Source: Lichina pygmaea (taxonomy: Eukaryota > Ascomycota > Lichinomycetes > Lichinales > Lichinaceae). From it: 64,000 bases of DNA. Numbering within the stretch: the stretch's first letter is position 1; each line of letters begins with the position of its first letter. Of the stretch, positions 1-64,000 are shown piece by piece. The position numbers were made by a program, and so were the translations under genes. Below the pieces are notes generated by a model. The model ran no database searches and was not told the origin of the DNA. It saw only the letters and a list, made by a program, of their open reading frames with translations. Location of the stretch: the NCBI GenBank assembly GCA_963422465.1, contig OY730170.1:2108001-2172000 (forward strand), given 5' to 3'.

Positions 1-2100
1 ACTGGCATATTGTGTGTGTAGTGACACAGGTAATCGCAGGTGCTTTGTGTTGCTAGAGGTTATGTTGTTGAGCTTCTGATATCACCCCTTAACAAGGGAG
101 TTCAATCTTTTCCTGATTGAAGTGTTCTTCCACTGACTGGGCAATAGGTCCAGCTATTCCCATCAGTTCTGAGGAATCTGTTCATGAATTTGTCTTGCTG
201 ATGCTTGTCACATCCAGGCTTGAGGCAGTACTGCCAATTGTTGACATAGCAGTTGTGGTTATTGCCTTGCTGTAGGAACATGAGGTGTTTGTGCTAATCA
301 TGTGTGTGCCCGGGGAATGTGGTGTGTTGGTGTTTGTCTGAGAGATAGATCTCACACACATCCTTCTTGCAATTAACCCAATACTTGTGGCAGGTGGTGT
401 GGTAGGGTGAATAGCCTCCATATCTTTGTAACTGTTCGTGGTAGGTGCAGTAGCACTTTGTGCAAAACCTCCACTGTAGTTCACTGTGCTGTAGGTTTTG
501 TGGGTCCATGCTGTAAGTATAGCTTCCTTGCAGTATTTCTTCTTTGATAGACACAGGTTTATCTTGGTCCCTATCAGAGGTGGTTAAGGGCTCCTGTCCT
601 TTGTCCTGACCTGTCTGTTGTGGTAGGTCCTTGCCTCCTGATGTTGCCAGTTGGTGGGCTGCTTCCAATGTCTGATCGTACTTGTCCTATTGTTCGAGAG
701 ATAGCTGCACCTCTCCTGGTGAGTCCTCTGGCTTGATAATACTCCAGTCTCTGTCAAGTGTATTAAGTTGCTGTCAGTGCACCTTGTTCTTTGAATGACA
801 GTCTCTCGCCATATAGCCTAGCTTGCCACATGTATAGCACTTCAGTGCCTTCCCCTTCTTATTGTTCCTTCCCTTTGTGAACCTTCCCTTGTGGTGGACT
901 GCATCCAGTTCTATAGGTGCATAGCCATATAGGTTATGTGGTGGTGTCTTGTTAGGCAGCTTGTAGTGGTTGCTCACATGCTATGTGGGGTGGCTGTATC
1001 CTCTGTCATGGTGTTTCTCTATCACTCACTTGAATAGCTTGTTGTTGATGTTGATTGCTTGTGTGATGAGCTTGTCCAGTGTATCAACCACTTGTCTGTC
1101 AAAGGTGATTTCATCCTTCATGTTTTCCTTGAGTCTACGTCAGTACATGATCATCAGGGTGTTGTCATCCCAGTCAGTCAGTACTGAGTATTGCTTGAAC
1201 TGTGTGGTGTACTCAGCGGTGGAGTGTTGTTGTTTGATGTGCTGGATCATTTGTATAGCCACTTTGTCTTTGTTAGAAAGTCTAAGGATTCTTTTGATCT
1301 TGTCCTTGAATTGTGTCTATTTTGTCATCCATTCTGACATACCATCATGGTCTCTGTTTCCTGAGAGATGTTTGTTGACATAGGGCTTGATCCATTGATA
1401 AGTATTACCTCTCATGTAAGTGGTTGCGAAGAGGGGCCACTTCTCCTTAGGCAGCTTTGTCTCTGGTTAGAATTGAAAGTAGACTTGGAGTTGTATAAGC
1501 CAGTTATCAACCTTGTTTCTTTCACTGTAGAACAGGTCTGGCTTGGTGACACTAATCTTTCCATCTGGGAATCCAGAGTTGGTTGCTCCTGAGGTACTTA
1601 TCCTTGAGGGTCTTCAAAGTGTTGTGGTCTGTACTGTACTATCCTATCCAAGTATAGGATAAGGGTGAGAGGTGGAAGGTGAGTTGGTTCTTGGAGGAGA
1701 GGAGTGTCAAGGAGTGTGAAGGGGTTTAGTGGAACATGGTGGTGATGACACCTGATCAGTGGCTTTGTACAAGATTATATTGAAGTAGATCTAGTTGTCT
1801 GGATCACAACATAAGTTGAAGACAATTGTTCCATAGGGGAACTATCACCAGACTATATAGTGCTCAGTCTGTCAGCTCAGTGAGCTCTGCTCACTTTGCT
1901 CACTGCTTATGCATGCTGCAGCAAGCTGGGTGAGCTTTGCTCACTCTGCTCACATATATGCGTGCTGCGGTGAGCAACCTCTGGTCAGTCTCACCAGTCA
2001 CATGACTGCTTCCTGTGTTATGCTGCCTGGTACTTCTGTCCAGTATCCTGTCTGCTGCTTTCTGTGAGTATAAAGACTGTGTTCCTCCTGGGTTGTAACA
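1..2100 (-). mobile_element. Ty3/gypsy chromovirus B1, 5' part, running off the window
   Basis: A family B LTR retrotransposon on the minus strand, of which only the 5' LTR (1620-2100), the primer-binding region and gag lie in the window; pol would lie to the left of base 1. The gag region (about 774-1605, minus) ends in a CCHC zinc knuckle with the residues CYTCGKLGYMARDC. The sequence is a diverged relative of 38860-40460 in element B2. It is an old, broken copy with several breaks. Its right edge cuts into LINE sequence at 2101. Without the other end the target duplication cannot be checked. Confidence 0.85.
1620..2100 (-). repeat. 5' LTR of element B1 (subtype B')
   Basis: This LTR begins TGTTGTGG and ends TAACA as read on the plus strand. 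It contains, in minus-strand order, an outward TATAAAG near the U3 edge (about 2069), palindromic GTGAGC/GCTCAC repeats (about 1878-1978), a TATATAG box and the start of R. The octamer TTGAAGAC at 1815-1822 is complementary to GTCTTCAA at 1610-1617 just outside the LTR, which is the predicted self-priming pair. The LTR is close to the solo LTR at 24934-25527. It differs from the LTRs of B2 mainly in its U3 repeats. Confidence 0.85.
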
Positions 2101-2483
2101 TTTTGGAGAAGAGACTGCCTAACATATCACTTTCTTTTGTAATAAGTTTCTTACTCAAAGACAGCAAGTCACTTTTCTTTCCTACAATTTCTCTTCTTTA
2201 CTTCAAAAGCCTAAAGTGCTTAAAGAATTTCTTCTCTGGTTTATGTTTTTGAAAAGACTAGACCAGTTTAACTTAGCACACAGACTCTTGCCAGAAAGTC
2301 TTCTATTTCTGTGATTTCTATTCTCTTCAGACACTTCATATTCTTTCAGATATTTCCCTAGTCTTAGCCAAGTCTCAGTTTTAGTTTCTTTAAAGGTTTT
2401 CTGAGAAAACAAGCATATATCTAGAAGTTCTGCATGGCTCACCAGCCAAATCAGAGTAAGAATAAAATAAAAAAAATAAAAAA
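2101..2483 (+). mobile_element. LINE (subfamily beta) 3' end fragment
   Basis: The last part of a Tad/I-like LINE ORF2, matching 55645-56017 closely, followed by a 3' end with AATCAGAGTAAGAATAAAAT and an A-rich tail. Its upstream part was split off by element B1 and lies outside the window. It sits directly before another beta LINE fragment that begins mid-ORF2, so it was probably inserted into that copy. Confidence 0.8.
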
Positions 2484-3114
2484 CACACCTCTGAGAAAGG
2501 AGTTTCAGTACTTGGTTTTGCAGATAACACTAATCTTCTAGCATTCTCCTCTTCCTTGAAAAGCAACCTTCTCAAGTTGAAGTCTACACATTCGAAATGT
2601 CAGGACTGGGCAAGAAAACATAGTATGAAGTTTACACCTGAAAAGTATGAACTTCTCTATTTTTCTAGAAGAAGAAGAGATAATCTTTAGCTCAGTCTAA
2701 GACTTGGAGAAGTGGTACTTCAACCAAAAGAAGAAGTGTGCATCTTGGGACTTTACTTTGACTCAAAACTGGTCTGGAAACAACACTAAACAATCATGTT
2801 ACAGAAAGTCTCCAAATATTTCTCAGCTTTATCCAGAACAACTTACTCTACTTGGGGACTACCAGTCCTAACAGCATGTTATGTCTACACTACCACACTA
2901 AGATCTCTTCTTAGCTATGTAGTAGAAGTCTGGTTCAATCCCCAAAAGAAACCTTCTAATATTAGTTCATTATCTACTTTCCAAAATAAATATCTAAGAA
3001 CTATAGGAGGTGTCTTTCAAGCCACTCCTATCTTCCTACTTGAATCAGAACTATTTTTACTCTCTCTAGACTTATACTTCAAGTTGAGGACAGCATGTTT
3101 TCTCTTATCTTTCT

Positions 3115-3472
3115 TGTTAAGGCCTAGGCCGGAACAGCCCAGGTAAGCGAGGGAGGAGTGTTAGTCATGCGGAACAACATCCGACTGATCCGGTGGACGA
3201 GCAGGAGCTAAGCGAGAAGCTCGTCCACGCAAAAGGATGATACCCCTCGAGGAGACCCCCCCCCCTTGGGGCATCTGTATAAAGACCCCCCAAAGGGCCC
3301 GGAGGGATTAGCTCTCCAGGCTGAACAAACAATACAAACCCATCGTACTGAGACAATAGCACAGGAGAGTTACCCCACCTGTCTATTCCTCTACCGAGTC
3401 CCTGTCTAGAATCCACCCTGCGAAGCAACAGACTGAGCTGCCTTCTGTGCGAACCCGGCCCAGCCTGTAACA
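3115..3472 (+). repeat. 5' LTR of A1
   Basis: A 358-bp LTR, TGTTAAGG to TGTAACA. It holds one copy of the 35-bp U3 palindrome (GGACGAGC ... GCTCGTCC), a TATAAAG box at 3278-3284 and, 34 bp after the end of the box, AGGCTGAA at 3318-3325. That octamer is complementary to TTCAGCCT at 3475-3482, immediately outside the LTR, and so marks the probable RNA start for self-priming. Confidence 0.9.
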
Positions 3473-3510
3473 CTTTCAGCCTCTAACATACAGGACACTG
3501 ACTTGATACG

Positions 3511-4640
3511 ATGGTGGATCCACAAAGCCCTACCCCTTCTCAGGCAGCCCAAGTCCAAGCTGCTCAGGTGGCTCAGGCCCAGACTGTCCAGGTGGCACCT
3601 ATTGTTAACCTACCTCCGAAGCCCTTGAAGGTAGGTGCCCCGAAGAGGTACGATGGATCCAGGGAAGGACTGGAGTTGTTCTTCTCACAGCTGGAGCTCT
3701 ACTATGGGTTCAACACAGCCCAGTTCCTGACAGACCAGGAGAAGGTGCTGTTTGCAGCCTCCTACCTGGAAGGACCAGCCTTCGCTTGGTTCAACATCTA
3801 CTTAAGAGATTACCTAGACAATCAGGCAGACCCCAAGAAGCAAGAAGATAATACCCGACAGATCATGGGAAGCTTGAAAACCTTTAAGACAGCTATGAGG
3901 AAGATGTTTGGGATCCTTGACAAGGAAAGAGATGTGGAACGAAAGCTCCAAGCACTGCGGCAAACTGGATTGGCATCGGAATTTGCGGCGAAGTTCCAAC
4001 AACTAGCAGTGAGGACTCAGTGGGGGGACAGTGCACTAACAGCACTATTCTACCAAGGCCTCAAGGAACAAGTCAAGGATGACATTGTGTGAGGAGACCG
4101 ACCAACCAAGCTCTACGAAATAATCAAGACTGCAGCTCGCATCAACAACTGACAGTTCGAGAGAGAGCTTGAGAAGTGAGGCAAGCAGACAAAACCATGG
4201 GTGAAGAAAAAGCCAACACCTGCCAAAGATAACTACAGCTTGGTACCCATGGAAATGAATGCAGTGGAACCACAAAAGAAGGAGACACGGAAGTGTTACA
4301 ACTGTCAGAAAGTGGGCCACCTTGCGGTGAACTGCAGGAGCAAGAAGAAGAACAAGAAGGGCAAAGGGAAGCAGTTGAACACCACAAGTGCCTGGAAAGG
4401 CAGGGAGATGGAGAAGCCCCAGAGGGCTCCCCAAGGCACACTGCCCCACAATCACCCTGAGGTGGCACTCCTCAGAGAGGAGGACAACCTCTGACAACAT
4501 GCTGAAAAACTTGAGAACATGCTCCAAGAAACCTTGGACCACTTTGACAAGGTCTGAAGGAAGGTTGACAGAATCCACTGGGAGGACAACCTGATCTCCA
4601 AGTTTGACACAACTGGCTATATGGAGGAACAGGTTGACGA
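3511..4640 (+). pseudogene. gag of element A1
   Basis: Encodes the structural protein of the retrotransposon particle. The start MVDPQSPTPSQAAQ lies 38 bp after the LTR. A retrotransposon-gag domain follows (the segment around KRYDGSREGLELFFSQLELYYGF, split by no known host domain), then a basic region with one CCHC zinc knuckle, C-Y-N-C-Q-K-V-G-H-L-A-V-N-C. It corresponds to 14423-15586 of A2. The gene is decayed. Confidence 0.8.
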
Positions 4641-4808
4641 CGAAGAACCCCAGCCACCACCAGTCCCTGACAAAACTGTCCTTTGATGACAGGACACAAC
4701 CCTATCAGCAATAGGGAAGGTGCAAGTGCCATGATAGGTCAACAATACCCTCAGCATCACACAGGTCAGAGATATTGCTGATGATTGTAACCAAGACCTG
4801 GGGGAACA

Positions 4809-7800
4809 ATGCACCACCACACGATGCAAACAACACATGGTAGAGCGTCAGGCCCAGGGCCTAGGCAGCTCAAAAAACTAGCAGTGCTCTTCAAAACTGG
4901 GGTTGGAAGAGCAGGCAAGACAACACCCTGGGAGGAAGGAGTCAAGCTGAGCCTTGACGCAACAGCCTGCAGCCCGCACTTTCACATCAAGATCAGAGTC
5001 AATGGGCAGTTGGCTAAGGCCATGATCAACTCTGGTGCGACTGGCAACTTCATGTCAGAAAGCTTTGCCAGAAGAAACAAGGTTCCAGTCCAAGGTAAGA
5101 AAGACCTCTACCAGTTGACAGTAGTGGACAGAACACCACTCTCCAAAGACAAGGGACAAGTGATGAAGGAGACCAAGAGCCTGAGACTGAGTGTCCATGG
5201 CATGACAATCAGAACAGAGGAATTCGACTTAGTCCAGATACCACATGAAGTTATATTGGGACTTCTGTGGTTGGAAAAACAAAACCCAAGGATTGACTGG
5301 AGAAGAAGGCAACTAGTCTTTCCAGATAAGACACTGGTCACATCAGAACCAGGGGTGATGATTAAAGAAATCTCACTGACACGCTGGAAGAAATACCACC
5401 AGCACGGGCAGGCCTGTGTGGCCTGGATGAAACTCCGAACACAACAACTTTGCACCACGCAAGACACCGTGGGCAAGACTCAGGCACCGCAGTTGCCAAG
5501 TGAGTATAAAAGATACCAGGAGATGTTCAAAGAAACAGCGATTGTGACGCTACCAGAACATCAGGAGTGGGACCACAAGATTCTGCTAGAAGACAGAAAA
5601 AAACCCACACACAGCCCTATCTACACTCTGTCAGCAAAAGAGCTTGAGGCCCTGAGAGACTACCTGGACAAGAACCTAGTGAAAGAGTTCATAAGATCTT
5701 CAACATCACCGGCTGGATACCTGATATTGTTTGTGCCAAAGAAAGACAGCAAACTTCAACTGTGTGTTGATTACCGGCAGCTAAATGTGATTACAGTGAA
5801 GAACTGTTACCCACTGCCACTGATATCAGAAATCCAAGACCAGATCCAAGAAGCCAAATAGTTCACCAAGTTCAACATTCGAGGTGCTTTCAACCTGGTT
5901 AGGATGAAAGACAGCGAGGAATGGAAGACAGCCTTTCGTACAAGGTACGGGCACTACAAGTATACTGTGATGCCATTCAGCCTTACGAATGCACTGGTGA
6001 CATTCTAATCACTTATTAACACTGTCCTCCAACAATACCTGGACATATTTGTCACTGCTTATATTGACGATGTCTTGGTATACACCAATGGAACCTTGGA
6101 GGAGCATAAACAGTATGTCAAAACAATCCTACATGCGCTCCAGAAAGCAGGCATGAGGTTACGCCTTGATAAAAGTGTTTTCCACGCAAAGGAAGTGGAA
6201 TATTTGGGGTCAATCCTGACAACAGAAGGAATCCGAATAGACAACACAAAGACGGCAGCAGTACAAGACTGGCCAACACCCAAAAACCTCAAAGAAGTAC
6301 AATCCTTCCTAGGATTTGTAAACTTCTACTGACAATTCATCAAGGACTACTCAAGAACAGCAGCAGTCTTGACAGAGTTAACCAGAAAAAACAAATCTTT
6401 CAGGTGGGGGGAGAGTCAACAAGCAGCCTTCCAGGAGTTGAAGGATAAATTCATCTCCACACCCATTTTGGCATTATTTGATCCCGAGAAGAGGATCATT
6501 CTGGAAACTGATGCCTCAGACCAAGCATTGGGATCCTGCTTGTGTCAACCAGACGCCAACAACCGCTTACACCCTGTCGTGTATTAATCAAGAAAGTTCT
6601 CTGGCCCAGAACTGAGGTACGATGTTCACGACAAAGAGTTGCTAGCAATTGTCAACATATTCCAAGAATGGAGGCCTTACTTGGAAGAGGCAAAATACAC
6701 GGTAGACGTGTACTCGGACCACAAGAACTTAGCTTACTTCACAACAACAAAGAAGCTAAACTGACAACAAGTTCGATGGGCAGAGTTGTTAGCATCATAC
6801 AACTTCCAAATCCTCTACTGGAAGGGCACTGAAAATGCTCAAGCGGACACTCTCAGCAGGCGACCAGACCTGATGGACAAGAAAACAACAGAGGAACACC
6901 CAATCCTAGTGACAAAAGGACAAACCCTGGTCTATGCCCAACCCCAACTGGCAACAATGGAAACAAAGGGTCCACTCCTTACCCTTGGCCACAAGACAGC
7001 AAACAAAAAGGAAATTGTGCCAGAAAGAGCACAAGAGAAGGTGATCCGGAGGCACCATGACAGGCCTTTGCACAGACACCCTGGGTGAGATAAAACCTTG
7101 GAGAAAATCCAAAGGAATTACCACTTTGACAGAATGAAGCACAAGGTGACAGAGTTCATTCACAACTGTGAACAGTGTGCGAAGAACAAGCCATCAAGAC
7201 ATAAGCTCTATGGGCAGGCACAGCAAATAGACCTACCTGAGGCACCATGGGAAACTATCATGATGGATTTTGTGGTCAAGTTGCCAAAGTCAACAGACCC
7301 AGCAACAAAGGTGGTATACAATAGTATTTTGGTGGTTGTTGACAAGCTCACCAAATACGCCCACCTGGTCCTGTGGAAAGAGTCAGGAACTGTGAACAAA
7401 CTTGCGAGTGTCCTACTCAGAGAGCTGGTAAGCCACTGAGAGCTACCAAAGATAATCATCTCAGATCAAGACAAACTCTTCACCTCGAAATTCTGGAACA
7501 TGTGGACAAGGCAACTTGGCATTGATACAAGGATATCAACAGCCTACCACCCACAAACTGACAGACAAACTGAGCAGACAAACCAGACAATGGAGCAGTA
7601 TCTACAACACTACATCAACCACCAGCAGGATAACTGGGTGGAACTGCTACCAATAGCCCAGTTTGCGTACAATGACCAGCAACATAGTGTGACAGGGACA
7701 ACACTATTCTTTGCGAACTACAGAAGAAACCCCTGATGGCAGGCAACAGCAGGAGGTGATATTGTCAATGTTAGCAAACTCGCTACTATGCACAAGATGA

Positions 7801-8315
7801 TGAAAACAATAATCGACTGTGCCCAGAACACCACCACCCGCTGATTACACAACAAAAGGTTGAAGGGACCAACCCTGGAAAGAGGGGATAAGGTCTACCT
7901 ATCAACAAAAAACCTGCGCTCAAAGCGACCAAGCAAAAAGCTGGATCACGTACGAATCAGACTATTCAAAATCAAGAAGTGCACTGGGAAGGTCAACTAT
8001 TGACTGAGACTACCACAAAAAGCAAGGATACACTGAGTATTCCATGTCTCGCTGCTCAAACCAGCACCCAGCGATGCAGAGATTAAGACAGAATGGAACT
8101 TCGAGGATGACGAAGAAGAGTACGATGTTGAAAGGATCCTGGATAGTTGAAGAAACAGACAGAAGACTGAGTACCTGGTGAAGTGGTTAGGATTTGATGA
8201 AGAGGAAAATTTGTGGAAACCAACCGAGAACTTCAGCCCTGCGATGAACCAGAAGCTGGTGGATTACCACCAAGCAAACTCGCAGCAACCAGGTCCGACA
8301 GAGACAACAGCTTGA
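4809..8315 (+). pseudogene. pol of element A1 (protease, RT, RNase H, integrase, chromodomain)
   Basis: Recognisable blocks in order are: an aspartic protease with a degenerate active-site segment (INSGATGNF), a reverse transcriptase with YIDDVLVYT, an RNase H segment (LETDASDQALGSCLCQ), an integrase zinc-binding HHCC segment and DDE core ([16 protein letters not shown]), and remains of a C-terminal chromodomain. The order protease-RT-RNase H-integrase with a chromodomain defines the chromovirus branch of Ty3/gypsy. It is broken many times and not functional. Confidence 0.85.
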
Positions 8316-8740
8316 GAGAAGCCAAAGTCTCTGAAGAGAAGATGTCCTCAAAGAACAGTGGAGCAGCAGCCTGACTGGCCTCCCCTTCGCAGATAACACA
8401 GAGAGCCTCCTGTTCCTGAGCATCGAGGGATTCCTGATCCTTGATGGTGGACAGCTCACAACAGATGGCATCAGCCTCCTTCTGTGAGAGATGACCCAGC
8501 TGCCAGCGGAGGCGGATCTGCCGGGGAAGCAACTTTGACAATTGGTCATCAGTCTCCTGCAGCTGAGCCTCAAGCTGCTCACGCTCAAGTTCCATCTTCT
8601 TCCATTCTGATTCTGAGAGATGAAGGTTGCAGCGACAACCCTTCTCAACACACCGACAACAAAAAGATGATGCAGAGCTCACGACACACTTGGCGTGGTC
8701 GCGACAACAAGCACCGCATGCGATTTTTGATTCCTTGCCT
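8233..8740 (-). pseudogene. antisense zinc-cluster/coiled-coil frame of element A1
   Basis: A reading frame opposite to pol, lying between the pol end and the 3' LTR. It carries six cysteines in the spacing C-x2-C-x6-C-x8-C-x2-C-x6-C, the same as in A2 and A3 and the pattern of fungal Zn(II)2Cys6 (Gal4-type) DNA-binding domains. A charged heptad-like region follows (SEWKKMELEREQLEAQL), then a tail ending in SSQG. Most of the frame lies outside pol, so it is not simply a shadow of pol. The start is undecided. A role in controlling the element is inference. Confidence 0.7.
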
Positions 8741-8866
8741 ATTTTGCCAATACAACAAGAGAGAAAACTGCGACAACAAGTTCAAGTTGTCTGGCTTTGG
8801 TTCATGACAAAAGAGGAGCAGGAACGAAAAGGATCTGGGGACAGAACTCTTGGAGGGAGGGGATAG

Positions 8867-9399
8867 TGTTAAGGCCTAGGCCGGAACAGCCCAGGTAAGC
8901 GAGGGAGGAGTGTTAGTCATGCGGAACAACATCCGACTGATCCGGTGGACGATCAGGAGCTAAGCGAGGAGCTCGTCCAGTGGACGAGCAGGAGCTAAGC
9001 GAGGAGCTCGTCCAGTGGACAAGCAGGAGCTAAGCGAGGAGCTCGTCCAGTGGACGAGCAGGAGCTAAGCGAGGAGCTCGTCCGGTGGACAAGCAGGAGC
9101 TAAGCGAGGAGCTTGTCTGGTGGACGAGCAGGAGCTAAGCGAGGAGCTCGTCCACGCAAAAGGATGATACCCCTCGAGGAGACCCCCCCCCCTTGGGGCA
9201 TCTGTATAAAGACCCCCCAAAGGGCCCGGAGGGATTAGCTCTCCAGGCTGAACAAACAATACAAACCCATCGTACTGAGACAATAGCACAGGAGAGTTAC
9301 CCCACCTGTCTATTCCTCTACCGAGTCCCTGTCTAGAATCCGCCCTGCGAAGCAACAGACCGAGCCGCCTTCTGTGTGAACCCGGCCCGGCCCGTAACA
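8867..9399 (+). repeat. 3' LTR of A1 with expanded U3 repeat
   Basis: A 533-bp LTR. It is longer than the 5' LTR by exactly 175 bp, which is five extra 35-bp units in the U3. Otherwise it has the same parts as the 5' LTR, with several single-base differences. Confidence 0.92.
8945..9154 (+). repeat. six tandem 35-bp palindromic units in the A1 3' LTR
   Basis: Six units of 35 bp follow head to tail (210 bp). Each is an imperfect hairpin: GTGGACGAGC at one end, GAGCTCGTCCA at the other and AGGAGCTAAGCGAG between. The array lies upstream of the TATA box. The 5' LTR has one unit, so the array expanded, or the other copy contracted, after or during insertion. Confidence 0.93.
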
Positions 9400-9679
9400 T
9401 TTCTATTCTACAAATACACTTCCCAACTTCTCTTCTACACTTCTCCATAAACTACACAGTTAAATTTCCTTCTATGTTTCTTCTCTCAGAACTACACCAA
9501 TGCCTCTGACAACTATTTCTCCAAATTGGATGTTAAGGGCCAGTCCATGTTCACACAGAATGTGGGTGGTCTGCACATCTGGGTAAAGAGGGCAGGGACT
9601 CAATAGATGAATAGCGAGTGGGGTAACTCTCTTGCTAATATTGTTTGTACTTGTTGTTCCACCTGGAGAGCTATCCTCC

Positions 9680-10092
9680 TGTTAAAGGCCAGTCCACGTT
9701 CACACAGAATGTGGGTGGTCCTGTCTTTGACCGAGGAGGGCAGAGACTCAATAGATGAATAGCAAGTGGGGTAACTCTCTTGCTATTGTCGCTCGTAATG
9801 TGCGTTCAGCCTGGAGAGCTATTCTCTCCGGCTATCTGGGTTCTTATATACAGGAGCCTGAGGGGGGGGGGTCCTCCCGAGGGGTATCAGCTTTCTGCGT
9901 GGACGAGCTGGACGAGCTGGTTACACATCGTCCACCTCGTCCACCGGGTCGGGTGAACATTGTTCCTGTGGACGAGCTGGACGAGCTGGTTACACATCGT
10001 CCACCTCGTCCACCGGGTCGGGTGAACATTGTTCCGTGTACCTCTGTACACTCGCTTCGGTCAGCTCAGCCGTTCCGGCCTGGGCCTTAACA
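9680..10092 (-). repeat. 3' LTR of A2
   Basis: TGTTAAAGG to TTAACA as read on the plus strand, 413 bp. It contains two 69-bp tandem U3 units (from 9901 and 9970), each with the palindrome GGACGAGCTGGACGAG ... CGTCCACCTCGTCC. A TATATAAG box for the sense transcript lies around 9843-9851 on the minus strand. The U3 edge faces the antisense gene, whose ATG is 52 bp away; the gap is pyrimidine-rich, a common fungal promoter feature. Confidence 0.93.
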
Positions 10093-10144
10093 CCATCCCC
10101 TCCCTCCAAAGGTTCTGTCCCCAGATCCTCTCGCTTCTCTTACC

Positions 10145-10675
10145 ATGACCCGGACATCTCGTTGTAATCGTCGTGGAGTCCTCGGTTCTCGTGTTGGCAA
10201 GATGGGCAAGGTATCCAAAGTTTCATGCAGCGCATGTCGTCGTGACCGTGCCAAGTGTGTCGTCAGTTCAGAGTCCACATTTTGCGGTCGGTGCCTTGAG
10301 AAGGGTCACCGTTGCGATCTCCATCTCGCGGAGTCGGAGTGGGAGAAGATGGAGCTTGAGCGCACTCAGCTCGAGGCTCAACTGAAGGAGATCGAGGAGC
10401 AGGAGTCTGTTCTCCTTCCTCGCAAACTTCGTCTCCGTCGTCAGTTGGGTGTGTTGTCCAAGAAGGAGGGTGAGGCCATCAAGCGTGAGCTTGCTGCGAT
10501 CAAGGATCAAGAGGATCTCGAGCAGGAGGCTACGCGTGTGGAGTCCCCGCCGCCTTTGGAGGACTTCTTCTCTTCGGAGGCTTTGGCTTCTCTTGAGCCT
10601 TTGTCTCCATCGATCCTGGCTTCTGCGGGTTTTGTCGGTGGAAACTCCGCAGTTTCTCGTTCATCTCAGGGCTGA
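10145..10675 (+). CDS. antisense Zn(II)2Cys6 zinc-cluster protein encoded by element A2 (176 aa)
   Basis: An intact frame running opposite to pol. Residues about 26-58 hold a Gal4-type zinc cluster: C-S-A-C, the basic loop RRDRAK, C, eight residues, C-G-R-C, LEKGHR, C. This matches C-x2-C-x6-C-x8-C-x2-C-x6-C with the usual basic first loop and glycine in the second. A long charged helix follows (about residues 65-130, heptad-like, probably a dimerising coiled coil), then a serine-rich tail. About 385 of 531 bases lie outside pol; only the last 146 overlap the pol 3' end. Zn2Cys6 dimers usually bind short paired motifs, and the adjacent LTR is full of palindromes. No activation domain is evident. 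The regulatory role is inference; the coding nature is supported by conservation in A1 and A3. Confidence 0.8.
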   Translation: MTRTSRCNRRGVLGSRVGKMGKVSKVSCSACRRDRAKCVVSSESTFCGRCLEKGHRCDLHLAESEWEKMELERTQLEAQLKEIEEQESVLLPRKLRLRRQLGVLSKKEGEAIKRELAAIKDQEDLEQEATRVESPPPLEDFFSSEALASLEPLSPSILASAGFVGGNSAVSRSSQG

Positions 10676-12047
10676 AGTTCTCGGTGGGTTCCCACGAGTT
10701 CTCCTCATTGTCATACCCTAACCACTTGACCAGGTATTCGATTTTCCGTCCGCTTCTCCGGCTGTCTAGGATCCTTTCGACATCGTACTCTTCTTCGTTG
10801 TCCTCGAAGTGCCATTCTGTTTCGATTGCTGCGTCGCTGGGTGCTGGCTCGAGCAGCGAGACATGGAATACTCGGTGTATCCGTGCCTTTTTTGGCAGTC
10901 TCAGTCGGTAGTTGACTTCTCCAGTGCGCTTCTCAATCTCAAACAGTCCGATTCGTACATGATCCAGCTTTTTGCTTGGTCGCTTCGAGCGCAGGTTTTT
11001 TGTTGACAAATAGACCTTATCCCCCCTCTCCAGGGTTGGTCCCTTCAACCTTTTGCTGTTTAGGTGGTGGCTTGTTGTCTTTTGTGCAGATTCAATTGCA
11101 GTCTTCATTTCCTCATGCATAGCAGTGAGTTTTTCGACGTTTGTTGAAGTGCCACTTCCAGCCGCCATCGCTTCCCAGCGGGGGTTTCTGCCGTAGTTCG
11201 CAAAGAACGGCGTCATGCCTGTCACGCTGTGTTGCTGATCGTTGTACACAAACTGAGCCATTGGTAGCAGTTCTACCCAATCGTCCTGTCGGTGGTTGAC
11301 GTAGTGGCGTAGGTACTGTTCCATCGTCTGGTTTGTTCTCTCAGTTTGTCTGTCTGTTTGTGGATGGTAGGCAGTAGACATCCTTGTGTCTATCCCTAGC
11401 TGTCTTGTCCACGTGTTCCAGAATTTCGAGGTGAAGAGTTTGTCTCGATCCGAGATAATCTTCGTGGGTAGCCCTCGCTGGCTAACCAATTCTTTGAGTA
11501 GGACATTGGCGAGTTCGCTTGCTGTTCCTGTCTCTCGCCACAGGATCAGGTGAGCGTATTTGGTGAGTTTGTCAACAACCACCAAGATACTGTCATATTT
11601 CACCTTTGTTACCGGGTCCTCTGACCTCGGCAGCTTCACCACAAAATCCATTGTGATAGTATCCCAAGCCGCTTCTGGGAGGTCTATTTGTTGACTCTCT
11701 CCATAGGGTTTGTGGCGTGACGGTTTGTTTTTCGCACACTCTTCGCAGTTGCGAATAAATTCCGTCACTTTCCGCTTCATTCCGTTGAAGTGGTAACATC
11801 TCCGGATCTTTTCCAGGGTCTTGTCTCGCCCAGGATGTCTGTGTAGAGGTCCATCGTGATGTTGTCGAATCACGTCCTCTTGTGCGCTCTCTGGCACTTC
11901 TTCCTTGTTTGTGGCCGCAACGTTGTGGCCTAGGGTCAGGAGTGCACCCATTTCTTCAGTTCTCGCTAACTGAGGTTGAGCATAGACCAGAGTTTGTCCT
12001 TTTGTCACTAGGATTGGGCGCTCTTCTGTCGTGTCGTCTGTCGTCAT
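10530..12047 (-). CDS. integrase and chromodomain part of A2 pol
   Basis: The C-terminal part of pol, 505 codons open. The integrase zinc-binding segment is near HHDGPLHRHPG ... CEECAKNKPSRHK. The DDE core includes [22 protein letters not shown] and [16 protein letters not shown]. The chromodomain near the end has DVERILD, EYLVKWLGYDNEENSWEP. It inserts element DNA into the genome; the chromodomain usually guides it to chromatin marks. The end overlaps the antisense gene at 10530-10675. Confidence 0.9.
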   Translation of the reverse strand: MTTDDTTEERPILVTKGQTLVYAQPQLARTEEMGALLTLGHNVAATNKEEVPESAQEDVIRQHHDGPLHRHPGRDKTLEKIRRCYHFNGMKRKVTEFIRNCEECAKNKPSRHKPYGESQQIDLPEAAWDTITMDFVVKLPRSEDPVTKVKYDSILVVVDKLTKYAHLILWRETGTASELANVLLKELVSQRGLPTKIISDRDKLFTSKFWNTWTRQLGIDTRMSTAYHPQTDRQTERTNQTMEQYLRHYVNHRQDDWVELLPMAQFVYNDQQHSVTGMTPFFANYGRNPRWEAMAAGSGTSTNVEKLTAMHEEMKTAIESAQKTTSHHLNSKRLKGPTLERGDKVYLSTKNLRSKRPSKKLDHVRIGLFEIEKRTGEVNYRLRLPKKARIHRVFHVSLLEPAPSDAAIETEWHFEDNEEEYDVERILDSRRSGRKIEYLVKWLGYDNEENSWEPTENFSPEMNEKLRSFHRQNPQKPGSMETKAQEKPKPPKRRSPPKAAGTPHA

Positions 12048-12060
12048 ATCAGGCCGCCTG

Positions 12061-14138
12061 CTAAGCGCGTCCGCTCGTGTGTTTTCTGATCCTTTTCGAT
12101 AGAAGATCTGGAAGTCGTATGAAGCTAAAAGCTCCGCCCATCAGACTTGTCGTCTGTTTAGCTTCTTCATTGTCGTGAAGTAAGCCAAGTTCTTGTGGTC
12201 TGAGTACACGTCCACTGTGTACTTTGCTCCTTCCAGGTAAGGTCTCCACTCCTGGAATACGTCGACAATCGCTAACAACTTCTTGTCGTGAACATCATAC
12301 CTGAGTTCTGGGCCAGAGAACTTTCTTGATCGGTATGCGACAGGGTGTAGGCGGTTTTCGGCGTCTGGTTGACACAAGCAAGATCCAAGTGCTTGGTCTG
12401 AGGCATCTGTCTCCATGATGATCTGCCGTCCGGGATCAAATGATGCCAGTATGGGTGCGGAGGTGAACTTCTCTTTCAGCTCCTGGAACGCTCTCTCTTG
12501 GCTGTTCCCCCATGTGAAGGTTTCTTCCTTCTTTGTTAGTTCAGTCAAGGGTGCTGCTGTTCTTGAGTACTCCTTGATGAATCGTCGGTAGAAGTTCGCA
12601 AATCCTAGGAAGGATTGGACTTCTTTGAGGTTTTTGGGTGTTGGCCAGTCTCGTACTGCCGTGATCTTTGTATCGTCCATACAGATTCCTTCCGTCGTCA
12701 GGATCGATCCCAAATATTCCACTTCTTTCACGTGGAAGACACTCTTATCAAGGCGTAACCTCATTCCTGCTTCTTGGAGCGCATGTAGGATCTTCTTGAC
12801 ATGCTGTCTGTGCTCCTCCAGGGTTCCATTGGTGTAAACCAAGACATCGTCGATATAAGCGGTAACAAATATATCCAGGTATTGTCGGAGGATGGCGTTA
12901 ATGAGCGATTGGAACATCGCCGGTGCATTCGTAAGGCCGAATGGCATAACGGTATACTCGTAATGCCCGTACCTCGTACGAAAGGCTGTCTTCCATTCTT
13001 CGCCATCTTTCATCCTAACCAGGTTGAAAGTGCCTCGGATGTCGAACTTGGTAAACCACTTGGCTCCTTGGATTCAGTCCTGGATTTCCGATATTAACGG
13101 TAGCGGGTAGCGATTCTTAATCGTGATCGCATTAAGCTGCCGGTAGTCGACACACAGTCGTAATTTGCCGTCTTTCTTTGGCACAAACAATATCAGGTAT
13201 CCGGCCGGTGATGTTGAAGGTCTTATGAACCCTTTCGCTAGGTTCTCGTCCAGGTAATCTCTTAGGGCCTCAAGCTCCTTTGCTGATAGAGCGTAAATAG
13301 GGCCATGTGTGGGTTTCTTTCCGTCTTCCAGCGGAATTTCGTGATCCCACTCTTGGTGTTCCGGTAGCGTCGCGACCGCTTCCTCACCAAACATCTCCTG
13401 GTAGTCTTTATACTCACTTGGCAGCTGCGGTGCCTGAGTCTCGCCCACGGCGTCATGCGTGGTGCAAAGTTGATGGTTTCGGGGCTTCATCCAAGCCACA
13501 TAGGCTTGCCCTCGCCGGTGGTGCTTCTTCCACCCTGCATATAAGATCTCTTTGATTCTCACTTTCTCTGGCTCTGCTCGAGTTGCCAGACTCCTCTTCG
13601 GAAAGACTAGGTGCCTTCTTTTCCAGTCGATCCTTGGGTTTTGACTTTCCAACCACGGAAGGCCCAATATAACTTCATGTGGTATCTGGACCAAGTCGAA
13701 TTCTTCTGATCCGATTGTCGTACCGTCGACACACAGTCGTAGGTTCTTGGTCTCCTTCGTCACTCGTCCTTGGTCGTTGGAGAGTGGTGTCCCGTCCACT
13801 ACTGTTAGTTGGTATGGATTCCTCTTTTCCTGAGTCGGGATCTTGTGCTTCCTGGCGAAACTTTCTGACATGAAGTTGCCAGTAGCTCCAGAGTCGATCA
13901 TGGCGTTCGTCAGATGCCCGTTGACTCTCATCCTGATGCGAAAATGCGGACTGCAGGCTGTCGCGTCGAGGCTCTGCTCGACCTCTTCTCTCCGGAGTGT
14001 TGTCTTGCCTGCTCTTCCGACTCCGGATTTGAAGAGCACTGCTAGTTTTTTGAACAACCAAGGCCCTGAGCCTGGCGTTCTGCCGTGTGTCTTTCGCATT
14101 TTTCGGTGAAGCATAGCTCCCATGCGTCTTCTCCGCAA
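12061..14138 (-). pseudogene. protease, reverse transcriptase and RNase H part of A2 pol
   Basis: The N-terminal part of pol, in long open stretches. The protease active site reads IDSGATGNF. The RT region includes [12 protein letters not shown] and the catalytic YIDDVLVYT; the RNase H segment includes ETDASDQALGSCLCQ. The family needs this part to copy its RNA into DNA. It has only a few breaks and is close to the original state. Confidence 0.88.
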
Positions 14139-14422
14139 TCATCACGTTCTTTCCCTTGCTGGCTTAGCTGGTGCTTGATGCTCCAGGCTTTCTTGTGGTA
14201 TTCTGGGCCAGGGAAGTAGTGCCTTCTCCTTTTCTCTAGGAGATGTTCCTTGCAGTGGTGGTCCTCACATCCTTTCCAATAAGGACGTCCGCAGGCTGGT
14301 GTCGTAGCCTGGTGAAGGTCCACTTGCGCTGTGATGTCTCGGGGCTGTGAGATGCTGATGGTGTCGTCCACCCATCACATCACTCTTGCTTCGCCGTCCT
14401 CCGACAAGGTCGCATCCTGTCG

Positions 14423-15586
14423 TCAGAGTAGTGGTGTCTCGGGAACTGGTGGCATGCCGGTTATGTCAATCTCGTAGTCTGTTGTGTCGAATTTGGAGAT
14501 CAGGTCATCCTCCCAATGAACCTTATTGATCTGGTCTTGGATTGCGTGCAGGTCCTCCAGTGACCTCTGCAGATCGTTCTCCAGTCTTTCGATGTGCTGT
14601 CTGAGATTGTCCTCCTGTCCGAGGAGTGTTGCTTCTGACCGGTTCATGGGTAGCGTGCCTCTGGGGGCCCTCAGTGGCTCCTGAATACCCTTGCCTTTCC
14701 AGGCACCGGTGGCATTCAACTGCTTACCCTTGCCTTCTTTCTTCTTCTTGCTTTGGCAGTTGGCTGCGAGGTGTCCTACCTTCTGGCAATTGTAACACTT
14801 CCGTGTTTCTTTCTTCTTTGTTGCCTGTGGTGTTGTTGCATCAATCTCCATGGGTGTCAAGCTGTACTTGTCTTGTGCTGGCGCTGTCTTTTTGCCCCAT
14901 GGCCTTGCATGCTTGCCTCACTTCTTGAGTTCTTGTTTGAACTGTCGGTCGTCGATGCGTACCGCTGTGTCGATCATATCCTCGAGGTCGGTGGGTCGGT
15001 CTCCTCGTGCGATGTCATCCTTGACTCGTTCCTTGAGAGCTTGGTAGAATAGTGCCGTCAAGGCACTGTCTCCCTATTGTGTCCTCACTGACAGCTGTTG
15101 GAACTTCGCCGCGAAGTCTGATGCTGACCCTGTCTGCCGTAGTGCTTGGAGCTTTCGTTCCGCATCTCGTTCTTCATCAATGACCCCGAAGGTCTTCTTC
15201 ATCTGGGTCTTGAAGGTAGAGAATCTCCCAATGATCTGCCGTGTCGTGGTCTCCATGCTAGAGGGATCTTCCTTGTTGTCGAGGAAGTCTCGTAGGTAGA
15301 CATTAAACCAGGCAAATGTTGGTCCGTCCAGGTAGGAAGCTGCGAACAGCACCTTCTCCTGTTCCGTAGGGAATTGTGCGGTGTTGAATCCGTAGTAAAG
15401 CTCAAGCTGAGAGAAGAATAATTCCAATCCCCCTCGTGATCCATCGTACCTCTTCGGTGTACCTACCTTCAACGGCTTTGGAGGTAAGGTGAGGGTGGTA
15501 GGGACAGGTGGTTCCTGGGCTTACGCCTGAGGCGCAGCCCGGGCTTGGCCTGCCTGCGAAGGGGTAGGGCTGCGTGGATCTGCCAT
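14423..15586 (-). pseudogene. gag of element A2
   Basis: The gag region starts 39 bp inside the 5' LTR. It contains the retrotransposon-gag fold (KRYDGSRGGLELFFSQLEL) and a CCHC zinc knuckle, C-Y-N-C-Q-K-V-G-H-L-A-A-N-C, followed by a lysine-rich stretch. It is well preserved with few breaks. Confidence 0.85.
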
Positions 15587-15624
15587 CGTATTGAGCCGGT
15601 GTCCTATGTGTTAGAGGCTGAAAC

Positions 15625-16037
15625 TGTTAAAGGCCAGTCCACGTTCACACAGAATGTGGGTGGTCCTGTCTTCGACCGAGGAGGGCAGGGACTCAATAGA
15701 TGAATAGCAAGTGGGGTAACTCTCTTGCTATTGTCGCTCGTAATGTGCGTTCAGCCTGGAGAGCTATTCTCTCCGGCTATCTGGGTTCTTATATACAGGA
15801 GCCTGAGGGGGGGGGGTCCTCCCGAGGGGTATCAGCTTTCTGCGTGGACGAGCTGGACGAGCTGGTTACACATCGTCCACCTCGTCCACCGGGTCGGGTG
15901 AACATTGTTCCTGTGGACGAGCTGGACGAGCTGGTTACACATCGTCCACCTCGTCCACCGGGTCGGGTGAACATTGTTCCGTGTACCTCTGTACACTCGC
16001 TTCGGTCAGCTCAGCCGTTCCGGCCTGGGCCTTAACA
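15625..16037 (-). repeat. 5' LTR of A2
   Basis: A 413-bp LTR almost identical to 9680-10092, including two 69-bp U3 units. TTCAGCCT on the plus strand at 15750-15757 (predicted RNA start, AGGCTGAA on the minus strand) pairs with the octamer at 15615-15622 just inside the element, two bases from the LTR edge: a self-priming arrangement. Confidence 0.93.
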
Positions 16038-16904
16038 CCTCCCCAGCTATCTGGGTTCTCTTATATACAGGAGCCTGAGGGAGAGGGTTCTCCCCAAGAG
16101 GTATCAGCTTTCTGCATGGTAGAGTTGGCAGAGATGGTTATGTCTCTGCCACCTCTGCCACCGAGTCGGGTGAACGTTGTTCCGTGTACCTCTGTACACT
16201 CGCTTAGGTCAGCTCAGCTGTTCCGGCCTGGGCCTTAACATTGGAGAACAGTCTGGCTGGAACAACTAACCACCAACCAAGATCTCTCAAAGAAGAGTCT
16301 ACAGGAAGTTTTGCACAACGAATAGGAAGCCAGATGGCAGGTAAGCAGAAGAAAATGTTGTTCTATTTGGGATATGTTTACCAGAAGCCCACAGAAGAAA
16401 AACCTCAATATCTTCAAAGATTTGGGGAAGGCTGAGTCTAGTCTATTCCTCTAAATTCTGTCAGCAAGAATAGGACTGGCCAGTTTTCTTTTCAGAGCAA
16501 ATGTCCCAGATTTCAACTTCCCCATATACTCTTGTGGTTTTGGAGAAGAAACAGCCCAACATATTACTTTTTTCTGTAACAAATTTTCAAACCAAAGACA
16601 ACAAGCTCAATTCCCTTTAGAAGATTTCTCATCTATCTTATTCTCAACCAAGCTACTTCCCAAACTTCTCTTCTGGTTTATGTTCTTGAAAAGACTTGAC
16701 CAGTTCAACCTTGCCCACCAACTCTCTCTCTGATCTTTACCAAGTTAACTGTTTGTTTTAACAAATAGCTACATGTACAAATTTCCTCAGCTACTGCAGC
16801 TCCAGTTTTTTATCTCTTCAAAGGTTTTCTGGAGAAATAAACATGTACTTAGAAGTTCTGTATGGCTCTACAGCTAAATCAATGTAAGAATAAAATAAAT
16901 AAAT

Positions 16905-17382
16905 TGTACTGGTGGCAGACAGTGCTGACTATAGCTGTTGCGCGGTGCCGTACGGAGTAGGCTAAAGCGGAACTGAGCCAAAAGACTACTATGTCTGGCT
17001 TAGTGCCCGACATCTCCGTACTAGCGATAGATAAGTGCGGCTGCACCCGCCTGCTTAGTCAGGTGACAAGGCTGACTAAGCGCCCGGTCGGGCGCCTAGC
17101 TCCTGACAATAGCTTGCAAAGAGAGTGGGAGGTACATAGGTACCACAAGGCACAGGTACCAGAGTACAAGTGATGGTCTGTAAACACAATCACGTGGTAC
17201 GTAAAAACTGAGATCAAGTGACATGCGGCTCTGCTCCTAAAATTTAGCGCCAAGACTTCCAGTAGCTGTCCACAATTCGACATTGCACTCTCCACAACAG
17301 ACGAAGTGCTCCTGATCGACGCCTGTCATAATAGGGTGTAGTGCTTGGAGATTGTAGTGCTGAGTGCCCCGGCGACGTGAGA
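16905..17382 (+). promoter_or_regulatory. upstream region and probable promoter/5' UTR of the poly(A) polymerase gene
   Basis: Unique, CG-containing sequence between the LINE tail and the start codon. An in-frame stop at 17332-17334 closes the frame upstream of the ATG. No clear TATA box or upstream exon was seen. The repeat array ends only about 480 bp before the gene, so its promoter must be short or partly within repeats. Confidence 0.5.
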
Positions 17383-20238
17383 ATGGTTTCTCGTTGGTCT
17401 CGCGATGCTGCTCGACCACCACCACCGCGAGACCCACCGCCCCCACTTCCGCCCGGTCCGCCGCCACCCACGTATGCCTTTACAGGCAAACAAGGGTTTG
17501 CGCCAACGGAGTTCTTGTTCCGTGCGGGCGATGGCACAGCGCCTCGGTTTCCAAGGCATGATCGTCCGCCGCACGCGTCGTTGCGTGGCCGTCATGGTCC
17601 TAGCAGGCCTTTGCCAACCGATGACCACAGGCAGAGAAGGGACCGGAGAAGGCATGACGATAGACGGCGAGACCGCTATCAGCCCTTCGCTCCGTCCACC
17701 CGGCCACTCCTCAATTCCGCACGTGGTGGAACGCCGGAGCAGTTCTCTGCCATGGTTGAGAACAGTCATGGCGAGACCAAGTTTATGCTGGACAAGGACG
17801 TCTCCGACAGCGACGAACAAGAGATGGAGGTTGATTCGTCGCGGGGGTCTAGCGTCGATGCTCATGAGAATGGCTATGGCGATGGGCGTTCTCGTGGGCT
17901 TGACCGGGAGCCGGCCCCGCAGGATGACTGCGGCGGCGAGCCGCCCCGCAAGAAGCAACTGCGTGAGGAAGAACTGCATCAGCCGACCCGAGAATCTTCA
18001 CGACCCAGATGGTCGAATCCGGATCCCTACACTGCCTTGCCACCACCGGACGAGTCGCAGAGGAAAAAGAGGGACGTCGTGAAGCTCATTCGAAAGGCAC
18101 GTAAACCGGCAGAGCGGACTGGGAAGCCCAGCAGCGCCGTCGGCACTAACGATGACTTCATCGCTCTGAGTTTCGATGACGAGGTCGTGGAGAGTGAGGG
18201 ACTTGAGCCTAGACGGGACCTCTCGGACGAGGCCCGGAGCTTGCGGTCGAAGGCCTTCGGAGGGGCGAGGTCCTTCGACCGCCGTGACCACCTCGGGGAG
18301 CAGAGCACCAACCAGGCCCAAGTAGAGGAGAATCTCGGGGCGCCATACACACCAGTTGACGTCTGGCCTCCTACCAGCGTCGACGAGGCTCTTGGAAACC
18401 GGAAGCGTACTCACGACGATCGGATAGTCGACAAGCCCACAAAGAGAGGTGCAGCAAAGAACGAAGATGGCCAAGTCCTGAGCGCGTGGAGGGCGCACGG
18501 CGGTGCGGCCGTTCCTTGGGGCGGCGTGGACCATTCTCGGACGGCCAACATGGGCTTCTGGCTGCACAAGGAAATCTGCGATTGGTTTGCCTATGTCAGG
18601 CCACGGAAATTCGAACAAGTGGTTCGCGAGGATTTGGTACGACGGCTACGGACCGCCATGGCGGGCATGTACGCGGACTGCGACGTTCGGTGCTTCGGCT
18701 CCTTTGCCTCGGGTCTCTACCTGCCGACGGCGGACATGGATCTCGTCTGCGTGTCCCAGGCCTTTCTCGCCACGGGCCGGCCGAAGGAAGGCCTCGCTGG
18801 CAAGAACAGGCACATGCATTTGATCGCCAACTACCTGAAGTCCTTGGAAATCCCTCGGCGAGGCTCCGTCGTGGTCATCGCCCAGGCGAAGGTCCCCATC
18901 ATCAAGTTCATCGACCGAGCAACGGGCGTCAAGGTCGACCTGTCGTTCGAGAACAGTACGGGCATCGTCGCGGTTGATACTTGTTTGGCTTGGAAGGCCC
19001 AGTTCCCCGCCATGCCCATTCTTGTCATGCTCGTGAAGCAGTTCCTGGCCATGCGTGGCCTGGACGAGGTGCGCACCGGTGGCATGGGGGGCTTTGCCGT
19101 GACATGCTTGGTCACGAGTCTGTTGCAGACCATACCTCAGGTGCAGAGCGGAAACCTAGTACCCGAACGCCACCTCGGTGAGACGCTAATGGAGTTCCTC
19201 GACCTGTACGGTAACCGCTTCAACCTGGAGGGCGCCGTCATCCGCCTGAATCCTCCGGGCTACTTTGAAAAGGTAAGCGGCTGCCCTGACCCCCCCTTTT
19301 TGCGTGCGTATGCCTGTATGTGTTTGTTTTGGGGGGGGGGGGGGGGGGGGGGGGGGGACCGTGGCCGGATAGGAACTGACCCTCTGCGACGTATAGCGCC
19401 TTGCAATGCAGTTCCGGAATCATACGAAATCCACGCGTCTTTCGATCGAAGATCCGAATCGTCCAGATAATGACATCACCGCCGGTACCAAGGGGATCAG
19501 GCTCATTGTTCATTGCTTCGCCCGCGCGTACGAGGCTCTGCAGGGGAAGATGTTCGAACTCCGGCAGGCCGATTTTTCGCGGCGCCAAGGGCAGAGCATC
19601 CTGTGGACCATCCTCGGAGGTGACTACTCGTCTTTTGACGAGCAGAGGGAGAGCCTGCGACGAGTCTATGAGCAGCGGTGGGTCGCGGTTGGCTCTCGGC
19701 GTTCCGGGACGTTCCTTGCTGACCGGAAGCGTCCGTAGGCATAAGGGGGATCTGGGGCTGTCTCCGGAGCCCCCAGGTACGGTGCAGCGGCAGGTTGGCG
19801 GCTCCCACTTGGCAGGCGGTTCAATGAACTGACCGTCATCGCAGCGTCACTCAGCCTCACCTCTCACGTTCGAATGTGGCCAAGCCTTCCAAGGGTAGAT
19901 CTAAGAAGCGTAGCAAAACTATCAAGACCATCACCGCCAAGGGGTTCGATGGGTCAGGTGATGTCGATCCCATAGTGGCCGCCACGGCCAAAACAGAAAC
20001 CAAGAAGGAGAAGGAAACTCGGTTGAACCGAGGGCGATCTGAAAGATTTCGCAAGAAGTATCCGCAGGTCGAGGACGTGCCCCATGCGATGAACGCTAAA
20101 GAGCAGAAGCGGCTCATGTTCAAGAACGGGCTCCTGGAAAAGATGACTAAGCAGAAGAAGCAGGATGAGTTGAAGCGTGCGAGACGTGCGGCGCGCAAAG
20201 AAGCGGAAGGAGAGGCAGAAGTGAAGCATCTGGCCTGA
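17383..20238 (+). CDS. TRF4/Cid14-type non-canonical poly(A) polymerase, three exons (17383-19272, 19397-19677, 19845-20238)
   Basis: The host gene. The predicted 854-residue nuclear enzyme adds short oligo(A) tails to aberrant or noncoding RNAs to send them to the exosome, as the catalytic subunit of a TRAMP-like complex. The first 400 residues are proline-, arginine- and acid-rich and disordered. The nucleotidyltransferase core has GS at 439-440, catalytic D451 and D453 (TADMDL) and third carboxylate D519 (KVDLSF). A GGMGGF segment lies near 567, and the PAP-associated domain has DPNRPDNDI from residue 649. The third exon adds a lysine-rich tail (RKKYPQVEDVP) of the kind seen in fungal homologues. 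ATG 17383 is the first after an in-frame stop. Splicing keeps phase (total 2565 nt, divisible by three). The third exon could be mistaken for a separate gene, but it lacks an ATG and joins exactly in phase. Confidence 0.92.
19273..19396 (+). other. intron 1 of the TRF4-like gene, with a 27-G run
   Basis: A 124-bp intron, GTAAGC ... TATAG, with branch-like GAACTGAC ending at 19380. It joins GYFEK to RLAMQFRN in phase 0, where homologues continue into the PAP-associated domain. It holds an uninterrupted run of 27 G at 19331-19357, which could form G-quadruplex structure in the transcript and is prone to length errors in sequencing. Confidence 0.88.
19678..19844 (+). other. intron 2 of the TRF4-like gene
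   Basis: A predicted 167-bp intron, GTGGGT ... CGCAG, with branch-like GAACTGAC at 19826-19833, the same octamer as in intron 1. It joins RRVYEQ to VTQPHLS through a split arginine codon. Without splicing, the frame would stop at 19736. Confidence 0.75.
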
Positions 20239-21331
20239 TGCTGATCAAAAATTCTGGCGTCACTCACGCTGGCTGCGGCGTTGCCTATTATTGCGATTGT
20301 ACGCCGTCTCGACCTGATATCACTTGCTCCCTCCTTGACCTTCACTTTCCTTTTTCCTGTGGGGTGATCCGTCGTCTTCTTCTTGACGTCTACTTATTCC
20401 AATCTCGACCAGACTCTCGGAGCCGTGGACCCGTGTCTACCCCGATGTCGGCGGAACACTAACGACATTCGTGCAGGGAAATGTTTCGGGGCAGCACTTG
20501 CCAGATTCAAGCGAGGACTAAAAGGAGAGCCCTGTTCCATGGCCAGGTCGACTTGCTGGTTAGCATCCGTACTCGTTCTGGCGCACCTCAGGTGTCCAAT
20601 GCGACGGCCGGACTGCGCAATCTCACTGACGACTGCCTTTCTCCTGTCTTCTCTTGTTCATTTCCTTGCAATGCATGTCATCGTTGCTCTGGAGCACTTC
20701 CTTTATGTACCCTAGACTAGACAAAATTCGCTTCTGTCATCCTCTTAATGGAGGATGCTTTCATCTTCCATCTTGTGTGGCTCGTCAACTCTAACGCTTG
20801 CTCCCATTGTCACTTCGAAAACCGACCCTCTTCGATGCACCTTTTCCCTCCAGAAGCTTGAGGTTAGATATCGAATTTTGCCCGGCAAGCCGCTAAAACT
20901 GACGTCTCGTGCTCAGTCACCAAACGAGATCAGTCAACAACCGGCCCAGGAGAACTAGACTTGGACGTTGCCTTTACTCCAATCTTTCTCAATCAATGGT
21001 TTTCACATCGATCCACTTGCTCTGGATTCTCGGGATCGGACAGATGATCCACCACGAGCCTCAAACATGACGCAAGTCAAAGGCTGGCGGAGACTTTGCG
21101 TTCTGAGATATCCCCCTTTCTCATCGTAGTTCTATCTCGCTATATGCGAGGCTGCGGAGAGGAAGTGGGATATCTTGGTGTCTGCATTGTTCTCGGGATC
21201 GAGTACGAGGGATGTGAAGTAAGTCATCCTCCTGGAAGGACTACGATAGTCAAGAGCGCTACCTTGCTCACCCTGCCCGGCTACCTGATCAACTAGCAAT
21301 CCCTATACCTAGCTGCTTCCTCCTGAATAAT
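20239..21331 (+). other. non-repeat intergenic region / 3' UTR, no supported gene
   Basis: About 1.1 kb of CG-containing sequence with no matches to the repeats in the window. The longest frames (about 110 codons) show no recognisable domain. A small hairpin, CTCGC-TATAT-GCGAG, lies near 21137-21151. It probably holds the 3' UTR of the upstream gene and spacer DNA. Confidence 0.6.
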
Positions 21332-22018
21332 CCCTGGCTATCTTCCTGGATCTTCTCTTACTGCACCAGTCGCTCTACCACTCTTGTTTTTGATGACTCT
21401 GAGTCTTCCTCTATTCCTATTCACTGTGGAGTTCTTCAAGGTTCCTCTTTATCTCCTATTCTCTTTCTATTTTATATTTCTGAACTTCATAAGACTGTAT
21501 ATTCTCCTTCCACTAGTGTTTCTGCCCTGGGATTTGCAGATGATATAAATCTGCTTGCATTTGGTCACTCTAAAAAGCAACCTTCTGAAGTTGAAGAACA
21601 CACACCTCAAATGTCTATCATGGGCTGCAAGACATGGAATAGTCTTCTCCCCTGAGAAATATGAAATACTTTATTTTCCCAGAAGGTCAGACAATCTTCA
21701 GCTTAAGCTCAGACTGGAGAATGTGATTCTAAGCCCAAAAGAAGAAGTGCGAGTATTAGGAGTATACCTGGATGCAAAACTCCACTGGCATAACTGAAGC
21801 ACCAGAGGATTATTCTTCAAAAAGCTTAGAAAGCACTCTTTTCTCTTTCCAGAACTTCATACTCTACTTGGGGCTTTCCAGTTCTCATATTATGCCTTGT
21901 GTATACTACAATACTCAGATCTTTACTGAGTTATGCTGTGGGGATCTGGTTCAATTCTTGAAGAAAATCTTCTAATATTTCTTCTCTTATCACATTCCAG
22001 ATTAAATGCCTGAGATGT
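21332..22018 (+). mobile_element. LINE alpha internal fragment
   Basis: A reverse transcriptase segment of a subfamily alpha LINE, from about WLSSW through SALGFADDINLL to the region before GGAFKATPS. Both ends are missing. It is cut off on the right by the tail of a minus-strand LINE. The join to host sequence at about 21332 is approximate. The FADD catalytic box is intact but the frame is damaged. Confidence 0.78.
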
Positions 22019-24012
22019 ATTTTTTTATTTTTTTATTTTATTTTTTTATTTGATTCTGACACTGATAGTAGCTTTACAGCCATGCAGATCTTCTAGCTAG
22101 TAGTAAATTTCTTCAGAAAACCTTTAGAGGAATAAAAACTGAGAGCAGAGTGTGACTAGAAGTTGTAACAAAAGAAACCTTGAAGTGTATAGTAGAGAGA
22201 AAAGATCTAGGTGTTGGAGTGGGAATAGTGGAGTTTGAAACCTAGATTAAACTGATTCAGTCTTTTCAAAGACATAAACCAGTGTAGGCACTTCTGTAGA
22301 AGCTCTGGGTTTGAAATAATTATAGTGAAGTCTTGGGGATTAAAGAAAGCTTGTTGTCTTTGTCTTGAATATAGAGAACATGAAGAGGTAATATGTTTTG
22401 CAGTTTCTTCTGCTTGGCCACACTTGCATAAAGAGGGCAAAATCAGGAACTCCAGCTCTGAATAGAAAACTTGCCAGACCAATTCTCTCAGTCCTGATTT
22501 GAAGTAGTAAACTTGCCTCAGCTTTCTGTACTTTTTTGTAAAGCTTCAGATTATTTGTGTGGCTTTTGGCAGAAGGTCTGCCAACCTGGGTAGCTTCTTC
22601 TTTTCTTCTGTTCCCACTCATTAGTCTTCCCACTCTTTAGCAAAGAGTTTTTGTAGTTCTTTCTTTGAACTAGCCTGGTTAGTAGTTATTTGGCTTAACC
22701 AAGTGAATTTCCAATTAGGAGAGATAGTTGGGGATTCCTTTAAAAGTTTCCTCAGTGTAGAAGTATAGACAGAAATAGTAGAAAAGATGCTGTCAAGAAA
22801 GCTTTTCAGAGAGAAGGTTTGGAAAGAAGAGAGGAAACAGGCTGTGTGAAATTTGAAGTACAGATCTAGAAGTAAAAGAAAAAGCTCACTCTCCAATAGA
22901 AAAGAAGAAGTAGCTTTAAAAGTACCTCCAATAAGTCTTAGACATCTGTTTTGAAATAAGATAAGAGAAGAGATTAGAAGATTTTCTTAGAGGGTTGAAC
23001 CAGATCCCCACTGTATAGCTTAAAAAAGATCTGGGTATGGTAGTGTACACAAGATGTGATGTGAGAACTGGTAAGCCCCAAGTTGAATAAGAAGTTCTAG
23101 AAAAAGAGGAAAGTGTTTTCTGTGCTTTTTGAAGAATAATCCTCTGGTGTTTATGCCAGTGGAGCTTTGCATCCAGGTACACTCCTCGTACTCACACTTT
23201 TTCATTTAGTTTCAGAACCACATTCTCTAGTCTTAGCTGAAGCTGAAGATTGTCTGATCTTCTTCTGGAAAAATGAAGTATTTTATATTTCTCAGAAGAG
23301 AAGATCATCCTATGTCTTACAGCTCAGGATAGACATTTGAGATGTGTCTTCTTCAACTTCAGAAGATTGCTTTTCAGAGAGTGGCCAAAAGCAAGCAGAT
23401 TTGTGTTATCTGCAAACTCCAGAGCAGAAATACCAGAAGAAGAAGTGTGCACTGTTTTATACAGTTCAGAAATATAAAATAGAAAAAGAATAGAGAATAC
23501 AGAAGAATGTTGGGAAACTCCACAGTGAATAGAAATAGGGAAAGACTCAGAGTCATCAAAAACAAGAGTGGTTGAGCACTTGGTGCAGAAACTGTAGATC
23601 CAAGAAGTTAGCCAGAAAGTGATACTTTTTCTCCCTAGAATTTACTGTAGAATCTCAGGTAGGACTCTGTTATAGACTCCTGAGATGTCCAGGAAAAGAA
23701 GAGATGCAACTATACTTTTCTTCCAGACTTTCTCCACTTGAGAGGGAAGAAAGAAAAGTGCTGACTCTGTTGATCTTTCTTTCCTGAAGTCTATCTGGAT
23801 GTCTGGCAATAGACTAGCTTCTTCTGCTATCTTTCTTAGTCTGGCTGTAGCAATAGCTTCCACCAGCTTGCCTGTTGTAGTTCGCAGAGCTATAGGGCAC
23901 CAGACTTTAGCTTGGTTGTAGAATTCTTTACCAGGTTTTCTTAGGCAGACTGTTTTTGCACCCTTGAACTTTTCTGGAAAGTACTCCAGTTTCCAGTATG
24001 TTGAAGTCAGAG

Positions 24013-25732
24013 CCTGCAACGACTCGAACCTCCACGTGGTGCAGGCTGGGAACCTCGGGGCAGTCGATGGCGGGTGGCTTCCCAGACTGCTTGTAGTCGC
24101 TGCACCAAGAGCTAATCAAGTCACCAGTCGAGCTGCTGGTGTTGCGGAGTGACGGGCCACCGGAGGTGTTGCGCAGACACCCTGGACACCCCTGTGAAAC
24201 AGCTACAGCAGAACAGAGGACTGCGACCAAGCTTGGGAGATGAAAACCACCCAACAGACAACTACCGTGTACACTACAGTCTGAAGCCAGCCCCACAGCT
24301 GGTGGATGTGAAGTCTAGACGTCTGATAGGGCACCTCTGGAGTAGTCGAGAGGAGTTCTTGTCAAGTCACCCTCCTAGCAGAGCCTCCAGCTAACAAGTG
24401 AGGATCTACTAGGGGGGGGAGTGGCCTTGGCACCGCGGCGTTGTTAATCGAACAGGGACCACCTGTTAAAGAAGGAGAGTGGTTGTACAAGGAGACATCA
24501 CCACTCCAGTGCCTAAGAGCTGTGTGATAGCCAAAGTGCTGGCTTGATGGTTTTGCCTAAGGCCTTGCCACGAAGTCTCTTCGTACAATCCACAATCTGG
24601 GGCTGGGGGACTGGGTTATCCAGTGGGCCAACAGGTGCAACCAAGACCCCACAGGTGACAGTGGACCAAGGAAACCTCCTCCCTACTTGGTTAGTGGGCT
24701 GGAAAGGCAGCCCTGCAGGTGCTGGCACAGCCTGCAGGTCTGTAAGGCCTGCAAGGCATGGTCGGCCTTTGTACAAGAGATCTGCGAAGGTAACACGAAA
24801 CAGTTAACAACTGTGAGGTGTGGCATATAATGGCAGTGACGGAGGTAGAGCCTGGGCCTACTACGAGACTGTCTATATGGCCTGAGAGGATGGATGCGCA
24901 TGCTGGTTTGTACGGAGTGCAGGCTTAGGCTGCTGTTACGACCCAGGAGGAACACAGTCTTTATATACTCACAGAAAGCAGCAGACAGGATACTGGACGG
25001 AAGTACCAGACAGCGTGACACGGGAACCGGTCACGTGACCGGCGAGACAAACCAGGGGGTGCTCGCCGCAGCATGCATATGCACGAACAAGTGAGCAAAG
25101 TGAGCAGAGCTCACCCAGCTCGCCGCAGCGTGCATGAAAAGTGAGCAAAGTGAGCAGAGCTCACCCAGCTCACCGCAGCGTGCATGAAAAGTGAGCAAAG
25201 TGAGCAGAGCTCACCCAGCTCACCGCAGCGTGCATGAAAAGTGAGCAAAGTGAGCAGAGCTCACTCTGCTCACAAACTGGGCACTATATAGCCAGGCGAT
25301 AGTTCCCCTATGGAACGATCGTCTTCAACTTATGTTGTGATCCAGACAACTAGATCTACTTCAATACAATCCTTTTGTACGAAGCCGTTGATCAGGTGTC
25401 ACCACCACCACATTCCACCAAACCCCTTCGCGCTCCTTGACACTCCTCTCCTGCGAGAACCAACCCGCCTTCCGCCTCTCGCCCTAATCCTATACTCGGA
25501 TAGGACGGTACGGTACGGACTGCAACAGCTGCAAGCAACAAGCTCAGAGAGCAAACTACAGTTGGAGCGTGGGCTCTGGGCTGGTGACCCAGCGCTCTGA
25601 AGCAGGATCCCAGGGGTGAGCACGTACAGCAGAATGCAAGAGACCTCAGGACTGTGGGAAAGTGTGGTAGAGACTCTGTGGGGGGGTGCCAACTCTACAC
25701 TATGTTCTGGCATAGTACGACTGTGGCTCTTT
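24013..25732 (+). repeat. unknown repeat E, copy 1, fused to a LINE 3' part and split by a solo LTR
   Basis: About 1.1 kb (not counting the LTR at 24934-25527) of GC-richer sequence, also present 5'-truncated at 63098-63974. It contains a frame ending DVKSRRLIGHLWSSREEF and then SHPPSRASS before a stop, then a run of G and GAGTGGCC, then about 700 bp without a clear gene, ending in ACGACTGTGGCT in both copies. The G run after a stop resembles a polypurine tract before an LTR, so E could be the 3' part of an unrecognised LTR element, or a transcribed RNA copied by the LINE. I do not recognise its protein. Confidence 0.6.
24934..25527 (+). repeat. solo LTR of family B' inside repeat E
   Basis: A 594-bp LTR, TGTTACG to GCAACA, with target duplication GCTGC at 24929-24933 and 25528-25532. 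The other E copy shows the uninterrupted site. The U3 holds about four 50-bp tandem units (about 25090-25290) with the palindrome GTGAGC, GTGAGC, GCTCAC, GCTCAC. It also has a TATATAG box near 25293 and GTCTTCAA about 30 bp after. An outward TATATAAAG lies at the U3 edge on the minus strand. Confidence 0.9.
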
Positions 25733-27293
25733 CTGCACCAGTCGTTCTACCACTCTTGTGTTTGATGACTCTGAGTCTTCTGCTATTCCTATTCACTGTG
25801 GAGTTCCCCAAGGTTCCTCTTTATCTGCTATTCTATTTCTATTTCACATTTCTGAACTTCATGAAACTGTACACTCTTCTTCCACTGGTGTTTCTGCTCT
25901 GGGATTTGCAGATGATACAAATCTGCTTGCATTTGGACACTCTCTAAAAAGCAACCTTCTGAAGTTAAAGAACACACACCTCACATGTCTATCATGGGCT
26001 GCAAGACATGGAATAGTCTTCTCTCCTGAGAAATATGAAATACTTCATTTTTCCAGAAGAAGATCAGAGAATCTTCAGCTTAGGCTCAGACTGGGGAATG
26101 TGATTCTAAGACCAAAAGAAGAAGTGCGAGTATTAGGAGTGTACCTGGATGCAAAACTCCACTGGCATAAGCACCAGAGAATTATTCTTCAAAAAGCTCA
26201 GAAAGCACTTTCCTCTCTTTCTAGAACTTCATATTCTACTTGGGGTTTCCCAGTCCTCACATCACGTCTTGTGTACACTGCAATACTCAGATCTTTACTG
26301 AGTTATGCTGTGGGGATCTGGTACAATCCTTTAAGAAAATCTTCTAATATCTCTTCTCTTAGCACATTCCAGAACAAATGCCTGAGACTTATTGGAGGTG
26401 CCTTCAAAGCCACTCCATCTATCTTATTAGAGAGTGAGCTTTTTCTTTTACCTCTAGATCTCTATTTCAAATTTTGCACAGCCTGTTTTCTCTCTTCTAT
26501 TCAAACCTCCTCTCTGAAAACACTTCTGGACAATATCTTTTCCAATATCTCCCACTATGCCTCTTCTGTGAAGAAACCTTTAAAGGAATCCTCAACTATC
26601 TCCCCCTATTGGAAGTTCACTTGGTTAAACCAATTAACTACTAACCAGGCAAGTTGAAAGAAAGAACTACAGAAACTCTTTGTTAAAGAGTGGGAAAACC
26701 AATAGGAGGAGAAGAAAAGAAAAAGCTACTCTGGGTGGCAGGTGTTTTGTCAAAAGCCTCACCACAACAACCTGAAGCTCTACAAAGAGCTACAGAAAGC
26801 TGAGGCAAGTCTACTACTACAAACCAGAACTGGGAGAATTGGCCTGGCAAGTTTTCTATTCAGAGCTGGAGTTCCAGACTTTCCTACCCCTTTATGTGTC
26901 TGTGGTCAAGCAGAAGAGACAGTGAAACATATCACCTCTTCATGCTCTCTTTATTCAAGTCAAAGACAGCAAGCTCCTTTTAATTCTCAAGATTTCACTT
27001 CTATTATTTCAAACCCAGAACTTCTACAGAAGTTTCTATACTGGTTCATATCCTTAAAAAGACTGAACCAGTTTAATCTGGCTTTCAAACTCCACTATTC
27101 ACACTCTAATATCTAGAAGTTTCTTTCTACCAGTCACTACAAGATTTCCTTTTGCTACATCCTCTAGTCACCCCCAGTCTTCAGTTTTTATTCCTCTAAA
27201 GGTTTTCTGAAGAAAATCACTCTTAGCTAGAAGATCTGCATGGCTGAAAAGCTACTATCAGTGTAAGAATCAAATAAAATAAAAAAAATAAAA
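25733..27293 (+). mobile_element. LINE alpha 3' part attached to repeat E
   Basis: ORF2 from the RT (CTSRSTTLVFDDSE, ALGFADDTNLL) to the C-terminal C-V-C-G ... H-I-T-S-S-C motif, then the 3' end ATCAGTGTAAGAATCAAAT and an A-rich tail. It is one of the better kept copies; a stretch of about 300 codons is open (25758-26657). With E it forms a single insertion flanked by TGTTGAAGTCAGAG. Confidence 0.88.
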
Positions 27294-27735
27294 TGTTGAA
27301 GTCAGAGTGGCTAGAGCTTGGCAGAACCTAGACCCCAGAGCTTTCAGGAATCTATTTGGCAGCTTGTCTTTTCCTCCTGCTGTGAAAGATTTCTTTTTAG
27401 CCAAAATTTGCTCCACTTCTTCACATGTTACCTTCTGGGACAGCTGTATCTCAGAGATAGTCTGGAGACTTTCTGGGTTTGGTTCTGGGACTAGAGCTTT
27501 TGGGAAGAACTGCTGTGAGAAAGCTTTAGTTTTTTCCTCAAAGGTTTTAGCTGTTTCTTCTTGTAGTTCTAGGTCAGGAACCAGAGGAAGATCAGAAGTC
27601 TTGTTGACTTTGGACTTTCCCCACTTTGCAAGCTTCCAGAACTTTGAAAAGCTGGCCAGTTCATGGATTTAGTGTCTGAAAGTATTCTGCTTTCTATCTC
27701 TGACTGCTTTTTTCTTGAGCTTATATACTTGTTCA

Positions 27736-30700
27736 CTCTCCTTCATATCTTCTTCTCTTTCTAACTCTTTTATCTTTTCTAAAATTGCTTTGCAGTTCTT
27801 TCATGGATCTGACCACAGACCCGTGCTAACTAGCCTGGACCTGGACTCACCAAGAAAAACCTGGAAGCCAGAAAGGAACTGGAAAACACTGGACACAAAC
27901 CTGGCGAAACAAGAGTGTAATAATTTGCAGCTGCCCTTCCACTTTCAAGATAAATATAAAGTGGATAAGTACTTGGAATATCTTAACCACTTTCTCCAAG
28001 AAATAGCAGACAGATGCACAGAACTCCAGAAGCAATCTAGCTACTCAGTCCTCTGGTGGAACCAAGAGATCTAAACTAAAGTTAAACAGGACAGAAGAAT
28101 AAGAAGACAAGTGCTCAGAGGTCAGGCAAGCCAAGAAGAGCTAGAGCAAGCAACCAAGCTCAAGAAGAAAGCAGTCAGAGAAGGCAAACAGAACACCTTC
28201 AGAAAACAAGTTCATGAGCTAGCTTTTTTTGATTTGATTTGATTCTTACACTGATTTGGCTGTTAAGCCATGCAGAACTTCTTGATGAATGTTTGTCTCT
28301 GGTAGTCTTGACTTGGGGACCTCATGTATTTACTGTACACTCTCTGGTTTGTAGTGTACATACTGTGGGAAAACTTCAAACTCTGTAGGGGAAATAGGAA
28401 AACCACAGTAATGAGAGTTTTGTGGATCTTGACAGATATTGGGTGAGCTATTTCTTGGGGGTTTTCATACATCTTGTGAGAAGTATATCTTAGACAAGTT
28501 CTATGAATCTTGGGGGTTTTTGTGGCAGAATGTGGGGTGGGTCAGATTCAAACTGACAACTAGTTCAGTCAGGTTCTCCAGGCCTGACACCACTAGTTCT
28601 GGGTCATAGGTGCCATGTAGTGGGAAACTCTCACCAGCTTCCCACTACACTATGCCACCTCTCATAAGCTAGCTAGTTCCTCAAAATTCTGGAAGCTTGC
28701 AAAGTGGAGTAAATCAAAAGCTAACAAGACCTCTGATCTTCCTCTGGTCCCAGATCTGGAAACTCAAGAAGGACTAGCCAAAAGCTTTAAGAAGAAGACA
28801 AAGACTTTCTCAGCTTAATTCTTTCCAAAAGCACTTGTTCCAGAACCACGTACAGAAAGCCACCAGAGTACTCCAGAGATCCAGCTTTCCCAGGAGGTTA
28901 CCACTGAAGAAGTGGAGCAAATTCTGAACAAGAAGAAATCTTTTACAGCAGGAGGAAAAGACAAGCTGCGAAATAGATTTCTGAAAGCTCTAGGTCTCAA
29001 GTTCTGCCAAGCTATAGCTGTTCTTATATCAACGTGCTGGAGACTGGAATACTTTCCAGAGAAGTTCAAGAATGTGAAAACAGTTTGTCTAAGAAAACCT
29101 GGTAAAGGAATCTACAACCAAGCTAAATCCTGGCACCCTATAGCTCTGCTAAACAAAACTGGCAAGCTGATAGAAGCTATTACAGCAGCCAGGCTAAGCA
29201 AGGTAGCAGAAGAAGTAAAACTCTTGCCAGAAATCCAGATAGGGTTCAGGAAAGGTAGATCAACTCAATCAGCACTTTTTCTTCTAACTTCCCAAGTGGA
29301 AAAAGTCTGGAAAGAAGGCATAGTTATAACTCTACTTTCTCTGGATATCTCAGAAGTATATAACAGAGTTCTTCCAGAGATTTTTCAAAAGATTCTGGAG
29401 AGAAAAGGAATTCCTCTCTGGCTAACTTCTTAGATCTTCTTTTTCTGTACCAGACATACCACCACTCTAGTTTTTGATGACTCTGAGTCCTCTTCTATTC
29501 CTATTCACTGTGGAGTCTCCCAAGATTCCTCTTTGTCTTCTATTCTTTTTCTATTCTAGATTTCTGAACTTCATGAGACTGTACATTCTTCTACTACTGG
29601 TGTTTCTGCTCTGGGATTTGCAGATGATACAAATCTGCTTGCATTTGGACACTCTCTTAAAAGCAACCTTCTGAAGTTGAAGAATACACATCTTAAATGT
29701 CTGTCTTGGGCTGCAAGACATGGAATAGTCTTCTCTCCTGAGAAATATGAAATAGTTCATTTTTCCAGAAGAAGATCAGACAATCTGCAGCTCAAGCTTA
29801 GACTTGGGAATGTGATTCTAAAACCAAAGGAGAAGTGTGAGTATTGGGAGTGTACCTGGATGCCAAACTCCACTGGCACAAACACCAGAGAATTATTCTT
29901 CAAAAAGCACAAAAAGCACTATCTTCTCTTTCTAGAACCTCTTACTCCACCTGGGGCTTTCCAGTTGTCACAGCACGCCTTGTGTACACTGCAATACTCA
30001 GATCTGTACTGAGCTATGCAGTGGGAATTTGGTTCAACCCACTCAGAAAATCCTCTAATATTTCCTCTCTTATCATATTCCAAAACAAATGTCTGAGACT
30101 TATTGGGGGTGCTTTCAAAGCCACTCCTTCTTTTCTATTAGAGAGTGAGCTTTTTCTTTTACCTCTAGATCTCTATTTTAAATTTCACACAGTTTTCTAT
30201 CCAAACCTTCTTTCTGAAAGACTTTCTTGACAGTATCTTTTCTACTATTTCTTTCTATACTTCTTCACTGAGGAAACCTTTAAAAAAATTCTCAACTATC
30301 TCTCGTAATTGGAAGTTCACTTGGTTAAGTCAAATAACTACTAACCAGGCTAGTTCAAAGAAAGAACTACAAATACTTTTTACTAAAGAGTGGGAAAACC
30401 AATAGGAGAAGAAGAAAAGAAGAAGCTATACTGGATGGCAGGTGTTTTGCCAAAAACCTCACTACAACAACCAAAAGCTCTACAAAGAGCTACAGAAAGC
30501 TGAGGCAAGTCTACTCCTGTAAACCAGAACTGGGAGAATCAGTCTAGCAAGTTTTCTTTTCAGAGCTGGAGTCTCTGACTTTCCTACCCGCCTATACATG
30601 TGTGGTGGAGCAGAAGAGATAGTAAAACATATTACCTCTTCATACTCTCTCTACTCAAGTCAAAAAGAACATGCTCTCTTCAACCCCCAAGATTTCACTA

Positions 30701-30988
30701 CTGTTATTTCAAACCCAGAGCTTCTACAGAAGTTTCTGTACTGCTTCATGTTTTTGAAAAAACTAAACCAATTTAATCTGGCTTTCAAACTTCACTATTC
30801 ACACCCCAATATCTAGAAGCTTTTTCTACCAGACACTACAAGATTTCCTTTTGCTACACTCTCTGGTCACCCCTATGTCTTCAGTTTCTATTCCTTTAAA
30901 GGTTTTCTGAAGAAGTTCACTATTAGCTGGAACATCTGCATGGCTGTAAAGCTACAATCAGTGTAAGAATCAAATAATAAAAAAAAAT
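27736..30988 (+). mobile_element. LINE alpha copy 'N', 5'-truncated, carrying a SINE
   Basis: The insertion starts inside the ORF2 endonuclease (SNSF, then the catalytic SDHRP) and continues through linker, RT (ALGFADDTNLLAF) and C-terminal zinc-knuckle region to an A-rich tail. The target duplication is ATATACTTGTTCA / ATATGCTTGTTCA (27723-27735 and 30987-30999). A SINE splits it at 28225-28662. It has several stops. Confidence 0.85.
28225..28662 (-). mobile_element. tRNA-headed SINE, copy 1
   Basis: A full-length SINE copy on the minus strand, with a T-rich end (its tail) at 28225 and its tRNA-like head at 28662. The target duplication is CATGAGCTAGCT / CATAAGCTAGCT (28213-28224 and 28663-28674). 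It lies in LINE N. The best preserved copy, at 43635-44070, shows the structure in detail. Confidence 0.88.
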
Positions 30989-31698
30989 ATGCTTGTTCAA
31001 GTTCCTCTTGACTTGCTTGCTTTCTTTGCACTTTTCTTCTTAGTTTTCTTTTCTTCTTAACCTTGTTTTGAACCTCTTGATTCCACCAGAGAACTGAGTG
31101 GCCAGATTGCCTCTCGAGCTGTCTGTATTTGCTTGCTATTTCTTGGAGAAAGTTGTCAAGATACTCCAAGTACTTATCCACTTCATATTTGTTTTGGAAG
31201 TCGAACAGCAGCTGTAGCTTCTCACACTCTGATCTTGCAAGGTTTGAGTCCAGTGTTTTCCAGTTTCTTTCTGGCTTCCAGGTTTTCCTTGAAGGATCCA
31301 GATCCAGACTAGTTAGTACAGATCTGTAGTCAGACTCATGGAAGAACTGAAGACCCACTTTGGAGAAAATCAGAGAGTTAGAAAGAGAGGAAGAAATAAA
31401 AAACAGATCAATTGCAGAGCATGGTTTTACAGAAAGAGATCTTGCTCTGGTGGGAGTGAAAGGTGCAATAGCTAAATCCAGATTTAAATCTTTCATTAGA
31501 CCTTAGAACTTGTTTGCAGTCTCAAAGTACAGTCTTCTTTTCTTTGACTAGTCTAGATAGTGAAAGTTTGAGTCTGTACGAAGAATATGTTGTTCTCGTT
31601 CTTCTAAAGGATTTTGAAGCAAACAGAGAAGAGCTTCTGATGTCTCTGTATAGTTTTCTTGACTTGATGGAGTGGAATAAAGATTATATGTAAGAGTG

Positions 31699-32098
31699 CT
31701 AGAGTCTTAGCAGGACAGAGTTGTGATAAAGACCTGTTCCCTAGGTGGCTACTGAAAGGTGCCTGGAAGGTGTTGTCAACTAAGTCTGTAGAGTATTGCT
31801 CAATAGATAGAAACTGACAACTGGTCTCTCAACCAGTGTCAGGGGGAGGCCTGCTGATATGAATATTGCTTAATGATCATGTGACTTGGTATGTACCTGT
31901 CATGTGACTGGTAAGTGAGATGACATGGAGCCAAACCCAGTCAGGCACTTGTGCAAGCTGCATAGCTTCTGGCAGATCCCCCTCTTCTTGGGTTGTGGTC
32001 TCTCACAACTATACTAGGCACATAGGCTATCATAGCACACTACATGCTTTTCTGTACTTCTTCACCCAGGCCCTGCCAGTAGGGCTAGCTCTACTGCT
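31699..32098. other. unassigned AT-rich flank left of the LINE array
   Basis: About 400 bp that matches none of the repeats clearly. It contains two GTCATGTGAC-like stretches of the kind seen in family B LTRs, so it may be a degraded LTR. It is one side of the original target of the two LINEs that follow; the other side is 50967-51311. Confidence 0.35.
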
Positions 32099-34468
32099 CT
32101 TCACATTATTTTTTTTATTTTTTATTTATTTTATTTGATTCTTACACTGATAGTAGCTTTTCAGATATGCAGATCTTCTAGCTAAGAGTGAGTCTCTTCA
32201 GAAAACCTTGAAAGGAATAAAAACTGAAGACTGGGAGTGACTAGGGAATGTAGCAAAAGAAAATCTTGTAGTGACTGGTAGAAAGGAAACTTCTAGATAT
32301 TAGAGTGTGAATAGTGGAGTTTGAAAGCCAGATTAAACTGATTTAGTCTTTTCAAAAACATAAACCAGTATAGAAACTTCTGTAGATATTCTGGGTTTAA
32401 ATTAATAGAAGTGAAATCTTGAGAATTAAAAAGGCCTTGCTGTCTTTGACTTGAGTAGAAAGAGCATGAAGAGATAATATATTTCACTGTCTCTTCTGCT
32501 TGACCACAAATACAAAAAGAAGTAGGAAAATCTGGAACTCCAGCTCTGAATAGAAAACTTGCCAGGCTAATTCTCCCAGTTCTGGTTTGTAGTAGCAGAC
32601 TTGCCTCAGCTTTCTGTAGCTCTTTGTAGAGCTTCAGATTGTTGTAGTGAGACTTTTAGCAAAACACCTGCCACCCAGAGTAACTTCTTCTTTTCTTCTC
32701 CTTCTATTGGTCTTCCCACTCTTTAACAAAAAGCTTCTGTAGTTTTTTCTTTGAACTAGTCTGGTTAATAGTTATTTGGTTTAACCAAGTGAACTTCCAG
32801 TAGGGAGAGGTAGTTGGAGATTCCTTTAAAGATTTCTTCAGGGAAGAGGCATAGTGGGAGATATTAGAAAAAATATTATCCAGAAGTGATTTCAGAGAGG
32901 AGGTTTGAATAGAAGAGAGAAAACAGGCTATGTGAAATTTGAAATAGAGATCTAGAGGTAAAAGAAAAAGCTCACTCTGTAATAAGAAAGATGGAGTGGC
33001 TTTGAAGGCACCTCCAATCAGTCTCAGATATTTGTTCTGGAATGTGATAAGAGAGGAAATATTAGAAGATTTTCTTAGAGGATTCAACCAGATCTCCACA
33101 GTATAGCTCAGTAAGGATCTGAGTATTGCAGTATACATAAGATGTGATATAAGGACTGGGAAACCCCAAGTAGAATATGAAGTGCTGGAGAGAGAGGAGA
33201 GTGCTTTCTGAGCTTTTTGAAGAATAATTCTCTGGTGCTTATGCTAGTGGAGTTTTGTATCCAGGTACACTCCTAATACTCACACTTCTTCTTTTAGTCT
33301 TAGAATCACATTCCCCAGTCTGAGCTTAAGCTGAAGATTGTCTGATCTTCTTCTGGAAAAATAAAGTATTTTATATTTCTCAGAAAAGAAAACTATTCTA
33401 TGTCTTGCAGCCCATGATAGACATTTGAGGTGTGTGTTCTTCAACTTCAGAAGGTTACTTTTTAGGGAGTGTCCAAATACAAGTAGATTTCTATTATCTG
33501 CAAATCCCAGAGCAGAAACACCAGTGGAAGAAGAATATACAGTTTCATGTAGTTCAGAAATATAAAATAGAAAAAGAATAGAAGATAAAAGAGAATCTTA
33601 GGGAACTCCACAGTAAATAGGAATAGAGGAAGACTCAGAGTCATCAAACACAAGAGTGGTAGAGTGACTGGTGCAGAAAGAGAAAATCCAGGAAGATAGC
33701 CAGAGGGGAATTTCTTTTCTCTCTAGGATTTGTTGGAGAATCTTAGGTACAACTCTATCATAAGCTTCTGAGATATCCAGAGAGAGTAGAGATGTAACTA
33801 TGCCTTTCTTCCAGACTTTTTCCACTTGGGAAGTCAGTAGGAAAAGTGCTGATTCAGTTGATCTTCCTTTTCTGAAGTCTATCTGGATTTCTGGTGAAAG
33901 TTTAGCTTCTTCTACTACCTTGCTTAGCCTGGCTGCTGTAATAGCTTCCATCAGCTTGCCAGTTGTGTTGAGCAAAGCTATAGAGTGCCAGACTTTGGCT
34001 TGGTTATAGCTCTTTTTGCCAGGTTTTCTTAGACAGACTGTCTTTACATTCTTGAATATTTCAGGAAAGTATTCCAGTCTCCAGTATGTTGATGTGAGAA
34101 GAGCTATAGCTTGGCAGAACTTGAGACCTAGAGCTTTTAGAAATCTATTTGGCAGCTTATCTTTTCCCCCTGTTGTAAAAAGTTTCTTCTTGTTTAGGAT
34201 TTGCTCCACTTCTTCAGTAGTAACCTCCTGGGAAAGCTGGATCTCTGGAGTACTCTGGGATCTCTCTGTACTTGGTTCTGGAGTGAGTGCTTTGGGAAAG
34301 AACTGGGCTGAGAATAGTTTAGTCTTCTCCTTAAAGATTTTAGCTAGTGCTTTTTGAGTTTCCAAGTCTGGGACCAGAGAAAGATCAGGGGTCCTGTTGG
34401 CTTTTGTTTTTCCCCACTTTACAAGCTTCCAGAATTTTGAAGAACTGGCTAGCTTATAGACTTGTTAC

Positions 34469-35117
34469 TGTTGCAGTCTGTACTGTGCTGTCCTAACTGA
34501 GTATAGGATTAAGGGCAAGATGCGGAAGGCGAGTTGGTTCTTGCAGGAGAGGAGTGTCAAGGAGTGCGAAGGGGTTTGGTGGAACGTGGTGGTGGTGACA
34601 CCTGATCAATGGCTTTGTACAAAAGAGTGTTGTATTGAAGTAGATCTAGTTGTCTGGATCACAACATAAGTTGAAGACAATTGTTCCATAAGGGAACTAT
34701 CGCCAGACTATACAGTGCTGGCCTGTCAAGATGATCAAGATTGTCTTGACAGTCTTGATGTCAAGACAGGTGAGATTGTCTTGACGTATCATGCACTCTG
34801 TGTTGAGACAGGTGAGATTGTCTTGACAGTCCCACCATGTTATGCACCCTGTGTCGAGACTGGTGAGATTGTCTTGACATGTCATGCATGCTGTGTTGAG
34901 ACAGGTGAGATTGTCTCAATACTTCCTGCACCCTGCATCAAGACTGGTGAGATTGTCTTGATGCTTCATGCATGCTGCGTCAAGCTACCCGTGTTTGTCT
35001 TGACAGTCACATGACCTTTTGTCAGTTTGGTCACTTGACTTTTCCATAGTGTCCTCTTGTCTGGCTTGTGGCCTGTCTGCTTATAAATAAGTGGCTCTCT
35101 TCCCAGGGATCGTAACA
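34469..35117 (-). repeat. 3' LTR of B2 with U3 palindromic array
   Basis: A 649-bp LTR. About five imperfect 45-50-bp units (about 34726-34990) carry the palindrome TCAAGAC-TGGTGAGATT-GTCTTGA and a CATGCATG spacer. The U3 edge has TATAAATAA at 35082-35090, reading into the element on the strand opposite to pol, toward the antisense frame. Confidence 0.9.
35082..35090 (+). promoter_or_regulatory. TATA box facing the antisense frame of B2
   Basis: TATAAATAA lies 72 bp before the ATG at 35162, close to the U3 edge and reading rightward. A TATAAAG or TATATAAAG in the same place and direction is seen in the LTRs at 1620-2100 and 24934-25527, so the element is conserved between LTR subtypes. Confidence 0.6.
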
Positions 35118-35161
35118 CTATCCTCCTCTCCTTCATTCATTGTCCTGATGAATTCTTGAGT

Positions 35162-35476
35162 ATGTCTGCAAGATCACATGCCTCTGCTTACCGAAGACAA
35201 CTGGTAGCCCAGATCTGTGATCATAACTTTGTGTCACTTGCTCTGTGTGACTTCTGTGTTTTGAACCACAAGCCCTGTTTCCAAATGTCTGACAACAACG
35301 ATAAGTTGAAGTGCGCTGAATGCACTCATCATGGGAAGTCCTGTGTGTCACTTTCTTGGGAGTTGTTGAACATAACCCAAGATAATCTTCGTGAGGATGT
35401 GGCTGCTGAAGAGGTGACACATGACGCACTCTTCAAACAGCTTGCTGCAGTGCAAGTTTGTCTGTCTCAGAAGTGA
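35162..35476 (+). pseudogene. antisense zinc-cluster frame of element B2
   Basis: A frame opposite to pol, starting 44 bp from the 3' LTR. It encodes six cysteines as C-D-F-C, VLNHKP, C, eleven residues, C-A-E-C, THHGKS, C, which is C-x2-C-x6-C-x11-C-x2-C-x6-C, again the Zn(II)2Cys6 pattern. A helical charged region follows (NLREDVAAEEVTHDALFKQL). The first loop is less basic than in A2. Outside the cysteines there is little similarity to the family A protein, so the gene is either very old in the lineage or was gained twice. It is decayed in this copy. Confidence 0.65.
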
Positions 35477-35639
35477 AAAGTCCTTGAAAGTGCTGAGAGT
35501 CAAGCGAAGAAGAAGCTCCAGTGCCTTGTTGCTGAAATGGAGGTGGATGGTGAAGACTTGGCGGTGACAGTTATTGATGTGTCCACACTGCAGGCTGAGC
35601 TGTTCAGTCCTGCTTCCACTGGAACTGCTGCAGGAGGAG

Positions 35640-38600
35640 CTGGCAGTTCGTGAGGTTCCTAAGTGGTTCCCAGGTATTTTCCAAGTCTGGGTAGTTTTTC
35701 CACTTGACAAGGTATCACTGACCTTTTCTCTTCAGGATGTGTTTGACCTTGAATTCCTGTTCTTTCTCTGGTTGGTAATAAAATGTTTTCTGCAAGGGTG
35801 TGCTCTGGTCAGCTAATTCAATCATTGAGATGTGAAAGTTTGGATGTACCTGAGCGTCTCTCAGTAGTCACAGTCTGATGTTGACTGGTCCAGTTCTTTC
35901 TTCAACTGGAAATAGTCTGACTTTAACATGGTCCAGTTTCCTTGTTCTTGGTTTCTTGACTTTCCAATTTTTTGTGAGGAGGTAGACTTCATCCCTCTTC
36001 TTCAGCTGAGGTGCCATTTTTGATTTTTTGTCTATTTGGTGTTGTATCTTTTCTGAGGTCTCTTGAAGTTAGTGCCTCATCATCGTGTGTGTTTGTTGTA
36101 GAAGCTTGTCATGTTGGAGTGCTTTCTCTGTGTTTGGTGAAGCTCTGCTTGGCATTCTGATGTTTGCGTGTCACCCAAAATTGGCAAAGAATAGTGATTC
36201 CTTTGTTGAGTCTGATCTGTGCTGGTTAATTGCCAGTTGTGCCACTGGTAATAGCTGTACCCAATTGCTGTGGGTCTGGTTGATGTAATGCCACAAATAA
36301 GTCTCCAGGACTTGGTTTACTTGCTCTGTCTGGCTGTCAGTTTGTGGGTGATAGGCTGTAGACATTTTGGGTTTTGTTCCTATGGCTGCACTGATTGTTT
36401 TCCAGTAGTTAGATATGAAGAGCTTGTCTCTGTCAGTAATGACTGTGAAAGGAACTCCGTGGTCCCTGACCAATCTGTGCAGTAGGAGGTGTCCCAACTG
36501 CTCTGCTGTGTGGGTTTCCTTGAATAGTACTGCTATTAGGTATTTTGTGAATCTGTCCACAATCACTATAATTGAGTTGTAGGTGATTCCGGTGACTGGG
36601 TCTTTGGACTTGGGTAGCTTTGTGATGAAGTCTATTGACATGTCTTCTCAAGGGCCTCTTGGTATCATGTTGAGGTGTTCTTCTCTGTATAGTTTATGTC
36701 TTCCATGTTTGTTTTTCTGGCATAGTAGACATTTGCTGATGTAGCTTGTAACATGTTGTCAGAGGTTGATGACATTGTTCTCTGCCTGTTGGATAAGGTC
36801 TGTGGTTTTGGTGATTCCGGGGTGACCATGTGCTGGATTATTGTAGTAGTTCCTTATTAGTTCTTCAGTATCTTCTGCTGTGAGCTTGTTGATCTGTGGT
36901 TGAGGCACCAGGTTTCCTTGCTGGTCCTGCTGTAAGATTGTTCCTTGGTGTTCATCATCTTCCATGTGGTTTTTTTGTCAGCTTAGTGTGTCTGCTCTCC
37001 CATTGTCTTGTCCAGGGGTGTACAAGATCTTGAACTTTTGTTACTCTAGGAGTTCAGCCCATCTGACTTGTTGTCTGTTCAGCTTCTTGGTTGTTGTGAA
37101 CATTGTCAGATTCTTGTAGTCTGTGAGAATGGTGAGTTCGGAACTGCTTTCCGCATACACTCTCCAGTGTTCAAGTGTGTTGACAACTACCAGTAGCTCT
37201 TTGTTGTGGATATCATAGTTTTGTTCTGCTTGTGACATTTTGTGTGAGTAGTAGGCAACTGGGTGCTATTTACCATCTGCCTGTTGGCATAGACATGCTC
37301 CCACCACTTGGTCTGAAGTATCTGTTTTGATTTATGTTGGCTGGCCTGTCTTGAAGTTGAGAAGAACTGGTTCCTTGGCGTAAGTGTCCTTGAGCTGTTA
37401 GAATGCTTTTTGTTATCTCTCCGTCCACCAGTACTCCATATTCTTCTTTGTGAGTTCGGTCAGTGGTGTTGCTGTCTGTGAGTAGTTCTTGATGAACTGT
37501 CAGTTGAAGTTGGCAAATTCTAGGAAGGCTTGTACTTCCTTGACTGATGTCGGTGTTGGCTATTGCTGAATCACTTTGACTTTCTCAGAGTCAATCTTGA
37601 TCTCTTCAATTCCTATGATGTATCCGAGGAATTCAACTTCCAGTTTGTTGAACTTGTATTTCTTCAGGTTGAGCTTAAGCCCTACTTTTTGTAGGTATCG
37701 TAGAACATCCTTCACATGTTTGGTATGTTCCTGTTGTGTTTTTGAGTAGACAAGAATATTGTCTAGGTAGGCAATAGCTGTTTAGTCCAGGTGTGCTCTG
37801 ATGATGTTGTTGATCAATGCCTGACATGTTGCTGGTGTGTTTGTGAGTCTGAATGGCATAACCACATACTTGTAGTGTCTGTATCAGGTTCTGAAAGCTG
37901 TCTTCTATTCTTCTCCTTTTTTCATGTGTATCAGGTTGTATACTCCTTTCAAGTCCAGCTTGGTGAAGATTGTAGCTTGGCTGATCCTGTCTTGCAATTT
38001 GTTCACATTTGGCAACAGATATCAGTTCTTGATGGTAATGTTGTTGAGTTTCCTGTAATCCACACAAAGTTGAAGACTTCTGTCTTTCTTTGGTGCAAAT
38101 AGTATCGGGTATCATGCTGGCGATTGAGATTCTCGAATGAAACTCTTTTTCAGGTTTTCCTCCAGGTACTTGTGAAGTACTTGGAGCTCTTTCTCTGATA
38201 ACTGGTAAATTGGTCCAAATCCTGGCTCTGTCCCTGGTTGCAACTTGATCTCATGATCCCAAGTTTGGTGCTTAGGCAACACTACTGTTGTTGTCTCTTC
38301 CTGAAAGAGGTTATCATACCCAGGTCAGTACTCTTCAGAGATCTCCAGAGGGTTAACAACTTCCTCTCTCTTCATCTCTGACTGTTTGGCCACCTGGTTC
38401 TGGGGTATGCCTGTCAAGGCAGACCTCTTCTCTTGAGAGTCATCCTTTCTGTCAGTGAGGTTCCACTGAGGACTCCTTCCCTCATCTGTCCACACCTTCT
38501 GTGGCTGGTAACAGGTCTGAGCTGTGTTGTTAGTGCAGTTCCTAAATGTGAGTACTCCTGTCTTCCAGTTAACAACTGGGTTGTGCTTCTTTAGCCAAGG

Positions 38601-38900
38601 CATCCCCAAATAGATATCCTGAGTGGCCAACTTGATGATATCAAGGTGGATCCTTTCAGTATAGTGTCTGGTAACTATTTCCATTGGCTGCGTCTTATGG
38701 CAGACTAGCTCTGTCTGTCCATTTGCCATCGTGAGCTGGTAGGGCTGCTGCTTGCATTTCTTTCCAGTGCTGAGAGTGTCGTAAAGTTGTCTTGAAATGT
38801 AGTTTCTGCTGGCTCCAGAATCAACAAGCACGTATGTCTGTACTGGCGTGTTGGCATGTAGTGACACAGGCAATCACAGGTACTTTGTGTTGCTAGGGGT
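35640..38900 (-). pseudogene. pol of element B2
   Basis: From right to left: a protease (VLVDSGASRNYISRQLY), RT, RNase H, an integrase with HHCC remains (NPAHGHPGITKTTDL) and DDE core ([30 protein letters not shown]), and a chromodomain-like block at the left end near 35640-35780. It is decayed with many breaks. The chromodomain region overlaps the antisense zinc-cluster region. Confidence 0.82.
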
Positions 38901-38939
38901 CATGTGGTTGAGCTCCTGATGTCACCCCTTGACAAGAGA

Positions 38940-40441
38940 GTTCAGTCTTTTTCTGATTGAAGTGTTTTTCCACTGACTGGGCAATAGGTCCAGCCATTCC
39001 CATCAGTCTTGAGGAATCTGTTCATGAATTTGTCTTGCTGATGCTTGTCACATCTGGGCTTAAGGCAGTACTGCCAATTGTTGATGTAGCAGTTATTGTT
39101 GTTGCCTTGCTGTAGGAACATGAGGTGTTCATGCCAATCATGTGTGTGCCCAGGGAATACAGTGTGTTTGTGTTTGTCCCAAAGGTGGATCTCACACACA
39201 TCCTTCTTGCAATTGACTCAATGCTTGTGGCAGGTGGTGTGGTAGAGTGAATATCCTCTGTACCTTTGTAGTTGTTCATGGTAGGTGCAGTAGTGTTTTG
39301 TGCAGAACCTCCACTGTAGTTCGCTGTGCCATAGGTTTTGTGGGTCCATGCTGTAAGCATAGCTTCCTTGTGGTATTTCTTCTTTGATAGACATGGGTTT
39401 GTCTCAGTCCCCATCAGAGGTGGTTAAGAGCTCCTGTCCCTTGTCCTGACCTGTCTGTTCTGGTAGGTCCTTGCCTCCTGATGTTGCCAGTTGGTGGGCT
39501 GCTTCAAGTGTTTGATCGTAATCATCCTATTGTTTGAAGGATAGCTGGGCCTCTCCTGGTGGGTCCTCTGGCTTGATGATGTTCCAGTCTCTGTCAAGTG
39601 TATTAAGTTACTGTTGGTGCATCTTGTTCTTTGAACAACAGCCTTTTGCCATGTGGACTAGCTTGCCACAGGCATAGCACTTCAGTGCTTTCCTCTTTTT
39701 GTTGTTCCTTCCCTTCGTGAACCTTCCCCTGTGGTGGACTGCATCCAGTTCCATGGGTGCATAGCCATATGGATCATGTGGTGGTGCCCTGTTAGGCAGC
39801 TTGTAGTGGTTGCTCACATGCCATGCGGGGTGGCTGTATCCTCTGTTGTGGTGCTTCTCCATCACTCGCTTGAATAGCTTGTTGTCAATGTTGATTGCTT
39901 GTGCGATGAGTTCATCCAGTGTCTTGACTGCTTGTCTGTCAAAGGTGATTTCATCCTTCATGTTTTCCTTGAGTCCATGTCAGTACATGACTATCAGGGT
40001 GTTGTCATCCCAGTCAGTCAGTACTGAGTATTACTTGAACTGTGTGGTGTACTCTACGCCTGAGTGTTGTTGCTTGATGTGCTGGATCATTTGTATAGCC
40101 ACTTTGTCTTTGTTAGATAGTCCAAGAATCTTTTTGATCTCCTCCTTGAATCATGTCCATTTTGTCATCTATTCTGATGTGCCATCATGGTCTCTGTTTC
40201 CTGAGAGATGTTTGTTGACGTAGGGTTTGACCCATCAGTGGGTATTGCCTCTTATGTAAGTGGTCGCGAAGAGTGGCCACTTCTCTTTAGGCAGTCTTGT
40301 CTCAGGTTGGAATTGAAAGTAGACTTGAAGTTGTATAAGCCAATCATCAATCTTGTTCTTTTCACTGTAGAACAGGTCTGGCTTGGCGACGCTAATCTTT
40401 CCATCTGGGAAGTTGGGGTTGGTTGCTCCTGAGGTACTCAT
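38940..40441 (-). pseudogene. gag of element B2
   Basis: The start MSTSGATNPNFPDGK lies 18 bp from the 5' LTR. A gag-like domain follows, then one CCHC zinc knuckle (C-Y-A-C-G-K-L-V-H-M-A-K-G-C) and a long tail that includes glutamine- and histidine-rich stretches. It is closely related to the gag of B1. It is decayed. Confidence 0.75.
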
Positions 40442-40459
40442 CCTTGAGGGTCTTCAAAG

Positions 40460-41065
40460 TGTTGCAGTCTGTACTGTGCTGTCCTAATTGAGTATAGGAT
40501 TAAGGGTGAGATGTGGAAGGTGGGTTGGTTCTCACAGAAGAGAAGTGTCAAGGAGTGTGAAGGGGTTTGGTGGAACATGGTGGTGGTGACACCTGATCAA
40601 TGGCTTCATACAAAAGAGTGTTGTATTGAGTAGATCTAGTTGTCTGGATCACAACATGAGTTGAAGACAATTGTTCTATAAGGGAACTATCACTGGACTA
40701 TATAGTGCTGGCCTGTCAAGATGATCAAGATTGTCTTGACAGTCTTGACATCAAGACAGGTGAGATTGTCTTGACAGTCCCACCATGTTATGCACTCTGT
40801 GTCAAGACTGGTGAGATTGTCTTGACATGTCATGCATGCTGTGTCAAGATGGGTGAGATTGTCTTGATGCTTCCTGCACCCTGCATCAAGACTGGTGAGA
40901 TTGTCTTGATGCTTCATGCATGCTGTGTCAAGCCACCTGTGTTTGTCTCAACAGTCACATGACCCTTTGTCAGTTTGGTCACTTGACTTTTCCATAGTGT
41001 CTTCTTGTCTGGCCCGTGGTCTGTCTGCTTATAAATAAGTGGCTCCCTTCCCAGAGATCATAACA
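40460..41065 (-). repeat. 5' LTR of B2
   Basis: A 606-bp LTR with about four U3 palindromic units (about 40714-40935), one fewer than the 3' LTR. The TATATAG box spans 40699-40705 on the minus strand. TTGAAGAC at 40661-40668 (RNA start GTCTTCAA on the minus strand) is complementary to the octamer at 40450-40457 inside the element, two bases from the LTR edge. Confidence 0.9.
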
Positions 41066-43279
41066 GTTACCTGAAGGTGTTCTGCTTTCCCTCTCTGACT
41101 GCTTTTTTCTTGTTCTTGGTTGCTTGCTCTAGATCTTCTTGGGATGCCTGTTCTCTGAGAACTTGTCTTCTTACTCTTCTTTCCTCTCTAACCTTATTCT
41201 GGATCTCTTAGTTCCACCAGGGAACTTAGTGGCCAGATTGTTTCTGGAGCTGTGTGTATTTGCTTACTACTTCTTGGAGAAAGTTGTCCAGATACTCCAA
41301 GTACTTATCCACTTCATCTTTGTCTTGAAAGTGGAAAGGTAGCTGAAGCTTCTCACACTCTGCTCTTGCAAGGTTTGAGTCTAGTGTTGTCCAGTTTCTT
41401 TCTGGCTTCCAGGATTTCCTTGGAGAATCCAGGTCCAGGCTAGTTAGTACAGGTCTATGGTCAGACCTATGAAAGAACTGGAGAGCCACTTTGGAGAAAA
41501 TCAGAGAGTTAGAAAGAGAAGAAGAAATAAAAGACAGATCAATTGCATAACATGGTTTTTCAGAAAAAGATCTTGCTCTGGTAGAAGTAAAAGATGTAAT
41601 AGCTAAATCCAGATTTGAATCTTTTATTAGACTTTGGAACTTGTTTGCAGTCTCAGAGTATAGTCTTCTTTTCTTTGACTAGTCTGGATGATGAAGGTTT
41701 GAATCTGTTAGAAGAATATGTTGTTCTTACTCTTGTAGGGCATTTTGGAGTAAACAGAGAAAAGCTTCTCATACTTCTGTGTAATTTTCTTGACTTGATG
41801 GAGTGAAGTAAAGATTATGTACCTAAAGAGAGGTGGTGGAGTTCTCTAAGTGGATTTCAAGAGAAATAAAATCTGTACTCCAGAAAGTAGAGTGAAGAGA
41901 AGAAAGGTTCAGGTTCTTGTTAATTAGAAAAAATGTTCTGCCAATCTCTGAAAAGTAAAAAGAAAGAAAGAAAAGAAAAATAGTAGAGGTGCTTGTTTCT
42001 AGATAGGAGTTTTCCAGAGTTCTTGAAGTGTAATAATATCCACCTCTTGAAGAGCTGAGGTTGCTAGAAGTAGCTCTTAGACTGATTAGCTTTTTTGTAT
42101 ATTATACTGGAGAAAAGTAAGCTTAGAGTCCTTCATGTAGACATCTTATCTTCAAAGATCTTGAAAAGGTTGGCTGGTACTTTTCCCTTGTTGTTTGTTG
42201 ATCTTGGAGCAAAAATTTAAACTTCTGGACAGTTTCCCCTGATTCTCTCTAAGCTTCTGGTTAGCTCAGCTGTTTTGTGTTTTTCCCTTCTGGTAGTGGC
42301 TGGGAAAAAAGAAAAAGTGTAGCTGGAGATTGGGATACTGGAGTCAGAGATGTGGAGATTGGGATCTTATACTTCTCTGGGCATGAGATCCAAGCTTCCC
42401 TAGCTCTCTTGGCTGCTTCCTGGCGTACTGGGCATGTGCTAGCCCAGGCTGGGTGAGATCTCTGGCAATTGTAGTATTTTAGCTTCAGCAAGTTTTCAGA
42501 GATTAGACATACTCTTCTCTTATGTTGTCCACCACATACTCCACAGGCAGTTCTGTTTCTGCAGGCATGAGCTTGGTGGCTATAGCCAAAGCACTTGAAG
42601 TATTATACAATAACTGTGTTTGCCAGAAAGAGCTCCACTTCATGTAGTCTGTGTCCCAGCACTAGTCTATTCTCAACAAGAAGGTTGGCCTGTTGGGGAG
42701 TAGAGAGATCCAGGTGAAGAGAGGTGACCTGTTTCTTTTGAGCTATAGATTTCTTGAACCAATATACTCTCAGAATAGTGATCTGTTTGCCAAGAGAAGA
42801 GTTGCTAGTCTGGATTTTTTTGCAGGTGTTCTCCAGATTCTCTGGCTGGATATCTGCTGTTCTGACTCCATGAACCAGAACTGGGAATCTCTTCGGCTGG
42901 ACTATTGCCTTTGTGTTGAAGATAGTTGCAGTCCAGGAGGAATCCTTTTCCAGAAAAAGCTTAGTTTCCTGGCTCTCTGTGTGAATAAGAATGTTCCCTG
43001 ATGGGAGTTTTCTCACTGCCCTGATCTGTTTGTTATAAGAGCTTGGGAGTCTGTCTTGGAGGGCTTGGAAGAGCTGGACATGGGTTCTGTTAGCCATGTC
43101 TGGAGTCTGGTGCCCAGAGTGTACCAGAACCTCTTTGAAAATTCTGGAAGCTAGTGGAATTTGAGCAGAGAAAGTTTTTGCAGCTGCCTGTGCATAAGAT
43201 GGTTTTGCCTCTTGCCTGTCCAGACATTTGTTGAGGTTTTCAAGCTTCTGGATAATCTTGTTAGTAATTCCAGAGAATA

Positions 43280-44865
43280 TGCCAAACTCCACTGGCACAA
43301 ACAACAGAGAATTATTCTTCAAAAAGCACAAAAAGCACTATCTTCTCTTTCTAGAACTTCTTAGTCCATCTGGGGCTTTCCAGTTCTCACAGCATGTCTT
43401 GTGTACACTGCAATACTCAGATCTGTACTGAGCTATACAGTGGGAATTTGGTTCAACCTACTCAGAAAATCCTCTAATATTTCCTCTCTTATCATATTCT
43501 AAAACAAATGCCTGAGACTTATTGGTGGTGCTTTCAAAGCCACTCCTTCTTTTCTATTAGAGAGTGAGCTTTTTCTTTTACCTCTAGATCTCTATTTTAA
43601 ATTTCACACAGTCTGTTTTCTATCTTCTATCCAAGGGGTGGCATGGTGTAGCGGGAAGCTGGTGAGAGTTTCCCACTACGTGGCACCCATGACCCGGAAC
43701 TAGTGGTGTCAGGCCTGGAGAACCTGACTAAACTAGTCGTCAGTTCAAATCTGACCCACCCCACATTCTGCCACAAAAACCCCCGAGATTCATAGAACTT
43801 GTCTAAAATGTACTCCTCGCAAGATGTATGAAAACCCCCAAGAAATAGCTCACCCAATATCTGTCAAGATCCACAAAACTCTTATTACTGTGGTTTTCCT
43901 ATTTCCCCTACGGGGTTTGGGGTTTTCCCACAGTACGTACACTACAAACCACAGGGTGTACAGTAAATGTGTGAGGTCCCCGAGTCAAGTCTACCAGAGA
44001 CAAAAATCCTTCAAGAAGTTCTGCATGGTTTAACAGCCAAATCAGTGTAAGAATCAAATCAAAATCAAAATCTTCTATCCAAACCTTCTCTCTGAAAAAC
44101 TTTCTTGACAGTATCTTTTCTACTATTTCTTCCTATACTTCTTCACTGAGGAAACCTTTAAAGAAATCCTCAACTATCTCTCCTAATTGGAAGTTCACTT
44201 GGTTAAGTCAAATAACTACTAACCAGGCTAGTTCAAAGAAAGAACTACAAATACTCTTTACTAAAGAGTGGGAAAACCAATAGGAAGAGAAGAAAAGAAG
44301 AAGCTATGCTGGATAGCAGGTGTTTTGCCAAAAACCTCACTACAACAACCTGAAGCTCTACGAAAAGCTACAGAAAGCTGAGGCAAGTCTACTACTGCAA
44401 ACCAGAACTGGGAGAATTAGTCTAGCAAGTTTTCTTTTGAGAGCTGGAGTCTCTGACTTTCCTACCCCCCTATGCATGTGTGGTCAAGCAGAAGAGATAG
44501 TAAAGTATATTACTTCTTTATGCTCTCTGTACTCAAGTCAAAGACAACATGCTCTCTTTAACCCCCAAGATTTCACTACTATTATTTCAAACCCAGAGTT
44601 TCTACAGAAGTTTCTGTACTGGTTTATGTCTTTGACAAGACTAAACCAATTTAATCTGGCTTTCAAACTTCACTATTCACACTCCAACATCTAGAAGCTT
44701 TTCCTACCAGACACTACAAGATTTTCTTTTGCTACACTTTCTAGTCACCTCTCTGTCTTCAGTTTTTATTCCTTTAAAGATTTTCTGAGGAAGTTCACTA
44801 TTAGCTGGAAGATCTGCATGGCTGTAAAGCTACAAACAGTGTAAGAATCAAATAAAAAATAAAAA
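43280..44865 (+). mobile_element. LINE alpha copy 'L3', 5'-truncated, carrying a SINE
   Basis: The last third of ORF2 (from the TGTNNREL segment), the C-terminal zinc-knuckle-like region and an A-rich tail, inserted in ORF1 of L2. The perfect 14-bp target duplication AATTCCAGAGAATA lies at 43266-43279 and 44866-44879. It is split by a SINE at 43635-44070. The identical duplication suggests a later insertion than most others. Confidence 0.93.
43635..44070 (+). mobile_element. tRNA-headed SINE, copy 2 (reference copy)
   Basis: A 436-bp SINE with perfect target duplication TCTTCTATCCAA (43623-43634 and 44071-44082). The first 128 bp look like a tRNA with an enlarged middle: GGGGTGG at the start pairs with CCACCCC at 43756-43762. 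An A-box-like TGGTGTAGCGGG lies at 43644-43655. The T arm at 43739-43755 has stem GTCAG/CTGAC and loop TTCAAAT, which is also the B box. A body of unknown origin follows, then a 3' end (TTCTGCATGG ... CAGTGTAAGAATCAAAT) shared with the LINEs, and an AAATC-rich tail. RNA polymerase III transcription and LINE-driven mobility are inferred. Confidence 0.92.
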
Positions 44866-45772
44866 AATTCCAGAGAATAGAGGTTGGACTGTGTTGGTCT
44901 GTATCTCTGCAGAGAGTTTTTAATTAAGATTCTCCCAGCTTTTTCTGACTAGTTCTGGAACTGTTTGTGTTTTCAGCCAGAAGTTAAGAAATTCCCAGTC
45001 TTTCTGCATATTGCTTTGAGTGGTGGGAAGACTAGTTTGAGTGTTGAAGAGACTGGGAGCTGGTGTAGCTGGTGGTGCTCTAACATTGGTTTCTGAAGAA
45101 CTAGGTTTTTTCTTTTTTAATATCATCCTAAAGCTTGCTTGGCACAGGTCAACTGTTTCCAGTCTGTGGAGTGGTGCCAGAGAGAGGAGTCATCTGGTTT
45201 CCCAGTAGTAATAATCTAGTCCTGGGACCAGACCCCAAGACTAGACTTTCCTGGGCAGCTTGTTCTAACTAAGCTCTGGGTAAAGCTAGCAGTAATCACC
45301 TAGACTAGAGACCAGACTCCCTATCTAGACTTTCCTTGATTTGAGAACTCTGCTAGCTCCAGAGTCACTCAGGCTCTAACTATTCCTCTTATTCTCAGAC
45401 TCTCTCTCTCTGGTTGTGGATAGATTACTGGTTGTTGAAGAATAAGATCACAGATCCCAGGATCACAACCTTTGACAAACAGTTGTGGTTCCCAAAATGA
45501 TGGGTTTTCACCTTAAGGTTTGAGTAGGTTAGAACTGGATATCAGCTGTTTTCCAGAACATATAGCAAATTGCAGTCTTTGCCAAAAGTGATAGTCCTTG
45601 AACAGTGTAGTTCTGGGAAAAGTTGTTGACTTCACATCATTTTATTTATTTATTTTTATTTGATTCGTACACTAATAGTAGCTTTTCAGCCATGCAGATC
45701 TTCTAGCTAAGAGTGATTTTCTTCAGAAAACCTTTAGAGGAATAAAAACTGAAGACTGGGGGTGACTAGAGG

Positions 45773-48700
45773 ATGTAGCAAAAGAAAATCTTGTAGTGAC
45801 TGGTAGAAAGAAAACTTCTTGATATTAGAGTGTGAATAGTGGAGTTTGAAAGCCAGATTAAACTGGTTCAGTCTTTTCAAAGACATGAACCAGTATAGAA
45901 ACTTCTGTAGAAGCTCTGGGTTTGAAATAATAGAAGTGAAATCTTGAGAATTGAAAGAAGCTTGCTGTGTTTGACTTGAATAAAGAGAGCATGAAGAGGT
46001 GATATGTTTCACTGTCTCTTCTGCTTGACCACAGACACATAAAGGGGTAGGAAAATCTGGAACTCCAGCTCTGAATAGAAAACTTGCCAGGCCAATTCTC
46101 CCAGTTCTGGTTTGTAGTAGTAGACTTGCCTCAGCTTTCTGTAGCTTTTTGTAGAGCTTCAGGTTGTTGTGGTGAGGCTTTTGACAAAACACCTGCCACC
46201 CAGAGTAGCTTCTTCTTTTCTTCTTCTCCTATTGGTTTTCCCACTCTTTAACAAAAAGTTTCTGTAGTTCTTTCTTTGAACTAGCCTGGTTAGTAGTTAA
46301 TTAGTTTAGCTAAGTGAACTTCCAATAGAGGGAGATAGTTGAGGATTTCTTTAGAGGTTTCTTCACAGAAGAGGCATAGTGGGAGATATTGGAAAAGATA
46401 TTGTCCAGAAGTGTTTTCAGAGAGGAGGTTTGAGTAGAAGAGAGAAAACAGGCGGTGTGAAATTTGAAATAGAGATCTAGAGGTAAAAGAAAAAGCTCAC
46501 TCTCTAATAAGAAAGATGGAGTGGCTTTGAAGGCACCTCCAATAAGTCTCAGGCATTTGTTCTGGAATGTGCTAAGAGAAGAGATATTAGAAGATTTTCT
46601 TAAAGGATTGAACCAGATCCTCACAGCATAACTCAGTAAAGATCTGAGTATTGCAGTGTACACAAGATGTGATGTGAGGACTGGGAAACCCCAAGTAGAA
46701 TATGAAGTTCTAGAAAGAGAGGAAAGTGCTTTCTGAGCTTTTTGAAGAATAATTCTCTGGTGCTTATGCCAGTGGAGTTTTACATCCAGGCACACTCCTA
46801 ATCCTCGCACTTCTTCTTTTGGTCTTAGAATCACATTCCCCAGTCTGAGCTTAAGCTGAAGATTCTCTGATCTTCTTCTGGAAAAATGAAGTATTTCATA
46901 TTTCTCAGGAGAGAAGACTATTCTATGTCTTGCAGCCCATGATAGACATTTGAGGTTTGTGTTCTTTAACTTCAGAAGGTTGCTTTTTAGAGAGTGTCCA
47001 AATGCAAGCAGATTTGTATCATCTGCAAATCCCAGAGCAGAAACACCAGTGGAAGGAGAGTGTACAGTTTCATGAAGTTCAGAAATATAAAATAGAAATA
47101 GAATAGGAGATAAAGGGGAATCTTGGGGAACTCCACAGTGAATAGGAATAGCAGAAGACTCAGAGTCATCAAACACAAGAGTGGTAGAATGACTGGTGCA
47201 GAAAGAGAGAATCCAGGAAGATAGCCAGAGAGGAATTCCTTTTCTCTCTAGGATTTGTTGGAGGATCTTAAGTAGAACTCTGTCATAGGCTCCTGACATA
47301 TCCAGAGAAAGTAGAGATGCAACCATGCCTTCCTTCCAGACTTTTTCCACTTGGGAAGTTAGTAGGAAGAGTGCTGATTCAGTTGATCTTCCTTTCCTGA
47401 AGTCCATCTGGATTTCTGGCAAAAGTCTAGCTTCTTCTACTACCTTGCTTAGCCTGGTTGCTGTAATAGCTTCCATCAGCTTGCCAGTTGTGTTTAGCAA
47501 AGCTATAGGGCGCCAGGCTTTAGCTTGGTTATAGCATCCTTTACCAGGTTTTCTTAGACAGACTGTCTTTGTATTCTTGAACCTCTCTGGAAAGTATTCC
47601 AGTCTCCAGCATGTTGATGTGAGAACAGCCATAGCTTGGCAGAACTTGGAACCCAGAGCTTTCAGAAATCCATTTCGCAGCTTATCTTTTCCCCCTGCTG
47701 TGAAAGGTTTCTTTTTGTTCAGGATTTGTTCCACTCCTTCAGCAGTAACTTCCTGAGAAAGCTGGATCTCTGGAGTACTCTGGGAACTCTCTGTACTTGG
47801 TTCTGGAACAAGTGCTTTGGGGAAGAACTGGGCTGAGAATACTTTTGTCTTCTCCTCAAAGGTTTTAGCTAGTCCTTCTTGAGTTTCCAAGTCTGGGACC
47901 AGGGGAAGATCAGGAGTCCTGTTGGCTTTTGTTTTTCCCCACTTTAGAAGCTTCCAGAATTTTGAAGAACTGGCTAGCACATGGACTTGTTGTCTGAAGG
48001 TGGTCTGCTTTCCCTCTCTGACTGCTTTTTTCTTATTCTTAGTTGCTTGCTCAAGGTCTTCTTGGGATGCCTGTCTTCTGAGAACTTGTCTTCTTACTCT
48101 TCTTTCCTCTCTAACCTTGTTTTGAATGTCTTGGTTCCACCAGGGAACTGAGTGACCAGATTGCTTCTGGAGCTGTGTACATTTGCTTGCCACTTCTTGG
48201 AGAAAGTTGTCCAGGTACTCCAAGTACTTATCCACTTCATCTTTGTCTTGAAAGTGGGAAGGTAGCTGTAGCTTCTCACACTCTACTCTTGCAAGGTTTG
48301 AGTCCAGTGTCTTCCAGTTCCTTTCTGGCTTCCAGGTTTTCCTTGGAGGATCCAGGTCCAGGCTAGTTAGTACAGGTCTGTGGTCAGACCCATGAAAGAA
48401 CTGGAGAGCCACTTTAGAGAAAATCAGGGAGTTAGAAAGAGAAGAAGAAATAACAGACAGATCAATTGCAGAACATAGTTTTTCTGAAAGAGATCTTGCT
48501 CTGGTGGGAGTAAAAAGTGTAATAGCTAAATCCAGATTTAAATCTTTCGTTAGACCTTGGAACTTGTTTGCAGTGTCAGAGTACAGTCTTCTTTTCTTTG
48601 ACCAGTCTGGGTGGTGGAGGTTTGAATCTGTGAGAAGAATATGTTGTCCTTGTACTTGTAAAGCATTTTGGAGTAAACAGAGAAGAGCTTCTGATGCCTC

Positions 48701-49060
48701 TGTATAGTTTTCTTGACTTGATGGGGTAAAGTAAAGATTATACACCCAAAGAGAAGTAGAAGAGTTTTCCAAGTAGATTTCAAGAGAAATAAAGTCTTTA
48801 CTTCAGAAAGTAGGATGAAGAGAAGAGAGTTTCAGGTTTTTATTAATAAGAAAAAGTGTTCTACCAATCTCTGAACAGTAAAGAGGAAGAAAAGAAGAGA
48901 AAACAGTAGAGGTGCTTGTCTCCAGGTGAGGGTTTTTCCAGAGTTCTTGAAGTGCAATAATGTCCACCTCTTGAAGAGCTGAGGTTGCTAGAAGTAGCTC
49001 TTGGACTGATTGGCTTGTTTGCACATTATACTGGAGAAGTGTGAGCTTTGAGTCTTTCAT
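45773..49060 (-). pseudogene. ORF2 of LINE L1: endonuclease and reverse transcriptase
   Basis: About 1,095 codons. An AP-like endonuclease opens the protein (LLQYNVQTSQS, QELWKNP, and SDHRPVLT with the catalytic histidine). A linker follows, then the RT (GGKDKLRNGFLKAL, RPIALLNTTGK, GFRKGRSTES-like motif, catalytic ALGFADDTNLL). A thumb region comes next, then a C-terminal C-V-C-G ... H-I-T-S-S-C motif. I see no RNase H domain between the thumb and this motif, unlike many Tad/I elements. Stops: TGA at about 48800, where the beta LINE has tryptophan, two near 46310, and a TAG at about 46235 that recurs in most copies. Confidence 0.88.
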
Positions 49061-50451
49061 GTAGACATCTCATCTTCAAAGATCTTGAAAGGGTTGGCTG
49101 ATACTTTTCCCTTATTATTTGTTGATCTTGCCCCAAGAATTTGAACTTCTGGACAGCTTCCCCTGATTCTCTCTGAGCTTCTGGTTGGCTCAGCTGTTTT
49201 ATGTTTTTTCCCCCCTGGGAGTGGCTGGGAGAAAGAGAAAGATGTAGCTGGAGATTGGGGTACTGGTGTCAGAGATGTAGAGATTGGGATCTCATACTTC
49301 CCTGGGTGTGAAATCCAAGCTTCCCTGGCTTTCTTGGCTGCTTCCTGGCGTACTGGGCATGTGCTAGCCCAGGCTGGGTGAGATCCCTGGCAATTGCAGC
49401 ATTTTGGTTTCAGCAAGTTTTCAGGAATTGAGCATGCTCTCCTCTCATGTTGTCCACCACATGCTCCACAGTCAGTTCTGTTCCTGCAGGCATGAGCTTG
49501 TTGGCTATAGCCAAAGTACTTGAAGTATTGTGCAATAACTGTGTTTGCCAGGAAGAGTTCCACTTCATGTAGTCTGTGTCCCAGCACTAGTCCATTCTCA
49601 ATAAGAAGATTGGCCTGTTGGGGAGTAGAGAGATCCAGGTGGAGAGAGGTGACCTGTTTCTTTTGAGCTATGGATTTCTTGGACCAATATGCTCTCAGAA
49701 TAGTGATCTGTTTGCCAAGAGAAGGGTTGCTAGTCTGGATTTTTTTGCAGGTGTCCTCCAGATTCTCTGGCTGGACATCTGCTGTTCTGACTCTATGAAC
49801 CAGAACTGGGAATCTCTTGGGTTGGACTATTACCTTTGTGTTGAGGATAGTTGCAGTCCAGGAGGAATCCTTTTCCAGAAAAAGCTTGGTTTTCTAGCTC
49901 TCTGTGTGAATAAGAATGTTCCCTGATGGGAGTTTTCTCACTGCCCTGATCTGTTTGTTATAAGAGCTTGGGAGTCTGTCTTGGAGGGCTTGGAAGAGCT
50001 GGACATGGGTTCTGTTAGCCATGTCTGGAGTCTGGTGCCCAGAGTGTACCAGAACCTCTTTGAAAATTCTGGAAGCTAGTGGAATTTGAGCAGAGAAAGT
50101 TTTTGCAGCTGCCTGTGCATAAGATGGTTTTGCCTCTTGTCTATCTAGATGTTTGTTGAGGTTTTCCAGCTCCTGGATAATCTTGTTGGTAATGCCAGAG
50201 GGTAGAGACTGGACAGTGCTAGTCTGCAGCTCTGCAGAGAGTTGTTGCTTAAGGTTCTCCCAGCTTTTTCTGACTGGTTCTGGAACTGTTTGGGTTTTTA
50301 GCCAGGAGTTGAGAAGTTCCCAGTCTTTCTGTATAGTACTTTCAGTGGTGGGAGGACTAGCTTGAGTGTTAGAGAGACTGGAAGCTGGTGTAGCTAGTGG
50401 TGCTCTGGGATTGGTTTCTAAAAAAGTAGGTTTTTTCTTTTTTAGTGTCAT
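49057..50451 (-). pseudogene. ORF1 of LINE L1: RNA-binding zinc-knuckle protein
   Basis: The LINE RNA-packaging protein of about 464 codons. The N-terminus is rich in Ser/Pro/Thr, followed by a possible short coiled coil (NKIIQELENLNKHLDRQ). An RRM-like segment follows (RAVRKLPSGNILIH ... FPVLVH). Three zinc knuckles stand near the C-terminus; the first is degenerate (YFKYFGYSQQAHAC), the next two read C-G-A-C-G-G-Q-H-E-R-R-A-C and C-C-N-C-Q-G-S-H-P-A-W-A-S-T-C. One in-frame stop (TAG at about 49895, where L2 has CAG) breaks it. Its last codons overlap the ORF2 start as ATGA. Confidence 0.85.
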
Positions 50452-50966
50452 GGTGGAGCTTGCTTGGCACAGGTCAACTGTTTCCAGTCTGTGAAGTAGT
50501 GCCAGAGAGAGAGGAGTCACCTGGTTTCCCAGCAGTAATAATCTAGTCCTGGGACCAGACCCCAAGACTAGACTTTTCTGGGCAGCTTATTCCAACTAAG
50601 CTCTGGGTAAAGCTAGGAGTATTTACCTAGACTAGGGACCAGACCCCCTATCTAGACTTTCCTTGAGTCAAGGACTCTGCTAGCTCCAGAGTCAGTCAGA
50701 TTCTAACTATTCCTCTTATCCTGAGACTCTCTCTCTCTGGTTGTAGCTGGATTGCTGGTTGTTGAAGAAACAGATCGTGGATCCCAAGATCACAACGTTT
50801 GACAATCAGGTATGATTCTCAAAGGTGATGGGTTTTCACCTTAAGGTTTGGGTGGGCTGGGACAGAATGTCGGCTGTTTTCCAGAACATGACAAATTGCT
50901 GTCTTTGCCAAAAGTGATAGTCCTTGAACAGCGTGGTTCTGGGAAGAGTTTTGGACTTCACATCAT

Positions 50967-51311
50967 AGATGTGCTGTCTATAGATTACTGTCAGATGCAC
51001 ACTCTAGTGAGACACCTGCAGTGTGGAATGTAGTCTCTCTTGTAAGTCTATTACAGGCCTACCACAGTATCATCTGTAGTCTATTGCAGGCTCAGTACTG
51101 TAGGAACATTCCATCACTGTGTGCAGTGATGTGTGTTGTTTGTGGAGTTTCCCAATTGGGTTTAGTGTGAGCTACCCTTTTTTAAAGAATGTCACAGAGT
51201 CCTGAAGCTCCAAATTCACTTCTCCCACAACATCAATCAACAGCAAAATCTGCTGTATCACATGTTCAGCAACAGCAACACCACTCTTGTCGATGATCTT
51301 CTTGCCAAGTA
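50967..51311. other. unassigned flank right of the LINE array
   Basis: About 345 bp not matching the repeats in the window. On the minus strand 51172-51311 encodes an open piece reading GKKIIDKSGVAVAEHVIQQI followed by about 25 more residues, which looks protein-like but is not recognised. It may be a relic of an old gene or DNA transposon. Confidence 0.4.
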
Positions 51312-51598
51312 GGGGTGGCATAGTGTAGTGGGAAGCTGGTGAGAGTTTCCCACTACATAGCACCCATGACCCAGAACTAGTGGTGTCAGGCCTGGAGAAC
51401 CTGACTAAACTAGTTGTCAGTTCAAATCTGACCCACCCCACATTCTGCCACAAAAAACCTCTGAGATTTATAGAACCTGTCTAAGATGTACTTCTTGCAA
51501 GATGTATGAAAGCTCTTAAGAAATAGCTCACCCAATATCTGTCAAGATCCAAAAACCTTTATTACTGTAGTTTTCCTATTTCTCTATAGAGTATCCAA
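51312..51598 (+). mobile_element. tRNA-headed SINE, copy 3, 3'-truncated
   Basis: The head and first 290 bp of the SINE: GGGGTGG at 51312-51318, the T-arm TTCAAAT, and the body as far as TATTTCTCTATAGAG. The last 140 bp, including the LINE-like tail, are missing and the sequence runs into the 5' end of a beta LINE. SINEs usually lose their 5' side, so the loss of the 3' part points to a later deletion or to the LINE insertion. Confidence 0.82.
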
Positions 51599-51611
51599 GT
51601 ACAACTACACC

Positions 51612-53692
51612 CAAGGACCATCACTTCTGACAATCACCGCATTTTGTCAGAAGTCCTGGAAACCAGCCAAGTTCCACCCTCAAACCACCAAAACCTTAAG
51701 GTGAAAACCCATCACTTTGGAAAACTTAACCTGTTTGTCAAAAGTTGTGATCCCAGACTCTACGATCTTCAACTTCAACAAGCAACAGACTACCAATAAC
51801 AAGAGAGAAAGAGGCCAGTGGTTTTCTGGACAACTGAGGACAGGCCCCAATTACCTAGGAACACTCCGTCTTGGGGTGTGGTCCCAGGATTGAGCAAGTA
51901 CTCCCAGTTCAAGAGGAAAACAGAGAGTGGAAAAGTGGAATAACTTGAGCTCTACTCTTGGCTGGTAGAATCTAAGAATTCAAGGAAAGTCTAGATAGGG
52001 GGTCTGGTCCCTAGTCTAGGTGAGTACTCCCAGACCTAACCCAGAGCTTAGAAGGAAGAAGCTGCCCAGGAAAGTCTAGCTCTGAGGTCTGGACTCAGGG
52101 CTAGATCACTACTGCTGGGAAGTCAGGGTACTTTTCTCTTTCCCTCAACTCTCTCAACTCTCTAAAGGTATCACTACTGGAAACCCAGAGCTATGGCCTC
52201 AAAAAAGAAAAAACCCAGTCATCTCCAACACAACTCTAGAGTACCAATCTCTATACTGGCTTCCAGATCCCCCAACATCCAATCCAGCTCTTCTTCTTTA
52301 TCTACTCCCCCAGAGCCAAGCCAACAAGATACCTCTCTGGCAACACCAGACCAACAAGCTGGAGAAAACACACTGCCAGTATCCCAGATTGTTGAAGTCT
52401 GGCTAAACCAGTCTAAAGCTTCCCCAAAGGTACAGACAGCATGGAAGAAAATCACCACCCAGCTAGCAAGCTATATAGCCACACCTTCCACCACTGGCCA
52501 AGAGATTCAGAAAGTTCTCCAGAGACTGGACAGAATTGAGAAAAATATGCAAACACCAGCATCTAATCTCTCCTATGCTCAAGCAGTCCAGAAAGCTACA
52601 GTTCAGGAAATTCCAGTTCCCCAGAGAATCTTCAGTGAGATTACTATTAGACCTGGAGTCCAATCAGTACAGACAGGAAACAGAACACCCTCCCAGCTTG
52701 TGCAGGCTATCAAGAACAAAGTCCCTACATCTTGCCAGAAAGATATCAGAGTAGTCAGAAAGCTCTCTTCTGGTGATATTATCATCTCTCTAGAATCTCC
52801 CTCAGCCAAGACCTAACTAGAACAGAACAGAGACTAGATCTCTGCAGTGTTCTCTGAAGAGGCTAAGATCTCTTCCAGAATCTTCCCAGTCATGGTTCAT
52901 GGAGTTCAAACAAAGAACTTTAACCCAGATAACCTGGAAGAGACAACTAAGACTATCTTCAGACAAAGCCCTGGTATGGAAAACCAGGTCAAAATCCTGA
53001 GAACCTACTGGACCAGAAAGTCCAAACTTCTTAAGAAATCTGTGACATCTCTGCACATAGATCTTGCAACACCTGAGCAAGCTAATCTACTAATCAAGAG
53101 AGGAGTTGTACTTGGCCACATGATCCATGAAGTAGAACCAGCACTTCTGGATACATCAGTGGTCCAATACTACAAATGCTCAAAGTTTGGACACCAGGCA
53201 AGAACCTGCCAAGCTCAAGCACAGTGCCTGGCATGTGGAGGAAAACATGCCAGAAGAGATTGCCCAATTCCTCAAGAAAAGCTAGTTCCCAAATGTGCTA
53301 ACTGTGGAGGGAAGCACTCTGCTTAGGAAAGAGTCTGCTCTAAAAAGCAGGAAGCTACACAGAAAGCTAGAGAATCCTGGCTCACCAGACCTGGAAGATA
53401 CACCACTCCAGAAAACATCTCTTCTACTTTTATCTTCTCTCCAAGCCAGACCACCAATACTGGAAGTGGCCCTAATCTATCTGATAGAGAGGATGGGAAG
53501 AAAAGAAAACAGGGAGAGCTGGTAAGAACTAGATCAAGTGCAAGACTTAGCTCTCAAGCAACCTCTCTGCAAAACCTGAAGACTACTACTAATCTTCCAA
53601 AACAAAACTCTTTTGAGATACTTGTGGATTCTAACCCAGAGGTTTGATGAGTACACCAACTCTCACAGCACATCAACTTTTTCCAGTACCAC
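51612..53692 (+). mobile_element. LINE beta copy 'C', 5' half
   Basis: The 5' UTR (with GGACCATCACTT near its start, shared with copy D), ORF1 at 52193-53647 and the first codons of ORF2 (from 53647), after which copy D begins. The 3' rest is not seen in the window, so it is lost or displaced by copy D. ORF1 and ORF2 meet as TGATG at 53645-53649. Confidence 0.82.
52193..53647 (+). pseudogene. ORF1 of LINE C
   Basis: A beta ORF1 protein starting MASKKKKPSHLQHNS. It has a Ser/Pro-rich N-terminus, a short coiled-coil-like segment (IQKVLQRLDRIEKNMQ), an RRM-like region (RVVRKLSSGDIIISLES ... FPVMVHGVQT) and three zinc knuckles: C-S-K-F-G-H-Q-A-R-T-C, C-L-A-C-G-G-K-H-A-R-R-D-C and a third starting C-A-N-C-G-G-K-H. 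The first knuckle is complete here, unlike in alpha LINEs. At least three in-frame stops break it. Confidence 0.82.
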
Positions 53693-54900
53693 ATTGTCAA
53701 AGGACCATCACTTTTGACAATCAGCGGATTTTGTCATAAGTCCTGGAAACCAGTCGCGAAGCTTGCTGAAACCACCCACTTCCCAAGAGTGAAAACCCAT
53801 CACTTTTCTGAATCAGGCCCATTGGTCAAACGTTGTGATCCCAGAACTCACGTCTTCTTGCTTCAACTACCAACCACCCAGCCACAACAAGAGTGAGAGG
53901 GACCAGAGGTATTCTGAAGGACTGGGCAAAGCCCTACCTACCTTGGAACAATCAGTCCTGAGACTAAAACTCAGGATTAAGCCAGCACTCCTAGTCTATC
54001 AGAGATAAAACACCAAACCTCTCCTAAAAGTGAGAAACACCCACCAACAAGGAGATCAGGGCTCCCAGGATAAGAGGAATAGTTTAGAGCTTGCCTCTAG
54101 TGCTGGTAGAGTTGAAAAACTCTAGGAAAGCTCAGGCAGGGGGTGTGGTCTCTACCTTGAGTTAATACAACCAGATTTCCCTAGAGTCTAGTTGGAAAAG
54201 ACTGCCCAGAAAAGTACAGTCTTGGGAAGTGGTCCCAGGATTGTGCAACTACTGCTAGAACCAGGTGACTCTTTGCAAACAACTGGAAGAAGCCTCCAAA
54301 AAAGCCTCACCAATCCCAGCCAAAAAGAACTGCTGGAAGACACCCAAAATCACATAATGTCAAAGAAAAAACCAGAGAAAGAGAAAGAAAACCAGTCTTC
54401 TCCAAGCTCCCAGCAACCCCCAGTGGCTAACTCCCTGACAGACCAATCCCAGACTCAAGAAAAAGAAGAAGAGAAGGGGCTGACACTTCCCCAGCTAGTG
54501 GAAGAATAGCTTATCCACACAAAAGCTCCCCAACACATCAAAAAAGTATAGGATAGTATTCTGTCCAAAGTGGCAGAAGCTCTGGACAAAGATGTCTCCA
54601 CTCACTCACCTAACTCCCAGAGTCTCCAGAAGATACTTGAGAGACTGGACAGTATTGAGAAACAAGTCCAAAAACAAAACACCAAGCCAACATATGCCCA
54701 GGCAGCCCAGAAGACAGTAGGACAAGAAATCCCTGTTCCAACCAGAATCCACAGTGAAATCACTATCAGACCTGGAACTCAGACTGGCCAGCTAGCAAAC
54801 AGAACACCAGCCCAGCTTATAGAAGCTCTCAAGAAGAAAACACCACTCTCCTGCCAAAAAGAAATAAGACCAGCCAGAAAACTACCCTCAGGAGATATTA

Positions 54901-55341
54901 TTTTGATTTTGATTTTGATTTGATTCTTACACTGATTTGGCTGTTAAGCCATGCAGAACTTCTTGAAGGATTTTTGTCTCTGATAGACTTGACTCGGGGA
55001 CCTCACGCATTTACTGTACACCCCGTGGTTTGTAGTGTACGTACTGTGGGAAAACCCCAAACCCTGTAGAGGAAATAGGAAAACCACAGTAATGAGGGTT
55101 TTGTGGATCTTGACAGATATTGGGTGAGCTATTTCTTGGGGGTTTTCATACATCTTGCGAGGAGTACATCTTAGACAAGTTCTATGAATCTCGGGGTTTT
55201 TGTGGCAGAATGTGGGTTGGGTCAGATTCGAACTGACGACTAGTTTAGTCAGGTTCTCCAGGCCTGACACCACTAGTTCTGGGTCATGGGTGCCACGTAG
55301 TGGGAAACTCTCACCAGCTTCCCGCTACACCATGCCGCCCC
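54901..55341 (-). mobile_element. tRNA-headed SINE, copy 4
   Basis: A full-length SINE copy on the minus strand (441 bp) in ORF1 of LINE D, with perfect target duplication CAGGAGATATTA at 54889-54900 and 55342-55353. The tail TTTTGATTTTGATTTTGATT (repeat of AAAATC on its own strand) lies at the left, the tRNA-like head at the right. Confidence 0.93.
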
Positions 55342-55476
55342 CAGGAGATATTATAATCTCTCTGGAAACTCCTCAAGCCAAGACTCAGCTAGAGGAAAAC
55401 AAGGACTGGATCCCAGCTGTCTTTACAGCAGAGGCCAAGATATCACCCAGAATCTTTCCAGTGCTAGTCCATGGGG

Positions 55477-56017
55477 GTATTTTGCAGACTACCCCAAAGG
55501 AAAAATCTCAAAGTTTTCAAAGACTTGAGAAAAGCTGAAGCTAGTCTTTACTTGCAGATTCTATCAGCAAGGATAGGACTAGTCAGCTTTCTTTTCAGAG
55601 CAAATGTTCCAGACTTCCAATCCCCTCTATATTCCTGTGGTTTTAGAGAAGAGACTGCTCAACATATCACTTTCTCTTGTAACAAGTTTCTTACTCAAAG
55701 ACAGCAAGCCACTTTTCTTTCCTACAATTTCTCTACTTTACTTCAAAAGCCTAAAGTGCTTAAAGAATTTCTTCTCTGGTTTATGTCTTTGAAAAGACTA
55801 GACCAGTTTAACTTAGCACACCAACTCTTACCAGAAAACCTATCATCTCTGTGATTTTATTCTCTCCAGACACTGCATATTCTTCCAAATAATTCTCTAG
55901 TCTTACCCAAGTCTCAGTTTTTATTCCTTCAAAGGTTTTCTGGGAAAAAAAAGCATATATCTAGAAGTTCTGCATGGCTCACCAGCCAAATCAGAGTAAG
56001 AATAAAATAAAATAAAA
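55477..56017 (+). mobile_element. LINE beta 3' end, 5'-truncated insertion in LINE D
   Basis: 541 bp of ORF2 C-terminus, 3' UTR and A-rich tail of a beta LINE. The target duplication is TAGTCCATGGGG / TAGTCCATAGGG (55465-55476 and 56018-56029). It contains the C-terminal C-G ... H-I-T-F-S-C motif. The same part of another copy lies at 2101-2483. Confidence 0.9.
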
Positions 56018-56028
56018 TAGTCCATAGG

Positions 56029-56766
56029 GTGCAGACAAAAGACTTCAAGCCAGAAAACCTGGAGGAAACAAAAAAGGCAATCTTCTCCCAAAACCCTGGG
56101 ATGGAAAGTAAGGTCAACATCCTAAGAACCTACTGGTCCAGAAAAGCCAAACTCCTCCAGAAGCCAGTCACATCTCTACATCTGGATCTAGCTACCCCAG
56201 AGCAAGCAAACCTCCTAATTGAGAAAGAAGTAGTTCTAGGATACACTCTACATGAAGTAGAACCAGCCCTGCTAGCAACATCAGTCACCCAGTGCTACAA
56301 ATGTGCTAGGTTTGGACACCAAGCACGCACTTGCCAAGCCCAAGCCCAGTGCACAGCCTGTGGAGGAAAGTATGCCAGAAGAGACTGCCAGACTTCTCCA
56401 GAAACTCTAACACCAAAATGTGCAAACTGCAAGGGAAACCACCCAGCCTGGTCAAAGTCCTGCCAGAAAAAACAGGAAGCAATCCAGAAAGCAAGAGAGG
56501 CATGGCTAGCAAGACCAGGGAGGTACACAACAGCTCCCAGACTAGCTCTACCTCAGACTCCCTCAACACAAGAAAAAGGGCCAAGTCTACAAGACAGACA
56601 AGAAGCTAAGAAAAGAAAACAAGGGGAAGTACTAAGAGCACACTCAAGCTCAAGACTGAACACTCAGCTCCCCACTTTCCCACTTGCACAGAACTCAGAG
56701 TTCCAAATCAACATACCCAGAAAAAAAGCTACTCAGATCTTGGAAGACTCTAGCCAAGAGGATTAA
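56029..56766 (+). pseudogene. ORF1 C-terminal part of LINE D with three zinc knuckles
   Basis: An open stretch of about 245 codons ending at the ORF2 start. It includes the end of the RRM-like region (KVNILRTYWSRKAK) and three zinc knuckles: C-Y-K-C-A-R-F-G-H-Q-A-R-T-C, C-T-A-C-G-G-K-Y-A-R-R-D-C and C-A-N-C-K-G-N-H-P-A-W-S-K-S-C. The stop and next start share one base (TAATG), a signal known in other LINEs for reinitiation of translation. The upstream part of the same ORF lies beyond two insertions. Confidence 0.85.
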
Positions 56767-58559
56767 TGAGTTACTCCACACTTAACCTTCTCCAGTACAA
56801 TGTCCAGAAAAGCCAGACATGCCAAGAACTTCTACTGGCAAACCCTAGACTACAGGAAGTGGACATCATCACTCTGCAAGAACCCTGGAAAAACCCCCAC
56901 CAAGAATCAAGCATCTCTACAACATTCTCAGCCTTCTACCCTTTACAAAGCCAGGAGCTAGGGAGAACACTTGTTCTTGTTAACAGAAGAATTTTGCGGT
57001 CATCTATAAGCCTAATTTTCTGGAGTAAAGATCTAGTCTCCTTGGAGATAAGAGTTCAAACAAAGTCATTCTGGATCCACAACCTCTATTTCACACCCAC
57101 AAGCCAAAGGAACTATAGAGAGTCAGCTCAGACTCTTCTAGACCTACTGGAACAAGCTATCCAAAAAGAGGGTGAACATTTTTTTTATTTATTTGGTTCT
57201 TACACTGATAGTAGCTTTTCAGCCATGCAGATCTTCTAGCTAAGAGTGATTTTCTTCAGAAAACCTTTCGAGAAATAAAAACTGAAGTCTGGGGGTGACT
57301 AGAGGATGTAGCAAAAGAAAATCTTGTAGTGACTGGTAGAAAGAAGACTTCTAGATATTAGAGTGTGAATAGTGCAGTTTGAAAGCCAGATTAAACTGGT
57401 TCAGTCTTTTCAAAGACATGAACCAGTATAGAAACTTCTGTAGAAGCTCTGGGTTTGAAATAATAGAAGTGAAATCTTGAGAATTAAAAGGAGCTTGCTG
57501 TCTTTGACAAGAGGGTGAATATATTCTCCTGACAGGCTCAAATCTCCACCACCCAAGTTGGTCAAAGTCAAGCTAGCTATACTCAGAACTGGCCTTATCC
57601 TTCAAGAACCTAACAGACAAATAGGGACTAGAGCTGGCAATAGCTCCCTACACACCAACAAGAGCAAGAACTTTTCTAGAACCACCTTCATCAGCAATTG
57701 ATCTTTCTTTTATTTCAAGTTCTTTACTTAATTCTCTTTTTTACTCACAAATTAACATGAGATTCCACACAGAGTCAGACCACAGACCAGTGCACACAAT
57801 TCTCAGTCTGGAGACTCCAAGAAAAACCAGAACAGACAAAAAGAACTGGAGAACTCTGGATGCTAGTCAAGCAAGACAAGAAGCTGATAACCTACCACCT
57901 ATTCCATCTCTAATTAGCAAGAAAGAAGTGGATGATTACCTGGAAAGACTGGACAAAACTCTCCAAGAAATTGCAAACAAGACAACCCAACCTTGCAAAG
58001 AGTCCAGGTATGCAGTACCATGGTGGAACCAGGGTATCAAAGAAATAATCCAGGAGGAAAGAAAATTAAGAAGAAAAGTACTCCAAGGCCAAGAGGAAAC
58101 CACCAGACTAGAGGAGATAACTAAAAAGAAAAAGAGTCTGATCAGACAAGCCAAAAGAAAGACATTCAGAACACATCTCCACCAGCTAGCAGAAACCCAG
58201 GACTACTGGAGAATTGCCAAATAGGGAAAAGAAAAAGCCGGCAAAGTTCCTGACCTACCAATAGTCCCAGAACTTATACAACAACAAGGACAGCTGGCAA
58301 AGTCTTTTGAAGAGAAAACAGAAGCTTTCAGGACTCAATTCTTCCCTCTTCCCCTACAGCCAGAGCCAGAGGAACAGGACCTGCCAGAAGAAACCCAGGA
58401 ATGGCAACTATCTCAAGAAGTCTCCAAGGAAGAAGTACAAGAGGTTCTAAAGAAGAAAAAACCTCTCTCAGCACCAGGCCAAGATACTCTACCAAATGGA
58501 TTTCTAAGAGCACTGGGAGACTCTTTCAACAAAAGAATTGCTAAGGTTTTGGAGGCTTG
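56766..58559 (+). pseudogene. ORF2 5' part of LINE D: endonuclease and start of RT
   Basis: MSYSTLNLLQYNVQKSQ opens the AP-like endonuclease. EPWKNPH, VSLEIRVQTKSFWIHNLYFT and TESDHRPVHT follow, with the catalytic SDH. After a linker rich in K/E, the sequence reaches KKPLSAPGQDTLPNGFLRAL (start of RT), where element A3 cuts it. An alpha LINE end at 57180-57508 also interrupts it. This copy keeps the tryptophan (ISLIFWSKD) that L1 has lost. Confidence 0.85.
57180..57508 (-). mobile_element. LINE alpha 3' end, strongly 5'-truncated, in LINE D
   Basis: 329 bp: tail, 3' UTR and the last codons of ORF2. The target duplication is AAGAGGGTGAACAT / AAGAGGGTGAATAT (57166-57179 and 57509-57522). It shows that alpha LINEs were active after the beta copy was in place. 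Confidence 0.92.
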
Positions 58560-58913
58560 TGTGAAAGGCTGGGCCGGGTTCACACAGAAGCCGGTATGGT
58601 CTGTTGCTTCGCAGGGCGGATTCTAGACAGGGACTTGGTAGAGGAATAGCCAGGTGGGGTAACTCTCCTGTGCTATTATCTCAGTATGATGTGTGCATGT
58701 GTGTTCAGCCTGGAGAGCTAATCTCTCCGGGCCCTTTGGGGAGTCTTTATACAGATGCCCCAAGGGGGGGGGTCTCCTTGAGAGGTATCATCTTTTTGTG
58801 TGGACGAGCTCCTTGCTTAGGGACTGCTTGTCCACCAGATTGGTCGGATGTTGTTCTGTATGACTAACACTCCTCCCTCACTTACCTGGGCTGTTCCAGC
58901 CTAGACCTTAACA
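58560..58913 (-). repeat. 3' LTR of A3
   Basis: A 354-bp LTR, close in length and sequence to the 5' LTR of A1, read in the opposite direction, with a single damaged copy of the GGACGAGC palindrome near 58801. Confidence 0.85.
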
Positions 58914-59037
58914 CTATCCCCTCCCTCCAAGGATTCTGTCCCCAGATCCTTTTCGTTCCTGCTCCTCTTTTGTCATGAACTGAGATCAGACAACTTGAAC
59001 TTATTGTCGCAGTTCTCTTTCTTGTCACATTGGCAAA

Positions 59038-59547
59038 ATAGGCAAGGAATCAAAAATCACATGTGGTGCTTGTCGTCATGACCACGCCAAGTGTGTCGTG
59101 AGCTCCGCATCATCTTTTTGTTGTCAGTGTGTTGAGAAAGGTCATCGCTGTGACCTTCATCTCTCGGAATCAGAATGGAGGAAGATGGAACTTGAGTGTG
59201 AGCAGCTTGAGGCTCAGCTGCGAGAGACCAATAACCAATTGTCAAAGTTGCTTCCCTGGCAGATCTGTCTCCGCCAGCAGCTGGGTCATCTCTCTCAGAA
59301 AGAGGCTGATGCCATCTGTCGTGAGCTGTCAGCCATCAAGGATCAAGAGTCCCTTGATGCTCAGAAGCAGGAGGCTCTCCATGTTATTTGCGAACAGGAG
59401 GCCAGTCAGGCTGCTGCTCCACTGTCCTTTGCGGATGTCTTCTCCTCAGAGACTTTGGCTTCTCTCAAGCTGTTGTCCCTGTCAGACCTGGTCGCTGCAG
59501 GTTTGCTTGGTGGTAATCCACCAGCTTCTGGTTCATCACAGGGCTGA
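59038..59547 (+). pseudogene. antisense zinc-cluster/coiled-coil frame of element A3
   Basis: A frame opposite to pol, starting near the 3' LTR. It shows the full six-cysteine pattern C-x2-C-x6-C-x8-C-x2-C-x6-C (C-G-A-C ... C ... C-Q-C ... C), the charged helix SEWRKMELECEQLEAQL, and the SSQG C-terminus, in the same order as in A1 and A2. All six cysteines survive in this decayed element. The start is not decided. Confidence 0.7.
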
Positions 59548-59599
59548 AGTTCTCGGTTGGTTCCCACGAATTCTCCTCTTCATCAAAACCTAACCACTT

Positions 59600-62500
59600 C
59601 ACCAGGTACTCAGTTTTCTGTCTGTTTCTCTGACTATCCAGAATTCTTTTGACATCATACTCTTCTTTGTTGTCCTTGAAGTTCCATTCTGTCTTGATCT
59701 CTGTGTTGCTGGGTGCTGGTTCAAGCAGCAAGATGTGGAATACTCAGTGTATCCTTGCTTTTCGTGGTAGTCTCAGTTGATAGTTGACTTTCCCAGTGCA
59801 CTTCTTGATTTCGAATAGTCTGATTTGTACATGGTCCAGCTTTTTGCTTGGTTGCTTCGAGCGCAGGTTTTTTGTTGATAGGTAGACCTTATCCCCCCTT
59901 TCCAGAGTTGGTCCCTTCAACCTTTTGTCGTGTAATCAGCAGGTGGTGGTGTTCTGGGCATAGTTGATTGTTGTTTTCATGATCTTGTGCATAGCAGCAA
60001 GTTTATCAACATTGACAACATTGCCTTCTGCTGTTGCCTGCCATTGGGGGTTTCTTCCGTAGTTCGCAAAGAACGGTGTTGTCCCTGTCACACTGTGTTG
60101 CTGGTTGTTGTACGCAAACTGTGCTATTGGTAGCAGTTCCACTCAGTTATCCTGCTGGTGGTTGATGTAGTGTTGTAGATACTGCTCCATCATCTGGTTT
60201 GTCTGCTCAGTTTGTCTGTCAGTTTGTGGGTGGTAGGCTGTTGACATCCTTGTATTAATGCCAAGTTGCCTTGTCCACATGTTCCAGAATTTTGAGGTGA
60301 AGAGTTTGTCTTGATCTGAGATGATTATTTTGGTAGCCCTCGGTGGCTTACCAGCTCTTTGAGTAGAATGTTCACAAGTTTGTTTGCAGTTCCTGACTCT
60401 TTCCACAGGACCAGGTGAGTGTATTTGATGAGCTTGTCAACAACCACCAAAATGCTATCATATACCACCTTTGTTGCTGGGTCTATTGACTTTGGCAACT
60501 TGACCACAAAATCCATCATGATAGTTTCCCATAGTGCCTTGGGTAGGTCTATTTGCTGTGCCTGCCTGTAGGGCTTATGTCTTGATGGTTTGTTCTTCGC
60601 ACACTGTTCGCAGTTGTGAATGAACTCTGTCACCTTGCACTTCATTCTGTTGAAGTGGTAGTTCCTTTGGATTTTCTCCAAGGTTTTATCTTGCCTGGGG
60701 TGTCTGTGCAAAGGCCTGTCATGGTGCCTCCAGATCACCTCCTCTTGTGCTCTTTCTGGCACAATTTCCTTTTTGTTTGCCACCTTGTGGCCAAGGGTAA
60801 GGAGTGGACTCTTTGTTTCAGTTGTTGCCAGTTGGGGTTGGGTATAGACCAGGGTTTGTCCTTTTGTCACTAGGATTGGGTGTTCCTCTGTTGTTTTCTT
60901 GTCCATCAGGTCTGGTCGCCTGCTGAGTGTGTCCACTTGAGCATTTTTGGTGCCCTTCCAGTAGAGGATTTGAAAGTTGTATGATGCCAACAACTCTGCC
61001 TATCAAACTTGTCATCAGTTTAGCTTCTTTGTTGTTGTGAAGTAAGCTAAGTTCTTGTGGTCTGAGTACACATCTACCATGTATTTTGCCCCCTCCAAGT
61101 AAGGCCTCCATTCTTGGAATGTGTCAACAATTGCTAACAACTTTTTGTCATGAACATCATACCTCAGTTCTGGGCCAGAGAACTTTCTTGATCAGTACGC
61201 GACAGGGTGTAAGTGGTTGTTGGTGTCTGGTTGACACAAGCAGGATCCCAATGCTTGGTCTGAGGCATCAGTCTCCAAAATAATCCTCTTCTTGGGGTCA
61301 AATGATGCCAAAATAGGTGTGGAGATGAATTTGTTCTTCAACTCCTGGAAGGCCACTTGTTGGCTCTCCCCCCACCTGAAAGATTTGTTCTTTCTGGTTA
61401 ACTCTGTCAAGACTGCTGCTGTTCTTGAGTAGTCCTTGATGAATCATCAGTAGAAGTTTGCAAATCCTAGGAAGGATTGTACTTCTTTGAGGTTTTTGAG
61501 TGTTGGCCAGTCTTGTACTGCTGCTGTCTTTGTGTTGTCTATTCAGATTCCTTCTGTTGTTAGGATCAACCCCAAATATTCCACTTCTTTTGTGTGGAAA
61601 ACACTCTTATCAAGCTGTAACCTCATGCCTACTTTCTGGAGTGTATGTAGGATCTTCTTGACATACTGTTTATACTCCTCCAAGGTTCCATTGGTGTATA
61701 CCAAGACATCGTTGATGTAGGCAGTGACAAATATGTCCAGGTATTATCAGAGGACAGTGTTAATAAGTGATTGGAATGTCGCTGGTGTATTCGTAAGGCT
61801 GAATGGCATCACAATATACTTGTAATGCCTGTACCTTGTACGAAAGACTATCTTCCATTCTTCACTGTCTTTCATCCTAACCAGGTTGAAAGTGCCTCAA
61901 ATATTGAACTTGGTAAACTATTTGGCTTCTTGGATCCAGTCTTGGATTTCTGATATCAATAGCAGCGGGTAACAGTTTTTCACCATGATCATATTTAGCT
62001 GCTGATAATCAACACACAGTCGAAGTTTGCTGTCTTTCTTTGGCACAAACAATATTGGGTATCCAGCCGGTGATGTTGAAAGTCTTATGAACTCTTTCGC
62101 TAGATTCTTGTCCAGGTAGTCTCTCAGGGCCTCAAGCTCTTTCGCTGACAGAGTGTAGATAGGGCTGTGTGTGGGTTTTTTTCTGTCTTCCAGTGGAATC
62201 TCATAGTCCCACTGTTGATGTTCCAGTAGCGTTGTGATCATTGTTTCTTCAAACATCTCCTGGTATTCTTTATACTCACTTGGCAACTGCGGTGCCTGAG
62301 TCTTGCCCACAGTGTCTTGCGTGGTGCAAAGTTGTTGTGTTCGGGGTTTCATCCAGGCGACACAGGCCTCCCCGCACTGGTGGTGTTTCTTCCACTGTGT
62401 CAGTGAGATTTCTTTGATTGTCACTCCTGGTTCTGACTTGACCAGTGTCTTATCCGGAAAGACTAGTTGCCTTCTTTTCCAGTCAATCCTTGGGTTTTGT

Positions 62501-62994
62501 TTTTCCAACCACGGAAGTCCCAATATAACTTCGTGTAGTATTCAGACCAAGTCAAATTCCTCTGTTCTGATTGTCATGCCATGGACACTCAGTCTCAGGC
62601 TCTTGGTCTCCTTTGTCACTTGTCCTTCATCTTTGGAGAGTGGTGTTCTGTTCACTACTGTCAATTGGTAAGGGTCTTTCTTGCCTTGGACTGGAACCTT
62701 GTTTCTTCTGGCAAAGCTTTCTGACATGAAGTTGCCAGTTGCACCAGAGTTGATTATAGCCTTAGCCAACCACCCATTGACTCTGATCTTGATGTGAAAG
62801 TGCAGGCTGCAGGCTGTCATGTCAAGGCTCAGCTTGACTTCTTCCTCCCGGGGTGTTGTCTTGCCTGCTCTTCCGACCCCAGTTTTGAAGAGTGCTGCTA
62901 GTTTTTTAAGCTGCCTAGGCTCTGGGCCTGACGCTCTACCGTGTGTTGTTTGCATTGTGTGGTGAGGCATCGTTCCCACAGGTCTTGGTTGCAA
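59600..62994 (-). pseudogene. pol of element A3
   Basis: From right to left: a protease (NSGATGNF), RT, RNase H (ETDASDQALGSCLCQPD), integrase HHCC (HHDRPLHRHPRQ ... CEQCAKNKPSRHK) and DDE core ([17 protein letters not shown]), and a chromodomain (DVKRILD, EYLVKWLGFDEEENSWEP). It is decayed with many breaks. Confidence 0.83.
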
Positions 62995-63097
62995 TCATCT
63001 TGTTCAGGGTTGACCCTTTGGATGTGCATATTCCATCATGCTTCCACCTCGGACTCTGGGAACCACATCTTCCTTCTTTTCTCTAGAAGGTGTTCCT

Positions 63098-63974
63098 TCG
63101 ACAGACGACTACCGTGTACGCTACAGCCTGAAGCCAGCCCCACAGCTGGTGGATGTGAAGTCTAGGCGTCTGATAGAGCACCTCTGGAGTAGTCAAGAGG
63201 AGTTCTCGTCATGTCACCCTCCTAGCAGAGTCTCCAGCTAACGTGTGAGGATCTGCTAGGGGGGGAGTGGCCTTGGCACTGCGGTGTTGTTAATCGAACA
63301 CAGACCACCTGTTAAAGAAGGAGAGTGGTCGTACGAGGAGACGTCGCTGCTCCAGTGCCTAAGGGCTGTGTGATAGCCAAAGTGCTGGCTTGATGGTTTT
63401 GCCTAAGGCCTTGCCACGAAGTCTCTTCGTACAATCCACAATCTGGGGCCAGGGGACTAGGTTATCCAGTGGGCCAACAGGTGCAACCAGGGCCCCACAG
63501 GCGACAGTGGACCAAGGAGAACTTCTCCCTACTTGGTTAGTGGGCTGGAAAGGCAGCCCTGCAGGTGCTGGCACGGCCTGCAGGGTCTGTAAGGCCTACG
63601 AGGCATGGTCGGCCTTTGTACAAGAGATCTGCGAAGGTAACGTGAAACAGTTAATAACTGCGAGGTGTGGCATATAATGGCAGTGACGGAGGTAGGGTCT
63701 GGGCCTACTACGAGACTGTCTATATGGCCCGAGAGGACGGATGCGCATGCCGGTTCGTACGGAGTGCAGGCTTAGACTGCAAACAACAAGCTCAGGGAGC
63801 AAACTACAGTTGGAGCGTGGGCTCTGGGCTGGTGACCCAGCGCTCCGAAGCAGGATCCCAGGGGTGAGCATGTACAGCGGAGTGCAAGAGACCTCGGGAC
63901 TGTGGGAAAGTGTGGTAGAGACCCTGTGGGGGGGTGCCAACTCTACACTATGTTCTGGCATAGTACGACTGTGG
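63098..63974 (+). repeat. unknown repeat E, copy 2, 5'-truncated
   Basis: It matches 24254-24933 plus 25533-25732 of copy 1 without the solo LTR. It starts in the frame DYRVRYSLKPAPQLVDVKSR, includes the G run after the stop, and ends at the same point, ACGACTGTGGCT. The two copies differ mainly by transitions. The last 26 bases of the window (63975-64000) follow it and are not identified. Confidence 0.75.
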
Positions 63975-64000
63975 CTACTGGCCTCACCAACAGAATCTTC

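Follow-up and report, generated by a model that had tools for sequence, protein, structure and literature searches.

Element A2, in the window (the whole 64,000-nucleotide stretch of Lichina pygmaea DNA analysed here), is a long terminal repeat (LTR) retrotransposon oriented on the minus strand, and its gag, reverse transcriptase/RNase H, and integrase-chromodomain frames can all be recognised. On the opposite, plus strand, between the end of pol and the 3' LTR, it carries an open frame with six cysteines in the spacing C-X2-C-X6-C-X8-C-X2-C-X6-C (Table 1). The initial annotation had described this frame as intact, 176 residues long, and provided with a classic CxxC-RRDRAK-C first loop; its intactness and length are confirmed. 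Pol ends at 10530, leaving 128 of the 176 antisense codons outside it. The order of integrase followed by chromodomain identifies A2 and the family C described below as chromoviruses (Ty3/gypsy elements with a chromodomain), with Chromo domain scores of 54.3 bits and 58.2 bits, respectively, while family B is assigned to the chromoviruses by its chromodomain-like C-terminus only. Elsewhere in the window, the regions at 21-34 kb and 41-58 kb hold many nested, mostly broken LINE-like copies with reverse transcriptase frames, as read from open reading frames and repeats only, and a frame at 17341-19470 with nucleotidyltransferase and PAP-associated domains (Trf4/Cid1-like) is a host gene between repeats.

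Table 1 Antisense genes, LTRs, and LTR features in the window
Feature	Position	Strand	Remarks
Intact antisense zinc-cluster gene of A2, 176 aa	10145..10675	+	ATG 10145, stop 10675
Six-cysteine cluster of A2, residues 28-57	10226..10315	+	Spacing and fold matches
Long predicted helix after A2 cluster, residues 63-132, presumed coiled coil	10331..10540	+	AlphaFold2, block pLDDT mostly 87-97
Last pol frame of A2 (integrase, chromodomain)	10530..12047	-	146-nt overlap with antisense gene
3' LTR of A2	9679..10098	-	Edges approximate; antisense ATG ~46 nt inside element from LTR
5' LTR of A2	15624..16044	-	99.3% identity to 3' LTR over 422-column alignment
U3 array of A2, 69 bp x 2.0	9899..10035		TGGACGA half-sites, both orientations
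Copy of A2 U3 array in A2 5' LTR	15844..15980
Stop-free stretch with antisense zinc cluster of A1	8236..8781	-	Stop at gene codon 8
U3 array of A1, 35 bp x 6.1	8941..9154		Inverted TGGACGA half-sites; upstream of sense TATA ~9205
Stop-free stretch with antisense zinc cluster of A3	58999..59544	+	Stops at gene codons 3 and 8
Antisense zinc-cluster gene of B2	35162..35650	+	Broken by TGA at codon 105
U3 array of B2, 42 bp x 4.9	34759..34972
TATA-like antisense site in B2 LTR, TATAAATA	35082..35089	+	80 nt upstream of antisense ATG
LTR of family C	24934..25528	+	Full-length elements elsewhere in genome, carrying antisense gene
U3 array of family C, 50 bp x 3.9	25080..25273		GTGAGC half-sites, both orientations
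TATA-like antisense-direction site in C LTR	24960..24967	-	L086 counterpart 77 nt upstream of antisense ATG

The spacing of Zn2Cys6 (Gal4-type) proteins is defined as C-X2-C-X6-C-X5-12-C-X2-C-X6-8-C. The six frames of the window contain 384 stretches of 60 aa or more without a stop; the spacing occurs in four of these (8236-8781 on the minus strand; 10091-10672, 35087-35473, and 58999-59544 on the plus strand), and in none of 1920 residue shuffles. These four belong to elements A1, A2, A3, and B2, exactly those in which antisense zinc-cluster frames had been annotated, but the frames of A1, A3, and B2 are broken by stops. The pattern said to recur in family B does so with respect to the six cysteines but not to the middle loop (C-X2-C-X6-C-X11-C-X2-C-X6-C); X8 in family A and X11 in family B both fall within the definition, and distant relatives are alike in this respect. 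The first loop reads RRDRAKC in A2 and RRDHAKC in A1, while VLNHKPC in B and VLRGRPC in C are less typical of the basic loop.

Copies of families A and B were located in the genome (32.47 Mb, 8 contigs) by similarity to the antisense gene itself. The A2 protein gave at least 150 scored matches among 285 candidates; among the matches listed, 61 have at least 85% identity and a second group lies near 59-70% identity; in 53 of the 61 the matched part is uninterrupted by stops. With the B2 protein there were at least 150 scored matches of 509 candidates. Over 82 copies (30 A2-type, 22 A1-type, and 30 B), 487 of the 492 positions of the six cysteines are conserved, which bears out the earlier observation that the cysteines are retained across copies. 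All element copies that were read (L001-L080) show heavy CpG decay, in which CGN codons become TGN or CAN, yielding arginine-to-cysteine or arginine-to-histidine changes and TGA stops, and this pattern suggests CpG-directed mutation of repeats in Lichina pygmaea. Cysteine codons are little exposed to this decay, and conservation of the cysteines between families is therefore the stronger point. The proteins of A and B/C share only 20-23% identity, yet the six cysteines stand at the matching place, and a profile comparison pairs the cluster and the helix of one type with those of the other (54% probability in hhalign, E 1.2e-4), so that on their sequences the two types are likely to have a common origin. 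Among the 30 A2-type loci (L001-L030), stops are absent from the antisense frame in 29 and from the pol C-terminus in 7, a contrast that may partly be an effect of list selection, as the copies were picked by the antisense frame. The idea that A1 and A2 had exchanged a single module made up of the antisense gene and the LTR was considered and rejected, since gag is equally diverged and mid-pol more alike.

A third family came to light through its LTR. An additional LTR-like stretch with a tandem array at 25080-25273 was noticed through its likeness to the A and B arrays and was taken as the LTR of an unseen family; the genome was therefore searched, and an antisense gene was then found. Among 40 scored matches to this LTR (about 594 bp), seven pairs lie 5935-5941 bp apart, and an antisense frame with zinc-cluster spacing stands beside the LTR in 5 of 12 fetched loci, the remainder of which include 5' LTRs. 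In one locus (L086) the antisense frame is intact and encodes 166 aa; its start lies 43 nt inside the LTR, and it overlaps a chromodomain-bearing pol frame. This protein is present in the database as P0083, there without a location. At least 150 copies of family C were scored, and 8 of those listed lack a stop; the pol C-terminus of this family is 41% identical to that of family A.

For codon-level tests we used the first 30 A2-type loci listed, 22 A1-type copies (20 in list order and two from the window), 30 B loci likewise taken from the head of their list (the 28 without gaps for the comparison with C), and 5 C copies. Because these lists are ordered by protein similarity, dN may be somewhat too low, but this does not account for the difference between frames. 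Outside pol, comparison of A2-type with A1-type copies (30 x 22, 660 pairs) gives a dN/dS of 0.200 (codon bootstrap 0.11-0.34) for the antisense frame, and 1.20, 2.01, 1.18, 0.45, and 1.67 for the other five frames; the pol C-terminus outside the overlap has a similar value to the antisense frame, 0.258 (0.17-0.39). Comparison of B with C (28 x 5, 140 pairs) gives 0.134 (0.08-0.23) for the antisense frame outside pol and 0.27-1.55 for the others, and masking CpG-type differences changes these values to 0.135 and 0.29-2.01. The second-lowest dN/dS belongs to frame -1, whose third codon positions face those of the antisense frame and which has stops in every copy analysed (30/30 A2, 22/22 A1, 30/30 B). 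Outside pol, half of the A1 copies (11 of 22) are also free of stops in frame -2, for which dN/dS, however, is far above 1. Inside the pol overlap the antisense frame has a value of 0.44, frame -1 of 0.35, and the pol frame of about 1.1-1.2 (1.15, 0.52-2.93), and thus constraint on the pol tail does not explain the conservation of the overlap.

Differences within groups are mostly CpG decay (in A2, 16.7 differences per pair, of which 3.7 are not of CpG type), and raw within-group dN/dS was dropped as main evidence, since it mostly reflects this decay and does not favour the antisense frame in A2. With CpG types masked, the antisense frame has 0.20 in A1 (next frame 0.29) and 0.316 in B (next 0.334), while in the A2 group, with few informative sites, it has 0.58 against 0.44 for frame -0 and is not singled out. 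Measured by synonymous versus nonsynonymous change, the check that the initial annotation had suggested, purifying selection is seen between the A subfamilies and between B and C, but not in the A2 group alone. The earlier statement that the frame lies mostly outside pol and is not its shadow also holds, given the 128 codons beyond pol and the dN/dS of 0.20 and 0.13 there. The antisense frame is very probably a protein-coding gene under selection.

AlphaFold2 models of the A and B/C proteins (mean pLDDT 69.8 and 68.8) both have two short helices at the CXXC pairs and a single helix of 63-70 residues, spanning residues 63-132 in A and 66-128 in B/C, with pLDDT mostly above 87. The models thus predict, after the cluster, the dimerisation helix that characterises Zn2Cys6 proteins. 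In Foldseek searches of the PDB the A model gave eight matches, each of them weak and all to Zn2Cys6 DNA-binding domains (Pho7, Leu3, Put3, Gal4, Hap1, and AlcR). Of the seven matches of the B/C model, six are Zn2Cys6 DNA-binding domains as well and one is a CBF3 chain. For neither model does any match have E <= 0.001. The C-terminus of the antisense protein is a short acidic/hydrophobic tail. By sequence, the Pfam gathering score of 21 bits for Zn_clus (PF00172) was missed by A2 (16.6) and by the best relative, P0113 (18.7), and L040 and L086 gave no match to Zn_clus at E <= 0.1. PDB searches by sequence profile returned nothing for B/C and two unrelated weak matches for A, and a BFVD search returned five matches, weak and unrelated.

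Protein searches for relatives returned 19, 58, and 161 sequences (in the last, 8000 candidates were scored and the best 120 listed), most of them unnamed; the named relative among the matches listed is from Watsoniomyces obsoletus, of the class Lichinomycetes. Several relatives from short contigs have 39-48% identity to P0083 and keep the cluster, helix, and tail; a B-type profile found no relative in viral contigs and genome contigs. For the A2 protein, then, relatives exist and the predicted fold weakly matches Zn2Cys6 domains, although the Pfam cut-off is not reached. As a source of the cluster, DUF3716 is matched by P0083 at E 0.055, below the cut-off. The genome has 12 DUF3716 matches (L081-L084 and eight further places), nine of them over the cut-off, of which four were read; these genes are host-like, with six cysteines in a spacing reminiscent of the antisense cluster, and on this basis are possible distant relatives of it.

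The antisense ATG lies about 46 nt (A2), 44 nt (B2), and 43 nt (C) inside the edge of the 3' LTR. In the four LTRs examined, arrays sit between the 3' LTR edge near the antisense gene and a sense TATA-like site, which is weak in B. A TATA-like site in the antisense direction is present in the B2 and C LTRs, and none was seen in the family A LTRs. The motif TGGACGA is common to A1 and A2 although their array units differ, and families B and C have other motifs. In their LTR part, 27 of 30 A2-type and 17 of 22 A1-type copies have three or more TGGACGA sites, and there are none in the part of these loci that comprises the antisense frame and pol; in family B, 28 of 30 copies have at least three TCTTGAC. 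Inverted repeats with 7-bp arms number 16 (A1), 7 (A2), 18 (B), and 10 (C) per LTR. In 300 shuffles of each LTR the mean numbers are 0.70, 0.50, 1.21, and 0.77 and the highest 8, 9, 8, and 7, so that the A2 count is below its own maximum. The A2 and C arrays have a common plan, in which two direct half-sites 9 bp apart face two inverted ones, also 9 bp apart.

Constraint, a third family, the fold prediction, and the position at the 3' LTR together uphold the original proposal of an element-encoded antisense protein-coding gene of zinc-cluster type. Because the same genes combine this constraint with a cluster, a predicted dimerising helix, a position at the 3' LTR, and U3 arrays in three families, we lean, with modest confidence, towards the antisense protein being a DNA-binding regulator of its own LTR. 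The 3' LTR would drive the antisense gene, and its product would homodimerise through the long helix, enter the nucleus, and bind the half-sites of the U3 arrays. Since the U3 of the 3' LTR recurs ahead of the gag-pol TATA in the 5' LTR, the bound protein could activate the element's own transcription, and it could also activate its own gene, like a Gal4-type activator on a divergent promoter. Activation is our first choice of mode because the arrays occupy the place of an upstream activating sequence with respect to the gag-pol TATA and because the tail is acidic/hydrophobic, but the choice of activator rather than repressor is a tentative one. In its complete form, with a probability of roughly 0.4, our reading is that these chromoviruses encode their own Gal4-type activator in antisense together with an array of binding sites in the U3 of both LTRs, one sequence acting as a divergent promoter for gag-pol in the 5' LTR and for the activator in the 3' LTR, and with cluster and array changing together from family to family.

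The same anatomy, an antisense gene beside the 3' LTR and arrays in U3, would also fit a repressor or copy-number brake, one that reduces gag-pol transcription by binding either the arrays or the transcription machinery, much as HBZ of HTLV-1 opposes the sense programme. The greater number of A2 copies stop-free in the antisense frame than in the pol C-terminus (29/30 against 7/30, in copies picked by the antisense frame) would likewise be consistent with a brake. However, the acidic/hydrophobic tail seems more like an activation region, and a brake would bring a selfish element less direct gain, so we think this version unlikely. A zinc cluster and a long helix are compatible with many roles, among them those of a nucleic-acid- or chromatin-binding accessory acting after transcription or at integration (nuclear import, target choice, or packaging), and the antisense aORF proteins of plants are discussed as accessory factors in a review (PMC7264820). 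Such a role, which we rate as rather improbable, leaves the pairing of the antisense gene with U3 inverted-repeat arrays in three families unexplained, although arrays alone are common.

A Zn2Cys6 protein could also act on host promoters, for example that of a host silencing factor, with the U3 arrays serving as unrelated enhancers, and the genome does have DUF3716 genes with six cysteines. There is no evidence of a host target, though, and arrays and gene co-occur in three families, which makes this account a poor candidate. Finally, the frame might be no gene at all, and arise by chance or as the shadow of another coding frame. For sequences of the same length and dinucleotide make-up the chance of an open frame is 0.047 (A2), 0.055 (A1), and 0.002 (B), so that in family A such a length is not rare in a given frame and openness taken alone is weak evidence for a gene; moreover, the codon test fails within the A2 group and frame -1 shares part of the signal. 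Against this, two independent comparisons find the lowest dN/dS outside pol in the antisense frame, frame -1 has stops in every A2, A1, and B copy, and the cysteine spacing is kept in three families, which leaves the absence of a gene with a negligible share of our belief.

The transcription of retrotransposons is usually taken to depend on factors of the host. If our activator reading is correct, these elements would instead be self-contained gene circuits, in which an element-encoded transcription factor and an array of its own sites follow a logic like that of viral transactivators. The relatives in Watsoniomyces and in metagenome contigs would then make the antisense gene an old, overlooked third gene of ascomycete retrotransposons, and short Zn2Cys6 genes predicted in fungal genomes might in part be retrotransposon genes. 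With Gal4-type factors (Gal4, Put3, Hap1, Leu3, and Pho7) the antisense proteins share the cysteine spacing and, as predicted, the plan of cluster and coiled coil, and their models match such domains weakly in fold. They differ from these factors in falling below the Pfam cut-off, in having only 160-200 aa, in being encoded by a retrotransposon, and in having putative half-sites without CGG. HBZ of HTLV-1, a retrovirus of primates, is a bZIP protein made in antisense from the 3' LTR that counteracts the sense programme. It would work alike, as the product of an antisense gene driven from the 3' LTR and a dimerising protein of DNA-binding type, but it is not a relative.

By description, the closest known counterpart is brtn, which Boty-like retrotransposons of Botrytis cinerea carry in antisense (Zhao et al. 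2011, cited by PMC7264820, PMC8365987, and PMC4227169). As these sources present it, brtn also belongs to a fungal Ty3/gypsy element with a chromodomain in Pol and is an extra gene antisense to gag-pol, between pol and the 3' LTR. A 2020 review states that none of these antisense proteins had been reported to resemble other proteins clearly (PMC7264820). The zinc cluster was thus unknown to that reviewer, and in the portions of these sources at hand neither U3 arrays nor a selection test appear for brtn, with which our elements are compared by description only. If our activator reading is correct, it would suggest a function for antisense genes such as brtn.

Plant Ty3/gypsy elements likewise have antisense ORFs between pol and the 3' LTR, namely gene23 of Grande, that of RIRE2, and TRP28 of Retand (PMC7264820, PMC11963269). 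The same two sources describe the Grande gene as transcribed from its own promoter, with a nuclear product, and a 2025 study of Retand proposes DNA binding and regulation for the antisense protein (PMC11963269). As far as these texts describe them, the plant ORFs differ from the genes reported here in having other protein domains, no zinc cluster, and arrays in the internal region rather than in U3, and Retand belongs to a non-chromovirus plant lineage. The initial view that an element-encoded zinc-cluster regulator in antisense is not a standard part of such elements needs the qualification that antisense genes at this place are known already, from brtn, Grande, RIRE2, and Retand. A zinc-cluster antisense gene, codon-level proof of selection, and pairing with U3 arrays were not found in the open literature searched, and other papers could have one. 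Judged against that literature, the antisense gene between pol and the 3' LTR was known already, and what is new in the Lichina elements is its zinc cluster, the selection on its codons, and its pairing with arrays in U3.
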